Assembly (NCBI RefSeq): GCF_011752525.1
Contig: NZ_VWXI01000008.1
Coordinates: 124,001 to 188,000 of the forward strand
Reading direction: 5' to 3'
Length of the DNA stretch: 64,000 bases
Source: Pantoea sp. Cy-639
Lineage (GTDB): Bacteria > Pseudomonadota > Gammaproteobacteria > Pseudomonadales > Pseudomonadaceae
The notes beneath the pieces were generated by a model, which made no database searches, had not been told where the DNA came from, and saw only the letters and a program-made list of their open reading frames with translations. Made by a program: the position numbers and the translations under genes. Shown here piece by piece: positions 1 to 64,000 of this stretch (positions are counted from its first letter, which is position 1; each line of letters starts with the position of its first letter).

Positions 1-1125
1 CAACAGGTTGACCAGGAAGCTCAGCAGGTAGGCGAACAGGCCGCGGCGGTCACGCCAGAGGAAATAGTTGAGCGCGCCCTTGCGGCTCCAGCCGAGGTTG
101 CTGGTGCCCTGGAACACGATACCGACGATCCACCGCGACTTCTGCCGGATGGCGTGTTGCCAGTCACGCGGGAAGTGCTCGCGCACGCAGATCACCTGGG
201 AGAACTCACGGCTCATGCCGAAGCGCCATTCCTGCTTCAAGGCCAGGGCCGGATCGGTGATCGAGTAGCGGGCGAAGATGCATTTCATGCCTTTTTGCTT
301 CAGGCGGAAACCGATGTCGTAGTCCTCGGTCAGCGACTGCACGTCGAAGGCGATACCGTCACCGTCTTCGAGCAGGGCGCTGATCGCCCGGCGGCTGAAG
401 CAGGTGCCGACGCCGGCGCTGGGCACCTGGCCGGTGAGCGCTTCACGCACGATGACGTCCTTGCCATGGTTTTCGGCGAACTCGTCGACATAGTGGCCGG
501 CGGTGAAGCCTTTCCATTCCGGGGCGTAGGGGTACACCGGGATCTGGATCATGTCCTTGTTCGGCAGCAGGTAGTTGTACAGGCGCAGCTCCATCGGCGA
601 GATGACGTCCTCGGCGTCGTGCAGGATGAAACCGGCGAACTCGATGCGCGCGTCCTGCTGGAAGCGCAGGATGGCGTCGATGATGTTGTTCAGGCAGTCG
701 GCCTTGCTGGTCGGGCCGGGACGGGCGCAGACCACCTTGTGCACGTTGGGGTAGTGCAGGCACACGGCATCGACGTCAGCCTGGGTCTGTGGGTCGTTGG
801 GGTAGGTACCGACGAAGATCTGGTAGTTCTCGTAGTCGATGGTCGAGGCCGCCAGGCGTGCCATTTCGCCGACCACGCCGACTTCGTTCCAGGCCGGGAC
901 CATGATCGCCAAGGGTTTTTCCGGTACCTCGAACAGACGTTTCTCGTCGGCCTTCTCGTGCTTGTCATAGATGCGAAAGCGCCGGACCAGCTTGCGGCCC
1001 CAGTAGCAGATGTCGATGAACAGGTCGTCCAGGCCGAGCAGGAACATCAGCGAGGCCAGGACGATGGCGAGAATCTTCAGGCCGAACAGGACATAGGTGA
1101 GGAAATCGATGAAGGCCAGGCTCAT
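1..1125 (-). CDS. nfrB: NfrB-like inner-membrane glycosyltransferase (3' end outside window)
   Basis: Family 2 processive glycosyltransferase resembling E. coli NfrB (phage N4 adsorption protein B), which with NfrA and WecB makes a ManNAc-containing surface polymer. About 375 codons are visible; the C-terminus is cut by the window edge. A transmembrane segment lies at residues 8-36. Then come the strongly conserved PLAIMVPAWNE, GTYPNDPQTQ and CARPGPTSKADCLNN blocks, the catalytic DAED and EDYD acidic motifs and a QKSRW motif, the layout of cellulose-synthase-like enzymes. The ATG overlaps the wecB stop by four bases (ATGA), so the two are translationally coupled. In E. coli the C-terminal MshEN domain binds c-di-GMP; that part is not in view here. 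Family assignment is firm; polymer identity is inferred. Confidence 0.85.
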   Translation of the reverse strand, partial: MSLAFIDFLTYVLFGLKILAIVLASLMFLLGLDDLFIDICYWGRKLVRRFRIYDKHEKADEKRLFEVPEKPLAIMVPAWNEVGVVGEMARLAASTIDYENYQIFVGTYPNDPQTQADVDAVCLHYPNVHKVVCARPGPTSKADCLNNIIDAILRFQQDARIEFAGFILHDAEDVISPMELRLYNYLLPNKDMIQIPVYPYAPEWKGFTAGHYVDEFAENHGKDVIVREALTGQVPSAGVGTCFSRRAISALLEDGDGIAFDVQSLTEDYDIGFRLKQKGMKCIFARYSITDPALALKQEWRFGMSREFSQVICVREHFPRDWQHAIRQKSRWIVGIVFQGTSNLGWSRKGALNYFLWRDRRGLFAYLLSFLVNLL

Positions 1126-2276
1126 GCGTTGTCCCGTGCGGCGGATTGCTCGGTGAACCAGCGGCTCAGGCGCTCGGCGATGCGCTCGCTGGCGTGACCG
1201 TCACCGAATGGCGTGTAGACCCGGGCCATGCGTGCATAGGCCGCAGGGTCGTCGAGCAACTGGCTGGTTTCATCGACGATCCTTGCGGTGTCGGTGCCGA
1301 CCAGCTTGACCGTACCGCCCTTGAGTACCGCCGGGCGCTCGGTGACCTTGCGCAGCACCAGCACCGGCTTGCCCAGGGCAGGGGCTTCTTCCTGCACACC
1401 GCCGGAATCGGTGAGGATCACATGGGCGCGGGCCATCAGCCAGACGAAATGCTGGTAGTCCTGGGGCGGCACCAGGTGGATGTTGTTGCGCCCGGAGAGC
1501 ACGCCGTAGACCGCCTGCTGTACTTGTGGGTTGAGGTGCACGGGGTAGACGAACTGCACGTCGGGGTAGCGCTCGCCCAATTGGGCCAGGGCCTTGCAGA
1601 TACGTTCGAAGCCATGGCCGAAATTCTCCCGGCGGTGGCCGGTGATCAGCACCATGCGCTGGTCGTCGCGCAGCACGCCGAGCGGCGAGTCGGCGGCTGG
1701 CTTCCATTGCTGCTCGGCGAGATGGTCGCGCATCCACAGCAAGGCATCGATCACGGTATTGCCAGTGACCGCGATGTGCTCGGGCGGCACACCTTCGTGG
1801 ATCAGGTTGGCGTCGGAGTCGCGGGTCGGGGTGAAGTGCAGGTCGGCGAGCACCCCGGTGAGGCGCCGGTTGGCTTCCTCGGGCCAAGGCTGCTGCAGGT
1901 TGCCGGTACGCAGGCCGGCCTCGACATGGCCGATGGGAATGCGCCGGTGGAACGCTGCCAGCGAGGCGATGAAGCTGGTGGTGGTGTCGCCGTGGACCAG
2001 CACGATGTCTGGTCGGGTCTGCTCGTAGGCCTGGTCGATCTTGTCCAGCAGATCGCGGGACAGGCCGTTGAGGGTCTGGTTCTGGGTCATCACCTTGAGG
2101 TCCTGGTCGACCTTCAGGCCAAAGGCGGTGAGCACCTGTTCGAGCATTTCGCGGTGCTGACCGGTGGAACAGATGCGCAGGTCGACCTCTGGCCAGGTGC
2201 GCAGTACCCGGGCCAACGGGGCCATCTTGATCGCTTCTGGGCGGGTACCGAATACCATCATCACGGTGTAGGCCAT
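1122..2276 (-). CDS. wecB: UDP-N-acetylglucosamine 2-epimerase (non-hydrolysing)
   Basis: Converts UDP-GlcNAc to UDP-ManNAc in the cytoplasm. 384 residues, close to the ~376 of E. coli WecB. The N-terminus has the FGTRPEAIKMAPL nucleotide-sugar epimerase signature; STGQHREM, VHGDTTT, HVEAGLRTG, TGHRREN and LTDSGGVQEEAPALGKPVLVLR follow in the usual order, covering both Rossmann halves and the UDP site. A GAGGA ribosome site precedes the ATG. It is first in an operon with nfrB, with ATGA overlap. In E. coli wecB is also called nfrC because it is needed for N4 phage adsorption, which fits this pairing. The product could also serve the WecG-type enzyme at 36718. Confidence 0.93.
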   Translation of the reverse strand: MAYTVMMVFGTRPEAIKMAPLARVLRTWPEVDLRICSTGQHREMLEQVLTAFGLKVDQDLKVMTQNQTLNGLSRDLLDKIDQAYEQTRPDIVLVHGDTTTSFIASLAAFHRRIPIGHVEAGLRTGNLQQPWPEEANRRLTGVLADLHFTPTRDSDANLIHEGVPPEHIAVTGNTVIDALLWMRDHLAEQQWKPAADSPLGVLRDDQRMVLITGHRRENFGHGFERICKALAQLGERYPDVQFVYPVHLNPQVQQAVYGVLSGRNNIHLVPPQDYQHFVWLMARAHVILTDSGGVQEEAPALGKPVLVLRKVTERPAVLKGGTVKLVGTDTARIVDETSQLLDDPAAYARMARVYTPFGDGHASERIAERLSRWFTEQSAARDNA

Positions 2277-2594
2277 CGTGTATTTCCTCGTTCGATTCCC
2301 TGGACGAAGTTGTACGACATGTCGCCGCTCGCAAGTGATAGATACAAGCAGCCGAAAGCGGGGTTGTCCAATGCGCGGTGCGTCTGCGGCCAGCGGCGTT
2401 TGGGCCGTTGCCGGGCGGGCATTGGGGAAGGTCGTGTCGGGCGGTGAAGAGTGCCGGACGCCAGGGGGCGGGTGTTGCGGAAACGTTTATGCTAGAGGAT
2501 CTTGACTGGATGATCAGTTAAATAAGTATTTCAGACTTTTTCTTGAGGGAGGCTTCTTGTTATTTTGTAGGCCTTTTCTTCAAGGAAACTGCAC
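2277..2594 (+). other. Divergent intergenic region wecB / PACE transporter
   Basis: 318 bases without a convincing gene. The half next to wecB is GC-rich; the half next to the transporter is AT-rich and contains a TTGACT hexamer at 2502-2507 followed by AT-rich DNA without a good -10. It must hold the promoters of both divergent genes; no hairpin of note was seen. Confidence 0.4.
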
Positions 2595-3032
2595 ATGCAA
2601 GGCAAGGCCCGCAAGATCGTCCAGGCCATCCTCTACGAAGCCATCGCCGTGGCCTGCGTGGCGCCGGCGCTCGAGCTGGCGTTCGGTGCCGGCATGGGCC
2701 AGTCGACGGTGCTGTCGATCCTCATGTCGGCCATCGCCATGAGCTGGAACATGGCCTACAACTGGGCGTTCGAGCGCTGGGAAGCACGCCAGCAGCAGCG
2801 TAGCCGCACCTTCCTGCGCCGCCTGCTGCACGCCCTCGGTTTCGAGGGCGGGCTGGTGCTGATCCTGCTGCCGCTGGTGGCCTGGTGGCTGGGCATCGGC
2901 CTGGTGGCGGCGCTGATGACCAACCTGGCGCTGTTCGTGTTCTTCTTCGTCTATGCCTTCGTGTTCCAGTGGGGTTTCGACAAGGTGTTCGATGTGCCGG
3001 TGTCGGCGCAGGAAGTGGCCAAAGGCTGTTGA
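2595..3032 (+). CDS. PACE family (AceI-like) multidrug efflux transporter
   Basis: Small inner-membrane transporter of the proteobacterial antimicrobial compound efflux family; characterised members export chlorhexidine and related biocides with proton antiport. 145 residues, the usual family length, with two tandem transmembrane-pair domains (helices near 10-30, 36-57, 82-103 and 108-129). The acidic residue known to be essential in AceI, Glu15, is conserved in the motif ILYEAIAV. Conserved WNMAYNWAFERWE and FVYAFVFQWGFDKVFD motifs end each half. An AAGGAAA ribosome site precedes the ATG. It stands alone between divergent wecB and the ilvA leader. The substrate cannot be told from sequence. 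Confidence 0.88.
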   Translation: MQGKARKIVQAILYEAIAVACVAPALELAFGAGMGQSTVLSILMSAIAMSWNMAYNWAFERWEARQQQRSRTFLRRLLHALGFEGGLVLILLPLVAWWLGIGLVAALMTNLALFVFFFVYAFVFQWGFDKVFDVPVSAQEVAKGC

Positions 3033-3042
3033 TAGACCACTG

Positions 3043-3072
3043 TTGACTTCGTCGAGCGCTCCAGGCTACCTT
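3043..3072 (+). promoter_or_regulatory. Candidate sigma-70 promoter of the ilvA leader
   Basis: TTGACT (3043-3048) and TACCTT (3067-3072), 18 bases apart. Transcription would begin about 3079-3081, on or next to the ATG of the leader peptide, so the leader message would be leaderless. Predicted only. Confidence 0.45.
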
Positions 3073-3080
3073 CCAGCCCC

Positions 3081-3149
3081 ATGAACACATCCCCGCAGCG
3101 TCACGCCGCCGTCATCATTATTACCGCCATTATCAGCTTGGCGGGCTAG
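3081..3149 (+). CDS. Ile-rich leader peptide of the ilvA attenuator
   Basis: A 22-residue reading frame that ends upstream of a terminator hairpin and the ilvA gene. Its core is VIIITAII: five Ile codons in seven positions, plus two Thr, one Val and one Leu in the peptide. This composition is that of ilv leader peptides controlled by Ile-tRNA charging. No Shine-Dalgarno sequence precedes the ATG; the predicted promoter ends only eight bases upstream, so translation may be leaderless. A GGCGGG segment at 3140-3145, just before the stop codon, can pair with the 5' arm of the terminator (3167-3172), giving an antiterminator when a ribosome stalls on the first Ile codons. Confidence 0.75.
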   Translation: MNTSPQRHAAVIIITAIISLAG

Positions 3150-3164
3150 CGCGTACGTGCACCG

Positions 3165-3193
3165 AACCCGCCCTGGAGGCGGGTTTGTTCTTT
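3165..3193 (+). terminator. Rho-independent attenuator terminator upstream of ilvA
   Basis: Perfect 8-bp stem AACCCGCC (3165-3172) / GGCGGGTT (3178-3185) with a 5-base loop, followed by the T-rich tail TGTTCTTT. It sits between the Ile-rich leader peptide and ilvA, the standard position for a transcription attenuator. Confidence 0.8.
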
Positions 3194-3231
3194 CTGACTC
3201 CTGGGCACCACAAGAAAACCAGGAGTCATCG

Positions 3232-4794
3232 ATGACCAGTCTGAACCCCAGCCCCCGTACCCCGGCCTCACCCCAGCAGTTGCTGTCCGAGCAGGTGCGC
3301 CGCATCCTCAGCGCGCCGGTGTACGACCTGGCCATCGAGACGCCCCTGCAGCCGGCGCCGGCGTTGTCGATGCGCCTGGGCAACCAGGTGCTGCTCAAGC
3401 GCGAAGACCTGCAACCGACTTTTTCCTTCAAGATCCGCGGCGCCTACACCCGGCTGTCGCGGCTGACCGATGCCCAGCGCGCGCGCGGCGTGATCACCGC
3501 CTCGGCTGGCAACCACGCCCAGGGCGTGGCCCTGGCGGCTGCGACACTGGGCATGCAGGCCACCATCGTCATGCCGACCACCACCCCCTCGCTGAAGATC
3601 GAAGGCGTCCGCTCGCGCGGCGGCCGGGTGGTGCTGCACGGCGAGAGCTTCCCCCACGCCCTGGCCCATGCGCTGGCCCTGGCCGACCAGGACGGCGCGA
3701 CCTTCGTACCACCGTTCGACGACCCGGACGTCATCGCCGGTCAAGGCACCGTGGCCATGGAGATCCTTCGCCAGCACCCTGGCCCGTTGCACGCGATCTT
3801 CGTGCCGGTGGGCGGCGGCGGGTTGGTGGCCGGCATCGCCGCCTATGTGAAGTACCTGCGTCCTGAGGTGAAGGTGATCGGTGTCGAGCCGGAGGACTCC
3901 AACTGCCTGCAGGCCGCCCTGGCTGCGGGTGAACGGGTGGTCCTGGGGCAGGTCGGCAGCTTCGCCGATGGCGTCGCGGTGGCCCAGGTCGGCGCCCATT
4001 GCTTCGAGCTGTGCCGGCATTTCGTCGACGAAGTGGTGACGGTCAGCAGCGACGAGCTGTGCGCTGCGATCAAGGACATCTATGACGACACCCGCTCGAT
4101 CACCGAACCCTCCGGCGCGCTGGCGGTGGCCGGGATCAAGCGCTACGTGGCCCGGGAAGGGCTGCAGGGACAGGCCCTGGTGGCGATCGATTCGGGTGCC
4201 AACGTCAACTTCGACCGCCTGCGCCATGTGGCCGAGCGCGCCGAACTGGGGGAACAGCGCGAGGCCGTGATCGCGGTGACCATTCCCGAACAGCCGGGCA
4301 GTTTCCGCGCCTTCTGCCAGGCCCTGGGCAAGCGTCAGATCACTGAGTTCAACTACCGCTACTACCCAGGCAAGGAGGCACGATTGTTCGTTGGCGTGCA
4401 GACCCACCCGCAGCATGACCCGCGCGCGCAACTGCTGGCCAATCTGGCCGGGCAGGGTTACCAGGTGCTCGACCTGACCGACAACGAACTGGCCAAGCTG
4501 CACGTGCGCCACACTGTCGGTGGCCATGCCGCGCCGGGTGCCCGCGAGCGGGTACTGCGCTTCGAGTTCCCCGAGCGGCCGGGTGCCTTGCTGGGCTTTC
4601 TCGAACGGTTGGGCAAGCGCTGGAACATCAGTCTGTTCCATTACCGCAACCATGGCGCCGCCGAGGCGCGGGTGTTCGCGGCGCTGGAGGTGCCCGACGA
4701 CGAAGTGGCCGGATTGCCCCAGGCGCTGGACGAGATGGGGTATCGGTACTGGGATGAGACGCAGAATCCGGCGTATCGGCTGTTCCTGGGGTAA
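3232..4794 (+). CDS. ilvA: Biosynthetic L-threonine dehydratase
   Basis: PLP enzyme deaminating threonine to 2-oxobutanoate, the first committed step of isoleucine synthesis. 520 residues, matching the ~514 of E. coli IlvA. The PLP lysine is K67 in SFKIRGAY; the phosphate-binding loop is VGGGGLVAG, and SAGNHAQGVA lies in the active site. The C-terminal ~190 residues form two ACT-like regulatory domains (repeated EQPGSFRAF and ERPGALLGF motifs) that confer isoleucine feedback control, so this is the biosynthetic, not the catabolic, form. The ATG at 3232 is chosen because AGGAG at 3221 fits it and because the longer frame would run through the terminator. The attenuator upstream indicates control by isoleucine supply. 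Confidence 0.95.
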   Translation: MTSLNPSPRTPASPQQLLSEQVRRILSAPVYDLAIETPLQPAPALSMRLGNQVLLKREDLQPTFSFKIRGAYTRLSRLTDAQRARGVITASAGNHAQGVALAAATLGMQATIVMPTTTPSLKIEGVRSRGGRVVLHGESFPHALAHALALADQDGATFVPPFDDPDVIAGQGTVAMEILRQHPGPLHAIFVPVGGGGLVAGIAAYVKYLRPEVKVIGVEPEDSNCLQAALAAGERVVLGQVGSFADGVAVAQVGAHCFELCRHFVDEVVTVSSDELCAAIKDIYDDTRSITEPSGALAVAGIKRYVAREGLQGQALVAIDSGANVNFDRLRHVAERAELGEQREAVIAVTIPEQPGSFRAFCQALGKRQITEFNYRYYPGKEARLFVGVQTHPQHDPRAQLLANLAGQGYQVLDLTDNELAKLHVRHTVGGHAAPGARERVLRFEFPERPGALLGFLERLGKRWNISLFHYRNHGAAEARVFAALEVPDDEVAGLPQALDEMGYRYWDETQNPAYRLFLG

Positions 4795-4939
4795 GGCCAG
4801 GGCAGGTCGAGGCGTCGGGGGTTGGTGGCATCCGGGATAATGGCGCTTCCCAGGTGCCGCAATCCTTGCCCTGGATCAAGGTCATGCCTGCGGTTCAGGC
4901 AGATGCTCAAGGCAAACACAAGCCTGAGAGGATCCGCCC

Positions 4940-6088
4940 ATGAGCAGCACTTTCTTCATTCCCGCCGTGAACATCATGGGCATCGACTGCCTGGACGAGG
5001 CGATGACCGCGATCGCCGGCCATGGCTTGCGCAAGGCGCTGATCGTCACCGATGCCGGCCTGGTCAAGGCCGGCGTGGCCGAGCGCATCGCCGGCATGCT
5101 GGCGATGCGCGACATCGATTCGCGGGTGTTCGACGGTGCCAAGCCCAACCCGAGCATCGCCAACGTCGAGGCGGGCCTGGCCATGCTGCGCCGCGAACAG
5201 TGCGATTGCGTGATTTCCCTGGGTGGCGGCTCGCCCCATGACTGCGCCAAGGGCATCGCCTTGTGCGCCACCAATGGCGGGCATATCAGCGACTACGAAG
5301 GCGTCGACCGTTCGAGCAAGCCGCAGTTGCCGCTGATCGCCATCAATACCACTGCTGGCACGGCCAGCGAGATGACCCGCTTCTGCATCATCACCGACGA
5401 AGCCCGTCACGTGAAAATGGCCATCGTCGACCGGAATGTCACTCCGATCCTGTCGGTCAATGATCCGGCGCTGATGGCCGGCATGCCCAAGGGGCTTACC
5501 GCTGCCACCGGCATGGATGCGCTGACCCACGCCATCGAGGCTTATGTCTCGACGGCCGCTACGCCGATCACCGATGCCTGCGCGCTCAAGGCCATCAGCC
5601 TGATCAGCGACAACCTGCGCCAGGCCGTGGCCGACGGTGCGGACCTGCAGGCCCGGGAGAACATGGCCTATGCCCAGTTCCTCGCGGGCATGGCATTCAA
5701 CAATGCCTCGCTGGGCTATGTGCATGCCATGGCGCACCAGTTGGGCGGTTACTACGACCTGCCGCATGGGGTCTGCAACGCGGTGCTGCTGCCCCATGTG
5801 CAGCGCTTCAACGCCAAGGTCAGTGCCGCGCGCCTGCGTGATGTGGCCAAGGCCATGGGGGTGAAGGTGTGCGGGCTGGACGCGGAGCAGGGCGCCGGGG
5901 CGGCGATCTCGGCCATCGAGCACCTGGCGGCGGCGATCGGCATTCCGGCGGGGCTGGCCGAACTGGGGGCCAAGGTCGAGGATGTGCCGGTGCTGGCGGC
6001 CAATGCGCTGAAAGACGCTTGCGGGCTGACCAACCCGCGGGTGGCCAGCCAGGTGGAGATCGAGGCGATCTTCAAGGCGGCGTTTTAA
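4940..6088 (+). CDS. yiaY: Iron-containing alcohol dehydrogenase, YiaY type
   Basis: Group III NAD-dependent alcohol dehydrogenase. 382 residues; close match throughout to E. coli YiaY (383 residues): [16 protein letters not shown] is the NAD-binding loop, [20 protein letters not shown] follows, and metal ligands lie in [26 protein letters not shown] and [22 protein letters not shown] ribosome site sits before the ATG. It is a single-gene unit between ilvA and an opposed gene. The physiological alcohol is unknown; other Pseudomonas members of this family take part in ethanol or long-chain alcohol use. Confidence 0.88.
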
Positions 6089-6167
6089 GGTTCGAGCCTT
6101 TCAGGGGCTGATGAATAGCGTCCAACTTGGACTTGCCGGGGCTGCAGAGCAGCGCCGGCACTATCGA

Positions 6168-7361
6168 TCAACGCTCGCGCATGAAGAACCCGGCGACATA
6201 CTTGCGGAAGGTCTCCAGGCTCTTGAAGTCGGCATAGCGCTTGAAATTCTCGGCGTCCGGCTCAGGCCCGAGCGGTTGCTCGAGCAGCGACACCGACAGT
6301 ACCCGGTCCTGGTCCGAGGTCAGCACCAGTTCGTCCATCACCTGGCCGCCGATCACCGGCCTGCGCATCAGCACCTTCACGCCTTTGCCCGCCATCCAGT
6401 CGATCAGCGAAACCAGCGCCTTGAGCGGTTCGCGCTCTTCGTCGCGGTACACCGGGAACAGCTGCCCGCGCGACAGCACCGGCACGCTGGCCAGGTGGAT
6501 CAGTTCGTAGAACTGGCTGCCGGCAGTGGCCGGTGAGTACAACGCCAGGGCCAGCAACGGCCCGCTGGTGCGGCTGCCGCCCCAGTACTGGTGATGGCCC
6601 TGGAAGTCGAAGCCGTCGTCGTTGCGACTGGGCATCACCTTGCGGCCCTTGACCTGCTCCACACAGTCGAGCAGCAATCCATGGCGGCGGTGTTCGCCGA
6701 ATACCGTGGCATCACGCAGCCGGCCCTTGAGCATCATCATGTGCTTCATGTCCAGGCGGGTTTCCAGGTAGTTGCTGGCCGGTACCCGCTCCAGCAGCGG
6801 GTAGCGACTGGCCACGCTGCGCAGCTCGGCGAACTGGGCACTGAGGTCCTTCTTCAGGTGGGTGGCGTAGACGTTCAGGCCGCTGGTTTCGATCCAGGTC
6901 AGCAGCAGCGACAGCAGGCGTTGCTGCTCGCGCCGTTCGCCAGGGCTGCGGGAGGTGGTGGAAGGCTCGGCGACGCTGTCGCGGCGATAGTCGCCAAGCA
7001 GGCGCAGCGGGGTGTCGGGGGCCAGCCAGGCGGCGGGCGGGCTGCTCTCGGCGGCGCGTTCGCTGGCCTCGCGTTCGTCCTTGGTGAACGGGCAGCCGGG
7101 GCCATGCTCGGGGGTGTCGGGATTGTTGCGCAGGAACAGCGTGCCGCTGCTGCCGTTCAACGAGATGTTGAGCACTGGCAGGGCGTCCTTGCGGCAGTCG
7201 CAGGCCAGCCACTGGTTGGCGCTGCGTACTTTCATCAGCCACTGGTTGGCCTGCAGCAGGCGGGGGCCGGCGAGGGTGCCGGAGGTGAAGCCGACCAGCA
7301 GTTCTTCTTCCGCCGGGGTCAGGCTGCGCACCAGGGCGCCGGATTTTTCGATGATTCGCAT
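6168..7361 (-). CDS. Conserved hypothetical protein with N-terminal Cys motif
   Basis: 397 residues, cytoplasmic, no signal peptide or membrane segment. The function is not recognised. Near the N-terminus the pattern WLACDCRKD followed ~35 residues later by HGPGCPF looks like a small metal-binding site (C-x-C ... H-x3-C). The rest is charged with a long central helical portion, and GGQVMDELVLTSDQDRV near the C-terminus could be a nuclease-like strand-turn, but this is speculative. The ATG at 7361 follows GGAG at a spacing of ten bases; an upstream TTG (7391) would run into the inverted repeat at 7382-7437 and is less likely. It is transcribed toward yiaY. Confidence 0.6.
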   Translation of the reverse strand: MRIIEKSGALVRSLTPAEEELLVGFTSGTLAGPRLLQANQWLMKVRSANQWLACDCRKDALPVLNISLNGSSGTLFLRNNPDTPEHGPGCPFTKDEREASERAAESSPPAAWLAPDTPLRLLGDYRRDSVAEPSTTSRSPGERREQQRLLSLLLTWIETSGLNVYATHLKKDLSAQFAELRSVASRYPLLERVPASNYLETRLDMKHMMMLKGRLRDATVFGEHRRHGLLLDCVEQVKGRKVMPSRNDDGFDFQGHHQYWGGSRTSGPLLALALYSPATAGSQFYELIHLASVPVLSRGQLFPVYRDEEREPLKALVSLIDWMAGKGVKVLMRRPVIGGQVMDELVLTSDQDRVLSVSLLEQPLGPEPDAENFKRYADFKSLETFRKYVAGFFMRER

Positions 7362-7381
7362 TGAGGGGCAGCTCCAAGCTA

Positions 7382-7437
7382 CAAGCTGCAAGCTTCAAGC
7401 AAAGCCGCGCGGCTTTCAACTTGAAGCTTGCAGCTTG
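7382..7437. repeat. Nested inverted repeat (large hairpin)
   Basis: Perfect 18-bp arms at 7382-7399 and 7420-7437 (outer motif CAAGCTGCAAGCTTCAAG) enclosing a second palindrome AAAGCCGCGCGGCTTT at 7401-7416. It lies between two genes on the minus strand, three bases or so beyond the stop of the VOC gene, and probably ends that transcript. It resembles dispersed Pseudomonas repeats built on AAGCTTGCAGCTTG. Confidence 0.8.
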
Positions 7438-7444
7438 GCCCGGA

Positions 7445-7912
7445 TCAACTGCCGCCGAACAGTTTCGCGGCGCGGGCGCGGATCTCCTCGGGGCTGAGAT
7501 CTTCCTTGTGGGTCGAGACGAACCACAGGTTGTTGAACGGATCCTTCAGGGTGCCGCTGCGGTCGCCGTAGAACTGGTCTTTCACCTCGCTGACGGGTGT
7601 GGCCCCGGCCGCGATGGCCTGGGCATGGACTTTGTCGCAGTCGGTGACGTAAAGGTGCAGGCCGACGGCGGGATGCTCGATGGTCTGGCTGGGCTTGAGT
7701 CCGCCTTCCATGTCGCAGGGGTCGCCGAGCATCAATGAAGAGTCGCCGATTTTCAGCTCGGCGTGGCCGACGCGGCCGTCCGGCCCCTCGAGACGGAACA
7801 TCTCGATCGCGCCGAAGGCTTTCTTGTAGAACTCGATGGCCTTGGCGGCATCGCGGATGCCCAGGTAGGGGGTGATGCTGTGCTGGCCTTCGGGGATGGG
7901 TTTGACTGCCAT
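7445..7912 (-). CDS. VOC (glyoxalase/bleomycin-resistance) family protein, PhnB-like
   Basis: 155-residue protein of the vicinal oxygen chelate fold with two beta-alpha-beta-beta-beta halves: HSITPYLGIRDAAKAIEFYKKAFGA begins the first, VGLHLYVTDCDKVHAQAIAAGA the second, and DRSGTLKDPFNNLWFVSTHKEDL closes it, the last being typical of the PhnB/YdcN-like branch. AAGGAGCG precedes the ATG. Members of this branch are mostly uncharacterised; the metal ligands common in true glyoxalases are only partly evident, so no reaction is assigned. Confidence 0.8.
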   Translation of the reverse strand: MAVKPIPEGQHSITPYLGIRDAAKAIEFYKKAFGAIEMFRLEGPDGRVGHAELKIGDSSLMLGDPCDMEGGLKPSQTIEHPAVGLHLYVTDCDKVHAQAIAAGATPVSEVKDQFYGDRSGTLKDPFNNLWFVSTHKEDLSPEEIRARAAKLFGGS

Positions 7913-8115
7913 TTGCGTACGCTCCTTTTCACGTGGGGGAATGTGCTGCCCAGGTGATTAGAGTCGTTCCGGCAGGTGGAAAATCGACAGTGACCTTAGA
8001 TCGATTGTCTATAAAAAGAGGGATTGGCCCATCGCCGGCTTCCACACTATCTGCACCTTTGCAGATTCATATTGGCCTGTGGGAGCCGGTGACGGGCCGC
8101 GATGCAGCCCTTGGT

Positions 8116-9735
8116 TCAGAAAATGTAGTCGGTGGTCAGGAAGCTCGACTGGCGGTTGCGGATGATCTCGCTGATCAGCTCTTTGTTGGCTTCCTGGAAG
8201 CGGGTCGCCACCAATGTGCGGATCGAGAACACCCGCAGCGCGTCATGTACCGACAAGGTGCCTTCGGCGCTGTTCTTGCGCCCGTTGAACGGATAGGTGT
8301 CTGGGCCGCGCTGGCACTGGGCGTTGAGGTTGATCCGACCGACCTGGTTGGCGAAGGTGTCGACCAGCGCGCCGATGGTCTGCGGATCGTTGCCGAACAG
8401 GCTCAGTTGCTGGCCGTAGTCGGAGTCGAGCACGTAGTCGATCACCGTTTGCAGGTCGCGGTAGGGCACCACCGGCACCAGCGGCCCGAACTGCTCTTCA
8501 TGGTAGATGCGCATGGCGGGGCTGACCGGGTAGAGCAGGGCGGGGTAGAAGAACGAGCCGCGGCTGTGCCCGCCACCTTCGTTGAGTACCCGTGCGCCCT
8601 TGTCGGTAGCGTCGGCGACCAGGCTATCGAGGTAGTCGATCTTGCCCGGCTCCGGCAACGGCGTCAGCGCCACGCCCGGCTCCCAGGGCATGCCGGGCTT
8701 GAGCGCGGCGAGCTTGCGCTGGAACTTGTCGAGGAACGGCTCGACCACGTCCTCGTGGACGAACAGGATCTTCAGCGCCGTGCAGCGCTGGCCGTTGAAC
8801 GACAGCGCGCCGGTGACCGCCTCGTCGACGGCGTTGTCCAGGTCGACCTGAGGCAGGATGATGCCCGGGTTCTTCGCGTCCAGGCCCAATGCCGCGCGCA
8901 GGCGGTGCGGGCGCGGGTGCAGTTTCTTCAGGTCGCTGGCGGCCTTGTGGGTGCCGATGAAGGCGAATACGTCGACCTTGCCGCTGGCCATCAGTGCGCT
9001 GACGGTTTCGCGCCCCCGGCCATAGATGACGTTGATCACGCCTGCCGGGAAGCTGTCGCGGAAGGCCTCGAGCAGCGGGCGGATCAGCAGCACGCCGAAC
9101 TTGGCCGGCTTGAACACCACGGTGTTGCCCATGATCAGCGCCGGGATCAGGGTGGTGAAGGTTTCGTTCAATGGATAGTTGTAGGGGCCCATGCACAAGG
9201 CCACGCCCAGCGGTGCGCGGCGGATCTGGCCGAGGGTGCCCTGTTCGAGCTCGAAGCGGCTGGAGCGACGGTCGAGGTCCTTTAGTGCGTTGATGGTATC
9301 GACGATGTAGTCGCAGGTCCGGTCGAACTCTTTCTCCGAGTCCTTGAGGTTCTTGCCGATCTCCCACATCAGCAGCTTGACCACCGCCTCGCGCTGCTCG
9401 CGCATGCGTGCCAGGAACGTCTCGACATGCTGGATGCGCTCGGCGACGCGCATCGTCGGCCAGGCGCCACGGCCCTTGTCATAGGCTTGCACGGCAGCGT
9501 CCAGGGCGCCGAGGGCGGTGTCGGCATCGAGCAGCGGTGCGCTGCCGAGGATCACCTGGCGCTCACTGTCGCCCTCTTTCAACCAGACCGGGCTACGCAC
9601 CGTGGCCAACGGGCCATCCCAGCGCCGCAGCTCGCCGCCGACCAGGTAGTCGCGTTGTTCGAGTGGCGCATCCAGGCGCCATTGTGCGGGAATGTCTTCA
9701 GGGGCGGGAAACAGCGAGTCGAGCAGACGGTCCAT
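8116..9735 (-). CDS. NADP-dependent aldehyde dehydrogenase, GapN-like
   Basis: 539-residue aldehyde dehydrogenase superfamily member, often annotated as non-phosphorylating glyceraldehyde-3-phosphate dehydrogenase. The catalytic cysteine is C318 in FNGQRCTALK; MGPYNYPLN and NTVVFKPAKFG are the cofactor-binding blocks. The glutamate general base of the usual ELGG motif is not there: the aligned stretch reads LGLDAKNPGIILP, with Asp286 near the expected position. Related proteins carry LGLEAKNP, so this looks like a subfamily trait rather than damage, but it leaves the catalytic base uncertain. The substrate is therefore tentative. The gene is divergent from the GGDEF-EAL gene and has no operon partner. 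Confidence 0.75.
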   Translation of the reverse strand: MDRLLDSLFPAPEDIPAQWRLDAPLEQRDYLVGGELRRWDGPLATVRSPVWLKEGDSERQVILGSAPLLDADTALGALDAAVQAYDKGRGAWPTMRVAERIQHVETFLARMREQREAVVKLLMWEIGKNLKDSEKEFDRTCDYIVDTINALKDLDRRSSRFELEQGTLGQIRRAPLGVALCMGPYNYPLNETFTTLIPALIMGNTVVFKPAKFGVLLIRPLLEAFRDSFPAGVINVIYGRGRETVSALMASGKVDVFAFIGTHKAASDLKKLHPRPHRLRAALGLDAKNPGIILPQVDLDNAVDEAVTGALSFNGQRCTALKILFVHEDVVEPFLDKFQRKLAALKPGMPWEPGVALTPLPEPGKIDYLDSLVADATDKGARVLNEGGGHSRGSFFYPALLYPVSPAMRIYHEEQFGPLVPVVPYRDLQTVIDYVLDSDYGQQLSLFGNDPQTIGALVDTFANQVGRINLNAQCQRGPDTYPFNGRKNSAEGTLSVHDALRVFSIRTLVATRFQEANKELISEIIRNRQSSFLTTDYIF

Positions 9736-9875
9736 GGGTACTGCACCTCTATGTGTGGGACTGGGTGAAGCGCTTCAGCTGGTGAGCATGCACCCCGCGC
9801 CGGAAAAACACCAGTCTGGCTCAACATTGCCCAGGCTGCGCCGATACAGTATGAATCGACGCCGATTGCAGACCT

Positions 9876-12113
9876 ATGATCAGCAGCAACAAACTCGCTT
9901 CCGATGAACAGCCACCTGCCCAAGGCGCGCTGCGCCGCACCCTCAGTCGCCTGTTGCCGGTGGGCTTCGCCGTGGTCGGCATCGGCCTGTCCATGGTCCT
10001 TGGCCACTTGGATGCCAAGCGTGAACAGAGCGAGGAGGTCGCCAACCTGGCGGCGCGCCTGTCCGGCGTTCGCGGGGCGCTGGAGGCGCAATTGCGTGCT
10101 GCGTTCGCCGAGGCCGAGGGCATTGCCCAACTGATCAGCACCGATGGCCGCATCAGCGATAGTCACTTCCACGGCATGGCCCGGGATGCGCTGGCTTCGG
10201 TGAGCTACATGCACCACATCGCCCTGGCTCCGGCCGATGTGGTCGTGGATGTCTACCCACGTGACGGCAATGAACGCATCCTCGGCCTGGACTACCGTGG
10301 CCTGCCGGAGCAGATGCCGCTGCTGGCGTCGGCGCGCGAACGCGAAGAGCCGGTGCTGGCTGGCCCGCTGGCGTTGTACCAGGGTGGGCGGGCGCTGGTG
10401 TACCGTCGCCCGGTGTTCATCTCGGGCAAGCGCGGGGTGAAGTTCTACTGGGGCAACATCTCCATCGTCGCCGACATCGATCGCCTGCTGCTGGCCGCCG
10501 GCCTGCGCCCGGAGACCGGCTTCGAGCTGGCCGTGCGGGGCAGCGACGGCAAGGGCGCCGAAGGGGCGATGATCTGGGGCGACGAGCAGCTGTTCGAACA
10601 TGCCCTGGTGACCAGCAGCGTGCAGGTGCCGGGCGGCTTCTGGCAACTGGCGGCCGAGCCCCGCGGCGGCTGGTCGGGGCTGAGCCTGTTCTGCTCGCCG
10701 TTGTTCCTCTTCGCCTTGAGCTGCACCGGGCTGTTCAGCCTGTTCGTCGCCCAGCTCAACCGCAAGCAACGCCTGCTGGAACTGCGCAACAGCGAGCTGC
10801 ACCAGTACCAGGTGCAGCTCGAGCGCCTGGCGCACTACGACACCATCACCGGCCTGCCCAACCGGGTGCTGTTCCAGCAGCAGTTGAGCGAAGGGATTGC
10901 GCAAGGCCATGGGCTGGCGGTGCTGATGCTCGATATCGATGGCTTCAAGCAGGTCAACGACAGCCTCGGTCACCCCATGGGCGATCTTTTGCTGCAACAG
11001 GCCACTGCGCGTTTCTTGCAGGAGCTCGATAGCCAGGACCGGGTCTGCCGCCTGGGCGGCGACGAGTTCGTGTTCATGCTGCAGGGCGCCCAGGGCCAGG
11101 TGAATCACCAGGTGCGTGCCCTGTTGCGTTGCCTGCAGAGGCCGTTCGACCTCAATGGCAATGCCTCCCTGGTAACCGGCAGCATCGGCCTGGCCTGGTG
11201 CCCGCAGCATGGCGAGGATGTCGATAGCCTGCTGCGCCATGCCGATACCGCGATGTATGCGGCCAAGGAAAGTGGCCGCAATGCCTGGCGCCCCTACCAG
11301 GCGGAGATGACCGACCGGCTGCACCAGCGCCTGGAGCTGGAGCGCAACTTGCGTCGAGCCCTCGAGTGCAACGAATTCGAGCTGTGGTACCAGCCGAAGG
11401 TCGACTTGTTCAGCGGTCGGCTCGAAGGCGTCGAAGCCTTGCTGCGCTGGCGCGATCCGGAGCATGGCCTGGTCTCGCCAGCCGAGTTCATTCCCCTGGC
11501 CGAGCGTACCGGGTTGATCATTCCCCTGGGGGAGCGGGTACTGGAACTGGCCTGCCAGCAATTGGCCGACTGGCGCGCCGGGGATGGCCTGCCCGGGCCG
11601 CTGGCGATCAACGTCGCCGCGTTGCAGATCGAGCGCAGCGACTATGTCACCAGCCTGGCCTCGGCGCTGGAGCGCCATGACCTGCCAGCCAGCCTGCTGG
11701 AGGTGGAAATCACCGAGAGCCTGCTGATGGAGAGCCAGCAGCAGGCCTGCGCGGTGCTGTCCCAGTTGCAGGCGATGGGCGTGGCCACCGCGGTCGATGA
11801 CTTCGGTACCGGCTATTCGTCGCTGGCCTACCTGCGGGCGCTGCCGATCGACCACCTGAAGATCGACCGGGCCTTTATCAAGGACCTGCCGGACGACGAC
11901 GACGCGGTGGCCATTGCCCGGGCGATCGTCGATCTGGGGCACGCCCTGGGTTTTCGGATTACCGCCGAGGGTATCGAGACCCAGGAGCAGTACGATTTCC
12001 TGCGCAACGCCGGGTGCGATCATGGCCAGGGCTTCCTGCTCGGCCGGCCAATGCCCGCGGCTGACCTGCAACGCTGGATGGCGCAGTACCCGGTACACAA
12101 GAGACAACGCTGA
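9876..12113 (+). CDS. Membrane CHASE-like/GGDEF/EAL cyclic-di-GMP enzyme
   Basis: 745-residue inner-membrane signalling protein. Transmembrane helices near 27-44 and 270-292 flank a ~220-residue periplasmic sensor resembling CHASE domains. The GGDEF domain (about 318-475) has an intact GGDEF at 394-398. The EAL domain (about 490-740) has EALLRW at 520 and DDFGTGYSSLAYL near 648, with the KIDRAFIKDL motif. Both catalytic signatures are intact, so it could make and degrade c-di-GMP. It lies between the nfrB/wecB pair and the exopolysaccharide locus, both plausible c-di-GMP targets; this link is inference. No strong ribosome site precedes the ATG, so the exact start is uncertain. Confidence 0.88.
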   Translation: MISSNKLASDEQPPAQGALRRTLSRLLPVGFAVVGIGLSMVLGHLDAKREQSEEVANLAARLSGVRGALEAQLRAAFAEAEGIAQLISTDGRISDSHFHGMARDALASVSYMHHIALAPADVVVDVYPRDGNERILGLDYRGLPEQMPLLASAREREEPVLAGPLALYQGGRALVYRRPVFISGKRGVKFYWGNISIVADIDRLLLAAGLRPETGFELAVRGSDGKGAEGAMIWGDEQLFEHALVTSSVQVPGGFWQLAAEPRGGWSGLSLFCSPLFLFALSCTGLFSLFVAQLNRKQRLLELRNSELHQYQVQLERLAHYDTITGLPNRVLFQQQLSEGIAQGHGLAVLMLDIDGFKQVNDSLGHPMGDLLLQQATARFLQELDSQDRVCRLGGDEFVFMLQGAQGQVNHQVRALLRCLQRPFDLNGNASLVTGSIGLAWCPQHGEDVDSLLRHADTAMYAAKESGRNAWRPYQAEMTDRLHQRLELERNLRRALECNEFELWYQPKVDLFSGRLEGVEALLRWRDPEHGLVSPAEFIPLAERTGLIIPLGERVLELACQQLADWRAGDGLPGPLAINVAALQIERSDYVTSLASALERHDLPASLLEVEITESLLMESQQQACAVLSQLQAMGVATAVDDFGTGYSSLAYLRALPIDHLKIDRAFIKDLPDDDDAVAIARAIVDLGHALGFRITAEGIETQEQYDFLRNAGCDHGQGFLLGRPMPAADLQRWMAQYPVHKRQR

Positions 12114-12119
12114 GACCGT

Positions 12120-12142
12120 CCGCCCTCGCTCGGGCAGGGCGG
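12120..12142 (+). terminator. Possible terminator after the GGDEF-EAL gene
   Basis: Hairpin CCGCCCT (12120-12126) / AGGGCGG (12136-12142) just after the stop codon; no T tract follows, so it is weak. Confidence 0.35.
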
Positions 12143-12382
12143 TTGCCGGACGTGCCGACACCGACCCTGGCGAAAAAAAGACGTCATTCGAACCCGACGC
12201 AGTGAGGGCAGTGGACCCCTTGCCAAGGCCTGGCCTTGCATCTTTACTTGTGCGTGGATGTGCTGTTCCTGGCCAGGCCCTTGGCCCGCTTATTTCAATG
12301 CGTCATGTGCAATGGCGGCGCCTGCGCCATGCCCCTTTTCTGATCTGCCCCATCGCCAGCATCCTAGGACGTCGGAGAAGAA

Positions 12383-13537
12383 ATGAAAGAGCACCTGGCC
12401 GCTGCCGCCCGTCAGCTTCTGTCACCCTCCCTGCGTTATGAAATCAGGAACGTTGCCAACACGGCGCGTGACTACCTGGGGCGCGCGTGTTTCTGGCGCT
12501 GGGAAGTCAGCCGTTTCAAGTTGCAGCAGGAAAGTCCCTTCGAAATTCTCTACATCGGTCGGAAACAGCAGCGAGAAATGGCCAAGCTGCTGATCGGCGG
12601 CAAGTCGCCCGACGGCGGGCCTGCGCCGCAGTTGCCGGTGGCGGCGGGCGATCAGAGGCATGTGGTGGTGGTCAGTGAAATGCCCAACCCCGGCGCCTTG
12701 AGCATCCCCCATTACCTGAGCGCGGTGGTGCCGCTGGGGCGTTCGCTCGATGACATCACCGCGCGTTACGACAGCGAACTGCGGCGCAGCCTGCGCAAGC
12801 ACCGGCCGTTGTACCAGATGCGCCAGACCCGTGACGATGAAGAGATCGCCATGGCCGACCGCGAGCTGCTGCGGCCCTACGCCAGCGCCAGGCAAGGCAT
12901 CCATGCCGCGCAGTTCCCCACCGACGACGTATTCCGCCTGGCCAAGGGGGTTGGGCGCCTGGACCTGATCTATCACGACGACGAGGTGGTGGCCTGCCAC
13001 CTGGGGTGTGAAATAACCCGTGGCGGCAAACGCTACTGGAGCACCCTGCGCTTTGGTTATCGCGAAACGGTGTTCTCCGATGCGAAGAAGTTGCGCGAAG
13101 TGAACTCCATCACCACGTTCATGGCGTTGGAATGGGCGTTGGAGAACGGTTACGACTACTACGACATCGGCCTGTGCCTGGCTCGTCCGGATGATGGCCT
13201 GCTCAAATGGAAGCGCCGGCGTGGTGGCGATATCGATTCGCTGGGTAATCATGCCTACCTGTTCCTGCGCTTGCCCAGGAGCGGTACCGCCAAGTTCCTC
13301 TGGGAGACGCCGTTGTTCGCGGTGGAAGGCAACAAGTTGACCCTTCACCTGGGTGTCCCTGAGGGCACGAGCGATGAGGAAGTTGCCAGCCGCTACCATG
13401 AAATGGTCTTTGGCGGGCTGGACAAGATCTACCTCTACGGCGCCAAGACTTCGGCGGAGCGGTTTCTTGAGATCCTGCGCAGCCGTTACGCCAACTTGCA
13501 GTCGCCCCCCGCGATGGAGCGTATTTCGTCCAGTTGA
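12383..13537 (+). CDS. GNAT/FemAB-type acyltransferase of the polysaccharide locus
   Basis: 384-residue cytoplasmic protein with the GNAT-fold features of BioF2-like/FemAB-related transferases found in polysaccharide clusters: YDSELRRSLRKHRPLYQ in the first half, and IYHDDEVVACHLGCEITRGG plus EVNSITTFMALEWALENGYDYYDIGLCLARPDDGLLKWKRR (positions about 205-280) in the second, where the acyl-CoA or aminoacyl substrate would bind. It is separated by 36 bases from the GT61 gene and probably cotranscribed with it. It would modify a sugar or its amino group with an acyl or aminoacyl group; the exact donor is unknown. A GGAGAAGAA ribosome site precedes the ATG. Confidence 0.65.
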   Translation: MKEHLAAAARQLLSPSLRYEIRNVANTARDYLGRACFWRWEVSRFKLQQESPFEILYIGRKQQREMAKLLIGGKSPDGGPAPQLPVAAGDQRHVVVVSEMPNPGALSIPHYLSAVVPLGRSLDDITARYDSELRRSLRKHRPLYQMRQTRDDEEIAMADRELLRPYASARQGIHAAQFPTDDVFRLAKGVGRLDLIYHDDEVVACHLGCEITRGGKRYWSTLRFGYRETVFSDAKKLREVNSITTFMALEWALENGYDYYDIGLCLARPDDGLLKWKRRRGGDIDSLGNHAYLFLRLPRSGTAKFLWETPLFAVEGNKLTLHLGVPEGTSDEEVASRYHEMVFGGLDKIYLYGAKTSAERFLEILRSRYANLQSPPAMERISSS

Positions 13538-13573
13538 TGACGATTGCGGTCGAATTACCAAGGAGCGTGCGTA

Positions 13574-14692
13574 ATGGGCATCGATCCCCGCAAATCCGTT
13601 GTCGCCGCCAGCAGCGGCCAATACCGCTGGAGCCTGGCAGCTTATCGCAACATCGTCAGGAAGCGGCTTGGCCACCAGGCACAGGTCGAGCTCAAGAGCC
13701 TGGCCGACAAGACCTGGGACATCGCGCCGGGCGAAACCACGGTGTCGCCACCGGCGTTCTTCCTGCCCAACCAGCTTGAGCGGGTGACCGGCTGGGAGGC
13801 CAAGCGCTTCTATCCCTACGTGCACCCAGGCCCGACCATGGCCGGTGGTATCCGCATGGAGCAGGGGCCGACCCGCGGCTACTTGCTCAAGGATGTCTGG
13901 TTGATCGACGGGGCGCTCTACAAAGGGCGGGCCAGTCATTGGCTGTCACTCAAGCCCAGGCCCTGGCCGGGTATCAGCATCGACCACGAGATCGAGCGCG
14001 GCGCCACCTATTGCACGCAGAACGGCAGCACCTGGTTCGGTACCTGGCTGATGGAAGACTGCGCCACCTATACGCTGGCATGCGACGAAGGGGTGCCGGT
14101 GACGATCGCGCCTTCGTCGCGCTACCCGTTGTTCACCCAGCAGCAGGCGTATGAAGACTGGCTGGGGATGCAGCCATTGCGCACGCGTGGTGCGTACTTC
14201 CATGAGCTGGTGCTGTTCGAGGACACCAGCAATAACCGCAGCCGTCACCAGCGCTACCGTGCCATGGGCGACAAGCTGTTGTCCCATGTCGATCCAACGG
14301 CACACCCTGGGGTGTTCATCCTGCGTGGCAGCGACGGTGACTTGCGCCTGTTGCGCAACGAGCTGGAAATCGCCGAGCACCTGCGCCGGCATCGGGGTTT
14401 TCGGGTCATCGACCCGATGCACAGCGACGTGCCGGGGATTGTCGCGGCCTGTGCCGGGGCGCGGGTGGTGATCGGGGTCGAAGGCAGCCAGTTGGTGCAC
14501 GGCGTCAATGTGCTGCAGCCGGGCTGCGCGTTGCTGGCCTTGCAGCCCCCCAATCGTTTTGTCAGCTACTACAAGTACCTGACCGATCGGGATCACCAGC
14601 ACTATGGCTTCGTGGTCGGTGTGCCTGAGGGGAATGGTTTCCGTATCGACATCGAGGAGGTCGAGCGGACCTTGGATCTGTTCCCGGCTTGA
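13574..14692 (+). CDS. Family 61 glycosyltransferase (DUF563)
   Basis: 372-residue putative glycosyltransferase of the GT61 family. The C-terminal half carries the diagnostic block: FRVIDPMHSDVPGIVAAC then VVIGVEGSQLVHGVNVLQPG (about 290-320), with FHELVLFEDTSNN upstream. AAGGAG at 13560 fixes the ATG at 13574; a longer frame from 13544 overlaps the intergenic space and is not favoured. It is downstream of the GNAT gene and 300 bases before the small PEP-CTERM-like gene. Bacterial GT61 enzymes act in capsule and lipopolysaccharide assembly; donor and acceptor are not known here. Confidence 0.75.
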   Translation: MGIDPRKSVVAASSGQYRWSLAAYRNIVRKRLGHQAQVELKSLADKTWDIAPGETTVSPPAFFLPNQLERVTGWEAKRFYPYVHPGPTMAGGIRMEQGPTRGYLLKDVWLIDGALYKGRASHWLSLKPRPWPGISIDHEIERGATYCTQNGSTWFGTWLMEDCATYTLACDEGVPVTIAPSSRYPLFTQQQAYEDWLGMQPLRTRGAYFHELVLFEDTSNNRSRHQRYRAMGDKLLSHVDPTAHPGVFILRGSDGDLRLLRNELEIAEHLRRHRGFRVIDPMHSDVPGIVAACAGARVVIGVEGSQLVHGVNVLQPGCALLALQPPNRFVSYYKYLTDRDHQHYGFVVGVPEGNGFRIDIEEVERTLDLFPA

Positions 14693-14993
14693 CGCCGTTG
14701 CAATGGCGCTTAACTGGCCATGGCGCAGTCTTCGCCTGTTTGCCTAACTTTGTCTCAACTTATTGAAATGGATGAACTTTCCCTGGAAGTTCGAGGTGTC
14801 GAAAAAGGCCTGCGGGAGTAGAAAGTGAGCGTTGTTTTCCGCTGTCGGTATTTTGACTAATTAGCGAGATCCCCATTGAGATTTATTATGGTGGCGGATC
14901 GTTGACGTAGTGTCATTGTGCCCATAAGCTCAAATCAGCGGCGAAGAACACCACTCCCAAACAACAATAACCGTCCTCTGTCAGGAGGGGATC
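14693..14993 (+). other. AT-rich intergenic region before the small PEP-CTERM-like gene
   Basis: 301 bases, clearly richer in A+T than the surroundings. It contains TTGACT (14853-14858) and TTGACG (14902-14907); the latter is followed 17 bases on by TAAGCT, a weak -10. It ends with AGGAGGGG, an excellent ribosome site for the ATG at 14994. No gene seen. Confidence 0.4.
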
Positions 14994-15170
14994 ATGGGCT
15001 CGACACTGTTCATCAAATCCGTTTTCCTGTTGGTGCTTCTGAGCGGCGCGGCGCGTGCGGCAGACTCTTACGTCAGCCAGGCGAGCGTCATGCCAGTAGC
15101 GACGGCCGGCTGGTTGTTCGGCTTCGCGGTAATCGGATTCGTGGTAGTCGCCAATAGAAGAAGAATCTGA
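14994..15170 (+). CDS. Small secreted protein with PEP-CTERM/VPLPA-like C-terminal tail
   Basis: 58 residues. The N-terminus is a signal peptide (lysine at 8, hydrophobic VFLLVLLSGAARA, cleavage near residue 22). Only about ten residues (ADSYVSQASV) lie between it and the tail. The tail is MPVATAGWLFGFAVIGF followed by a hydrophobic stretch and ANRRRI: proline motif, transmembrane helix, terminal arginine cluster. That order is the same as in PEP-CTERM and VPLPA-CTERM sorting signals, which are recognised by exosortases in exopolysaccharide-producing bacteria. The ribosome site AGGAGGGG is strong. No exosortase gene is in the window. It lies just ahead of the export operon. Function unknown; the mature protein may be a membrane-anchored accessory of the locus. 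Confidence 0.7.
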   Translation: MGSTLFIKSVFLLVLLSGAARAADSYVSQASVMPVATAGWLFGFAVIGFVVVANRRRI

Positions 15171-15228
15171 CATTTACCCTGTCGAACAAGTGTCTATCGC
15201 ATTCAAATAAATGTCTGCCGAGGAGGGT

Positions 15229-15265
15229 GACAGCAAATTGACTTGAACCGGTTGAATTTGCTGTC
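15229..15265. repeat. 11-bp inverted repeat upstream of the export operon
   Basis: GACAGCAAATT (15229-15239) and AATTTGCTGTC (15255-15265) form perfect arms around a 15-base centre that itself contains AACCGGTT. There is no T tract. It lies 19 bases upstream of the predicted -35 box, so an operator is as likely as a terminator of the small gene before it. Confidence 0.6.
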
Positions 15266-15283
15266 TCTCGCCGTATTGGCGGC

Positions 15284-15311
15284 TTGTCAATTTTCCAGCC
15301 ATTGCTATATT
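15284..15311 (+). promoter_or_regulatory. Strong sigma-70-like promoter of the exopolysaccharide export operon
   Basis: TTGTCA (15284-15289), 16-base spacer, TATATT (15306-15311); each hexamer matches consensus at five of six positions. Transcription would start near 15318, leaving a ~160-base leader before the OPX gene. Confidence 0.55.
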
Positions 15312-15475
15312 CCAATCTGCCAGCGCACTGACGCTTTCATCGCGCTGGCCCAGGTAATCAGGCAATCGGTTTTTATGGATGATCGAGGCCGTCGCAGCGG
15401 CCGGTCAGGCTGCGAAGTGGTGTCAGTGCTGTGCTCATCAGTGCTCTTTGCATGCCGAGAGGCCAGGAGGGTCCC

Positions 15476-16078
15476 ATGGTACGTTCATTGTCTTCGCTGC
15501 TGTGCGTGCTGCTGATTAGCGCGTGCGCTCAGTCTCCCGGAAGGGGGGGCAACGCTGACGTTCCGTTGGAAACGCGGCCCGTTGGCGTCACCGAAATTCC
15601 CTATCTACTCAGCCCCGGCGACAAAGTCCTGGTCTCAGTGTGGCAGGAAGATACTTTGCGTCAGGAAACCACGGTGCTACCCGACGGCAGTATCACTTTT
15701 CCGCTGGCCGGGCGCATTGACGTAGCGGGTCTCGACGTTACCGCGGCAGCGAAGAAAATAACCACCGGCCTCAAACCTTTCCTCGCCGATCCCAATGTCA
15801 GTGTCGTGGTGATCAATCCCGCCGGTAATCTCGTGTATGTCCAGGGCAAGGTGATCAAGCCCGGGCCTGTGCCCATGACTGGCCCCACCGTGGTACTGCA
15901 GGCCCTGAGCATGTCGGGTGGACTGGACAAGTTTGCCGACGTAAGTGACATCAAGGTGATTCGCAACAACGGCATCAGGCAACAAGTGCTGCCGGTGCGC
16001 TACAAGGACCTCGTTTCCGGACGTGACATGTCCACCAACTTCCAACTCCAGGCGGGTGACACGCTGGTTGTCCCATAA
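15476..16078 (+). CDS. Polysaccharide export lipoprotein (short OPX/Wza family)
   Basis: 200-residue outer-membrane lipoprotein: signal peptide with lipobox LISAC, then a Poly_export domain (YLLSPGDKVLVSVWQE, FPLAGRIDVAGLDVTAA) and a SLBB-type domain (GNLVYVQGKVIKPGPVPM). At 200 residues it is about half the size of Wza and lacks the C-terminal amphipathic helix that makes the outer-membrane pore. The next gene encodes a beta-barrel, so the pore is probably supplied by a partner protein. AGGAGG at 15465 fixes the ATG. First gene of the operon with the beta-barrel, the Wzz-type protein and the tyrosine kinase. Confidence 0.88.
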   Translation: MVRSLSSLLCVLLISACAQSPGRGGNADVPLETRPVGVTEIPYLLSPGDKVLVSVWQEDTLRQETTVLPDGSITFPLAGRIDVAGLDVTAAAKKITTGLKPFLADPNVSVVVINPAGNLVYVQGKVIKPGPVPMTGPTVVLQALSMSGGLDKFADVSDIKVIRNNGIRQQVLPVRYKDLVSGRDMSTNFQLQAGDTLVVP

Positions 16079-16106
16079 GCCTGCTCGACCTTATTAAGAC
16101 TGCATA

Positions 16107-17222
16107 GTGCCTATTCTTCGAACAACAAGTGTTGCAACGGCAATCCTGATGTTGCCGGTCCCGGGCCTGGCCCAAGCGTCCAACTGGCAGTCCTCGGTCG
16201 AGGTGCCTACTACTGTCGAGTACGACAGCAACCCATTGCTCCTGACTTCGGAGGAGAAGGGTGTGATGCGAACGATCATCGAGCCGCGCTACAGCCTGGT
16301 CGGTACCTTCGACCGCGACGAGTGGCGGTTGGGCCTGGGCGCGCATGTCCTGCACTCGTCCAACACCTCGGTGCTGGGCAACCGCGAGGACCCGGACGTG
16401 AGCCTGGGCTGGCGGCACGAGACCGAACGCGGGCATTACGGCCTGCACGCGCAGTACCTCGAAAGCTCGACGTTGTCCGGCACGGTGCTGGACACCGGCG
16501 TGGTGACCACCGACGGCACGCAGAAACTGATCACCCTCACCGGGGACTGGGAATACGCGCTGACCGAGCGCAGCACGTTGAGCAACGAGATCAGCTACGA
16601 CCATGCCCGCTACGACATCACGTCGCTGACCGGTTTCGAAGAGCTGGGGAACACCTTCAAGTACACCTACGCCTGGAGCGAGCGCGCGGATGTCTTCACC
16701 TCCATGCGTGTGCGGCGCTACGAGCCACAGCAGACCTCCACGGGCGCCGTCGCCACCAACAGCTACACACCCAGTATCGGCATGCGCTACCAGCTTACCG
16801 ACCAGCTGGAGACGGTGATGCACATCGGTGTCAGCCAGGTCTCCGGCTCCAACCAGCGCAAGGAGGAGGGCGGCGTGCTGCTGGACTATCGCGGTGCGCG
16901 CGCCGATGCCAGCTTCAGCGCGGAACGCCGTACCGATGCCAGCGCCCAGGGCAGCTTCGCCCAGCTCGACATGATCCAGGGCACCTGGAGCTACGCGCTC
17001 AGTGAACTGAACCGAGTGGGCCTGAACGCCGCCTGGCAGGACAGCAAGGGCCAGACCCCGAACACCTTGCAGACCTACAGCGTCTGGGCCAGTCGCCAGT
17101 TCTCGCCTTTCTGGGATCTGCGCCTATCGTTGATGTACAAGGAACGCCAGCAGAGTCACCTGCCGGATGCCGTTGCCACGATTGTCGGAATGACCCTGAC
17201 CTACAGATTCCCCGAACTCTGA
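16107..17222 (+). CDS. Outer-membrane beta-barrel of the exopolysaccharide export machinery
   Basis: 371 residues with signal peptide cleaved after GLAQA. The mature part is a run of alternating hydrophobic/polar strands with tight turns (for example WRLGLGAHVLHSS, HYGLHAQYLESSTLSG, TFKYTYAWSERADVF, GMRYQLTDQLETVMHIG) and ends LTYRFPEL, consistent with an outer-membrane barrel of about 16-18 strands of the kind placed beside short OPX proteins in exopolysaccharide loci. The start is a GTG at 16107 with a poor ribosome site; it gives a normal signal peptide. The gene lies 28 bases after the OPX gene. Role inferred: the outer-membrane exit channel for the polymer. Confidence 0.75.
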   Translation: MPILRTTSVATAILMLPVPGLAQASNWQSSVEVPTTVEYDSNPLLLTSEEKGVMRTIIEPRYSLVGTFDRDEWRLGLGAHVLHSSNTSVLGNREDPDVSLGWRHETERGHYGLHAQYLESSTLSGTVLDTGVVTTDGTQKLITLTGDWEYALTERSTLSNEISYDHARYDITSLTGFEELGNTFKYTYAWSERADVFTSMRVRRYEPQQTSTGAVATNSYTPSIGMRYQLTDQLETVMHIGVSQVSGSNQRKEEGGVLLDYRGARADASFSAERRTDASAQGSFAQLDMIQGTWSYALSELNRVGLNAAWQDSKGQTPNTLQTYSVWASRQFSPFWDLRLSLMYKERQQSHLPDAVATIVGMTLTYRFPEL

Positions 17223-17242
17223 ACCCCAGCCGGGTGGCCGCC

Positions 17243-18808
17243 ATGAACGCTGAGTACGAGCTGTCACTGAAGGACTACATCGCCATCATCAAGGACCGCG
17301 CGCTGCTGCTGGGGGTGAGCATCGTGGTCATCCTCGCAGCGACGGTAGGGGTCGCCATGAGCATGCCGCCGGTGTACGAGTCCACCGGCACCATCCTCGT
17401 CGAGTCCCAGCAGATATCCCCGGAGCTGGTGGCCTCGAACAACACCAGCTTCGCCGACGAGCGCATCGAGGTCATCCGCCAGCGCGTGATGACCCGCGAG
17501 AACCTGCTGCAGATCATCGACAAGTACCACCTGTTCGCCGATGGCAGCCGCCCGCTCAGCGAGTCGGACAAGATCGACCTGATGCGCAACTCGATCGTCG
17601 TCACCACCCTCAGCACCTTCGTCAAGGGTCGCGGCGACACCACCGTGGCCTTCAACGTGGCCTTTGAACACAAGCGCCCGGAGGTGGCCAAGGAGGTTGC
17701 CGACGAGTTGGTCACATTGTTCCTCAACGAGAACATGAAGCAGCGCACCGAGCGCGCCAGCGAGACCACTGAATTCCTCACCCAGGAGGCCAACAAGCTT
17801 GGCGCCGAACTGGCCACCCTGGAGAACCAACTGGCCGACTTCAAACAGGCCCACGCCAATGCGCTGCCCGAGAACCAGGCGCTGCGCATGAGCATGCTGT
17901 CGCGGGCCGAGCTGGAGTTCCGCGAAGTCGACCGTGACTACAAGAACGCCCAGGAAGAGCTGCGCCTGCTGCAACTGGAGCTGTCGGCGGCCAATGCCGG
18001 CCTGGCGACCAAGCCCGATGGCAGCACCCGACCGATCGAGCAGCCCCAGGACCTGGGCAGCCTCAAGGCCGAGTACGCCCGGCTGCTGACCAAGTACACC
18101 GAGGCCCACCCCGATGTGGTGGCCATCAAGCGCAAGATCCAGGCGTTGCAGGACGCCGGGGCCGGTTCGGGCGCCGGTGCCGTGGCGGTGAACCTGGATG
18201 TCGCCAGGGCCCAGGCGAAGATCACCGCCGCCCAGGACAACATCGCCTCCCTGGCCCAGCAGAAGCGTGACCTGAGCCAGAAGATGTCGGGCTACGAGGC
18301 AGATATCCTCGAGGCGCCACAGGTCGAGCGTGGCCTGGTCACGCTGATGCGCGATCACGACAACGCGCGCAAGAAATACGAAGAGATCCGCAACAAGGAA
18401 ATGGGCGCGAAGATCACCGAAAGCCTGGAACAGGAGAACAAGGCCGAGCGCTTCGTGCTCCTCGAGCCGCCGCTGCTGCCGGAGAAACCGGTCAAGCCCA
18501 ACCGCAAGAAGATCGTCGCCCTGGGCCTGGTGCTGGCACCGGCCGGTGGTGGCGCACTGGTGATGTTGCTGGAAATGCTCAACCAGCGGGTGCGCAGTGT
18601 CGGCGCCCTGGAAAGCGTGCTGGGCAAGCGGGTGTTGGTGGCCGTCCCGTTCATCGCCACCCAGGCGGAGCTGGCACGACGCCGAAAATGGCTGACGATC
18701 CTGATCGCCGGCGGGGTGTTGCTGGCGGTCGTGCTGCTGCTGGTGGTCCATCTCTTCTATATGCCGCTGGACCTGCTGCTCATTAAAACGTTGTCTCGTT
18801 TCGGATAG
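17243..18808 (+). CDS. Wzz/GumC-type polysaccharide co-polymerase (chain-length determinant)
   Basis: 521-residue inner-membrane protein. Transmembrane helix 1 near residues 22-42, a Wzz domain with VYESTGTILVESQQISPEL, a long periplasmic coiled coil (about 175-390), the GNVR-like segment before transmembrane helix 2 near residues 480-505. It lacks the cytoplasmic kinase of Wzc; the kinase is the next gene, 11 bases on. A GTG nine bases upstream (17234) is an alternative start, but GGGTGG fits the ATG at 17243 better. It controls polymer length and joins the inner membrane to the OPX/beta-barrel export complex. Confidence 0.88.
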   Translation: MNAEYELSLKDYIAIIKDRALLLGVSIVVILAATVGVAMSMPPVYESTGTILVESQQISPELVASNNTSFADERIEVIRQRVMTRENLLQIIDKYHLFADGSRPLSESDKIDLMRNSIVVTTLSTFVKGRGDTTVAFNVAFEHKRPEVAKEVADELVTLFLNENMKQRTERASETTEFLTQEANKLGAELATLENQLADFKQAHANALPENQALRMSMLSRAELEFREVDRDYKNAQEELRLLQLELSAANAGLATKPDGSTRPIEQPQDLGSLKAEYARLLTKYTEAHPDVVAIKRKIQALQDAGAGSGAGAVAVNLDVARAQAKITAAQDNIASLAQQKRDLSQKMSGYEADILEAPQVERGLVTLMRDHDNARKKYEEIRNKEMGAKITESLEQENKAERFVLLEPPLLPEKPVKPNRKKIVALGLVLAPAGGGALVMLLEMLNQRVRSVGALESVLGKRVLVAVPFIATQAELARRRKWLTILIAGGVLLAVVLLLVVHLFYMPLDLLLIKTLSRFG

Positions 18809-18819
18809 GGAAGGCTGCG

Positions 18820-19608
18820 ATGGACAGGATCACGCCCGCTGCTGGAAAGAACATCCACCCGGTTACCTCAGGCACTCCGCGCGTCCCGGAGCAGACCGAG
18901 CTGCTGGGGCCCTTCGACTACATACAGACCCGCACCGTGCCCCTGCGCCCCGAGCACCTGGAGCGTAACCGGATCGTGGCGTACAACAAGAACTCGAACA
19001 TGAGCTGGGCCTTCGACCTGCTGCGCACCCAGGTGTTGCAGGCCATGGAGGAGAACGGCTGGCGCACCCTGGCGATCACCTCGCCGACGCCCGAGGCGGG
19101 CAAGACCGTGCTGGCGATCAACCTGGCCATGAGCATCGCCCATCACACTACCCGTACCGCGCTGCTGGTCGACTTCGACCTGCGTCGGCCGCGGGTGGGC
19201 AGCACCCTCGGGCTGCCGATGGACAAGGCGCTCAACGACCTGCTGGCGGACAAGGCGCCGCTGGAGGACGTGCTGGTCAACCCGACCTTGCCGCGCTTCG
19301 TGGTGCTGCCGACCCGCGAACCGATCCCGCTGTCCACCGAGGTGCTGTCCTCACCCCGGGTCAACAACCTGATCGGCGACCTGCGCGACCGCTACGAATC
19401 GCGCATCTGCATCTTCGACCTGCCGCCGCTGCTCAGCTCAGACGACGCCATCACCGTGCTGCCGAAGTTCGACTGCGTGCTACTGGTGGTTGCCAACGGG
19501 GTGAACAACAAGAAGGAGATCGAGGACTGCCTGTACCACCTGGCCACCGCCAACCTGCTGGGTGCGGTACTGAACAAGGCAGAGCCGGAGAAACGCTCCT
19601 ACTACTGA
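18820..19608 (+). CDS. Bacterial tyrosine kinase (CpsD/CapB type)
   Basis: 262-residue cytoplasmic ATPase partner of the co-polymerase. Walker A is SPTPEAGKTVLAINLA, Walker A' is LLVDFDLRRPR, Walker B is ICIFDLPPLLSSDD. The C-terminus ends RSYY: a minimal tyrosine cluster of two, fewer than the clusters of Wzc or CpsD, so cyclic phosphorylation may be limited. An N-terminal 60-residue extension precedes the kinase fold. It is last in the export operon and ends at a perfect hairpin shared with galE on the other strand. Confidence 0.85.
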   Translation: MDRITPAAGKNIHPVTSGTPRVPEQTELLGPFDYIQTRTVPLRPEHLERNRIVAYNKNSNMSWAFDLLRTQVLQAMEENGWRTLAITSPTPEAGKTVLAINLAMSIAHHTTRTALLVDFDLRRPRVGSTLGLPMDKALNDLLADKAPLEDVLVNPTLPRFVVLPTREPIPLSTEVLSSPRVNNLIGDLRDRYESRICIFDLPPLLSSDDAITVLPKFDCVLLVVANGVNNKKEIEDCLYHLATANLLGAVLNKAEPEKRSYY

Positions 19609-19624
19609 GCCGGCCCCTCAGCGC

Positions 19625-19657
19625 AAATACCCCTGGCATTCAGTGCCAGGGGTATTT
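19625..19657. terminator. Bidirectional terminator, kinase gene / galE
   Basis: Perfect 14-bp arms AAATACCCCTGGCA (19625-19638) / TGCCAGGGGTATTT (19644-19657) with a 5-base loop; A and T runs at the two ends serve both strands. The galE stop codon (19640-19642) lies in the loop region. Confidence 0.8.
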
Positions 19658-20602
19658 GCATTCCCAGTTCCAGGCGTGGGCGACGATCTGCTCCAGCGAG
19701 CTGAACGCTGGCTGCCAGCCCAGTACGCTGCGCGCCTTGCCCGCATCGGCCACCAGTCGCGGCGGGTCGCCGGCACGGCGTGGCGCGTCGAGGGTGGCGA
19801 TGGTTCGACCGGTCACCGTGCGCGCGGCGTCGATCACCTGCTGCACCGAGAAGCCCTGGCCATTGCCCAGGTTGAACGCCGTGCTGGTGCCGCCTGCGCG
19901 CAGGTAGTCGATGGCCTGGGCGTGGGCCGAGGCCAGGTCGCTGACATGCACATAATCGCGGATGCAGGTGCCATCGGGCGTGTCGTAGTCGCGACCATAG
20001 ACGGTGATCGCCTCGCGGCGTCCGGCGGCGGCCTGCAGGATCAGCGGGATCAGGTGGGTCTCCGGCTCGTGGCATTCGCCCAGTTGCCCGCCTGGATCGG
20101 CCCCGGCGGCGTTGAAGTAGCGCAGGCTGACCGACTTGAGTCCATACGCCTGGTCGAACTCGCCGAGCATCTGCTCGACGATCCACTTGCTGCGCCCATA
20201 AGGGTTGATCGGTGCCTTGGGGTGGGCTTCGTCGATGGGTACCGACAAGGGGTCGCCATACACGGCGGCGCTGGAAGAGAAGACCAGGTGGTTCACCTGG
20301 GCGCGGCGCATGGCCTGGAGCAGGCTCAGGGTGGCGGCGACGTTGTTCTGGTAGTACTTGCCGGGGTCGGCGACGGACTCGCCGACCTGGATGAACGAGG
20401 CGAAGTGAAAGACCGCGTCGAAACGGTGTTCGCCGAACAGCCGGTCCAGGGCCGGGCCATCGACAATGTCCATGGCGACCCAGGCGATGCCGGGCCGGGG
20501 GCGGGCGGTATCGACCACCACCACCTGGTGCCCGGCCTTCGTCAGGTGCCGGACCATGTGTGAACCGATGTAGCCCGCGCCACCGACGACCAGATATTTC
20601 AT
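19640..20602 (-). CDS. galE: UDP-glucose 4-epimerase
   Basis: 320-residue extended short-chain dehydrogenase/reductase interconverting UDP-Glc and UDP-Gal (or the N-acetyl forms). NAD-binding GGAGYIGSHMVRHL at the N-terminus; catalytic Ser in VFSSSAAVYG and the YxxxK motif as YGRSKWIVE; RYFNAAGADPGG and DGTCIRDYVHVSDLA are typical GalE motifs. AGGAGG precedes the ATG. Third gene of the minus-strand operon with the polymerase and the GH5 enzyme; likely supplies the galactose donor for the exopolysaccharide. Confidence 0.92.
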   Translation of the reverse strand: MKYLVVGGAGYIGSHMVRHLTKAGHQVVVVDTARPRPGIAWVAMDIVDGPALDRLFGEHRFDAVFHFASFIQVGESVADPGKYYQNNVAATLSLLQAMRRAQVNHLVFSSSAAVYGDPLSVPIDEAHPKAPINPYGRSKWIVEQMLGEFDQAYGLKSVSLRYFNAAGADPGGQLGECHEPETHLIPLILQAAAGRREAITVYGRDYDTPDGTCIRDYVHVSDLASAHAQAIDYLRAGGTSTAFNLGNGQGFSVQQVIDAARTVTGRTIATLDAPRRAGDPPRLVADAGKARSVLGWQPAFSSLEQIVAHAWNWECKYPWH

Positions 20603-20680
20603 CCGACCCTCCTGGAACCTGTTGCCTGTGTAGGCGTCCCTGCCGAGCAGTCGGACCGGGCCTTTCCAGACTCTAGATGG

Positions 20681-23275
20681 CTATTTGAGGAACAGCCAAT
20701 TGGCCATGCGCTGCCCGTCGAAGTCGATCTGGTAGCGGCCGTCGCGGTAGCTGACGGGCAGCGCTTGCTCCTCGCCGGCAGCGTTGCGGCTGAACAGCCT
20801 CAGACCCTTGCCGGCCTTGATCGACAACCTGCCTTCGAGCGGCTCGACGTGGAACGGCGTCTTGTCGTCCTCCCTGGGCACCGCGCGGGTGCCCAGGGAG
20901 ATCAGCAGGCTGCGCGACTGGGCGAAAGGCTTGCCGTCCAGGCTTTGCACCACGACGCTGGCGTAGGGCGTCCTGCTCTGCACCTGGATATTGGCCAGGT
21001 TCACCGTCTGGCCACCGAGCCAGCCGGTGGCCGCCTGGGTGAGCGGCGAGTCGATGGTGTACAGCCCCTGCCGCCAGTCGCGGCGCAACTGGCCGGTATC
21101 GCTGGTGGCTGCGCTGGCATCGGCCGCCAGCAGCGAGTGGTCGGGATCGCTCAGCACCTGCGCGCCGGGTGCCGCCTGGCGTGGTTGCAGCCAGGGCAAC
21201 TGCGTTGTCTGCGGCAGGGCGATCTGCAGCCGGCCTTTTTCCATGGCGGTGCGCAGCAGTACGGAGTTGTTGGGGCTTATCTGGCGACCGTACAGGGTCT
21301 CGGGAGTGGGGGCGAACACGTAGCGGGTCTGCGCCGGCTGCACGTCGGCGCGGCGGTAGAGCAGGGCGGCGGCGGGCAGGGTGGCGAGCAGCGCCGGGTC
21401 GTTGTAGGCATGCCAGTTGTCGGCGGTGCGCCAGCCGGGGTTGAACGCCTGCTGGCTGTAGGCGTACTGCAAGATCGCGTCCCAGCCTTGGTAGGCGCCG
21501 CTGGCCGCGACGTACAGCGGCAGCGAGTGGCGGTCAGGTGTCGGGAAGGGCTCGGCGTTCCATTCGCTGACCGTCATCGGCAGGCCAACCACCTGCGCGG
21601 CGCCAAGCCAGTTGACCAGGTTGTCGCTGGTCAGCGGGTTGCGTTGCAACTGGCCGCTACCACCGTAGCTGTGGGCGTCGATCAGGTCGCCGCTGGTCAG
21701 GGCCGGCAGCGCGCTCAGGCCATTGCCGCCCCAGGTGCTGGTGGTGGCGATCGGCACCTTGACCCCTAGCCCGCGCAGGTGCTGGATCATGTCGGCGTCG
21801 AAGCGGTGCTCGAGGTCGTTGAGAAACAGCTTCGAGGGGCCGTGCTCCCAGGCCCGCCAGACCTGGTCGGCAGGCAGGCCGGTACGCAACGCGAAGGCCT
21901 TGGCTGCATCCATGTACAGCTGGCTGTGACGGGGGACCTGCTTGTCGGGCAGCAGGGCGTTGCCGAAGTGCTGGGTGATGTCGTTCTCGTTGGTGATCAG
22001 TACTGCGGCCACCGCCGGATCGTCCTTGTAGGCCAGGCCGGTGTAGGTATTCACATGGGTCAGGTACTGTTCGGCGAAGCGCTTCATGGCCTGCTGGATG
22101 GTGACGTTGACGTAGGCGTAGCCCTTGAGGTCGGCGGCCCGTTCACCCTTGGCCAGCTCGTCGAAGGCGAAGATGTCGTCGGCGGCGGTCAGTGGGCGTT
22201 GCACGTGCAGGTCGAGCCACACGTAGAGGCCTTCATCCTTCAGGCTCTTGATCCACAGGTCGATCTTGCGCTGCGACTCGGCATTCAGGCGCTGGGTGTC
22301 ACGCAGGGTACTGACGTCGCCGAAGATGTTCGGGCTCACCCAGGGCGAGTCGTGGTGGTGCAGGCGTACCAGATTGACGCCTAGGGCCGACAGGCGCCGG
22401 GCCTGGCGCTTGATTTCCTCGTCCGGGGTCTTGAACAGCGCATAGGCCGACAGGTTGGTGCCCCAGAAGCGCACGGGCGTGCCGTCGGCGAACACCAGTC
22501 GTTCGCCGTCGGCCTTGACGAAACCGCGCTTGCCGGCGGGTTTTTCCGGGGCGTTGAGGAACGCCAGGTCTACCGGCGAGGTCTGCCAGTCGAGCTGGTC
22601 GTCGGGCCAGCGGGCAGGGTCGGCCAGGCCGAAGCGCTCGGTAGTGGTCGGCTCGAGCCCGATGTCACCGTTGAGCGTCAGGGTTGCCTTGACTTGCTGG
22701 TGCCCTGGCACGATCGGGTCCTGGTAGAAGAACGCGCGGACCTCGCTGGGGTTGCCCTGCTCGAAATAGACCTTGGCCAGCGGCGGTTCGAAGCGCATCT
22801 CGACATGCCGGTCCTGCTTGCCCCAGGCCCAGCCGGTATTGCCTGGCAGCAGCTGTGGGGCGCCCATCTCGCCGGCGACCAGCGCCGGGTCGAACTGGAA
22901 TACCAGGCCGCCGCCCTTGACGTTGCTCTGCCGGCTGTGAGCGTCGAGGTCGAAGGTCCAGGTCAGGGCCTTGTCGTCCCGACGGAGGATGTTCGCCCGC
23001 AGGTCGAAGTCCAGGTCCTTGTTCTTGCCCTCCAGGCTGTAGCGTCCCGGGGCCTCGACCTTGAAGCGGCTGTAGAAGCCGGTCCAGCGCCAGTCGGCCG
23101 CCCAGAAGTCGTACTTGGCCTGCATCGCCGGGCCGCCGCCGTGGCTGAGCCCCGGCAGGCCGGTCTGTTCGTCGACCGCGACGCCCCAGGCCGAGGCCCA
23201 GCCGGCCAGCGGCATGGTCAGCAGTCCGGCAAGGGTGGTGATGCGCAGCACTCGGTACAGCACAGCGGTCGTCAT
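20681..23275 (-). CDS. Secreted glycoside hydrolase, cellulase (GH5-like) family
   Basis: 864 residues with signal peptide (cleavage after GWASA), so periplasmic or outside. The N-terminal 240 residues look like a beta-sandwich carbohydrate-binding part. A (beta/alpha)8 barrel follows (about 250-620): GVNLVRLHHHDS, GLYVWLDLHVQ, the acid/base Glu430 in LITNEN and the nucleophile Glu571 in MTVSEWNAEPF, both present. A ~200-residue C-terminal beta domain ends the protein. It lies between wzy and galE in one operon (6 bases after wzy), so it most likely trims or remodels the polymer made by this locus. Cleaved linkage is unknown. Confidence 0.82.
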   Translation of the reverse strand: MTTAVLYRVLRITTLAGLLTMPLAGWASAWGVAVDEQTGLPGLSHGGGPAMQAKYDFWAADWRWTGFYSRFKVEAPGRYSLEGKNKDLDFDLRANILRRDDKALTWTFDLDAHSRQSNVKGGGLVFQFDPALVAGEMGAPQLLPGNTGWAWGKQDRHVEMRFEPPLAKVYFEQGNPSEVRAFFYQDPIVPGHQQVKATLTLNGDIGLEPTTTERFGLADPARWPDDQLDWQTSPVDLAFLNAPEKPAGKRGFVKADGERLVFADGTPVRFWGTNLSAYALFKTPDEEIKRQARRLSALGVNLVRLHHHDSPWVSPNIFGDVSTLRDTQRLNAESQRKIDLWIKSLKDEGLYVWLDLHVQRPLTAADDIFAFDELAKGERAADLKGYAYVNVTIQQAMKRFAEQYLTHVNTYTGLAYKDDPAVAAVLITNENDITQHFGNALLPDKQVPRHSQLYMDAAKAFALRTGLPADQVWRAWEHGPSKLFLNDLEHRFDADMIQHLRGLGVKVPIATTSTWGGNGLSALPALTSGDLIDAHSYGGSGQLQRNPLTSDNLVNWLGAAQVVGLPMTVSEWNAEPFPTPDRHSLPLYVAASGAYQGWDAILQYAYSQQAFNPGWRTADNWHAYNDPALLATLPAAALLYRRADVQPAQTRYVFAPTPETLYGRQISPNNSVLLRTAMEKGRLQIALPQTTQLPWLQPRQAAPGAQVLSDPDHSLLAADASAATSDTGQLRRDWRQGLYTIDSPLTQAATGWLGGQTVNLANIQVQSRTPYASVVVQSLDGKPFAQSRSLLISLGTRAVPREDDKTPFHVEPLEGRLSIKAGKGLRLFSRNAAGEEQALPVSYRDGRYQIDFDGQRMANWLFLK

Positions 23276-23281
23276 GGGCGA

Positions 23282-24808
23282 TCACCTGGCCTGAAGGCGT
23301 GGATGGGCGAATTGGCTGGCCTGCTGGAACCTGAGCCGGCGGACCATCTGGATGTAGCCTGCGCCCAGGCCGCCGACCGACCAGTAGACGATGGGAATTA
23401 CCGTGATGCTGCTGACGGTGAAGATGATCACCAGGATGCCGATCAGCGTCGCCAGCAGCGCGCGACCTAGCTGGCGGTACTCGTCGTCCTTGTCGGGGAA
23501 GGCGCGCATGGCCTTGTTGATGCCCAGCAGGACGCTGGCGAAGAACGCCAGGAACAGCCCCAGGCCGACCAGGCCGACGCGCAGGGCCAGGTTGATGTAG
23601 GTGTTGACGATGTCGATGATGCCGTCGCCCTGGATCATCGACTGCATCTCCGGCGTGCTGCGAAAGTCGAACGAGCCGAACCACAGGTTGCGCTGGATGA
23701 CGATCATCGAGTTGTCGATCAGGCGCTCGCGGTAGGTGATGTTCTCTGCCTCGATGTTGCCGATGAACGGCAGCAGGTCGAGGACCTTCTCGCCCCCGGG
23801 CAGCACTGCCAGCAGGGGCAGCGCCAGCACTCCGGCCAGCGCCAGCAGCATCAGGCGGCGCACGGCGCCGCGGCCGGTGGCGATGAACGCGGCGACGATC
23901 ACCCCGGCACCGATCCAGGGGCCGCGCGACAGCGGCGCGAACAGCCCGGCCGCCAGCAGCAGGGCTCCGAGCAGGCAGTGCAGGCGGTTGCGGACATAGC
24001 CCTGGACGAACAGGAACAGACCGATGCCGACGCTGATGACGTAGCCCAGGGCGATGGCCTGGCCGGTGGTGGCGCTGGCGCGCAGCGAACCGCCGCGGCT
24101 GAGGTAGCTGGTCATCGACCACTCAACGCCCATGGCGTCGAGCAGGGCGTCGTACAGCAACCAGTGGCGGATGGTCTCGGCCACGCCGATCAGGGCGAGC
24201 AGGAAGGCGGCCAGCACGAAGGCCAGCAACGCGTCCTTGAAGTCGCTGAGCTGACGCAGGCCGCGGCTGGCGACGTAGTAGGGCAGGATCACGTCCAGGT
24301 ACAGGTACAGTGACTGGCGCAAGGTGTCGGTGGGGGTGGTCTCGCGCAGGTACAACCCGCCCATCAGCAGCACGCCGGCCAGCACCAGCCTGTCAGGCCA
24401 GGTGCGCCCGAAGCCTATGCTTTCGGGGAGCTTGCGCAGCTTCAGGGCTGCCGGCAGCAATACGCACAGGCTCAGCAGGCGAACGTGATTGAGGTCGATC
24501 AGGTAGTTGACCACGCCGAACCCGGGGACCTGCACCGTGGCCGGCGGAATCAGGAACAGCAGCATGTAGAACAGCGCCACCGGATTGTGTTCGCGGCGCC
24601 CGGCCAGGTACATGATCACGCTGGCGGCAACGGCATACACCCAGAAGCTGAACGAGCAGAACGCCACCAGGGTCAAGATGAACCAGAGGTTGCGCCGCCG
24701 CTTGAAGTCAGCGTAGGGGATCAGGTCGCAGGCAGACCGGCGGGCGAAGCCGAACACCAGGATGGCCACCAGCAGGATCACGATCAGCGCGCGGAAATGT
24801 TCGGGCAT
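23282..24808 (-). CDS. O-antigen ligase/polymerase-like protein (Wzy)
   Basis: 508-residue integral membrane protein with about 12 predicted helices and the large periplasmic loop of Wzy_C/O-antigen ligase proteins. The conserved patch is FAPLSRGPWIGAG (about 305-317) followed by ITYRERLIDNSMIVIQRNLWFG; the Arg and RGPW-type motif are the family signature. It should polymerise lipid-linked repeat units flipped by the Wzx encoded divergently at 24951. First gene of the minus-strand operon wzy, GH5 hydrolase, galE. Confidence 0.82.
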   Translation of the reverse strand: MPEHFRALIVILLVAILVFGFARRSACDLIPYADFKRRRNLWFILTLVAFCSFSFWVYAVAASVIMYLAGRREHNPVALFYMLLFLIPPATVQVPGFGVVNYLIDLNHVRLLSLCVLLPAALKLRKLPESIGFGRTWPDRLVLAGVLLMGGLYLRETTPTDTLRQSLYLYLDVILPYYVASRGLRQLSDFKDALLAFVLAAFLLALIGVAETIRHWLLYDALLDAMGVEWSMTSYLSRGGSLRASATTGQAIALGYVISVGIGLFLFVQGYVRNRLHCLLGALLLAAGLFAPLSRGPWIGAGVIVAAFIATGRGAVRRLMLLALAGVLALPLLAVLPGGEKVLDLLPFIGNIEAENITYRERLIDNSMIVIQRNLWFGSFDFRSTPEMQSMIQGDGIIDIVNTYINLALRVGLVGLGLFLAFFASVLLGINKAMRAFPDKDDEYRQLGRALLATLIGILVIIFTVSSITVIPIVYWSVGGLGAGYIQMVRRLRFQQASQFAHPRLQAR

Positions 24809-24950
24809 TGGGCTGGGACACCTATCCGTTGGTGGACAAGGGCTGGCCTGGGTGGCATTTGCGCTTGCGTGAATTCGCCACCCGGGTCACTCGCATCATG
24901 GCTGATTGAAACTATAGTGACTTCTAGCCATCCAGTCAGGGATCGAACTC

Positions 24951-26327
24951 ATGCCGTCGATTGAGGTGCCGTCACCGGTGAGCCTGCGCAGGCGCGCGAT
25001 CTGGGCCGGGGCATGGAATGCGCTGTCGCTGCTCGCCTCGCAGGTACTGCGCCTGGGCGGCAACCTGATCATGGCCCGGCTGCTGCTGCCGGAGATGTTC
25101 GGCGTGATGGTCATCGCCACCACGGTGTCGGTGCTGCTGCACCTGCTCTCGGATGTCGGCCTGCGGCAGAACATCATCCAGAGCCCACGGGGTGATGATC
25201 CGGACTTCCTCAACACGGCCTGGACCGTACAGATCCTGCGCGGTTTCACCCTGTTCGCGATGACCTTGCTGCTGGCCCTGGCCTCCTGGCTGGCGCAGTT
25301 GGCCAACCTGTGGCCGGCCGATTCCACCTACGCTGCGCCGGAACTGCCGCTGGTCCTGGCGATCACCGGTGTCTCGGCGATCATCTACGGCCTGCAGTCG
25401 ACCAAGATGGACATCGCCGTGCGCACCCTGCAGCACAAGCGCGTGGTGCTGGTGGACCTGGCCTCGCAGGTGGTCGGGCTCGTGGTGATGCTGGTGATCG
25501 GCTATTTCACCCGCTCCATCTGGTCGCTGGTGGCGGCGGGGCTGGCCGGGGCGCTGACCGGTACCGTGCTCGGCCACCTGGCCATGAGCGGACCGCGCAA
25601 CCGCCTGCGCTGGGACCGCACGGCGCTGGCCGAACTGGTGGTGTTCGGGCGCTGGATCCTGGTGTCGTCGATCGTCGGCGTGCTGGCCATGTACGGCGAC
25701 CGCATGTGGTTCGGTGCCAGCATGTCGGCGGCCGAACTTGGCGTCTATTCGATCGCCGTGCTGATCCTCGGGTCGATCCAGACCGGCCTGATGAAAGTGG
25801 TCGGCATGGTCGCGCTGCCGGCCTTCAGCGAGGCGACACGCTCCGGCGATACCGAGCGCCTGAAGGCCCTGTACCACCGTGCACGGCTGCTGGTCGACCT
25901 GCTGATGCTGTTCGCCATGGGCGGTTTCCTGACGGCCAGCCCGCTGCTGATCGACTGGATGTACGACGAGCGCTATGCCGGTGCAGGCACTATGCTGGCT
26001 ATTCTCTCGCTGTCGTTTTTCACCTTGCGCTATACCTTGGCCCACCAGGTCTGGATCGCCCTCGGGCTGACCAAGTACCAGGCGATGGACAACATCATCC
26101 GGCTGGTGGCGCTGTGGGGTGGCTTGCCGCTGTTGCTGGCCATCGGCGGGGTCAAGTATGCGATCTGGGGCGTGGCCCTGCACAGCTTCCCGACGCTGGT
26201 GCTGATCGTCTACGTCAATTGCAAGCTGGACATGTTCAACCTGAAACGGGAACTGGTGGTGTTGCCGATGATCGCGCTCGGGGCGTTGTGCGGCGTGCTG
26301 TTGACGGACTTCTTCAACTGGCTGTGA
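24951..26327 (+). CDS. Oligosaccharide flippase (Wzx)
   Basis: 458-residue MOP-superfamily membrane protein with about 14 helices. N-terminal AWNALSLLASQVLRLGGNLIMARLLLPEMFG is the start of the polysaccharide_synt domain, and SDVGLRQNIIQSPRGDDPDFLNTAW is the characteristic loop. It moves undecaprenyl-linked repeat units to the periplasm. First gene of the long + strand operon, divergent from the polymerase gene; a TATAGT hexamer at 24913-24918 in the 142-base gap may be its -10. CAGGGA precedes the ATG. Confidence 0.88.
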   Translation: MPSIEVPSPVSLRRRAIWAGAWNALSLLASQVLRLGGNLIMARLLLPEMFGVMVIATTVSVLLHLLSDVGLRQNIIQSPRGDDPDFLNTAWTVQILRGFTLFAMTLLLALASWLAQLANLWPADSTYAAPELPLVLAITGVSAIIYGLQSTKMDIAVRTLQHKRVVLVDLASQVVGLVVMLVIGYFTRSIWSLVAAGLAGALTGTVLGHLAMSGPRNRLRWDRTALAELVVFGRWILVSSIVGVLAMYGDRMWFGASMSAAELGVYSIAVLILGSIQTGLMKVVGMVALPAFSEATRSGDTERLKALYHRARLLVDLLMLFAMGGFLTASPLLIDWMYDERYAGAGTMLAILSLSFFTLRYTLAHQVWIALGLTKYQAMDNIIRLVALWGGLPLLLAIGGVKYAIWGVALHSFPTLVLIVYVNCKLDMFNLKRELVVLPMIALGALCGVLLTDFFNWL

Positions 26328-26418
26328 GGCCGGCGGGCTCACGGGGTTCGGGCAGTGCCGCGCGCAGGGCGCGTCGGGGCACCGGGATGGGCAATCAACG
26401 ACATGGGGCTTGGCAAGC

Positions 26419-26613
26419 ATGACGAAGCTTCGGTTCTGCATTCCACAGTTGGGCCGTCGAGGATTCCTGCGCAATTGCGCGGTGCTGGGCGCAGGCGCGG
26501 CGGTGTTCGGCACGGGGGCTGTCGCCAGGTCCTCAGTCGTGGCGCAGACGGATTTCGTGCTGATCAACGGGTGGGTGTTGCCTTCTCACTACTTCAGGGA
26601 CGGGCAGGCATGA
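26419..26613 (+). CDS. Small twin-arginine signal protein coupled to the GMC oxidoreductase
   Basis: 64 residues. The N-terminal half is a twin-arginine signal: GRRGFLRNCAVLGAGAAVFG, then a short tail of about 25 residues (QTDFVLINGWVLPSHYF and a few more). Its stop overlaps the GMC gene start (ATGA), so the two are translationally coupled. In fructose, gluconate and FAD-glucose dehydrogenases a Tat-signal small subunit carries a signal-less GMC subunit across the membrane; those small subunits are ~150-180 residues, much longer. This is either a reduced version or an unrelated peptide; the function is not recognised. Confidence 0.6.
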   Translation: MTKLRFCIPQLGRRGFLRNCAVLGAGAAVFGTGAVARSSVVAQTDFVLINGWVLPSHYFRDGQA

Positions 26614-28082
26614 TCAAGGACTATCAGACACAGAAGACCCTGCGCGTGCTCTACGACGTCTGCATCGTCGGCGCGGGGCCGGCCGGCATCACCTTGGCCT
26701 TGCGCCTGGCCAAGGCCGGCTGGAGCGTGGCGCTGCTGGAGGCCGGAGGCCAGGCCTACGCGGAGCGTTCGCAGGACTTCTACACCTGCACTTCGTCGGG
26801 CCTGGAGCTGTACCCCCATGACACCCGCCTGCGCTTTTTGGGCGGCACGTCCAACCACTGGGCAGGGCGCTGCCGGCCGTTCGACGCCTCGGACTTCAGC
26901 GATCCGCCTCCCGGCGCGCTGCCTGGCTGGCCCATTGCCTACGCCGAGGTCGAGCGTTACCTGCCGGCGGCAATGGATATCGTCGACCTTGAGCAAGGGG
27001 CGGACTTTCGCGCGGTGAACACCGCCTTGAACGGCGGCGAGTTCGATGCGGACCGCTTCCTGCTCAGCCCACCGACGCGCTTTGCACAGAAGTACGCCGC
27101 GGCGCTCAACGATACCCCCGGCCTCGATGTGTTCATCAACTGCAACTGCGTCGACCTGCACTTCGACAAGGCCAGCGGCAACCTGGCCTCGGTGATGGTC
27201 TCGGACTATGAGCGGCACCGTGAGGCGGTAGTGGCCAAGCAGTTCGTGCTGGCAATGGGGGCCATCGAGAACGCCCGGCAGTTGCTCAACAGCGGCTCGC
27301 TGGCGGCGGCCGGCGTGGTCGGCAAGGACGGCATGGTCGGGCGCTGCCTGATGGATCACCTGAATGTCGAGATGGGCACGTTCATTCTCAAGTCGGGGCA
27401 GGACACCGGCCTGCGCTCGTACTACACCAGCGAGGCCTTCGCCAAGACCTACAAGGCGGGCAAGGGCAATGTCTCGGCAGCGGTGCTGGACCAGGTCAAG
27501 ACCTACGGGCGCATGGCCGAGGTCAAGCAGTTCCTGGAAAGCCTGGCGTGCCGCTGGGAAGTAGCCGACAAGATCGATTTCATCGCCAACTTCAGCTGCC
27601 CGGGCGATGGCATCATCGGCACCATGATCGAGCAGTGTCCCAACCTGCAGAGCCGGGTGACGTTGCACCGTGAAAAGGACGCCCTCGGGGTGGCCAAGGT
27701 CAACGTCAACTGGGCGCTGACCCCCGAGGACCGCCACACCATCAAGTGCATCGGCACCGAGCTGGCCAAGCAGTTCGCCGACAGTGGCGAGGGCTTCATC
27801 AAGCTCAACGAATTCGTCTACGACACCAGCAAGCCTCTCAAGCTCGAGCCCCATGCCCACCACATGGGCACCACGCGGATGGCCGCCTCCCCCGAACACG
27901 GGGTGGTCGACCATGACTGCAAGGTGTTCGGCACGAACAACCTGTACGTGGCCGGCAGCAGCATCTACGCCCGCGGCGCCGCCGCCAACCCGACCATGCC
28001 ACTGCTGCAGTTCGCGCTGCGCCTGGTGGACCATCTGGATGAGCGCCTGCGCTCGGCGAACGGCGTGGTCGTTGCCAGCTGA
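26610..28082 (+). CDS. GMC-family FAD oxidoreductase
   Basis: 490-residue flavoprotein without signal peptide. The N-terminal dinucleotide fold is YDVCIVGAGPAGITLALRLAKAGWSVALLEAGG; FLGGTSNHWAGRCRPFD is the usual FAD/substrate motif, and the C-terminal block HHMGTTRMA ... YVAGSSIYARGAAANPTMPLLQFALRLVDHL carries the active-site His and Asn. Acts on an alcohol group, probably of a sugar or lipid-linked sugar, given its location among exopolysaccharide glycosyltransferases. The ATG lies within the last codons of the small Tat gene. No cytochrome subunit is adjacent, so the electron acceptor is unknown. Confidence 0.8.
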   Translation: MIKDYQTQKTLRVLYDVCIVGAGPAGITLALRLAKAGWSVALLEAGGQAYAERSQDFYTCTSSGLELYPHDTRLRFLGGTSNHWAGRCRPFDASDFSDPPPGALPGWPIAYAEVERYLPAAMDIVDLEQGADFRAVNTALNGGEFDADRFLLSPPTRFAQKYAAALNDTPGLDVFINCNCVDLHFDKASGNLASVMVSDYERHREAVVAKQFVLAMGAIENARQLLNSGSLAAAGVVGKDGMVGRCLMDHLNVEMGTFILKSGQDTGLRSYYTSEAFAKTYKAGKGNVSAAVLDQVKTYGRMAEVKQFLESLACRWEVADKIDFIANFSCPGDGIIGTMIEQCPNLQSRVTLHREKDALGVAKVNVNWALTPEDRHTIKCIGTELAKQFADSGEGFIKLNEFVYDTSKPLKLEPHAHHMGTTRMAASPEHGVVDHDCKVFGTNNLYVAGSSIYARGAAANPTMPLLQFALRLVDHLDERLRSANGVVVAS

Positions 28083-28217
28083 TGCCTGGGAGGGCGCCAC
28101 CATGTAGGCATGAGGGAGAGTGCAGAGGGAGTGAGCGCGACACGGTCGACAGCAGGTACCACTGACCCCATCGCCTCAGGAACAGTCCAGCAACACCAGA
28201 CTCGCGAGGCACGCAGC

Positions 28218-28835
28218 ATGTTCGGATGGATGCGCAGGGCAGTGGCGTACTACGCCACCACGACAGGTCGTGCTGGTTCGACCTACAAGAAATTCTGCAA
28301 CCCCAACGCCCGTGACTGGGGCGCCTACCTCGGGCGCTGGGGCAAGTTCTACTCGGTAGGCGAGAACATCCACATCAACCCCGGATGCAACGTCACCGAC
28401 CCGACCCTGGTGCGCCTGGGCACCAATGTCGGGCTGTCGGACTGCACGCTGATCGGTCATGACGGCGTGGTCGCGCTGATCGAGTTCGCCACCGGCAAGC
28501 ACCTCGACTCGGTGGGCTACATCGATATCAAGGACAACTGTTTCATCGGCCATGGCGCCATCGTCATGCCGCGGGTGACCATCGGCCCCAACGCGATCGT
28601 CGCCGCCGGCGCGGTGGTGACCAAGGATGTCGCCCCCGGTACGGTGGTCGGCGGCAATCCGGCGAAGTTCATCTGCACCACCGAGGCGCTGATCAAGCGG
28701 GTCGAGGAGCGCTGCGCGGCGTATCCGTGGATCGACCTGATCAACCAGCGCCAGGGGGCCTACGACCCGGAACTGGAGCCGATCCTGGCGGCGCGGCGGC
28801 GCCAGTACTTCTTCGGGAATGAAGACCATGGATAG
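28218..28835 (+). CDS. Left-handed beta-helix acyltransferase
   Basis: 205 residues with hexapeptide repeats from about residue 50 to 165 (for example NIHINPGCNVTDPTLVRLGTN, then FIGHGAIVMPRV and IGPNAIVAAGAVVTKDVAPG), the VatA/colanic-acid type transferase fold; VVGGNPAKFI is the usual C-terminal motif. Probably O-acetylates a sugar of the repeat unit. The ATG at 28218 follows GCGAGG. A longer frame starts at 28110, directly after an ATGTAG start-stop element with a good ribosome site, and would add 36 low-complexity residues; the shorter form is preferred. Its end overlaps the next gene. Confidence 0.75.
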   Translation: MFGWMRRAVAYYATTTGRAGSTYKKFCNPNARDWGAYLGRWGKFYSVGENIHINPGCNVTDPTLVRLGTNVGLSDCTLIGHDGVVALIEFATGKHLDSVGYIDIKDNCFIGHGAIVMPRVTIGPNAIVAAGAVVTKDVAPGTVVGGNPAKFICTTEALIKRVEERCAAYPWIDLINQRQGAYDPELEPILAARRRQYFFGNEDHG

Positions 28836-29784
28836 CAAGCCGGTCGATGTGATGGTGGTCAACTTCAACACCGCTTCGCTGTTGCAGCCTATGTTCGACG
28901 CCTTGCGCCGGGCAGGAGGCGAGGTGCTGGCCAGCTACCTGGTGGTGGACAATGCCTCGGTGGACGATTCGCTGCAGCGCATGGCCGAGGTATGCCCCGA
29001 GGCGTTGTTGCTGCGCAACGCCAGGAACGTCGGTTTCGGCCGTGCCAACAACCAGCTGCTCGACCATCTGCGCGGCCGCTACGCGCTGCTGCTCAACACC
29101 GACGCCTTCGTGGCCGTCGACTCGCTGGCCAAGACCCTCGACTACATGGACGAACACCCCGATTGCGGCGTGCTGGGAGTGCGCCTGGTCGGGCGCGACG
29201 GTGATCTGCAGCCGAGCTGCCGGTACTTCCCCACGCCATTGAACGTGTTCGTCGCCCGCACCGGGCTGGGGCGTTTCTTCCCGGGGCTGAAGATGGTCGA
29301 CGAGATGGACTGGGACCACAACGCCGTGCGCGAGTGCGACTGGCTGCCGGGATGCTTCTACCTGATCCGCCGCGAGGTGCTCGACCAGGTGGGTCTGTTC
29401 GACCCACGCTACTTCCTCTACTACGAGGAGGTCGACCACTGCAAGCGGGTCAAGCAGGCGGGCTGGAAGGTGGTGTACTACCCGCACACCACCGTGGTGC
29501 ACATCGGTGGCGAGAGCTCCAAGTCGGTCGCCGCGCTGGAGGCCGCCAGCCGGCAGATCTCCAGCTACCAGATCGAAAGCGAGCTGCTGTACTTTCGCAA
29601 GCACCATGGTATCGGCGGCCTGGCCTTGCACATGCTGCTGGTAGGCCTGGGCGACCTGCTGCTGGCGCTCAAGGCGCTGCTCAAGGGGCGGGGTCTGGCG
29701 GCCATCGCCGCTTGCTGGCGACACACCCGGACTACCTGGTCGTTGTTGCGCAAGACCCGTTTCGCCAGCCAACCGACCCGTTAG
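28828..29784 (+). CDS. Family 2 glycosyltransferase (rhamnosyltransferase-like)
   Basis: 318-residue GT2 enzyme: DVMVVNFNTASLLQPMFDAL at the N-terminus, NARNVGFGRANNQLL and the DxD-like LLNTDAF, then DPRYFLYYEEVDHCKRVKQAGWKVVYYP, typical of WbbL/rhamnosyltransferase-like members. A hydrophobic C-terminal segment (about 270-290) may attach it to the membrane. It overlaps the preceding acyltransferase by eight bases. The ATG at 28819 is an alternative start but sits too close to the GGGA site. Donor sugar unknown. Confidence 0.82.
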   Translation: MDSKPVDVMVVNFNTASLLQPMFDALRRAGGEVLASYLVVDNASVDDSLQRMAEVCPEALLLRNARNVGFGRANNQLLDHLRGRYALLLNTDAFVAVDSLAKTLDYMDEHPDCGVLGVRLVGRDGDLQPSCRYFPTPLNVFVARTGLGRFFPGLKMVDEMDWDHNAVRECDWLPGCFYLIRREVLDQVGLFDPRYFLYYEEVDHCKRVKQAGWKVVYYPHTTVVHIGGESSKSVAALEAASRQISSYQIESELLYFRKHHGIGGLALHMLLVGLGDLLLALKALLKGRGLAAIAACWRHTRTTWSLLRKTRFASQPTR

Positions 29785-29797
29785 CCAGGGAGAAGCC

Positions 29798-30331
29798 ATG
29801 CTCGACAATATCCGCGCCGACCTGCGCGCGTACGGTGGCGACTGGGGGGCCCAGGGCTTCTGGGTGATGCTGGTGTACCGCTTCGGGCGCTGGCGCTACG
29901 GCGTGCGTCCGGCGTTGCTGCGCAAGCTGCTGTCGTTGGTCTACAAGCTATTGTTCAAGCTGGTACAGGTACTCACCGGCATCGAACTGCCCTGCGAGGT
30001 CGAGATCGGCCGCAATTTCGTCATCGACCATTTCGGCGGCATCGTCGTCAGTGGCTATGCCCGCTTCGGCGATGACTGCCGGATCCGCAACGGTGTGGTG
30101 GTGGGGCTCAAGAACGTCGACACACCGGTGGCACCGGTGTTCGGCAACAACGTGGACATCGGGACCGGGGCCAAGATCCTGGGCGCCATCCGCATTGGCG
30201 ACAACGTGGTGATCGGCGCCAATGCCGTGGTGCTGATGGATGTGCCGGACAACTGCATCGCCGTCGGCGTGCCGGCCACCGTCAAGCCGCGCAAGTCGCT
30301 GCGGGACGTGATGCCAGGCGCCGAGGAGTGA
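29798..30331 (+). CDS. Serine acetyltransferase-like (CysE-type) acetyltransferase
   Basis: 177 residues. A helical N-terminus (MLDNIRADLRAYGGDW, RFGRWRYGV) leads to a left-handed beta-helix: IGRNFVIDHFGGIVVSGYA, NGVVVGLKNVD, NNVDIGTGAKILGAIRIGDNVVIGANAVVLMDVPDNCIAVGVPA. Short CysE-like proteins of this kind are common in exopolysaccharide loci, where they probably acetylate sugars rather than serine. A separate biosynthetic cysE is expected elsewhere in the genome. It is 13 bases after the GT2 gene. Confidence 0.82.
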   Translation: MLDNIRADLRAYGGDWGAQGFWVMLVYRFGRWRYGVRPALLRKLLSLVYKLLFKLVQVLTGIELPCEVEIGRNFVIDHFGGIVVSGYARFGDDCRIRNGVVVGLKNVDTPVAPVFGNNVDIGTGAKILGAIRIGDNVVIGANAVVLMDVPDNCIAVGVPATVKPRKSLRDVMPGAEE

Positions 30332-30362
30332 GCCCTTCAGGACAGTCGAGCGAGGCCTGCGC

Positions 30363-31337
30363 GTGACAGGGATCGGAGTCGTGGTGATCGGTCGTAACGA
30401 GGGCGCGCGCCTGGCGCGCTGTCTGGCCTCGCTGGCCGTCGGCGTGGACCGCCTGGTCTATGTCGATTCGGGCTCGACCGACGATTCGGTGCAACTGGCC
30501 CATGCCCGCGGGGCCGAGGTGCTGGCACTCGACCTGTCGATCCCGTTCACCGCCGCCCGCGCCCGCAACGAGGGCTTCGCCTGCCTGCGCCAGCAGTTGC
30601 CGCAACTGCGCTACGTGCAGTTCGTCGACGGCGACTGCGAGGTGGCAGAGGGCTGGCTGGCGCAGGCGCGGGCATTTCTCGATGAGCATCCGCAGGTCGC
30701 GGTGGTTTGTGGCCGGCGCCGTGAGCGCCACCCCGAGCGTTCGGTATACAACCTGTTGTGCGACCTGGAATGGGATACCCCGGTGGGCGAGGCAATGGCC
30801 TGCGGCGGTGATGCGCTGATGAGGGCCGAGGCGTTCGCCGCTGCGGGCGGTTTCCGCGCGGGCATGATCGCCGGCGAGGAGCCTGAGCTGTGCGTGCGCC
30901 TGCGGGCCCAGGGCTGGAAGATCTGGCGGCTCGATGGCGAGATGACCCTGCACGACGCGGCGATGACCCGTTTCGGCCAATGGTGGCGGCGCAGCCTGCG
31001 CGCCGGGCATGCCTTCGCCGAGGGCGCCGCGCTGCATGGCTCGACGCCGGAGCGCCATTGGCGGCGCGAGTCGCGGCGTGCCTGGTGGTGGGGGTTGGGC
31101 CTGCCGCTGGGCGTCGTTGCCGCCACCCTGTCGTGCGGGCCCTGGGGCGCGTCGTTGCTGCTGGTCTACCCTGTACAGGTCACGCGCCTGGCGCTGCGCG
31201 GCGTCAGGTCGGCCCGCGAGAACTGGTTGCAGGCGACATTCCTGGTGCTCGGCAAGTTTCCCGAGATGCTGGGGCAGGTGAAGTTCCTGCTGAGCCGGCT
31301 GTCTGGCAGCAGGACGGCACTGATCGAGTACAAGTGA
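30363..31337 (+). CDS. Family 2 glycosyltransferase
   Basis: 324-residue GT2 enzyme: GIGVVVIGRNEGARLARCLASL at the N-terminus, VDSGSTDDSVQLA, the DxD motif as FVDGDCEV, then CGGDALMRAEAFAAAGGF and EEPELCVRLRAQGWKIWRLD. Two hydrophobic stretches near 230-275 suggest membrane association. The start is GTG with GAGG upstream; the next gene follows seven bases later. Donor and linkage not known. Confidence 0.82.
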   Translation: MTGIGVVVIGRNEGARLARCLASLAVGVDRLVYVDSGSTDDSVQLAHARGAEVLALDLSIPFTAARARNEGFACLRQQLPQLRYVQFVDGDCEVAEGWLAQARAFLDEHPQVAVVCGRRRERHPERSVYNLLCDLEWDTPVGEAMACGGDALMRAEAFAAAGGFRAGMIAGEEPELCVRLRAQGWKIWRLDGEMTLHDAAMTRFGQWWRRSLRAGHAFAEGAALHGSTPERHWRRESRRAWWWGLGLPLGVVAATLSCGPWGASLLLVYPVQVTRLALRGVRSARENWLQATFLVLGKFPEMLGQVKFLLSRLSGSRTALIEYK

Positions 31338-31344
31338 GGACACC

Positions 31345-34320
31345 ATGTTCTATCGCGCGATCGTCAAGAGTGTCCTCACCCTCCAACCAGGCTATTCGCT
31401 GCGGGCACTGAAGAGCACTGGCAAGCTGGCCATCCTGATGGTCAGGCAGCGGGCCGAGTTGCGCCGCTTCCTGCAACGCATGTCGGCGGCCTTGGGGCGT
31501 GAGGGCCTTGCCCGGCTGGGGGTGGACTGCGTCGGCGTGGTGCAGTGGCCGTATATCAGCAAATGCTGGGAAGCCAGCCAACGCTTCGACGCCGTGGCCT
31601 CGCACTATGAAGTGGTGGCGGGGCAACTGCCTGGCCTGTTGCTGTTCGGGCGTGACGAATACCTGGTGATCTGCGAACTGTCGGACTACTCCCCTGGGTG
31701 CACGCTGGTGCTGGACCGGCCGATATGGTTCAAGCGCGAGGGCGAACTGGTGCTGAACCTGTTCCAGGGCAACCTGCGCGTGGCCTCGCTGGCCTTTACC
31801 CTGCAGCGCGCCGACGCTGGGCTGGCGATGTTCATCGGTGCCGTGCAGGGGATCCACAAGGGCATCGACAGCGAGACTTCGCTGAACATCTACCGCGATC
31901 TGACCAAGGACTTCGAAGGGCTGCGCCCCAGGAGCCTGCTGATCGAGGCGCTCAAAGGCCTCGCCCGCAATGTCGGGGTCGAGCGGATCTACGCAGTGGC
32001 CGACGACTGCCGGCATCACCGCCACCCTTATTTCGGGGCCGACAAGGCCCATGAGCTGGCCGCCAACTACGACACCATCTGGCAAGAGAACGGCGCGACA
32101 GCCTCGGAGCGGGAAGACTTCTTCAGTCTTCCCCTGGCCTCGGCGCAGCGCGCTGCCGAGGAGGTCGCGCCGAAGAAGCGGGCCATGTACCGCCGGCGCC
32201 AGGCGCTGCTCGAGGCGCTGTTCGCGCGGATCGACACGTTCCTGCCCGGTGGCGCCGGGCAGTCGCCGCTGGCCGTGCATCGGCAGCGGCTCGGCCCGGC
32301 GTTGCTGGCGGACCGGCCCTCGGCGCTCGCCCCGTCCTGGCGGGACCGGCTGCAGGTGCTCAAGGCGCAGTTGCTGCGCGAGCCGCGGGCCGACCAGCGT
32401 TTCGTCGCCTACCTGCGCAAGGCCGGAAGCTATCGCACGTTGCGCAAGCTGTGGCGAGAGCTGCGCCGGCAAGGGCCGAGCCTGCTGTGGGAGCGTCCTG
32501 ACGGGCGTCACCATGACTTGCCGCTGGCGGCCCCGACGGTGGCGGCCAGTACCCTGTTCCCTGGCGATGTGCTGCTGGTCGCCAGCCTCGATGCCAGCGC
32601 TGGCCTGCCACCCCGGGCGGCGCAGCTGCGGCAGTGGCTGGAGGGGCTGGGCTATCGCTGCCAGGTACACGACTGGCGGGCACAGGACGCCTGCCTGTCA
32701 GCCGTGCAGACCTGCTCGACGCTGATCCTGCACCGCGTGCCGGCGCTGCCCGAGGCGCTGGCGCTGATCGCCGAGGCGGGGCGCTTGAAGGTGGAGCGCT
32801 ACTGGGACTGCGACGAGCAGGTGTTCGCGCCACAGGCCTATCGCCAGGCGCATGCGCTCGACGCCTTGCCCGCGCATGAGGCCGAACGGCTGATCGGTGG
32901 CGTGCAGTTGTACCGCGAGGCCTTGCTGGCCTGCGAACGGGGGCTCGCCGCCACACCGGAGCTGGCAGCGGCGATGGGTGATACCGGCATGGGCCAGGTG
33001 GCCTGGGTCGAAAGCGAGGCGCAACTGGGCGAGTGCCTGCCAGCGCTGTCCGGCCCCCGGCGGCTGCGGGTGCTGGCGGCCAACATCTTCTTCGCCCCAC
33101 GCAGTTTTGGCGGCGCCACCGTGGTGGCAGAGCAGATGGTGCGGCTGCTGGGCCTGTCGTCGCAGTGGCAGCCATTCGTCTTCACCTCGTTGCCGTTGAC
33201 CGAAGTCGATGCCTACGGGCTGTACCGCTATGAAGCACAGGGCGCCACTGTGCTGGGCATGGGGCTGCCGGACGCGCGCAGCGCCCGTGATGACTTCGAC
33301 AACCCCGCGACGCTGCAAGCGTTCGCGACGGTGCTTGCCAGCGTGGCACCGGACATCGTGCACCTGCATTCGATCCAGGGCCTGGGCGCGCTGCTGGCGT
33401 CGAGCTGCCGCCAGGCGGGCATTCCCTTCGTGGTCACGCTACACGATGCGTGGTGGATCTGCGCCCGTCAGTTCATGATCGATGGCAAGGGCCGCTATTG
33501 TGGTCAGACCCGGATCCACAGCGATGTCTGCGCGACCTGCGTCGACGATCCGGCATTGAACGAGCAGCGTCAGCGCCTGCTGGCCGAGACCTTGCAGCAG
33601 GCCGACATGCTGCTGGCGCCGAGCGCTTTCGCCAGGCAGCTCTACCTGGCCAATGGCTTCGCCCCGGAGAAGGTACGGATCAACCGCAACGGCATCCTCC
33701 CCCCGGGGCCCGGCTATCAGCGCCAGCCAGGGCAGCGCTTGCGCTTCGGCTATGTCGGCGGCAACACCGCGATCAAGGGGGTGACCCTGATCAGTCGTGC
33801 GTTTGCCGCGCTGGAACGTTCCGACTATGAACTGAAGCTGGTCGACAACCTGCTGAATCTGGGCTTTCGTTCCTACAACCGGCACAGCGTCAGGATTTCC
33901 GGCACGGTCAGTGTCATTCCGGGCTATACACAGGAGAACATCGACGAATTCTTTGCGGGCATCGATGTGCTGCTGTTTCCCACGCAGTGGAAGGAAACCT
34001 TCGGTCTGGCGGTACGCGAGGCACTGGTGCGCGATATCTGGGTGGTCAGCACCGACGCCGGCGGCACGGTCGAGGACATCGTCGACGGGGTCAATGGCAC
34101 GATCATTCCACTGAGCGCCGATGCCCAGTACCTGGCCAAGGCATTGGCCGACATCCTGGATGATCCGCAGCGTTACCTGCAGCACCGCAACAGTTTCAAG
34201 ACCGGCATCACCTTGTGCAGCGACCAGGCCACGGAGCTGCAGCGGATCTATCAGGACGTACTCGCCACAGGCGTGGCGACGGGAGCTCAGACGCACCGCT
34301 CGCTCACCTCGCGGTATTGA
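31345..34320 (+). CDS. VirK/YbjX (DUF535) domain fused to a family 4 glycosyltransferase
   Basis: 991 residues, far longer than a normal GT4 enzyme (~400). Residues 1-300 look like the VirK/YbjX (DUF535) family: LPGLLLFGRDEYLVICELSD, LFQGNLRVASLAFTL, MFIGAVQGIHKG, then HHRHPYF ... AANYDTIWQENGA and KKRAMYRRRQALLEAL. A middle part (about 350-570) has a Rossmann-like DVLLVASLDASAGL and no clear family. From about 573 there is a full GT4: RLRVLAANIFFAPRSFGGATVVAEQM, DIVHLHSIQGLG, HDAWWICARQF, FGYVGGNTAIKGV and the C-terminal ETFGLAVREALVRDIWVVSTDAGGTVEDIVDG. No signal peptide; one continuous frame in the middle of the operon. VirK/YbjX proteins have a loosely described role in outer-membrane stress and virulence. 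Confidence 0.75.
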   Translation: MFYRAIVKSVLTLQPGYSLRALKSTGKLAILMVRQRAELRRFLQRMSAALGREGLARLGVDCVGVVQWPYISKCWEASQRFDAVASHYEVVAGQLPGLLLFGRDEYLVICELSDYSPGCTLVLDRPIWFKREGELVLNLFQGNLRVASLAFTLQRADAGLAMFIGAVQGIHKGIDSETSLNIYRDLTKDFEGLRPRSLLIEALKGLARNVGVERIYAVADDCRHHRHPYFGADKAHELAANYDTIWQENGATASEREDFFSLPLASAQRAAEEVAPKKRAMYRRRQALLEALFARIDTFLPGGAGQSPLAVHRQRLGPALLADRPSALAPSWRDRLQVLKAQLLREPRADQRFVAYLRKAGSYRTLRKLWRELRRQGPSLLWERPDGRHHDLPLAAPTVAASTLFPGDVLLVASLDASAGLPPRAAQLRQWLEGLGYRCQVHDWRAQDACLSAVQTCSTLILHRVPALPEALALIAEAGRLKVERYWDCDEQVFAPQAYRQAHALDALPAHEAERLIGGVQLYREALLACERGLAATPELAAAMGDTGMGQVAWVESEAQLGECLPALSGPRRLRVLAANIFFAPRSFGGATVVAEQMVRLLGLSSQWQPFVFTSLPLTEVDAYGLYRYEAQGATVLGMGLPDARSARDDFDNPATLQAFATVLASVAPDIVHLHSIQGLGALLASSCRQAGIPFVVTLHDAWWICARQFMIDGKGRYCGQTRIHSDVCATCVDDPALNEQRQRLLAETLQQADMLLAPSAFARQLYLANGFAPEKVRINRNGILPPGPGYQRQPGQRLRFGYVGGNTAIKGVTLISRAFAALERSDYELKLVDNLLNLGFRSYNRHSVRISGTVSVIPGYTQENIDEFFAGIDVLLFPTQWKETFGLAVREALVRDIWVVSTDAGGTVEDIVDGVNGTIIPLSADAQYLAKALADILDDPQRYLQHRNSFKTGITLCSDQATELQRIYQDVLATGVATGAQTHRSLTSRY

Positions 34321-34331
34321 TTCGGGGGCTT

Positions 34332-35534
34332 ATGCGTATCGCTTACTTCATCAACCAGTATCCCAAGGTCAGCCACAGCTTCATTCGCCGGGAGATCCTG
34401 GCGCTGCAACGGCAGGGCTTCGAGATCGAGCGAATCGCCCTGCGTGGCTGGGACGCCGAGTTGCAGGACGCCGAGGACCTGGCCGAGCGAGACAGGACCC
34501 GCTATGTGCTGCAAGGAGGGCTCAAGGGCTTGTTGCGCCCGATGCTGCAGGTGTTGCGCGAGCGACCGCGGCTGTTCGGCCGGGCCTTGTGGCTGGCCCT
34601 GCGAATGGGCGTGCGCGCTGACCGGGCGTGGCCCTATCACCTCGTTTACCTGGCTGAGGCCTGCTGTCTGCTGCAGTGGCTGAATGCCTTTGACGCAGAA
34701 CATGTGCACGCGCATTTCGGCACCAACTCGACCGAGGTGGCCATGCTGGCCAGCGCTCTTGGCGGGCCACCCTACAGTTTCACCGTGCATGGGCCTGAAG
34801 AGTTCGACAAGCCGCAATTCTTGCACCTTGGCGAAAAGGTTCGCCGGGCGGCGTTCGTCGTGGCCATCAGCAGCTACGGTCGCAGCCAGTTGCTGCGCTG
34901 GGTCGAGCATGCGCAGTGGCGCAAGGTGAAGGTGGTGCACTGCGGCCTGGAGCAGCACTTCCACGCGGGATACAGCGTGGCAGTGCCCGAGGCGCCACGG
35001 TTGGTCTGCGTGGGCCGCCTGTGCGAACAGAAGGGTCAGTTGCTGCTGCTGGAGGCCGTGCGACGCCTGGCCGACAGCGGGATAGCCTGCGAGCTGGTAC
35101 TGGCCGGCGATGGTGAAATGCGTGGTGAAATCGAGGCCTTGGTTGTCCGCCACAATCTGCAGGACCGGGTGCGGATTACCGGCTGGATCAGCGGCGCACA
35201 GGTGCGCGAGGAGCTGCTGGCGGCCCGGGCGCTGGTCCTGCCCAGCTTCGCCGAGGGGCTGCCGGTGGTCATCATGGAGGCCATGGCATTGCGCCGCCCG
35301 GTGCTGACTACCTATGTCGCCGGTATTCCGGAGCTGGTGATTCCTGGCGAGAACGGCTGGCTGTTCCCGGCCGGCGCGGTCGAGGCGCTGGCCGAGGCCA
35401 TGGCGCAGTGCCTGGCATTGCCCCAGGCGGCGCTTCAGCGCATGGGCGATGCGGCCTGTCAGCGTGTCCTGCAGCGTCATGACATCGATACCGAAGCGGC
35501 CAGGTTGGCCGGTTATCTGAAGGGCTTGGCATGA
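34332..35534 (+). CDS. Family 4 glycosyltransferase (WcaL/colanic acid type)
   Basis: 400-residue retaining glycosyltransferase: MRIAYFINQYPKVSHSFIRREI at the N-terminus is the motif of WcaL-like enzymes. VHAHFGTNSTEVAMLA and FTVHGPEEFDKP are in the acceptor domain; VGRLCEQKGQLLLLEAV and SFAEGLPVVIMEAMALRRPVLTTYVAGIPELV (the E-x7-E sugar-donor region) in the C-terminal half. The ATG follows GGGGGC 11 bases after the fusion gene and its stop overlaps the next start as ATGA. Confidence 0.87.
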   Translation: MRIAYFINQYPKVSHSFIRREILALQRQGFEIERIALRGWDAELQDAEDLAERDRTRYVLQGGLKGLLRPMLQVLRERPRLFGRALWLALRMGVRADRAWPYHLVYLAEACCLLQWLNAFDAEHVHAHFGTNSTEVAMLASALGGPPYSFTVHGPEEFDKPQFLHLGEKVRRAAFVVAISSYGRSQLLRWVEHAQWRKVKVVHCGLEQHFHAGYSVAVPEAPRLVCVGRLCEQKGQLLLLEAVRRLADSGIACELVLAGDGEMRGEIEALVVRHNLQDRVRITGWISGAQVREELLAARALVLPSFAEGLPVVIMEAMALRRPVLTTYVAGIPELVIPGENGWLFPAGAVEALAEAMAQCLALPQAALQRMGDAACQRVLQRHDIDTEAARLAGYLKGLA

Positions 35535-36718
35535 TTACCCTGTTGGCTTGGTTGCTGGGAGCACTGGCAGTGGTCGTGCTGCTGCCGGTGCTGGTGCTGT
35601 TCCTCCAGGTCTTGCTGGCCTGCCTGCCAGGGCCTTGGCTGCCATCGACCAGCACGGCGCGGGGCAGGGTGGCGGTGCTGGTGCCGGCCCATGACGAGGC
35701 ATCGGTCATCCGTGCATCGCTGGCCAGCATCATCCCGCAGTTGCGCGAAGACGACACCCTGCTGGTGGTGGCGGACAACTGCAGCGATGACACCGCGGCG
35801 CTGGCCCGCGGCGCTGGCGCCCAGGTGGTCGAGCGCCAGGATGCCGAGCGGCGTGGCAAGGGCTATGCGCTGGACCATGGTGTACGCCAGCTGGCGCAGC
35901 AGCCGCCGGACGTGGTGGTGATCATCGACGCCGATTGCCTGGTGGCCGAAGACGCCATCGAGCAACTGGCACGCTGCTGCCTGGCCAGTGGCCGGCCGGT
36001 GCAGTCGCTGTACCTGATGCGCGCACCCGCCGGGGCGGGGGTGAAAGTGCTGATCGCCGAGTTCGCCTGGCGGGTGAAGAACCTGGTGCGGGCCCGGGGC
36101 TGGTCGCGTCTCGGGCTGCCGTGCCAGTTGATGGGGGCGGGCATGGCGTTCGCCTGGAAGGACCTGGCCGCCAGCGAACTGGCCAGTGGCCACCTGGTGG
36201 AGGACATCAAGCTCGGGCTGGAGCTGTGCCGGGACGGCAAGCCGCCGCTGTTCTGCCCGCAGGCACTGGTGACCAGCCAGTTTCCCAGCAGCGACGAGGG
36301 CTTGACCAGCCAGCGGACCCGTTGGGAGCACGGCCACCTGGGCTTGATCCTGGCCGATGCGCCGGGGTTGGTCGCACGTGCCTTCGCCCAGCGCAACTGG
36401 GCGCTGCTGGCCATGACCATCGATCTGCTGGTGCCGCCGCTGGCCCTGCTGAGCCTGACCCTGATGGCACTGCTGGTGGTGTGCTGGCTGTTCTTCGCCC
36501 TGTCGGGCAGCCTGGCGCCGGCGCTGCTCGCCACCTGTGCCGCAGGCTTGCTGTCTGGCGCGGTCCTGCTTGCCTGGGGGCGTTTCGCCCGCGAGCAGCT
36601 GCCATTCTCTGTGCTGCTGTACGCGCCGTTCTACGCGGTCCGGAAGATCCCTGTGTACCTGAAGTTCCTGATTCGGCGCCAGGTCGACTGGGTACGCTCG
36701 AAGCGGGACGGCGACTGA
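35531..36718 (+). CDS. Cellulose-synthase-like family 2 glycosyltransferase
   Basis: 395-residue membrane GT2. An N-terminal helix (about 3-30) precedes the catalytic domain: RGRVAVLVPAHDEASVI, VVADNCSDDTA, DxD at 133-135 (IDADC), VEDIKLGLELCRDG and QRTRW at 261-265, all as in processive or single-addition enzymes of this type. Two or more helices follow (about 290-350). Its start overlaps the preceding gene (ATGA) and its stop overlaps the WecG-type start (TGATG), so translation is coupled along the operon. Confidence 0.82.
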   Translation: MITLLAWLLGALAVVVLLPVLVLFLQVLLACLPGPWLPSTSTARGRVAVLVPAHDEASVIRASLASIIPQLREDDTLLVVADNCSDDTAALARGAGAQVVERQDAERRGKGYALDHGVRQLAQQPPDVVVIIDADCLVAEDAIEQLARCCLASGRPVQSLYLMRAPAGAGVKVLIAEFAWRVKNLVRARGWSRLGLPCQLMGAGMAFAWKDLAASELASGHLVEDIKLGLELCRDGKPPLFCPQALVTSQFPSSDEGLTSQRTRWEHGHLGLILADAPGLVARAFAQRNWALLAMTIDLLVPPLALLSLTLMALLVVCWLFFALSGSLAPALLATCAAGLLSGAVLLAWGRFAREQLPFSVLLYAPFYAVRKIPVYLKFLIRRQVDWVRSKRDGD

Positions 36719-37476
36719 TGCCCGGGCCAGAATGGCAAGCGCGTTGGCGCCGGGTGCTGGACAAGCTCATGGTGGTCCATGACCTGGCCGACGAGCAGCG
36801 ACTGCTGCAGACGCTGGCGCAGCCCGAACGGCCCCTGGTGCTGGCCTTCGTCAATGCCCATGCCTTGAACATGGCCGCCACCGACATGGGTTTTGCCGAG
36901 ACCCTGGCCGCTGCCGACCTGTTGCTGCGCGATGGTTCCGGCATGGCGATCCTGCAACGGCGGTTGGGGCAGGCGCCGGGGCTGAACCTCAATGGCACTG
37001 ATTTCATCCCCCGCTTGCTGACGGCATTCAATGGGCGCCCGGTGGCCTTCTGGGGCACCCGCGAGCCTTACCTGGGCCAGGCGATGCAGCGCTGCGTGGC
37101 CGAGTTCGGGGTGCGCTCTGTCTCTTTGCAGGAAGGCTTTTCCGAAGTCGCCACCTATGTCGAACTGGCCAGGGCACACCAGCCTGCGTTGATCGTGCTG
37201 GGCATGGGCATGCCTCGGCAGGAGACAGTCGCCGCTGCCCTGGCGGCCAGTGCCGGGCCTTGTGTGATTGTCTGTGGCGGGGCGATCCTGGATTTTCTCG
37301 GCGGCAAGGTCACCCGTGCTCCGCGCTGGGTCCGTCGGTTCGGTTGCGAGTGGCTGTATCGGCTGTTGCGCGAACCCAAGCGCTTGTTCACCCGCTATGT
37401 GCTGGGCAATCCACTGTTCCTCTGGCGCGTGCTGGACTATGCCAGGGCCGAGGCGAAGCGAGCTGGCACGGGGTGA
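36718..37476 (+). CDS. WecG/TagA/CpsF family glycosyltransferase
   Basis: 252-residue GT26 enzyme. Motifs in order: FVNAHALNMAATD, DLLLRDGSGMAILQRRLG, LNGTDFIPRLL, FWGTREPYLGQAM, LIVLGMGMPRQE, and VCGGAILDFLGGKVTRAPRWVRRFGCEWLYRLLREPKRL near the C-terminus, which is the family's membrane-contacting tail. WecG and TagA use UDP-ManNAc(A) as donor, normally the second sugar on the lipid-linked unit. The WecB encoded at 1122-2276 could supply that donor. Overlaps the preceding gene's stop. Confidence 0.87.
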   Translation: MPGPEWQARWRRVLDKLMVVHDLADEQRLLQTLAQPERPLVLAFVNAHALNMAATDMGFAETLAAADLLLRDGSGMAILQRRLGQAPGLNLNGTDFIPRLLTAFNGRPVAFWGTREPYLGQAMQRCVAEFGVRSVSLQEGFSEVATYVELARAHQPALIVLGMGMPRQETVAAALAASAGPCVIVCGGAILDFLGGKVTRAPRWVRRFGCEWLYRLLREPKRLFTRYVLGNPLFLWRVLDYARAEAKRAGTG

Positions 37477-37830
37477 TTGCGCCACAATGGGCGATCAGAG
37501 CGACATGTCCTACGCGGCCAGCGAGGCACTGCTACAGTGATATCACAACCTTCTGACGGAACCTTCCTTGCCTGGCGAGGATGGGCCAGTCCCTGGGAGG
37601 AGTCTGCGGCATGCCTGGTTCGTTCGTCTGTTTCGCCACCTTGCGGATGCCGCTTGCTCGAGCGCATGCCGTATGCCTTGGGGCGGTATGTCGACTGCGT
37701 CCTGGATAATCCTGAATCTCATCGAGCATTGCGTCGAACTGCAATGTCGGGATGCCAAGGTCCGTTGCAGGCACGCTTGCCTGCCTGCGGGAACAGCGTT
37801 GCCGACGTGTCCACCCGATGAGGTCCGATC
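37477..37830 (+). other. Long leader region before the initiating sugar transferase
   Basis: 354 bases with no convincing gene, unusual inside an otherwise tightly packed operon. It contains a 32-codon frame (37611-37709) with a strong GGGAGGAG site, of unknown worth, and TACAGTGATAT near 37530 that might belong to an internal promoter. GAGG before 37831 is the ribosome site of the next gene. Confidence 0.4.
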
Positions 37831-39249
37831 ATGGTTTTCGAACCCAGAAGCAGCCGCTCCGTGCTCCAGCGCCGGAGCAGCGTGAGCAACGCCCTCCAGG
37901 CCGGGCTGGACGGTATCGCGGTGACCGGGGTGGCCTGGTACCTGATCTACGAGCAATTCGGCTACATCACCTCTGACTACGTGATCATGCTGTTGCTGCT
38001 GATCGGCGCCCTGGCGGTGATCTACGACCACTACGGCATCTACCGCAGCAATGTCGGCCTGACCACCAAGGCGTTCCGCCTGTTCAAGGCCTGGTCGGCG
38101 ACGTTCTGCTTCCTCGCGGTCATGGCGTTCCTCACCAAGCAGAGCCAGGAGTACTCGCGGTTGCTGGTGGCGCAGTTGTTCGTGATTGGCTACGCGGTAC
38201 AGCTGTTCCTGCACTTCATCGTGCGCGAGGCGCAGAAACACTTCATGGCCCATGCTTCGCGTCCGGAGAACGTGCTGATCATCGGCTCCGGCGACCTGGC
38301 CAATTTCCTCTACCTGAAGATCAGCAACAACCCGTGGCTGGGCGAGCGGGTGATCGGCTGTCTGTTGATCGGCGAGGCCGAGGCCGACGACAACCCGCAG
38401 AGCCTGCCGCCGCTACCGGTGCTGGGGCATATCCGCGAGCTCGATGCCATCGTTGCCCGGCATGCCATTCGCACCGTCTACCTGGTGACCCCGCTGGGTG
38501 GGTCGGACGTGATCAACGACGTCTACCTCAAGCTGCTGGACAAGTGCATCGCGGTGAACTGGGTGCCGGACATCTTCTCGCTGCGGCTGATCAACCACAG
38601 CGTGCGGGAAATCGCCGGGATCCCGGTGCTGACCTTGTCGGAGACCCCGCTGACCGGGATGAGCCTGTTCCTCAAGAACCTCGAGGACCGGGTGCTGGCG
38701 GCGCTGATCCTGCTCTGCGCTTCGCCGGTACTGCTGACCATCGCCGTGGTGATCAAGCTCGACAGCCCGGGGCCGGTGTTCTTCCGCCAGGAGCGCACCG
38801 GCTGGACCGGCGAGTCGTTCCGCATCTGGAAGTTCAGGAGCATGCATGTGCATCAGCCCGAGGCCGGGGTGATCGAGCAGGCGCAGAAGAACGACCCGCG
38901 GCTGACCCGGATCGGTGGCTTCATCCGCCGCACCAGCCTCGACGAGCTGCCGCAACTGTTCAACGTGATCACCGGCGAGATGTCGCTGGTCGGTCCGCGC
39001 CCCCATGCGCTGCAGCACGACACCCTGTATTCCCAGGACATCGTCGACTACTTCGCCCGCCACAACATCAAGCCTGGGATGACGGGACTGGCCCAGGTCC
39101 GCGGTTTCCGTGGCGAGACCAAGGACATCGCGCAAATGATCCAGCGGGTCGACTCGGACATCGAGTACATCAACAACTGGTCGCTGTGGCTGGATTTCGT
39201 GATCCTGGTCCGTACCCTCAACGCCTTCACCGGCAAGCAGGCCTATTAG
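37831..39249 (+). CDS. Undecaprenyl-phosphate sugar phosphotransferase (initiating enzyme)
   Basis: 472-residue polyprenol-phosphate hexose-1-phosphate transferase, WcaJ/EpsE class, which starts the repeat unit on undecaprenyl phosphate. Four N-terminal helices (about 25-130), a Rossmann-like middle part ([20 protein letters not shown]), one helix (about 285-310), then the catalytic domain: [56 protein letters not shown] and [15 protein letters not shown]. The DELPQLFNV and SLVGPRP motifs are complete. Last gene of the operon; its stop codon abuts the stop of the opposed LysR gene without a gap. Confidence 0.9.
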
Positions 39250-40191
39250 TCAGCCGAGCGCCAGCGGGTGCAGGGCCCGGAACCCCTGCGCTTCCTCCAC
39301 CAGCCAGTCATGCACGGCACGCGCGCCGGGCTGGTTGAGGCCACCAGGCGGATAGAGCAGCACATAGCGCTTGTGATTGGCGATCGGCATGCCGAACGGC
39401 ACGATCAGCGCGCCCCGTTCCAGTTCGTCGTTGAGCAGCGTGCGCCGGGCGATGGCCACGCCGATACCGGCGATCGCCGCCTCGATGGTCAGGTGATTGC
39501 GGTTGAAGGTATGGCCACGGCGTACGTCCAGGCCGTCCGCGCCGATGCCATCCAGGTAGAACTCCCACTCGGCGTACTCCGAACTGCCGCGCCAGGCGGT
39601 GATGTCGTGCAGCAGCGGGTAGTGCGCCAGGTCGGCCGGGCCATGCAGCGGTGGACGCCCACGCAGCAGGGCGGGGGAGCAGACCGGGAAGATCTGCTCG
39701 TCCAGCAATGGCGTGGACAGCATGCCCGGGTAGCTGCCGTCGTTGAGGTCGATGGCCAGGTCGAAGTCTTCCGGGTGCAGGGCCTGGTTGCTGTCTTCGG
39801 CCACCAGGCGCAGTTCGATGTCCGGGTAGCGCTGCTGGAAGCGGGGCAGGCGCGGCGTCAGCCACTTGGCCAGGAACGAGGGGATCGAGCGCAGGCGCAG
39901 GGTGCCGCGGATCTCGCCGGCGTCCAGGCGCAGCAGCTCGCTCTCGATGCTGCCGTAGGCCTCGGCCACGGTCTGCGCCAGGCGCTGGCCCTCGGCGGAC
40001 AGCTCGACGCCCCGGGCCCGGCGCAGGAACAGGCGAAAACCGAGGCGCTCTTCGAGTTGACGCATCTGCTGGCTGACCGCGCCGGGGGTGATATGCAGTT
40101 CCTCGGCGCAGCGGGTGAACGACAGGTGCCGGGCGGCGCAGGAAAACACATGCAGCCAGACGAACACCTGGCCGTTGAGTGGCCCCTTCAT
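39250..40191 (-). CDS. LysR-family regulator of serine catabolism (GcvA-like)
   Basis: 313 residues: N-terminal winged helix (FSCAARHLSFTRCAEELHITPGAVSQQMRQLEERLGFRLFLRR), then a substrate-binding domain of the GcvA subgroup (ELLRLDAGEIRGTLRLRSIPSF, LVAEDSNQALHPEDFDLAIDL). It is divergent from L-serine dehydratase and probably controls it. A perfect TTTAGT-CCC-ACTAAA palindrome begins three bases before its start codon and suggests autoregulation. Its stop touches that of the sugar transferase gene, with no terminator between. Confidence 0.83.
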   Translation of the reverse strand: MKGPLNGQVFVWLHVFSCAARHLSFTRCAEELHITPGAVSQQMRQLEERLGFRLFLRRARGVELSAEGQRLAQTVAEAYGSIESELLRLDAGEIRGTLRLRSIPSFLAKWLTPRLPRFQQRYPDIELRLVAEDSNQALHPEDFDLAIDLNDGSYPGMLSTPLLDEQIFPVCSPALLRGRPPLHGPADLAHYPLLHDITAWRGSSEYAEWEFYLDGIGADGLDVRRGHTFNRNHLTIEAAIAGIGVAIARRTLLNDELERGALIVPFGMPIANHKRYVLLYPPGGLNQPGARAVHDWLVEEAQGFRALHPLALG

Positions 40192-40193
40192 CG

Positions 40194-40208
40194 TTTAGTC
40201 CCACTAAA
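40194..40208. promoter_or_regulatory. Palindromic operator between the LysR gene and L-serine dehydratase
   Basis: TTTAGT (40194-40199), spacer CCC, ACTAAA (40203-40208): a perfect 15-base dyad that fits the T-N11-A pattern of LysR sites. It is in the 146-base divergent region, next to the regulator start codon. Confidence 0.6.
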
Positions 40209-40337
40209 GGCTTGTGTAGAAAGTTTCGTTGGTCAAGCCAACCGGAGCGCGGCAGTATCGCGCAACTTTGCAGTACCGTTCAATTTTTACAGAGAGCCGT
40301 GAGCAGGCACCTATCGCCTTCACGGCCAGGCATTAGC

Positions 40338-41714
40338 ATGGCTATCAGTGTTTTCGACCTTTTCAAGATTGGCATCGGTCCCTCCAGCTCCCATACCGTC
40401 GGCCCCATGCGCGCCGCGGCGACATTCGCCCAGGCGCTGCGTGAGCGTGACCTGCTGGCACGGGTGAGCCGTGTCGAGGTGCGCCTGTACGGCTCGCTGT
40501 CGGCCACCGGCGTTGGCCATGCCACCGACCGTGCCTGCCTGCTGGGCCTCATGGGCCAGTGGCCGGACCGGATCGACCCGCACAGCATCGAGCCGCGCAT
40601 CGCCCACTTGCTGCAGGAGCAGTGCCTGATGCTCGATGGCAGTCATCCGGTGGTGTTCCAGTACGCCCGTGACATGCGCCTGCTCGACGAGAACCTGGCC
40701 TATCATCCCAATGCCATGAGCCTTGAGTGTTTCGACGAACAGGGCAGCCTGTTCGTCCAGACCTACTACTCCATTGGCGGCGGCTTCATCCTCGAAGCCG
40801 GCGAGATCGATGCGCCCCAGGCCAGCGAAGGCCAGGTCGAGCTGCCCTACGAGTTCTCCAGCGGCGCGCAACTGCTGGCCCTGTGCAAGGCCCACAACCT
40901 CAGCGTCAGCCAGCTGATGCTGGCCAATGAGTGCGCCTGGCGCCCGGAGCACGAGGTACGTGAAGGCCTGCTGAAGATCTGGGCGGCCATGGGCGAATGC
41001 GTCGACAATGGCCTGCGCAACGAAGGCATCCTGCCTGGCGGGCTCAACGTCAAGCGTCGCGCCGCGCGCCTGCACCGCAGCCTGCAGGAGCTGGGCAAGC
41101 CCAACGTGATCGGCTCAACCCTCAGCGCCATGGAGTGGGTCAACCTGTTCGCCCTGGCGGTCAACGAGGAGAACGCCGCCGGCGGGCGCATGGTCACCGC
41201 GCCCACCAACGGTGCGGCCGGGATCATTCCGGCGGTGTTGCACTACTACATGAAGTTCAACCCCGGTGCCTGCGACGACGACGTGGTGGCCTTCCTGCTG
41301 GCCGCTGCCGCAGTCGGCATCCTGTGCAAGAAGAACGCTTCGATTTCCGGGGCCGAAGTGGGCTGCCAGGGCGAGGTCGGTTCGGCCTGCTCGATGGCCG
41401 CCGCGGGTCTGGCCGAGGTGCTGGGGGCGACCCCGCCGCAACTGGAGAACGCCGCTGAGATCGCCTTGGAGCACAATCTTGGGCTGACCTGCGACCCGGT
41501 CGGTGGACTGGTGCAGATTCCGTGCATCGAACGCAACGCCATCGCCGCGGTGAAGGCGATCAATGCCGTGCAGATGGCCCTGCGTGGCGACGGCGAGCAC
41601 TTCATCTCCCTCGACCGGGTGATCCGCACCATGCGCGATACCGGCGCCGACATGCACGCGAACTACAAGGAGACCTCCCGTGGCGGCCTGGCCGTCGCGT
41701 TCGTCGAGTGCTGA
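40338..41714 (+). CDS. sdaA: L-serine ammonia-lyase (iron-sulfur, SdaA/SdaB type)
   Basis: 458-residue enzyme converting L-serine to pyruvate and ammonia, close to the 454 of E. coli SdaA. N-terminal [25 protein letters not shown] is the family signature; [17 protein letters not shown] is the active-site helix. The [4Fe-4S] cysteines are in [18 protein letters not shown] and the third in [19 protein letters not shown]. The ATG at 40338 gives the family-standard start; upstream frame extension to 40179 would read through the operator. Serine transporter 156 bases downstream. The sdaA/sdaB name is chosen by family, not by paralogue. Confidence 0.92.
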
Positions 41715-41731
41715 GTCCAAGCGCTGACTTT

Positions 41732-41792
41732 CGGGAGCGGGCTTGCCCCGTGATGGCGAGGCAATGCCCATCGCCGGGCACGCCCGCTCCGG
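41732..41792. repeat. REP-like palindrome between sdaA and the transporter
   Basis: Imperfect inverted repeat: CGGGAGCGGGCTTGCCCCG at 41732-41750 and CCGGGCACGCCCGCTCCGG at about 41774-41792, with GATGG/CCATC inside. The GGGAGCGGGC core is the Pseudomonas REP motif. It may shorten the sdaA message or insulate the transporter. Confidence 0.7.
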
Positions 41793-41870
41793 CATGCGTC
41801 ACTGCAACATCCTGCTGAACCTGCAACACCCGCTGTACCTGCGACAAAAACAACTACAAAGGCGATACCC

Positions 41871-43172
41871 ATGACTGATGTACAAAGCACCACGAGCGTT
41901 CGTGCGGATTCGGCTGCCCCGGCGACGGGCTCGACCACCTGGAACCGTCACGACACCACCTGGGCCCTGGGCCTGTATGGCACCGCCATCGGTGCCGGCA
42001 CCCTGTTCCTGCCGATCAACGCCGGGGTAGGGGGCTTCTGGCCGCTGCTGATCCTGGCGTTGCTGGCCTTCCCCATGACCTTCTTCGCCCACCGCGCGCT
42101 GACCCGCTTCGTGCTCTCCGGGCGCAAGGGCGGCAGCGAGGACATCACCGAGGTGGTGGAAGAGCACTTCGGCACCGGCGCCGGCAAGCTGATCACCCTG
42201 CTGTACTTTTTCGCCATCTTCCCGATCCTGCTGGTGTACAGCGTGGCATTGACCAACACCCTGACCAGCTTCCTCGAGCACCAACTGCACCTGACCCCGC
42301 CACCCCGTGCCTTGCTGGCACTGCTGCTGATCTGCGGGCTGATGATCATCGTGCGCTGTGGCCAGCAGTTGATCGTCAAGGCCATGAGCGTGCTGGTGTA
42401 CCCCTTCGTCGCCTCGCTGCTGCTGTTGGCGGTGAGCCTGGTGCCCAACTGGAACGGCGCGTTCTTCGCCCAGGCCAATGAGGGCATCAGCGCCTCGAAG
42501 CTGTTGCTGACCCTGTGGCTGGCGATTCCGGTGATGGTGTTCTCGTTCAACCACTCGCCGATCATTTCGGCCTTCGCCGTCGACCAGAAACACCGCTACG
42601 GGGCCGACGCCGACCGCAAGAGCGGGCGCACCCTGGCCACCGCCCACGTGATGATGGTGCTGACGGTGATGTTCTTCTGCTTCAGCTGCGTGCTGGCCCT
42701 GAGCCCTGGCGACCTGGCCGCGGCCAAGGCGCAGAACATCTCGATCCTGTCGTACCTGGCCAACCACTTCCAGACCCCGGTGATCGCCTTCGTCGCGCCA
42801 TTGATCGCCCTGGTGGCGATCACCAAGTCGTTCCTGGGCCACTACATCGGCGCCAGCGAAGGCTTCCAGGGCATGATCGTCAAGAGCCTGCGCGGGCGTG
42901 GCAAGGCTTGGCCGGCCAAACGCCTGGAGCGGGCCACGGCGCTGTTCATGGTGGTGACCTGCTGGGCGGTGGCGACCCTCAATCCGAGCATTCTCGGGCT
43001 GATCGAAAGCCTCGGTGGGCCGGTGATCGCCTGCCTGCTGTTCCTGATGCCGATGTACGCGGTGCGCAAGGTACCGGCGCTGCGTCAGTACTCGGGCACG
43101 CTGTCGAATGTGTTCGTGGTGCTGATCGGCTTGATCACGCTGTCGGCGATCGTCTACAGCTTCGTCGCCTGA
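41871..43172 (+). CDS. sdaC: Serine transporter of the hydroxy/aromatic amino acid permease family
   Basis: 433-residue inner-membrane permease with 11 predicted helices. TWALGLYGTAIGAGTLFLPINAGVGGFWPLL at the start is the signature of the serine/threonine/aromatic permease family; the QRTWxxx-like PVMVFSFNHSPIISAFA and KSFLGHYIGASEGFQGMI are typical of SdaC/YhaO members. About 35 residues of cytoplasmic N-terminus precede helix 1. AAGGCGA precedes the ATG. The pairing with L-serine dehydratase gives import and deamination of serine. Confidence 0.88.
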   Translation: MTDVQSTTSVRADSAAPATGSTTWNRHDTTWALGLYGTAIGAGTLFLPINAGVGGFWPLLILALLAFPMTFFAHRALTRFVLSGRKGGSEDITEVVEEHFGTGAGKLITLLYFFAIFPILLVYSVALTNTLTSFLEHQLHLTPPPRALLALLLICGLMIIVRCGQQLIVKAMSVLVYPFVASLLLLAVSLVPNWNGAFFAQANEGISASKLLLTLWLAIPVMVFSFNHSPIISAFAVDQKHRYGADADRKSGRTLATAHVMMVLTVMFFCFSCVLALSPGDLAAAKAQNISILSYLANHFQTPVIAFVAPLIALVAITKSFLGHYIGASEGFQGMIVKSLRGRGKAWPAKRLERATALFMVVTCWAVATLNPSILGLIESLGGPVIACLLFLMPMYAVRKVPALRQYSGTLSNVFVVLIGLITLSAIVYSFVA

Positions 43173-43185
43173 ACCGGTGAGGCAT

Positions 43186-43251
43186 CGCGGGGCCGGCCCG
43201 CTCCCACGCCGCGATGATGGCGTGGGAGCGGGCCGGCCCCGCGACGTTTTT
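43186..43251. terminator. Very long perfect hairpin (REP-type) after the serine transporter
   Basis: Perfect 25-bp arms at 43186-43210 and 43219-43243 around an 8-base loop, built on GGCCGGCCCGCTCCCACG, followed by a TTTTT run (43247-43251). It lies between convergent genes and serves as the serine transporter terminator. Confidence 0.85.
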
Positions 43252-43255
43252 CAGA

Positions 43256-43711
43256 TCAGGCGTGTTCCAGGTGCTTGATCGCCGCCTTCAGGCGCTCGGC
43301 TGGCCTGGCGTGGTCCTGGTGGGTGATCTCCGGGACCTTGCGTACCCGGCCATGCTGGTCGATCCAGTGGCCGTTGGCGAAGTACCGGTAGCTGGCGGTG
43401 CCATGGCTCCAGGCCTTGTCCAGCAGGCCTTGCAAGTGGAAGGTCTGGGCGATCTGGCTGAACGGGCCGCTGGGGCTGCCGTCCAGGTGCAGGATCACCG
43501 ACGGGCTGGCGGCTGGCACGAACGGCAGTTCGCTGTAGCTGCCCCAGACATCGGCGTGGAACACCTGCACCGGATGGGTGGCCTGGTACAGGCGGGCCTT
43601 GCCGGTGACTTTCTTGCTCACCACGTTCACCAGCAGGTCGAGGGTCAGGAACGGTGCGCCAGGCAGGCCGTTGCCAACGTTCAGGCGGGTATGGAAAAGT
43701 CCGATGGCCAT
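43256..43711 (-). CDS. DUF1842 domain protein
   Basis: 151 residues, cytoplasmic, no signal peptide. LPGAPFLTLDLLVNVVSKKVTGKARLYQATHP and VFHADVWGSYSELPF match the DUF1842 pattern, and AWSHGTASYRYFANGHWIDQHG is the second conserved block. It is clearly paralogous to the neighbour at 43732 (20 bases away). Function unknown; such proteins often come in tandem with small DUF1843 proteins in Pseudomonas and Burkholderia. Confidence 0.75.
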   Translation of the reverse strand: MAIGLFHTRLNVGNGLPGAPFLTLDLLVNVVSKKVTGKARLYQATHPVQVFHADVWGSYSELPFVPAASPSVILHLDGSPSGPFSQIAQTFHLQGLLDKAWSHGTASYRYFANGHWIDQHGRVRKVPEITHQDHARPAERLKAAIKHLEHA

Positions 43712-43731
43712 TGCTGATTCTCCTTGTCTGC

Positions 43732-44325
43732 TCAGGCTTTCTTGGCGGCCTTGCCGGCCGGGCTCTTGGTCGAGGCGATGGCCTGGTCGAGGGCCTTGCC
43801 CACGGCGCCGCTGGCCAGCTGCTTGAGCTGCGCGACATCGCCGGTGGCGATGGCCGCCTCCAGGGTGGCGCTGTGCAGCTCACGCTGCAGGTCGACGTTG
43901 GCCAGGGTCTGCACGTGCTGGGGCTGCAGGACCACCGGCGCATTGTCGATCTCGATCCAGCGCTGGCCGCTGTAATAGCGGTAGTTGGCCAAACCGCGTT
44001 GCCAGTCGAGCTCCAGCAGTCCTTGCAGGTTCAGCTGGATCGGCGAATTGGCCTGCGGACCGCCTTGGTTGCCGCGCAGGGTGAGCAGGATCTTGCCTTC
44101 GCTCGGTGGCTGCACGGACAGGTAGCTGTAGGTACCCCAGACATCCAGGTGCAGGTCCAGCGGCGGGTTGGTGGCCTGGGTCAGCTGTGCGTGGCCACGC
44201 ACGCTGCGATCGGGTGTATAGACCAGCAGGTTGAGTTCCAGGCGCGGGGCGCCCGGCAGGTTGGCGCCGACGAGATAGGACACCGGGAACAGGCCTTCGG
44301 CGGGTGCGAGTAGCGATTCAGACAT
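43732..44325 (-). CDS. DUF1842/DUF1843 domain protein
   Basis: 197 residues. The first 145 residues are DUF1842-like (LPGAPRLELNLLVYTPDRSVRGHAQLTQATNP, LDVWGTYSYLSVQP, GLANYRYYSGQRWIEID). The C-terminal ~50 residues match DUF1843 (LEAAIATGDVAQLKQLASGAVGKALDQA) and end in a lysine-rich tail. The ATG at 44325 follows GGAGG; a longer frame to 44367 lacks a ribosome site. It is upstream of its paralogue in the same operon. Function unknown. Confidence 0.75.
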   Translation of the reverse strand: MSESLLAPAEGLFPVSYLVGANLPGAPRLELNLLVYTPDRSVRGHAQLTQATNPPLDLHLDVWGTYSYLSVQPPSEGKILLTLRGNQGGPQANSPIQLNLQGLLELDWQRGLANYRYYSGQRWIEIDNAPVVLQPQHVQTLANVDLQRELHSATLEAAIATGDVAQLKQLASGAVGKALDQAIASTKSPAGKAAKKA

Positions 44326-44589
44326 GATTGCCTCCATTGCATTCGATGAATGACAGACCGTTACCACGACTGGCGCAGGCGGGCGGAAGAGGCGGGGAAA
44401 GGCAGGAGAACGGGCGGATGAACTGGCGTGCCCGGTGCGAGCGGCTGTTGGCAGCCGGCTTGTGCAGCCATCCCTGGTACATGGTGCCGCCTGCCTGGCA
44501 GCCCGCTTGAGTTAAGCAGGGCGGCCAGGCAGTGATGGCCTTTTTGCAGTATCTCCGACGAGCGGTTCAGAACTTGACTGACTGGTCAC

Positions 44590-45267
44590 TCATTTCGCTT
44601 TGCGTTGCAGTGCCACGAAACTGCGACGCATGTCCCTGGCCCAGCCGTCGAGCACGGGCTTGACGTCGTCGAGGGTCAGTTGCTGGGTGTCGTTCTCCAG
44701 GGCCTTGCCGTTGCCCTTGCGTACCACCTGGGCCAGCACCTGCTGGCTGCTGCCGTCGAGGAACGCGGCCTCGACGCCGATGTCCACGTCCTGGTCACGC
44801 CCGCCGGCGGCGGTATTGACGGCGGCGGCGACCAGGGCGATGGGGATCACCTCGTAGGGCTTGAGCCCCTCGTTGCTGGTGGACACTGCGGTGATCGCCG
44901 GGCGTACCACGATGGTGTCCGCGCCCGGGGTCTTGACCAGGGTCAGCACGCTGCCCAGTTCGCGACGCATCGCCTCGTTGAAGTAGCGGGTGATCTGCTG
45001 CAGGGTCTGCGCCGAAATCACCGCGGTCGGTTGTGGCTTGGGGTAGTACTGGCTGGGCTCGATGAACACCTTGGTGTAGCGGCTGGCCTTGACGTCCGGA
45101 TCGATCCAGCGCATCACCGGCGTCCCGGACGCGCTTTGTGCAGGCTTCAGGCGACTGTAGTCCTTGAGAAACCCGGAATAGTCCTTGGGGTCGACCTTGT
45201 TGCTGGAGCAGGCAACCAGTGCCAGCACAGCAGCGCACAGCAGGGTGGCGCGGGGCAGTTGCATCAT
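44590..45267 (-). CDS. DUF3313 lipoprotein
   Basis: 225-residue lipoprotein with lipobox LVACSS at residues about 16-20. The mature part begins KDYSGFLKDYSRLKPAQSASG, typical of DUF3313, then MRWIDPDVKASRYTKVFIEP and a C-terminal half with IGVEAAFLDGSSQQVLAQVVRKG. The ATG at 45267 (MMQLPR...) is preferred over one 15 bases upstream that has no ribosome site. Likely in the outer membrane or periplasm; role unknown. It is monocistronic between the DUF1842 pair and the polyamine genes. Confidence 0.75.
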   Translation of the reverse strand: MMQLPRATLLCAAVLALVACSSNKVDPKDYSGFLKDYSRLKPAQSASGTPVMRWIDPDVKASRYTKVFIEPSQYYPKPQPTAVISAQTLQQITRYFNEAMRRELGSVLTLVKTPGADTIVVRPAITAVSTSNEGLKPYEVIPIALVAAAVNTAAGGRDQDVDIGVEAAFLDGSSQQVLAQVVRKGNGKALENDTQQLTLDDVKPVLDGWARDMRRSFVALQRKAK

Positions 45268-45394
45268 GATGACGGGTTCCATGTGTGGGTTGGCCAGATC
45301 AACGCTAGCAGGTGCCAGGCGGATGGCCAGCACCTTGCCCGGCGTGTCGGAAGATTCTGCTCCAGCTCACGGAAATGGCCAGTTCTGCAGGGCT

Positions 45395-46690
45395 TCAGCC
45401 CAACGCCTCACGCAGTCGGTACCACAGCATCCCCAGCGCCAGCAGTGGCGAGCGCAGGGCCTTGCCGCCGGGGAAGGTCAGGTGCGGCACCGCGCTGAAC
45501 ACGTCCAGGCCCTGGCTGGCCTGGGTGGCGATGGCCTCGGCCAGCAGCTTCGCGGTCCAGTGGGTGACGTTGAGACCGTGCCCGGAGTAGCCCTGGGCGT
45601 AGTACACGTTGGGGTGCTGGCTGAGCCGGCCGACCTGGGGGAAGCGGTTGGCAGTGATGCCGATCATGCCGCCCCATTGGTAGTCCAGGCGCACATCCGC
45701 CAGTTGCGGGAACACCTTGAGCACCTTGGGCCGCATGTAGGCGCCGATGTCCTTCGGGTCGCGCCCGGAGTAGTGGCAGGCGCCGCCGAACAGCAGGCGC
45801 CGGTCGGCAGTCAGCCGGTAGTAGTCCAGGCCTACCTTCTGGTCGCACAGCGCCATGTTCTGTGGAATCAGCGTGCGCGCGAGGGCTTCGGGCAGTGGCG
45901 CGGTGGCCACCACGTAGCTACCGGCGGGCAGCACCTTGCCGCTCAGGCGCGGTTCCAGTTCGTCTAGGTGGGCGTTGCAGCCGAGCACCAGGTGTTGCGC
46001 GCGGACCTTGCCGCGCGCGGTGTGCAGGGTCACCGTGGCGCCGTGGTCGATACGCAGCACCGGGCTCTGCTCGAAGATCCGCACCCCCAGGCCGTGGGCC
46101 GCGCGGGCTTCGCCCTGCACCAGGTCGAGCGGGTGCAAGTGGCCCGAGCCCATGTCCACCAGGCCTCCGGCGTACAGGTCGCTGGCCACTACCTCATGCA
46201 TGCGCCCGGGCTCGACCAGGCGGGTTTCGTGGCGATAGCCGAGCTCGGCCAGCTCGCGCTGCTCGTCGGCAAAGGCGGCGAACTGCGCCGGGGTGTTGGC
46301 CAGTTCGCAGAAGCCCCAGCGCAGGTCGCAGGCGATGGCGTACTGCTCGATGCGCCGGGCCACCAGCGCCACCGAGTCGATGCCGGCCTGCTTGAGGTAG
46401 CGCACGCCATCCTGGCCAACGTGGCGGGCAAACCCCGAGACGTCGTGGCCGATCCCGCGAATCAGCTGGCCGCCGTTGCGGCCACTGGCGCCCCAGCCGA
46501 TCCGCCGGGCTTCCAGCAACACCACCGAGAGGCCGCGTTCGGCCAGTTCCAGGGCCGCGTTGACCCCGGTCAGGCCACCGCCGACCACGCACACGTCGGC
46601 TTGCAGGTCCTGCTCGAGCACAGGGTAGGGAGCCGCCTGGCGCGCCGTGGCGGCGTAGTAGGAGGCGGTGTGTTCAGTCATGTGTGGCAT
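45395..46690 (-). CDS. puuB: FAD-dependent amine oxidase, gamma-glutamylputrescine oxidoreductase (PuuB) type
   Basis: 431-residue DAO-fold flavoprotein: DVCVVGGGLTGVNAALELAERG at the N-terminus, RIGWGASGRNGGQL next, and GGMIGITANRFPQVGRL plus YYAQGYSGHGLNVTHW near the C-terminus are shared with PuuB-type enzymes. It should oxidise gamma-glutamylated polyamine to the aldehyde, the second step after the synthetase at 47890. The polyamine-binding protein gene is 13 bases upstream and the three genes form one operon. Other DAO amine oxidases share the same motifs, so substrate is a context-based inference. Confidence 0.82.
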   Translation of the reverse strand: MPHMTEHTASYYAATARQAAPYPVLEQDLQADVCVVGGGLTGVNAALELAERGLSVVLLEARRIGWGASGRNGGQLIRGIGHDVSGFARHVGQDGVRYLKQAGIDSVALVARRIEQYAIACDLRWGFCELANTPAQFAAFADEQRELAELGYRHETRLVEPGRMHEVVASDLYAGGLVDMGSGHLHPLDLVQGEARAAHGLGVRIFEQSPVLRIDHGATVTLHTARGKVRAQHLVLGCNAHLDELEPRLSGKVLPAGSYVVATAPLPEALARTLIPQNMALCDQKVGLDYYRLTADRRLLFGGACHYSGRDPKDIGAYMRPKVLKVFPQLADVRLDYQWGGMIGITANRFPQVGRLSQHPNVYYAQGYSGHGLNVTHWTAKLLAEAIATQASQGLDVFSAVPHLTFPGGKALRSPLLALGMLWYRLREALG

Positions 46691-46703
46691 GGGCGGGCTC
46701 GGC

Positions 46704-49248
<2,545 letters not shown>

Positions 49249-49410
49249 ACAGACCTCGTGGTTGGTTTTTTTTGTGCTGGGAGCGGTGGCCTGCACGCAG
49301 GGTCACTTCCCACAGGTGCCGCTGAGGACTATCTTGGGCGCAGCCCGCCGGGCCGATCTATCCACTTTTGTCGTCGTTGAATGCACCAAAAGAGTGCAAT
49401 AGGACAGCGC

Positions 49411-50316
49411 GTGACAACGCCAACCGCCTTGCAAGTGCAGGATTACCGCACCACCGATGTGACCGAACAGACCCGCGCCACCCCAGGTTGGCAGCAGCAG
49501 TACCGGCAGATGTCCCCGGGGCATTTCAGCGGTCAGCTGCGCTGGTTGGGGCTCGAGGGCGTGGAGGTGTACGAGGAGCGCCTGAACACTCGGGTCGAGC
49601 AGTTTTTCCGTGCGCCCAGCGGCGCACTGGCGTTCTGTTTCGACCGCAGCGAAAACAGCCTGTACCTGCTCAACGAGGACAGTCGCAATATCTGGATCAC
49701 TCCGGAGAACTACCAGGAAGTGGCGGTGGTGTTCGAACAATCGTTCCTGCGCAGCCATGGCCTGGACATGGAACGCCTGCGGGGCTTGTTCATGGTGCCG
49801 CTGACCTGCCGGCAGAACACCCTGTTCGGCAACTGGCTGAGCGCCACGCTCAGTCGCCTGGGCCAGGCGGACTGCGCGCTGGAGGGCAGGGCGCTGGCCG
49901 AGCAACTGCTGGAAGACTGCCTGTTCATTCTCGACAACGCCGGCCAGCGCCTGCAGGGCGATGCCCTGGGGCGGCGCGACGAGGAGCGGGCGATCATGCG
50001 GCGGGTCAGCGAATGGTCGGCCGACTGCCCCGAGGAGACCCTCAACCTGCTGGAGCTGGCCCAGGTCGCGGGCGTGTCGCTGCGTCAACTGCAGCAGGCA
50101 TTCAAGGCTTTCACCGGGTTGCCCCCCGCGCATTGGCTGCGTCTGCGCAGGCTCAATGGCGCACGCCGGGACCTGTTGCGCGAGGCCGACGTCACAGTGG
50201 CCGAGGTGGCCATGCGCTGGTCGTTCTGGCACCTGGGGCGGTTTTCCGAGAGCTACCGCCAGCTGTTTCGCGAGCTGCCGAGCGAGACGCTCAAGCGTGC
50301 GCGGGGAGGGGCCTGA
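49411..50316 (+). CDS. AraC-family regulator, probably of the polyamine operon
   Basis: 301 residues with C-terminal helix-turn-helix pair: ETLNLLELAQVAGVSLRQLQQAFKAFTGLPPAHWLRLRRLNGARRDLL then VAEVAMRWSFWHLGRFSESYRQLF, typical of the EutR/cupin-type AraC proteins. The N-terminal domain (about 30-190) is a likely effector domain. An ATG at 49381 is possible but the GTG at 49411 has AGGA at a good distance and is preferred. It is divergent from the gamma-glutamylpolyamine synthetase gene, so it likely regulates it. Confidence 0.78.
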   Translation: MTTPTALQVQDYRTTDVTEQTRATPGWQQQYRQMSPGHFSGQLRWLGLEGVEVYEERLNTRVEQFFRAPSGALAFCFDRSENSLYLLNEDSRNIWITPENYQEVAVVFEQSFLRSHGLDMERLRGLFMVPLTCRQNTLFGNWLSATLSRLGQADCALEGRALAEQLLEDCLFILDNAGQRLQGDALGRRDEERAIMRRVSEWSADCPEETLNLLELAQVAGVSLRQLQQAFKAFTGLPPAHWLRLRRLNGARRDLLREADVTVAEVAMRWSFWHLGRFSESYRQLFRELPSETLKRARGGA

Positions 50317-50631
50317 GCTGCTGGGCGGGGCGTCCTGGCCATGGCGCTGCAGGCTCGGGATCGAGGTGCGCGATCGTGCCGATGCGCCCCTGATATTCAC
50401 CGACGCTGCTGACGATGTAGCGATGCCGATTGACCTGGCGTAATCAATTTCAGACACTCACGACTTTCAGCTGTAGGCCATCTCCTTGTCCTTGAGCCGA
50501 AATAACCCTGCCAGGCGTGGGCAACCACCCCTGGTTTGATGGGGCCGCGGGTTTGCGGCCGAGCATTGCAGCGATACACCGGTCGACCCAGGACGGGCGA
50601 TCCAACAACAAATACAAGAGAAGTCATCGAC
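50317..50631 (+). other. Intergenic region before the autotransporter genes
   Basis: 315 bases. Contains TTGACC (50430-50435) without a clear -10, and a small hairpin GGCCGC (50543-50548) / GCGGCC (50555-50560) within the likely leader of the first autotransporter. No gene seen. Confidence 0.35.
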
Positions 50632-53631
50632 ATGGATGTGAGATGTGATCAGCTCAAGAGGCTGACGGGCACCCTGTGCCTGGCGTTCGCCAGCGGACTG
50701 CCGCTATCGGCTGCGGCGGCCTATCAGGAGACTGGACGCCTGGGCGATCCCGCCAGCTGGCGTTCGACCGAGTACCAGCAGGACTGGGGGCTGGAGCGCA
50801 TGCAGGCGAACCAGGCCTATGCCGCCGGGGTCACCGGCGCGGGAGTCCGCATCGGCGCCCTGGACTCAGGTTTCGATGCCGCCCACCCCGAGGCCAGCCC
50901 GGGACGCTTCCACGCAGTCACCGCCACCGGGCAGTACCTCGACGGTACTCCGTTCAGCGTGTCCGGTGTGCTCAACGACGCCAACGACAGCCATGGCACC
51001 CATGTCACCGGCACCATGGGCGCGGCCCGCGATGGCGCTGGCATGCATGGCGTGGCCTTCGATGCCCAGGTGTACGTGGGCAACACCAACAAGAACGACA
51101 AGTTCCTGTTCGGCACCGACCCCGATCCGAGGTATTTCAAGGCGGTCTACGATGCCCTGGTGGACGCCGGGGTGCGCGCCATCAACAACAGCTGGGGCAG
51201 CCAGCCCAAGGACGTCAGCTACCAGACCCTGGATGGCTTGCGCGCGGCCTACGCCCAGCACTTCCAGCAGGACACCTGGCTCGATGCCGCCGGCGACGTA
51301 GCGCGTCGCGGCGTGATCAACGTGTTCAGCGCCGGCAACAGTGGTTACGCCAATGCCAGCGTGCGCTCGGCGTTGCCGTACTTCCAGCCGGAGCTGGAAG
51401 GCCACTGGCTGGCGGTGTCGGGCCTGGACAAGAACAACCAGCAGAAATACAACCAGTGCGGCATCGCCAAGTACTGGTGCCTGGCGACCCCGGGTGCGGC
51501 GATCACCAGTACCGTGCCCGGTGGCGGCTACGCCACCTACAACGGCACCTCGATGGCCGCGCCCCACGCCACCGGGGCCCTGGCGCTGGTGATGGAGCGC
51601 TATCCCTACCTGAACAACCAGCAGGCCCTGCAAGTGCTGCTGACCACCTCGCGCCAGCTCGACGGCTCGCCGACCCAGGGGCCCAGCGACCAGGTGGGCT
51701 GGGGTGTCCCGGACCTGGGCCGGGCCTTGCACGGCCCAGGACAGTTGCTGGGTGAGTTCGACGTCAACCTCGGACGCGGCCAGGGCGACACCTGGAGCAA
51801 TGGCATTTCCGACCAGGCCCTGGCGCAGCGCCAGGCCGAGGATGCCGCGGAGCGCCAGGCGTGGCAGCAGACTCTCAAGGATCGCGGCTGGGAACATGGC
51901 CTGGCAGCGGGCGCCAGCCAGCAGGAGCGCAGCGACTATGCCCTGGGCATGGCGCGGGACGCAGCGGCCGCGCAGCGGATCTACCAGGGCAGTCTGGTCA
52001 AGTCCGGGGCCGGCTGGCTGGTGCTCAGCGGTGACAGCAGCTACCGCGGCCCGACTCGGGTCGATGGCGGCTTGCTGGCCGTCAATGGCAACCTGCAGTC
52101 GGCGGTCACGGTCAACGCAGGCGGCACGCTGGGCGGCAATGGCCAGGTCGGTGCGCTGACCGCCAGTGCCGGGGGGGTAGTGGCTCCTGGCAACTCCATC
52201 GGCACCTTGAATGTCGCCGGCAATCTGGACTTGCAAGCGGGCTCCAGCTATCGGCTGGAGTTGTCACCTGCCGCCAGCGACCGGCTCGTCGTGGGCGGCC
52301 AGGCCAGTGTCGGTGGCGCCAACCTGAGCCTGGAGCCCCTGGCTCGGCCGAACCTGCTGGCTGGTGGCCCGGTGGCCAGCCTGGTGGGGCGCCAGTTCGA
52401 TATCCTGCAGGCCGCGGGTGGCGTCGATGGGCGCTTCGCCCAGGTCCAGCCCGGCTACCTGTTTCTGGGGACTGTACTCGACTATTCGGCCAACGCCGTG
52501 CAACTGGATGTGACACGTAGCGGCATGACGTTCGCCAGTGTCGGCGCCACGCCCAACCAGCGCTCCAGCGGCACCGCCGTGGAGCGGCTGGGGCCGGGCA
52601 ACCCGGTGTATGAAAGCCTGTTGCTCTCGACCTCGGCGGACCAGGCCCGGGACGGCCTGCGGCAGTTGTCCGGAGAAATCTACCCGGCGCTGGACTCGAT
52701 GCTGCTCAGCCAGGGCGCGGTCTTGCGCGATGCCTTTGGCGAGCGCCTGCAGGCGCCCGCGCGTACTGTCGACGCACCTGGCGCGGCGGCGGGCGAACCT
52801 GGCTCGACCCAGCTCTGGCTCAAGGGCCTGGGCAACTGGGGGCGCATCGAGGGAGTGCAGGGCAGCGAGTCCTATACCAGCTCCCTGGGCGGCATGTTGC
52901 TGGGCCTGGACCGAGACCTCGACGATCAGACCCGGGCCGGCCTGGCCGCAGGCTACAGCGACAGCTCCCTGGGCATGGGCGGCAGCCACTCCCGGGCCAC
53001 GGTCGACAGCTACCACCTGGGCGCCTATGCCCGTCACGACCTGGACCAGCTGCGCCTGAGCCTGGGCGGCAGCTACAGCTGGCACCGTGCCAAGGTCCGG
53101 CGCGACCTGGCCTATGAAGAGGTGTCCGGTCGTCAGCGTGCGCGGGTCGATGCCCGTAGCCAGCAGCTGTTCGCCGAGGCGGCCTATCGCCTGGCTGATT
53201 CGGCGCTGCAGCTGGAGCCCTTCGCCAACCTGACCTACCAGCACCTGGACCGTGATGCCTTCCATGAGAAAGGCGATGCCGCGGCGCTGCATGCCGGCGA
53301 TGAGCAGCGGGATGCCTGGCTCAGCACCTTGGGCCTGCGTGGGCGCCAGCACTGGCAACTGGGCCCGCAGCAAGACATGCAACTGGCCGCCAGCCTGGGC
53401 TGGCAACACCGCCTGAGTGGCACCCAGGATCGCGAGCAACTGGCTTTCGCCGGTAGCGACCTGCCATTCCGGGTGGAGACTGCGCCAGCCTTGCGCGATG
53501 CCGCGCTGGTAGGGCTCCAGGCCCGGATGGGACTGACCCGTGACCTGGACCTGAGCCTGGACTACCAGGGGCGCCTGGCCAGCCGCGAGCAACAGCATGG
53601 CGCAGGGCTCAACCTGCAATGGCGTTTCTGA
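50632..53631 (+). CDS. Subtilisin-type autotransporter serine protease (first of tandem pair)
   Basis: 999 residues. Signal peptide (cleaved near AAAAYQ), S8 peptidase domain, beta-helical passenger, C-terminal autotransporter barrel. The catalytic triad is complete: Asp in GALDSGFD, His in DSHGTHVTG, Ser in YNGTSMAAPHATG. A passenger region with autotransporter-type repeats follows (NGNLQSAVTVNAGGTLGGNG, then SAGGVVAPGNSIGTLNVAGN). The barrel ends in the aromatic residue of LQWRF. A 31% run of low-complexity Ala/Gln (residues ~410-450, QALAQRQAEDAAERQ) links protease and passenger. Type Va secretion; family members are surface-bound or released proteases. AAGAGAAG precedes the ATG. Confidence 0.9.
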   Translation: MDVRCDQLKRLTGTLCLAFASGLPLSAAAAYQETGRLGDPASWRSTEYQQDWGLERMQANQAYAAGVTGAGVRIGALDSGFDAAHPEASPGRFHAVTATGQYLDGTPFSVSGVLNDANDSHGTHVTGTMGAARDGAGMHGVAFDAQVYVGNTNKNDKFLFGTDPDPRYFKAVYDALVDAGVRAINNSWGSQPKDVSYQTLDGLRAAYAQHFQQDTWLDAAGDVARRGVINVFSAGNSGYANASVRSALPYFQPELEGHWLAVSGLDKNNQQKYNQCGIAKYWCLATPGAAITSTVPGGGYATYNGTSMAAPHATGALALVMERYPYLNNQQALQVLLTTSRQLDGSPTQGPSDQVGWGVPDLGRALHGPGQLLGEFDVNLGRGQGDTWSNGISDQALAQRQAEDAAERQAWQQTLKDRGWEHGLAAGASQQERSDYALGMARDAAAAQRIYQGSLVKSGAGWLVLSGDSSYRGPTRVDGGLLAVNGNLQSAVTVNAGGTLGGNGQVGALTASAGGVVAPGNSIGTLNVAGNLDLQAGSSYRLELSPAASDRLVVGGQASVGGANLSLEPLARPNLLAGGPVASLVGRQFDILQAAGGVDGRFAQVQPGYLFLGTVLDYSANAVQLDVTRSGMTFASVGATPNQRSSGTAVERLGPGNPVYESLLLSTSADQARDGLRQLSGEIYPALDSMLLSQGAVLRDAFGERLQAPARTVDAPGAAAGEPGSTQLWLKGLGNWGRIEGVQGSESYTSSLGGMLLGLDRDLDDQTRAGLAAGYSDSSLGMGGSHSRATVDSYHLGAYARHDLDQLRLSLGGSYSWHRAKVRRDLAYEEVSGRQRARVDARSQQLFAEAAYRLADSALQLEPFANLTYQHLDRDAFHEKGDAAALHAGDEQRDAWLSTLGLRGRQHWQLGPQQDMQLAASLGWQHRLSGTQDREQLAFAGSDLPFRVETAPALRDAALVGLQARMGLTRDLDLSLDYQGRLASREQQHGAGLNLQWRF

Positions 53632-53732
53632 AAACGCAGTGACGCTGGCGGGGCCAAGGTCTCGCCAGCCTGGCGTTGCAATACCGAGTTGGACTGACGC
53701 GGTTTTTATCAATGCAGCTAAGGAAGGTCGTA

Positions 53733-56700
53733 GTGAAGCACGTCAAAAAGGATGACAGCGCGCTCGGGCAGGGTTGGTCCCTGGCCCCACTGGGGCGGGC
53801 GTTGGTGGGATGGGCGGCATTGATGGGCACGGCCCAGGCCGCGCCCTATGTGGAGAGTGGCCGACTGGGCGATGCCAGCAGTTGGCGCAGCAACGAATTC
53901 AAGGCCGATTGGGGGTTGGGGGCGATCCACGCTGACAGCGCCTATGCCGCCGGCTACAGCGGCAAGGGGGTGAAGCTTGGGATCTTCGACCAGCCGGTCT
54001 ATGCCAAGCACCCCGAGTTCGCCGGCAAGGACAAGATCGTGACCCTGGTCACCAGCGGCATTCGCCAGTACACCGACCCCTACATCCCGGTGAAGGCCGG
54101 CGATGCGTTCCGCTATGACGGCAGCCCGTCGGTGGGGTCGGATGGCAAGCTCGGCTCCCACGGCACCCACGTCGGCGGGATCGCCGCCGGCAACCGGGAC
54201 GGCGTGTCGATGCACGGCGTGGCCTACGATGCGCAGATCATCAGTGCCGACAACGGCGACCCCGGCCCCGAGGATGGCATCGTCCTGGGCAACGATGGCG
54301 CGGTGTACAAGGCCGGCTGGGACAGCCTGGTGAACAGCGGCGCGCGGATCATCAACAACAGCTGGGGCATCGGCATCACTGATCGCTTCGCCAAGGGCGG
54401 GCGCAACCCGGACTTTGCGCACTTCACCGTGAACGATGCGCGGGCGCAGTTCGCACAGATCCAGCCACTGCTGGGCACCTTGCCAGGCGGTGCCTATGAT
54501 GGCGCCATCGCCGCCGCCCGCAGTGGGGTCCTGACGATCTTCGCCGCAGGCAACGATTACAACCTGAACAACCCCGATGCGATTGCCGGGCTGGGCTATT
54601 TCGTCCCGGAAATCGCCCCCAACTGGATGACCGTGGCGGCGTTGCAGCAGAACCCCGATGCCAGCAGCGCCAACCCGTACCAGATCAGTACCTTCTCTTC
54701 TCGTTGCGGCTATACCGCGAGCTTCTGCGTCTCGGCCCCCGGTACCCGGATCTACAGCGCGGTGATTGGCGGCACCAGCCTGGAAGACCTGACCCTGGAC
54801 TACGCCAACAAGAACGGTACGTCCATGGCCGCGCCCCATGCCGCCGGCGCGGCGGCGGTGCTGATGGAGCGCTTCCCCTACATGAGCGGCGCACAGATCG
54901 CCAGCGTGCTGCGCACCACCGCCACCGACATGGGCGCGCCGGGCATCGATGCCTTGTACGGCTGGGGCATGATCAACCTGGAGAAGGGCATCCGTGGCCC
55001 GGGCATGTTGGTGACCGAACAGGACATCCCCGAGGAGTTCCGTATTGCCGGTGGTTATGGCCCGAGCCAGTTCGTGGTCGATCTGCCGGGTGTCGGCGCC
55101 CTGGTGGACGCCGGCCGGCCGACCCAGCGACGCTGCAACGACCTGAGCTGCGTGCTCGATCTGTGGAGCAACGACATCGCTGGCCATGGCGGCCTGACCA
55201 AGCAGGGCATTGGTACGCTGGTGCTCACCGGCAACAACACCTACTCCGGCCCGACCCTGGTCAACCAGGGCCGCCTGGCGATCAATGGCTCGCTGCAATC
55301 GACGGTGACGGTCAATGACGGCGGCGTGCTGGGCGGTAACGGCCGGATCGGCGCGCTGGTGGTCAACCGCGGTGGCGTAGTGGCGCCAGGCAACTCCATC
55401 GGCACGTTGCACGTGAGTTCCGACGTGGCCTTCCAGCCGGGCTCGACCTATGCGGTGGAAGTGGATGCCGCCGGCAGCGACCGCCTGGTCAGCGATGGCA
55501 AGGTTTCCCTGGGCGGCGCGAACCTGGCCCTGGACCTGCAGAACCCGGGGGTTTCGCTGCAGTCCTCGCAGGCAACCAGCCTGCTGGGGCGTCAGTACGA
55601 CATCCTGGATGCCGCGGGCGGCGTGCAGGGCAGTTTCGCCACCGTGCAGGCCAACTCACTGTTCCTTGGTGGCGGCCTGGCCTATACCGGCAGCGGGGTA
55701 CAGCTGGCGGTGCAGCGCAACGGCACCTCCTTCGCCAGTGTCGGACTGACCGCCAACCAGCGTTCGGTGGGGGCCGCCGCCGATCGGCTCGGCGCGGGCC
55801 ACCCGGTCTACGAGAGCCTGCTGCTGTCGAACAATGCCGCCAGCGTCCAGCAGGCGTTCGATCAACTGTCCGGGGAAATCCACCCGGCGGTGAGCAACCT
55901 GTTGCTCAACGACAGTCGCCAGTTGCGCGACGCGGTAGGTGAGCGCACCCGCCAGCAGGGCGTTGCCGCCGCACCGACTCGGGAAGGCCAGGACAACGGC
56001 TTGTGGATCAAGGCACTGGGGGCCTGGGGTAAGGCGGATGGTGATTCCGGGCACGCGCGTTACAGCAGCTCCATTGGCGGCCTGCTGCTGGGGGTCGACG
56101 GGCAGATGAGCGAGGACACCCGCGTCGGGGTCTTCACCGGCTACAGCGACAGTTCGCTGAGCATGGGCGATGGTCGACATTCCTCGGCCAGCGTCGACAG
56201 CTACCACCTGGGCGCCTATGCCGGCAAGGAACTGGAGCAAGTGCGCCTGAGCCTGGGGGGCAGCCATAGCTGGCACCGCATCGAGACCAAGCGCGAGCTG
56301 CAGTACAACGAAGTCTCCGATCGCCAGAAGAGCAAGCGCGATGCCCAGAGCACCCAGGTGTTCGGCGAGGCGGCGTGGAAGCTCGCAGTGCCGAGCGTGG
56401 CGCTGGAGCCGTTCGCCAACCTGGCCTATGTGCATATCGACAGCGACAGCTTCAAGGAGCATGGCGGCGCGGCTGCGCTCAAGGGGGGGCAGGATAACCG
56501 TGACGCCTGGCTTTCGACCCTGGGTATGCGCGTCGGCAAGCAACTGCAGTTGTCCAGCGGCCAGGCGGTGGAGCTTGCCGCCACCCTCGGCTGGCAGCAC
56601 AACCTGAGCTCCACCGGGGCCGACCAGCACCTGGCCTTTGCGGGCCAGGGTGACAGCTACAAGGTCCAGGCACTGTCCCTGGATCGTGATGCGGCGGTAG

Positions 56701-56822
56701 TCGGCGTGCGGGCAGGGGTCGCCCTGGGTCGCCAGGCCCGGGTCAACCTGGACTACAACGGGTTGCTGGGGAATCGCGACAAGAGCCACGGGGTCGGCCT
56801 GACCCTGGACTGGGCATTCTGA
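53733..56822 (+). CDS. Subtilisin-type autotransporter serine protease (second of tandem pair)
   Basis: 1029 residues, paralogous to the preceding gene over the protease, passenger repeats and barrel. The GTG at 53733 is chosen because AGGAAGG lies five bases before it; ATG 53712 is an alternative. Signal peptide ends near GTAQAA. Catalytic His in GSHGTHVGG and Ser in KNGTSMAAPHAAG are intact; the Asp motif reads GIFDQPVY rather than the usual DSG/DTG, and should be checked. Passenger: AINGSLQSTVTVNDGGVLGG and GVVAPGNSIGTLHV; barrel ends LTLDWAF. It follows the first gene after 101 bases and may be cotranscribed or have its own promoter. Confidence 0.88.
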   Translation: MKHVKKDDSALGQGWSLAPLGRALVGWAALMGTAQAAPYVESGRLGDASSWRSNEFKADWGLGAIHADSAYAAGYSGKGVKLGIFDQPVYAKHPEFAGKDKIVTLVTSGIRQYTDPYIPVKAGDAFRYDGSPSVGSDGKLGSHGTHVGGIAAGNRDGVSMHGVAYDAQIISADNGDPGPEDGIVLGNDGAVYKAGWDSLVNSGARIINNSWGIGITDRFAKGGRNPDFAHFTVNDARAQFAQIQPLLGTLPGGAYDGAIAAARSGVLTIFAAGNDYNLNNPDAIAGLGYFVPEIAPNWMTVAALQQNPDASSANPYQISTFSSRCGYTASFCVSAPGTRIYSAVIGGTSLEDLTLDYANKNGTSMAAPHAAGAAAVLMERFPYMSGAQIASVLRTTATDMGAPGIDALYGWGMINLEKGIRGPGMLVTEQDIPEEFRIAGGYGPSQFVVDLPGVGALVDAGRPTQRRCNDLSCVLDLWSNDIAGHGGLTKQGIGTLVLTGNNTYSGPTLVNQGRLAINGSLQSTVTVNDGGVLGGNGRIGALVVNRGGVVAPGNSIGTLHVSSDVAFQPGSTYAVEVDAAGSDRLVSDGKVSLGGANLALDLQNPGVSLQSSQATSLLGRQYDILDAAGGVQGSFATVQANSLFLGGGLAYTGSGVQLAVQRNGTSFASVGLTANQRSVGAAADRLGAGHPVYESLLLSNNAASVQQAFDQLSGEIHPAVSNLLLNDSRQLRDAVGERTRQQGVAAAPTREGQDNGLWIKALGAWGKADGDSGHARYSSSIGGLLLGVDGQMSEDTRVGVFTGYSDSSLSMGDGRHSSASVDSYHLGAYAGKELEQVRLSLGGSHSWHRIETKRELQYNEVSDRQKSKRDAQSTQVFGEAAWKLAVPSVALEPFANLAYVHIDSDSFKEHGGAAALKGGQDNRDAWLSTLGMRVGKQLQLSSGQAVELAATLGWQHNLSSTGADQHLAFAGQGDSYKVQALSLDRDAAVVGVRAGVALGRQARVNLDYNGLLGNRDKSHGVGLTLDWAF

Positions 56823-56906
56823 AACTCGCTAACGGAGCGCCAGGGTGATGTAGCAGCCCCTCGCGAATCGGCGCGGGGGTGAACACCCAGGTTCAATCAA
56901 GCAGAA

Positions 56907-56940
56907 ATCGACCTGCCGGCGCTTGCGTCGGCAGGTCGAT
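56907..56940. terminator. Bidirectional terminator between autotransporter and sad
   Basis: Perfect 12-bp arms ATCGACCTGCCG (56907-56918) / CGGCAGGTCGAT (56929-56940) with a 10-base loop, between the convergent autotransporter gene and sad. Confidence 0.75.
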
Positions 56941-56959
56941 CTCCATTGGCCAGGGCAGA

Positions 56960-58345
56960 TCAGTTGCGATCCAGCCACACGGTCTGGGCGTTGGTGAACT
57001 CGCGTACGCCAAAGTGCGACAGCTCGCGACCGAAACCGCTTTTCTTCACGCCACCGAACGCCACACGGGGGTCGGAAGCGCAGTAGCCGTTGATGAACAC
57101 GCCGCCGGTATCCAGCGCTGCGGTCATGCGTTCGGCCAAGGCATGGTCGGCCGTATAGATCGTCGCGGCCAGGCCGAACTCGCTGTCGTTGGCCAGCGCT
57201 AGCGCATGTTCGGCGTCACGGGCGCTGATGATCGCCGCCACCGGTCCGAACAGTTCCTGCTTGAAGGCGGTCATGTCCGGCGTGACGTTGGCGAACACGG
57301 TCGGGGCATAGAAGTTCGCCGCGCCTTCGACCTTGTGGCCGCCCAGCAACAGGGTGGCGCCTTCGGCCAGGGTTGCCTGGACCTGGCCATCGAGTTCGTC
57401 GCGCAGGTCGTAGCGCGCCATCGGGCCGATGTAGGTGGCATCGTCCAAGGGGTTGCCGATGTTCAGGGCACGGGTAGCCTCGACGAACTTGCGGGTGAAC
57501 TCATCGACGATGCTGTCTTCGACGATCAGGCGCTTGGCCGCGGCGCAGACCTGGCCGGTGTTCTGGTAGCGGCCGATCACGGCAGCCTTGACCGCCGCGT
57601 CGAGGTCGGCGTCGGCCAGCACGATGAACGGATCGGAACCACCCAGCTCGAGCACGCACTTCTTCAGCGCGGCGCCGGCCTGGGCGCCGATGGCCATGCC
57701 GGCGCGCACGCTGCCGGTCAGGGTAATGGCGGCGATACGCGAATCGTTGATGGCCCGGGTGACGCCTTCAGGCGTGACGTTGAGCACCTCGAACACGCCC
57801 TCGGGCAGGCCGGCGCGCTTGAACAGGTCGGCCAGCAGGTAGGCGCTGCCCATCACGTTGGGGGCGTGCTTGAGCACATAGGTGTTGCCGGCCAGCAAGG
57901 CCGGCACGGCGCCACGCAAGACCTGCCAGACCGGGAAGTTCCATGGCATCACGGCGAGGATCGGACCCAGCGGGCGATATTCGATACGTGCCTTTTCGAT
58001 CTGCGTGGCCTCGGGGGCGAGCATCGCAGGGCCATGCTCGGCGTACCACTGGCACAGCCCGACACACTTGCTGACTTCGCCACGGGCCTGGGTGATCGGC
58101 TTGCCGATTTCGCGGGCGATCATCTGGGCGAATGCCTCGGCGTTGGCCTGCAAGGCGTTGGCCAGGGCGATGAGGTATTCGCTGCGATGACCCAGCGACA
58201 CCTTGCGCCACTGGCTGTAGCCCACCTTGGCGCGTTGCAGCGCCGCGTCCAGTGCGGCGTCGGTATCGAAGGCGTAGTGGCCGATCCGCTCGCCGGTGTA
58301 CGGGTCGACGGAAATGGCATGGGTCAGGCTGCTGATCTCGCTCAT
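56960..58345 (-). CDS. sad: Succinate-semialdehyde dehydrogenase (Sad/YneI type)
   Basis: 461-residue NAD(P)-dependent aldehyde dehydrogenase, about the length of E. coli Sad (462). Catalytic Glu in CVLELGGSDPF and Cys in NTGQVCAAAKRLIVED; cofactor motif AVMPWNFPVWQVLRGAVPALLAGN. The C-terminal FGGVKKSGFGRELSHFGVREFTN matches the family. Converts succinate semialdehyde to succinate, the last step of putrescine/GABA catabolism. Divergent from ptrR, as in E. coli, which supports the orthology. The ribosome site is weak. Confidence 0.9.
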   Translation of the reverse strand: MSEISSLTHAISVDPYTGERIGHYAFDTDAALDAALQRAKVGYSQWRKVSLGHRSEYLIALANALQANAEAFAQMIAREIGKPITQARGEVSKCVGLCQWYAEHGPAMLAPEATQIEKARIEYRPLGPILAVMPWNFPVWQVLRGAVPALLAGNTYVLKHAPNVMGSAYLLADLFKRAGLPEGVFEVLNVTPEGVTRAINDSRIAAITLTGSVRAGMAIGAQAGAALKKCVLELGGSDPFIVLADADLDAAVKAAVIGRYQNTGQVCAAAKRLIVEDSIVDEFTRKFVEATRALNIGNPLDDATYIGPMARYDLRDELDGQVQATLAEGATLLLGGHKVEGAANFYAPTVFANVTPDMTAFKQELFGPVAAIISARDAEHALALANDSEFGLAATIYTADHALAERMTAALDTGGVFINGYCASDPRVAFGGVKKSGFGRELSHFGVREFTNAQTVWLDRN

Positions 58346-58450
58346 GGCTGGAGTCTCGTTGTTATGAATCAGTGGGCCCAGACTAGGGGTGGCAAGCTTT
58401 AATGAAAACTGAATAATAATGAGCGAAACATTCACGAATGGAGAATGACT
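58346..58450. promoter_or_regulatory. Divergent control region between sad and ptrR
   Basis: 105 bases, AT-rich in the right half, with repeated AATGA-like pieces (for example TTTAATGAAAACTGAATA). It must contain both promoters and PtrR sites; no clean dyad was found. Confidence 0.5.
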
Positions 58451-59335
58451 GTGGACCTGGTGCAACTGGAGATCTTCAAGGCCGTGGCCGAGCATGGCAG
58501 CATCAGCGCCGCCGCCCAGCGCATTCATCGGGTACCGTCGAACCTGACTACCCGCATCAAGCAACTGGAGGAAGACCTGGGGGTCGAGCTGTTCATCCGC
58601 GAAAAGAGTCGCCTGCGCCTGTCGCCGGCCGGATGGAACTTCCTCGAGTACACCCGGCGCATCCTCGACCTGGTGCACGAGGCGCGGCTCACCGTGGCGG
58701 GCGAGGACCCACAGGGGACTTTCGCCCTGGGCTCGCTGGAGAGTACCGCCGCAGTGCGTATCCCGGCCTTGCTGGCGGCCTATAACCAGCGCTACCCCAA
58801 GGTCGACCTCGACCTGTCCACCGGACCGTCGGGGACCATGCTCGAAGGCGTGCTGTCTGGTCGCCTGGTGGCGGCGTTCGTCGACGGTCCGGTGCTGCAC
58901 CCGACGCTTGAAGGCATGCCGGTGTTCGAAGAGGAGATGATGGTCATCGCGCCACTGAACCATGCGCCGGTGACCCGCGCCCGGGATGTCAATGGCGCGA
59001 GCATCTACGCCTTTCGCGCCAACTGCTCGTATCGCCATCATTTCGAGAGCTGGTTCGTCCACGACCAGGCGGTGCCGGGCAAGATCCACGAGATGGAGTC
59101 CTATCACGGCATGCTTGCCTGCGTCAGCGCCGGCGCCGGACTGGCGATGATGCCGCGCAGCATGCTCGACAACATGCCGGGGTGCAGCACGGTCAGCGCC
59201 TGGCCGATGGCCGAGGATTTCCGCTACCTCAAGACCTGGCTGGTGTGGCGTCGGGGCACGGTGTCGCGCAGCCTGAGCATGTTCATCAAGCTGCTGGAGG
59301 AACGCCGTGTCGAGGTGGTCGGCGCGACGCTCTGA
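58451..59335 (+). CDS. ptrR: LysR-family regulator PtrR (YneJ)
   Basis: 294 residues. N-terminal w[57 protein letters not shown] is nearly as in E. coli YneJ/PtrR; effector domain motifs [30 protein letters not shown] and [17 protein letters not shown] also match it. GTG 58451 is preferred to ATG 58445 because GGAGA is then at proper distance and the protein begins MDLVQ like its homologue. In E. coli PtrR represses sad; the same divergent arrangement here indicates the same control. Confidence 0.87.
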
Positions 59336-59417
59336 CCAACGGTTGCGCGCTGCTCGAACAGCGACCCCTGGGAGGTATCCAAACTGTGTACCCATCCCTT
59401 CGAGGGAGACAGACATC

Positions 59418-59861
59418 ATGCGAACCCATCACTACGGAAACTGCGCGGCGCTGCTGCTGGCCCTGGCCATGCCCTGGACCGTCACGGCCGCCGCCGACCT
59501 CAATGCGCCCATCGATCCGCAAGGCGTGCAGTTGGTACCCCAGGAACAGCACGGTATCCGCTATCTGCAAGGCGGTATCGGCCAGGACGAAGCCAACGCG
59601 CTGCGCAAGACGCCGGGCTATGACCTGCACATCACCCTGTCCACCGGTGCGAGCGGTGAGTTCGAGACCGGGGCGGCGGTGGATATCCAGTCGGCCAAGG
59701 GCGACTCGGTCCTGGCGCTGAAGGACGTCGGCCCATTGGTCTTCGTGCAACTGCCGCCCGGGCAGTACAAGGTCACCGGCTCCGCTGGCGGACAGACGCA
59801 CCAGCAGATGGTGACGGTGAATGGCAACACCCCGGCGCGGGTGGACATGAACTGGCATTAA
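59418..59861 (+). CDS. Secreted protein of unknown function
   Basis: 147 residues with signal peptide cleaved near TAAAD. The C-terminal half (VFVQLPPGQYKVTGSAGGQTHQQMVTVNG) looks like a carboxypeptidase-regulatory/prealbumin-like beta domain. The first half contains GVQLVPQEQHGIRYLQGGIGQDEANAL. GGGAGAC precedes the ATG; a hairpin at 59960-59976 ends the transcript. Role unknown. Confidence 0.65.
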   Translation: MRTHHYGNCAALLLALAMPWTVTAAADLNAPIDPQGVQLVPQEQHGIRYLQGGIGQDEANALRKTPGYDLHITLSTGASGEFETGAAVDIQSAKGDSVLALKDVGPLVFVQLPPGQYKVTGSAGGQTHQQMVTVNGNTPARVDMNWH

Positions 59862-59913
59862 GACCAGGAGCGCACACCTGTAAGCCTTGCGCTGCCAAGT
59901 GATTGCGCTCGAA

Positions 59914-59947
59914 GCGGCCTGCCACGGGCGTGCTCGCGGCAGGCCGC
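59914..59947. repeat. 10-bp inverted repeat (REP-like)
   Basis: GCGGCCTGCC (59914-59923) and GGCAGGCCGC (59938-59947) with a 14-base centre, just after the secreted protein gene. Confidence 0.6.
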
Positions 59948-59959
59948 CGGCCCATCGCA

Positions 59960-59979
59960 GGAGCGCCGGGCGCTCCTTT
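59960..59979 (+). terminator. Rho-independent terminator of the secreted protein gene
   Basis: Stem GGAGCGC (59960-59966) / GCGCTCC (59970-59976) with a 3-base loop, then TTT. Confidence 0.6.
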
Positions 59980-60093
59980 AGCCGAAGCGGGGATCCACGC
60001 CTTGCTCGGCGAGCAGACCAAGGCCGAATACGATTGAACCGCTGGATGCAACACAGTGTCTTGCTGCAATAGTGGCAAATGACTTTTAACTTT

Positions 60094-60248
60094 CAGACTG
60101 TTCGTACAATAATCGGGAAAGTATTACCACTTGTGACCTGGCGGGAGTGCCAGTCCGCATGTGGACAACGAGGGGCCCAGCCCCCACTTGCCACAGGCCC
60201 GCATCCGCACGCGGGCCTGTTCGTGAAGACCATCAGGAGTAGTCATTG
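60094..60248 (+). promoter_or_regulatory. Structured leader ahead of pagL
   Basis: The 387-base gap before pagL ends in a chain of small dyads: CTGGC/GCCAG near 60138-60153, GTCC/GGAC near 60152-60165, GGGGC/GCCCC near 60173-60185, and a 9-bp stem CAGGCCCGC (60194-60202) / GCGGGCCTG (60211-60219) followed by TTCGTG, then AGGAGT (60235). This looks like a structured 5' leader, or a small RNA gene ending at the last hairpin. No known family recognised. Confidence 0.4.
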
Positions 60249-60770
60249 ATGAAAATCCGTCTCGCCGCTTCGTTGGCGGCTGCAGTGCTGGCGCTTGCCG
60301 GGGCCAACCTGGCCCAGGCCGCGTCGATCTCTGGTGCCGTGGGGGCCACCAGCCAAGGCGACATGACCTACCGTATCGGCCTGTCCTGGGATTGGGACAA
60401 GCAGTGGTGGCAGAGCAGCACTGGTCACCTGACCGGCTACTGGGATGCGGGATACACCTACTGGGAGGGGGGTGACGCCAGCGGTGCCCATTCGTTGTCG
60501 TTCGCGCCGGTGTTCGTCTATGAGTTCAGCGGCTTCACCTACACGCCGTTCATCGAGGCCGGTATCGGCCTGGCGGCGTTCTCCAAGACCGATGTCGGCG
60601 ACCAGCGCCTGGGCTCGTCGGTCAACTTCGAGGATCGCATCGGCTTCGGCCTGAAGCTGCCGGCCGAACAGAAGGTCGGTATCCGTGCGATCCACTACTC
60701 CAACGCCGGCCTCAAGCAGCCCAACGACGGGATCGAGTCGTACTCGCTGTTCTACAGCAAGGCGTTCTGA
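60249..60770 (+). CDS. pagL: Lipid A 3-O-deacylase
   Basis: 173-residue outer-membrane beta-barrel enzyme that removes the 3-O-acyl chain of lipid A. Signal peptide cleaved after LAQAA. Catalytic His and Ser are in RAIHYSNAGLKQPNDGIE; the Asn and the PNxG motif are also present, and the C-terminus ends with the aromatic of YSKAF. AGGAGT at 60235 and ATG at 60249. The gene is single, with a structured leader and its own terminator. Confidence 0.9.
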   Translation: MKIRLAASLAAAVLALAGANLAQAASISGAVGATSQGDMTYRIGLSWDWDKQWWQSSTGHLTGYWDAGYTYWEGGDASGAHSLSFAPVFVYEFSGFTYTPFIEAGIGLAAFSKTDVGDQRLGSSVNFEDRIGFGLKLPAEQKVGIRAIHYSNAGLKQPNDGIESYSLFYSKAF

Positions 60771-60777
60771 GCCCAAT

Positions 60778-60810
60778 CCACCGCAGGGGCCAGCCAGGCC
60801 TCTGCGGTGG
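60778..60810 (+). terminator. Terminator of pagL
   Basis: 14-bp stem with one G-U pair: CCACCGCAGGGGCC (60778-60791) / GGCCTCTGCGGTGG (60797-60810), 5-base loop; no long T tract. Confidence 0.6.
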
Positions 60811-60817
60811 GCATTCG

Positions 60818-60977
60818 CTAGGGTCTGTACGAAAAGCCTTGATACTTGTTCATGCTGCGTTGAAAACAGCCTCGGAATGCTCATGTACTCCAGTACAGTC
60901 GTGCGCGACTCCGACCGTTCCTCGGCTGTTTTCGCCTTGCCTGACCTGCGTCTCAAGACTTTTCGTACAGACCCTAG
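60818..60977. mobile_element. 160-bp MITE with 19-bp terminal inverted repeats (IS5-group-like ends)
   Basis: Ends CTAGGGTCTGTACGAAAAG (60818-60836) and its exact complement at 60959-60977. The outer CTAG fits the YTAR target duplication of IS5-group elements. The interior is non-coding. The same sequence type is dispersed in many Pseudomonas genomes and produces spurious small protein annotations on both strands. Confidence 0.85.
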
Positions 60978-61180
60978 TGCATGGTCACCGTGCCGGCGCC
61001 GAAGTCGGCGATAGGGGGGCGAGCACTGTCACAGACATGCAACAGGCGCCGTTCGGCGTTGCACTGTAGCGCCAGGGCATGGGCGCTGCGCACTCGTTGC
61101 CGTCGCCCGTCAGGCCGAACGTGTCGACATCGTCGACGAAGACATTGACATCCAGCAGGGCGCCACTGGCCGTCGCGGCA
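60978..61180. other. Intergenic remainder between the MITE and the acyl-CoA dehydrogenase
   Basis: About 200 bases to the right of the MITE with no gene or clear hairpin; 3' side of the convergent catabolic operon. Confidence 0.3.
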
Positions 61181-62332
61181 TCACAGCGGATAGTGCTTGA
61201 GCTCCCGTGCGATCAGCATGCGCTGGATCTCGCTCGACCCCTCGTAGATCTGGGTGATCCGCGCATCGCGGTAGTACTTTTCCACCGGGTAGTCTTCGAG
61301 GTAGCCATAGCCACCATGCACCTGGATCGCCATCGAGCACACTCGCTCGGCCATTTCCGAGGCGAACAGCTTGGCCTGGGAGGCTTCCGACAGGCAGGGC
61401 TTGCCGGCCGTGCGCAGGCGCGCGGCATGCAGGATCAGCAGGCGCGTGGCGTTGATCTGCACCTGCATGTCGGCCAGCAGGTTGGCGATGCTCTGGTGCT
61501 CGTTGATCGGCTTGCCGAACTGGATGCGTTCGCGCGAGTACAGCAGCGCCGCCTCGAATGCCGCGCGGGCGATTCCCAAGGCCTGGGCGGCAATGCCGAT
61601 GCGCCCGCCCTCGAGGTTGGACAGGGCGATGGCCAGGCCCTTGCCGCGCTCGCCGAGCAGGTTGGCGGCAGGGACGCGGCAGTCGTCGAGAGTCACCGCG
61701 CAGGTATCGGAGGCGCGGATGCCCATCTTGTGTTCGCTGCGATCGACCTTGAACCCCGGGTTGTCGGTGGGCACCAGGAACGCCGACAGGCCTTTCTTGC
61801 CAAGCTCCGGGTCGGTGACGGCGAAGACGATGGCCAGCTTGGCGCGGCGGGCGTTGCTGACGAACTGCTTGGCGCCGTTGATCACCCACTGGCCGTCGAT
61901 CAGCTCGGCGCGGGTGCGCAGGTTGTGGGCTTCGGAGCCCGCCTGTGGCTCGGTCAGGCAGAAGCAGCCGATCACCTCGCCGCTGGCCAGCTTCGGCAGC
62001 CAGGCCTGCTGCTGTTCAGGCGTGCCGTAGGCCAGCAGCGGACCGCAGCCCACCGAGTTGTGGATGCTCATCATCGCCCCGGTGGCGCCGTCGCCGGCAG
62101 AGATTTCCTCCACCGCCAGGGCATAGGCCACGTAGTCGGTGTAGCTGCCGCCGAACTGCTCCGGGGCGACCATGCCGAGCAGGCCAAGCTCGCCCATCTT
62201 GCGCACCACCGCGTCGTCGATCCAGCCGGCCTTTTCCCAGGCCTGGGCATGGGGGGCGATTTCGCCGCGGGCGAAGTCACGGGCCATGTCGCGGATCATG
62301 ATCTGCTCTTCGCTCAGTTCCAGGTCTTGCAT
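61181..62332 (-). CDS. Acyl-CoA dehydrogenase of valine catabolism (isobutyryl-CoA type)
   Basis: 383 residues, FAD-dependent, the common length. [13 protein letters not shown] and [16 protein letters not shown] bind the flavin; the catalytic Glu is in the terminal [19 protein letters not shown] block. [22 protein letters not shown] is characteristic. The partner gene 16 bases upstream encodes 3-hydroxyisobutyryl-CoA hydrolase, so it likely acts on isobutyryl-CoA in valine degradation. Other short branched-chain substrates are possible. Confidence 0.87.
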
Positions 62333-62348
62333 CTGTGTACTCCCCGGC

Positions 62349-63419
62349 TCACAGGCCTTCGAAGAATTGGTCGACGCGTTGCGCGGTGAGGCCGGCGAGG
62401 GTCGGCGGGTTCCAGCGCGGCTGCTTGTCCTTGTCGATGATCAGGGCGCGCACGCCCTCGATGATGTCGCCGTACTCGAACCACTGACGGTCGATGTGCA
62501 GTTCCATGGCGAAGCAGTCTTCCAGTACCAGGTGGCGGCCCCGGCGCAGCAGCTCGAGGGTGACGGCCATGGCCAGCGGCGAGCGGGTTTCCAGCAGGGC
62601 GGCGGTATCCAGCGCCCAGGCATGGCTGTCGCCGATGGTTACGGCGCGCAGTTGCTCGATGATGCTGGGCAGGTCGGGCAGGGCGAAGAAGTGGTCGATC
62701 ACCGGACGCAGGCTGGCCAGTGGCGGGTCTTCCAGCACCTGGGTGCCGAGTCGGGCCAGCAGGCCCTGCAGATCCTTGAGCGGGTGGTCGCCGAACTGCA
62801 GCTTGTCCAGGCCCTGGTCCAGGGCGCTGAGCTTGTCGCTGTCCAGGTACCAGTCGGCGAGGCCGCAGTACAGGGCGTCGGCGGCCTTGACCTGGGTGCC
62901 GGTGACGCCCAGGTAGATGCCTAGCTCGCCGGGTACACGGGGCAGGAAGTAGCTGCCGCCGACATCCGGGAAGTAACCGATGCCCACCTCGGGCATGCCC
63001 AGGCGGCTGCGCTCGGTGACGATACGCAGGTCGCAGCCCTGGGCCAGGCCCATGCCACCGCCGAGGGTGAAGCCGTCCATCAACGCCAGCACCGGCTTGC
63101 GGTAGCGGTGCAGGCACAGGTCCAGGGCGTACTCCTCGACGAAGAAGTCTTCGTGCAGCTTCTCACCGGCCTTGAAACTGTCGTGCAGCGAGCGGATGTC
63201 GCCACCGGCGCAGAAACCCTTGGGACCTTCACCGCGCAGCATCACGGCATGCACCTGCGGATCGTCGGCCCACTGGTCGAGCTGGCGCTGCAGGCTGCGT
63301 ACCATGTCGAGGGTCAGGGCATTGAGGCCGGCGGGACGGTTGAGGGTGAGGTGGCCGATGTGGTTGCGGACCTCGGCCAGTACCTGATCCGTTGCCGAGG
63401 GTTGAGCGTGCGCGGTCAT
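62349..63419 (-). CDS. 3-hydroxyisobutyryl-CoA hydrolase (crotonase family)
   Basis: 356 residues. Crotonase fold: [17 protein letters not shown], oxyanion-hole [45 protein letters not shown], and [26 protein letters not shown], where the catalytic Glu and Asp lie as in human HIBCH. The extra C-terminal ~100 residues over a plain enoyl-CoA hydratase are typical of the hydrolase. Releases free 3-hydroxyisobutyrate in valine breakdown. GGGAGACC precedes the ATG. Confidence 0.85.
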
Positions 63420-63725
63420 CGCGGTCTCCCTGCTTTGTTATTGATTTTCCAAGTGAAGTCTGGAATTCGCGGGCGGATCGCAGGATCCTGTCATGCGAAT
63501 TTGCCTTGCACAATTGGCAAATCTGCAGGGCGTTTCTGCATTTTTGCCTTGGGTGACCTGGCCAGACCTCGGTGTTGCCACTTTAGCGCCGTGGCGGGAG
63601 GGCACAAGGGGGCGTTGCGCCATCTCGCAGACGCCAGGCGCCAGCTCACCCCGAAGGGTGATGGCCGGTCGTGCCGCCGCGTGAAACAATCCGGCCCAGC
63701 ACTCACCCTGGCGGGGACCATAACA
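63420..63725. other. Divergent control region with a 7-bp dyad
   Basis: 306 bases between the valine operon and a regulator gene. It has a perfect dyad ATTTGCC (63499-63505) / GGCAAAT (63516-63522) with a 10-base centre, a plausible operator. Most of the rest is unremarkable. Confidence 0.45.
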
Positions 63726-64000
63726 ATGAGCAAGGCCCAGCTGAATTCGCCCGACTGGTATACGCAGATGGCCCGTGTGACCGATGCCATCGGCACGCCG
63801 GGGTTCGTCGAGACGCTGTTCGCCGCGCTCAACAGCCTGGCGCCTTGCCAGGCGATCAGCGTGTTCCTCTACCCGCGCAAGGGCCTGCCTTCGGCCCTGT
63901 TCGCCAAGGACGACGAGGGGCCGTGGCTGCCGGAAGGCAATGTGCAGAAGTACCTCGAAGGCTACTACCTGCTATGCCCGTTCTACCGCGCCTGCATGGA
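63726..64000 (+). CDS. Start of a putative LuxR-type regulator (3' end outside window)
   Basis: Only the first 91 codons are in the window. No helix-turn-helix is visible yet. The visible part (YTQMARVTDAIGTPGFVETLFAALNSL, AISVFLYPRKGLPSALFAKDDEG, YLEGYYLLCPFYRAC) resembles the N-terminal sensor half of Pseudomonas LuxR-family regulators that end in a C-terminal HTH. Divergent from the valine operon, which would fit a regulator. The identity is tentative. Confidence 0.45.
   Translation, partial: MSKAQLNSPDWYTQMARVTDAIGTPGFVETLFAALNSLAPCQAISVFLYPRKGLPSALFAKDDEGPWLPEGNVQKYLEGYYLLCPFYRACM

Follow-up and report, generated by a model that had tools for sequence, protein, structure and literature searches.

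Both the role of PEP-CTERM tails and the tight link between exosortases and exopolysaccharide (EPS) clusters are poorly understood. The export lipoprotein, PCP and tyrosine kinase encoded in the window, a stretch of 64,000 nucleotides, resemble TIGR03027, TIGR03007 and TIGR03018 of the PEP-CTERM/EpsH (XrtA) system, although none of the three reaches its curated cut-off and no exosortase was found. A further described pair comprises VPLPA-CTERM (TIGR03370) and XrtD (TIGR04152). XrtD or a close homologue, together with a full protein bearing the same tail as the small protein studied here, is found at the matching loci of P. fluvialis, P. cuatrocienegasensis and a MAG. In the 65 genomes that carry this operon's PCP no exosortase is above cut-off, and the short form, its cargo gone, misses the model. 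In the accessible part of the profile table of PMC1569441, P. putida and P. fluorescens are scored PEP-CTERM-negative. The small protein itself belongs to a family named EppA in NCBIfam, a name that refers neither to descent from an XrtD system nor to loss of the sortase. No paper on EppA in this sense was found in a mostly open-access literature, and among papers joining exosortase, PEP-CTERM and P. putida none appears by title to treat it; the one paper found that names both VPLPA-CTERM and Pseudomonas concerns a denitrifying reactor.

The other system to be compared is the Pea cluster of P. putida KT2440 (PP_3132-3142, with PP_3126-3128 nearby). The available text of PMC4287175 lists PP_3132 as a transporter, PP_3133 as an oxidoreductase, PP_3134 as a conserved protein, PP_3135 as a glycosyltransferase and PP_3136 as an acetyltransferase. 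Past its export operon, the window encodes Wzy-like, Wzx, GMC oxidoreductase, hexapeptide transferase, glycosyltransferase and UGP products, and from Wzx on these match the order that starts at the first pea gene, the likeness being to the published gene list and not to KT2440 directly. This gene order suggests that the window cluster is Pea. According to the accessible portion of PMC7716237, Pea is a feature of the P. putida group that also turns up, though more rarely, in the P. jessenii and P. mandelii subgroups, a range that fits the names of the eppA-bearing records here. The published accounts of Pea, as far as they are available, do not mention a small gene upstream of PP_3126.

EppA is a PEP-CTERM-derived protein maintained without an exosortase and without cargo. 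With somewhat better than even confidence, it is regarded as the remnant of a VPLPA-CTERM secreted protein, kept without its sortase and now most likely serving as a small inner-membrane subunit of Pea-type export. Its origin from an exosortase-locus protein is well supported; its present function we infer.

The features of the locus are collected in Table 1.

Table 1. Position, strand and basis of assignment of the features at and around eppA in the window
Feature	Position	Strand	Basis
GNAT/FemAB-like acyltransferase, 5' of eppA	12383..13537	+	Acetyltransf_6, 20.5 bits (cut-off 22)
Glycosyltransferase family 61 (GT61)	13544..14692	+	domain match
FleQ-box-like element GTCGGTATTTTGAC, at -150, 3 mismatches	14844..14857	.	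consensus from PMC6120874
Ribosome-binding site AGGAGG	14983..14988	+	sequence
eppA, EPS-associated small membrane protein, 58 aa	14994..15170	+	NCBIfam NF046088
Signal peptide / first hydrophobic segment, codons 1-22	14994..15059	+	sequence, pN/pS; AxA cleavage site by eye
Segment ADSYVSQASVM, codons 23-33, probable remnant of the lost cargo's last segment	15060..15092	+	alignments
VPLPA-CTERM-derived tail, codons 34-58, one transmembrane helix, basic end	15093..15167	+	alignments, conservation
Second FleQ-box-like match, 3 mismatches, between eppA and export gene	15229..15242	.	
Wza-type polysaccharide export lipoprotein (Poly_export + SLBB)	15476..16078	+	TIGR03027-like, below cut-off
Secreted protein, probably outer-membrane (OMP); conserved export-operon member	16107..17222	+	sequence; no Pfam match
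Wzz/PCP chain-length protein	17234..18808	+	TIGR03007-like, 259.7 bits (cut-off 278.85)
Tyrosine autokinase	18820..19608	+	TIGR03018-like, below cut-off
Epimerase	19640-20602		named by eye
Wzy/O-antigen-ligase-like polymerase	23282..24808	-	31.1 bits (cut-off 31.7)
Wzx flippase; counterpart of PP_3132 (first pea gene) by gene order	24951..26327	+	
Acetyltransferase	29798-30331		named by eye
Undecaprenyl-phosphate glycosylphosphotransferase (UGP)	37831..39249	+	by similarity

The product of eppA, MGSTLFIKSVFLLVLLSGAARAADSYVSQASVMPVATAGWLFGFAVIGFVVVANRRRI, matches NF046088 (anchor_EppA) over positions 1-58 of 58 with 124.2 bits, the curated cut-off being 90; the protein is real and its family already catalogued. 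It had been described in the earlier note as an orphan and as possibly new. The first description holds in that no exosortase accompanies the gene, and otherwise both give way to the NCBIfam entry. The genome of the window has one clear copy, the sole other match having an E-value of 0.49. A chance open reading frame is excluded by the 124-bit match, by the constant length (58 amino acids in 43/43 same-genus loci above the EppA cut-off and in 39/39 named short loci), by a low omega and by a clean decoy, an HMM made from eppA-family sequences finding no match in the reversed window. The NG86 omega across the 43 short loci is 0.074, the NG86 values being pairwise sums over related sequences with synonymous sites near saturation. 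The good ribosome site and the AT-rich upstream region remarked on in the same note are both confirmed: a Shine-Dalgarno-like sequence within 16 nt of the start is kept in 63/65 related loci (background 0.064), and the 301 bp 5' of eppA have 48.8% GC, against 65.3% for the window, in which only 0.1% of 301-bp stretches are equally AT-rich.

The distribution of the gene follows that of the export operon. A survey of 398 same-genus genomes gave the operon's PCP in 65 (E<=1e-60) and a match to the EppA model in 66 (E<=1e-3), with 43 above cut-off. All 65 PCP genomes carry an EppA-family gene, all 43 genomes above the EppA cut-off have the PCP, and the sole EppA genome without such a PCP is the Pseudomonadaceae MAG G240, which has a tail protein and two exosortases. 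These surveys scored the best candidates of each genome (up to 15 for EppA, 6 for PF09721 and 3 for PCP), so that absences are less certain than presences. The export gene lies directly 3' of eppA in all 43 short loci and in 20 of the 22 long ones described below, a survey that the earlier note had proposed; in the other two surveyed long loci it is not downstream within the flank examined. The cluster is rearranged in some long-form genomes. Two of them, G228 and G079, have the PCP 14-17 kb off and in opposite orientation, and in seven named long loci (L160, L162, L163, L165, L166, L177, L210) glycosyltransferase genes of opposite strand come after the long gene. The Pseudomonas short eppA also occurs in L193 (NZ_VWXK01000007.1), whose record bears the title Pantoea sp. 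Ap-967. Four pieces (L038, L044, L045, L053) were left out of the survey as duplicates of longer ones.

The exosortase has not followed the tail. PF09721 scores above cut-off in 9/398 same-genus genomes, of which only G240 belongs to the EppA set. With TIGR04178, none of the 65 PCP genomes is above the cut-off of 23 bits (four are weak, at 15-17 bits), and G240 is above it. In the genome of the window the best PF09721 match reaches 13.8 bits, against a cut-off of 25.7, and TIGR04178 gives no match at E<=0.1; a similarity search of the window was likewise empty when a relative's XrtD, XrtB and EpsI served as queries. The observation that the window lacks an exosortase is borne out, and it extends to the genome at the cut-offs of both models. 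Eight same-genus genomes without an EppA match have divergent exosortases of 86-97 bits with PF09721 (e.g., L035, L036, L037); the divergent-exosortase genomes are G013, G054, G148, G166, G180, G318, G333 and G378.

Outside the genus, the EppA model was searched in 274 class-level genomes. It is above cut-off only in the genome of the window, and tail-only matches below cut-off occur in 15 others, 12 of which have an exosortase and three no match. Among eight named non-Pseudomonas genomes with tails, two (L230, L232) have no exosortase match. From these counts, exosortase-less tails are not unique to this lineage, although draft genomes may hide the enzyme. A genome outside the genus that is 98% complete, G581, has two EppA-model tail matches and none with PF09721, and perhaps holds further exosortase-less tails.

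The origin of EppA is disclosed by its longer homologues. In 23 of the 66 genomes the EppA match lies inside a longer protein, of 114 to 218 amino acids from the chosen starts and below the NF046088 cut-off. The 22 such proteins of same-genus genomes with the PCP consist of an EppA-like signal peptide, a cargo segment that shows graded erosion in alignments, and the tail. Tails such as NAVPLPAAAWLFSSALFGFIVVANRRKV are close to VPLPA-CTERM and under the model cut-off. With TIGR03370 (cut-off 25.35) the MAG protein scores 24.0 bits and three long forms 21.5, 20.5 and 18.4, a fourth not being listed. Short EppA has no match at E<=1 to the NCBIfam PEP-CTERM and VPLPA-CTERM models (TIGR02595, TIGR03370) and none in Pfam (PF07589) at 0.001; a Pfam scan of five proteins at E<=1 gave a sub-threshold PEP-CTERM match in one long form only. 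Four long forms are weakly like the flocculation protein PepA (19.5-21.2 bits, NCBIfam cut-off 80). The long form occurs mostly under P. fluorescens-group names and the short form mostly under P. putida-group names, these labels being taken from record titles and species taxonomy; L187 and L190, although titled P. putida, carry the long form.

Full-length proteins with the tail share a locus with the enzyme in several relatives. In G240 such a protein lies about 5 kb from XrtD, the exosortase specific for VPLPA-CTERM (556.7 bits, cut-off 400), on a contig that also encodes XrtB, EpsI, a PrsT-like protein, a PEP-CTERM-type ATPase and UGP. This MAG is 77% complete and taken alone could reflect a binning error, a doubt removed by the matching exosortase locus of named genomes. 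In P. fluvialis the order is UGP, full-length EppA homologue, second PEP-CTERM-like protein, export gene, OMP, PCP and kinase, followed by counterparts of most further window genes and then by the ATPase, PrsT and XrtD on the opposite strand. In P. cuatrocienegasensis, XrtD, PrsT, ATPase and UGP are immediately 5' of the same gene set. A Methylotenera MAG shows UGP, an EppA-tailed protein, export gene, OMP, PCP, kinase and a Wzy-like gene, with its exosortase on a separate contig. In exosortase-bearing relatives UGP is 5' of the eppA homologue. Among 47 named genomes, PF09721 is above cut-off in nine, namely P. fluvialis, P. cuatrocienegasensis, the Methylotenera MAG, the G240 record and five of seven other non-Pseudomonas genomes with VPLPA-type tails, and in none of the 30 long-form and 6 short-form Pseudomonas genomes. 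Weak relatives of the MAG protein's cargo (29-36% identity) occur in 3/274 class-level genomes, two of them with exosortases. An AlphaFold2 model of the full-length P. fluvialis protein (21 sequences) has a mean pLDDT of 48.7, with only the tail helix confident.

Tail and signal peptide are common to EppA and the long forms, and the tail is common to the proteins of XrtD loci with the same gene order. The link to PEP/VPLPA-CTERM signals that had been drawn from layout stands as far as the tail is concerned, through the long homologues and the XrtD loci, and amounts to more than layout, namely well-supported descent from a full-length protein of exosortase-bearing loci by cargo loss. The loss of the second proline of VPLPA was considered as a marker of sortase loss and dropped, since P. 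cuatrocienegasensis lacks this proline and keeps XrtD. The 37 distinct exosortase-less long forms have the first proline in 32 cases and the second in 15.

The loss of the enzyme has left traces in DNA. With XrtD of P. cuatrocienegasensis as query, short matches of 49-77% identity were found in 6/30 exosortase-less long-form genomes (records titled P. fluorescens HK44, PS691 and FW300-N2E3, P. batumici, P. brassicacearum 48H11 and Pseudomonas sp. H3(2019)). All fall within residues 345-521, the C-terminal EpsI part, and none in the exosortase part. All six sites are 5' of UGP and the long eppA, which is the place of XrtD in P. cuatrocienegasensis, and PrsT fragments accompany four of them. Debris at the expected place makes enzyme loss with tail retention visible. 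The same search of 17 short-form genomes found none, so that in this lineage the loss is deduced from absence and phylogeny. In a tree of 64 PCP sequences (the partial PCP of G340 being left out of the trees), one branch parts 42 short from 22 long loci with support 100/100. When three exosortase-bearing loci are added, they fall outside all 64 exosortase-less ones (SH-aLRT 99), and in this rooted tree the short clade has a support of 100 and the long clade a weak 47 (SH-aLRT), the tree being a quick one with SH-aLRT only and a very long Methylotenera branch. In the short form, the ADSY-x-N/S-Q segment is similar to the last part of the cargo domain (P. fluvialis SDSYVNQ, and GSYVNQ in long homologues), which makes deletion simpler than insertion, and the change would have run from long to short. 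The ancestor presumably processed the full protein by XrtD, with PrsT, the ATPase and a second PEP-CTERM-like protein in the same EPS cluster. The lineage of the window would then have lost the exosortase block, leaving the tail unprocessed and presumably anchored in the inner membrane. The cargo would have been eroded in one clade, mostly of P. fluorescens-group names, and wholly removed, apparently once, in the other, mostly of P. putida-group names, to give a signal peptide, some 11 residues and the tail.

Selection on these parts indicates what has been kept. The tail reads P-V-A-T-A-G-W, then a hydrophobic helix, then RRR-I; the second proline of the motif is absent from a layout otherwise PEP-CTERM-like, and by eye PVATAG has no Gly run such as would suggest a GlyGly-CTERM/rhombosortase motif. 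The layout originally proposed, with signal peptide, short motif, transmembrane helix and basic C-terminal end, agrees with sequence, alignment and predicted helices. AlphaFold2 models two helices, 2-27 and 35-53 (mean pLDDT 76.9, pTM 0.49), and a 29-sequence EppA profile had no match among PDB chains at E<=1. Tail residues A38, W40, A45, G48, F49, A53 and N54 are invariant in 43/43 short loci, as are A20, A22, A23 and D24. The pN/pS of the tail is 0.17 in the short form and 0.162 (0.083-0.261) in the long form, these and the following intervals being bootstraps over codons and not over lineages. The long-form counts leave G240 out. The long-form signal peptide has 0.536 and the long-form cargo 0.68 (0.605-0.762), a value that is not neutral, so that the cargo may still do something. 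The short-form signal peptide has 0.156 (0.084-0.245), compared with 0.548 and 0.622 for those of the OMP and the lipoprotein encoded nearby in these genomes. In the cargo-less form the signal peptide therefore appears as important as the tail, and such constraint implies that it is probably functional too, acting either as a retained second helix in a hairpin or as a released peptide. The invariant AxA motif fits ordinary cleavage and speaks against the hairpin; cutting is favoured by this motif, and a function by the constraint on the whole signal peptide.

Such constraint leaves very little probability to a functionless, decaying relic, which the origin by loss of cargo and processing enzyme might suggest; the low omega with synonymous change near saturation, the constant length and the presence in 65/65 PCP genomes make it the least credible account of EppA. 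It could also be argued that processing of EppA continues through an enzyme not related to the exosortase/archaeosortase family, with the peptide released or transferred. A strongly conserved tail with its basic end and first proline (52/54 distinct short sequences), in every PCP genome, would fit such processing, but two models find no exosortase family member above cut-off, the second proline of the signal is lost in 54/54 sequences, and each genome has one tail-bearing reading frame among up to 15 candidates scored, against a median of 8 in PEP-CTERM genomes according to the available part of PMC1569441. Continued processing is accordingly judged improbable.

Known enzymes include none that would remove the tail of EppA. 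The protein would probably be exported by Sec, its tail helix halting in the inner membrane and leaving the basic end on the cytoplasmic side. A small inner-membrane subunit is the most likely function because it is the membrane part that selection has kept. The invariant small and aromatic residues of the helix suggest that it packs against a second transmembrane helix. As the gene accompanies the export operon, PCP, Wzx and Wzy are the candidate partners, to one of which EppA may bind through the conserved face of its tail helix. Many known bacterial small membrane proteins are regulators, and EppA might instead stand outside the export complex as a regulator, e.g., of the tyrosine autokinase or of c-di-GMP input. 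The same neighbourhood, a FleQ-like element of its own and a kinase in the operon agree with this role, which co-occurrence cannot tell from a structural one; it is considered unlikely, though a shade less so than continued processing, and the subunit is preferred.

A broader proposal, advanced tentatively and with a little less than even confidence, is that PEP-CTERM-type tails have a second partner in the EPS export machine besides the exosortase. This contact alone would have kept the tail after sortase and cargo were lost, the signal peptide being recruited as a second membrane segment. Pseudomonas offers a natural experiment in a genetically tractable genus, with enzyme and cargo in some lineages, a shortened cargo and some enzyme debris in others, and the tail alone in the window lineage. 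If the tail matters without the enzyme, a direct contact with the export machine would follow, and the 58-residue protein would provide a minimal handle on it. A testable role would also be given to a small gene likely overlooked beside FleQ-controlled export genes.

The surroundings of eppA bear on its regulation. The P. putida FleQ consensus is GTCAaAAAAtTGAC in the accessible text of PMC6120874, in which a general FleQ motif could not be confirmed. An element with at most 3 mismatches to it begins 145-165 nt 5' of the start codon in 37/65 loci (26 short, 11 long; G240 left out of these and of the distance counts), compared with 8 matches in 23,725 other upstream positions. One hundred shuffled motifs occupied the 21-position slot in a mean of 0.41 loci and a maximum of 17. 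As the loci are related, the 37 occurrences represent conservation and not 37 independent events. FleQ ChIP in the same study gave a strong peak upstream of PP_3126, a site that by gene order alone would adjoin eppA. PP_3126-3128 and most pea genes are jointly lower in (p)ppGpp-null P. putida, as given in the available text of PMC12814882.

A cis leader peptide, acting by stalling or attenuation on the downstream export genes, could be imagined from the position of eppA directly 5' of the export gene (43/43 short, 20/22 long loci) and from a dyad 3' of it in the window. Between eppA and the beginning of the export-gene match, short loci have anything from 203 to 369 nt, in two of 22 long loci the export gene is not downstream within the flank, and in the seven named long loci glycosyltransferases of the other strand follow. 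Attenuation is rated low because short loci do not conserve the dyad at 15229-15265, only 4/43 having a perfect dyad of at least 9 nt, and the C-terminus is accounted for by descent from a sorting tail; a leader is thus very unlikely, and the small membrane protein is retained as the preferred account.

Other parts of the cluster may be younger. The GNAT/FemAB-like and GT61 genes had no match in the 40-kb cluster of P. fluvialis or in the stretches examined of P. cuatrocienegasensis; their arrival in the cluster may postdate the loss of the exosortase. Within 6-kb flanks, both are near eppA in 25/39 named short loci and in 7 long ones. Two inverted repeats, at 15222-15272 (with the dyad at 15229-15265) and at 15319-15349, lie between eppA and the export gene.
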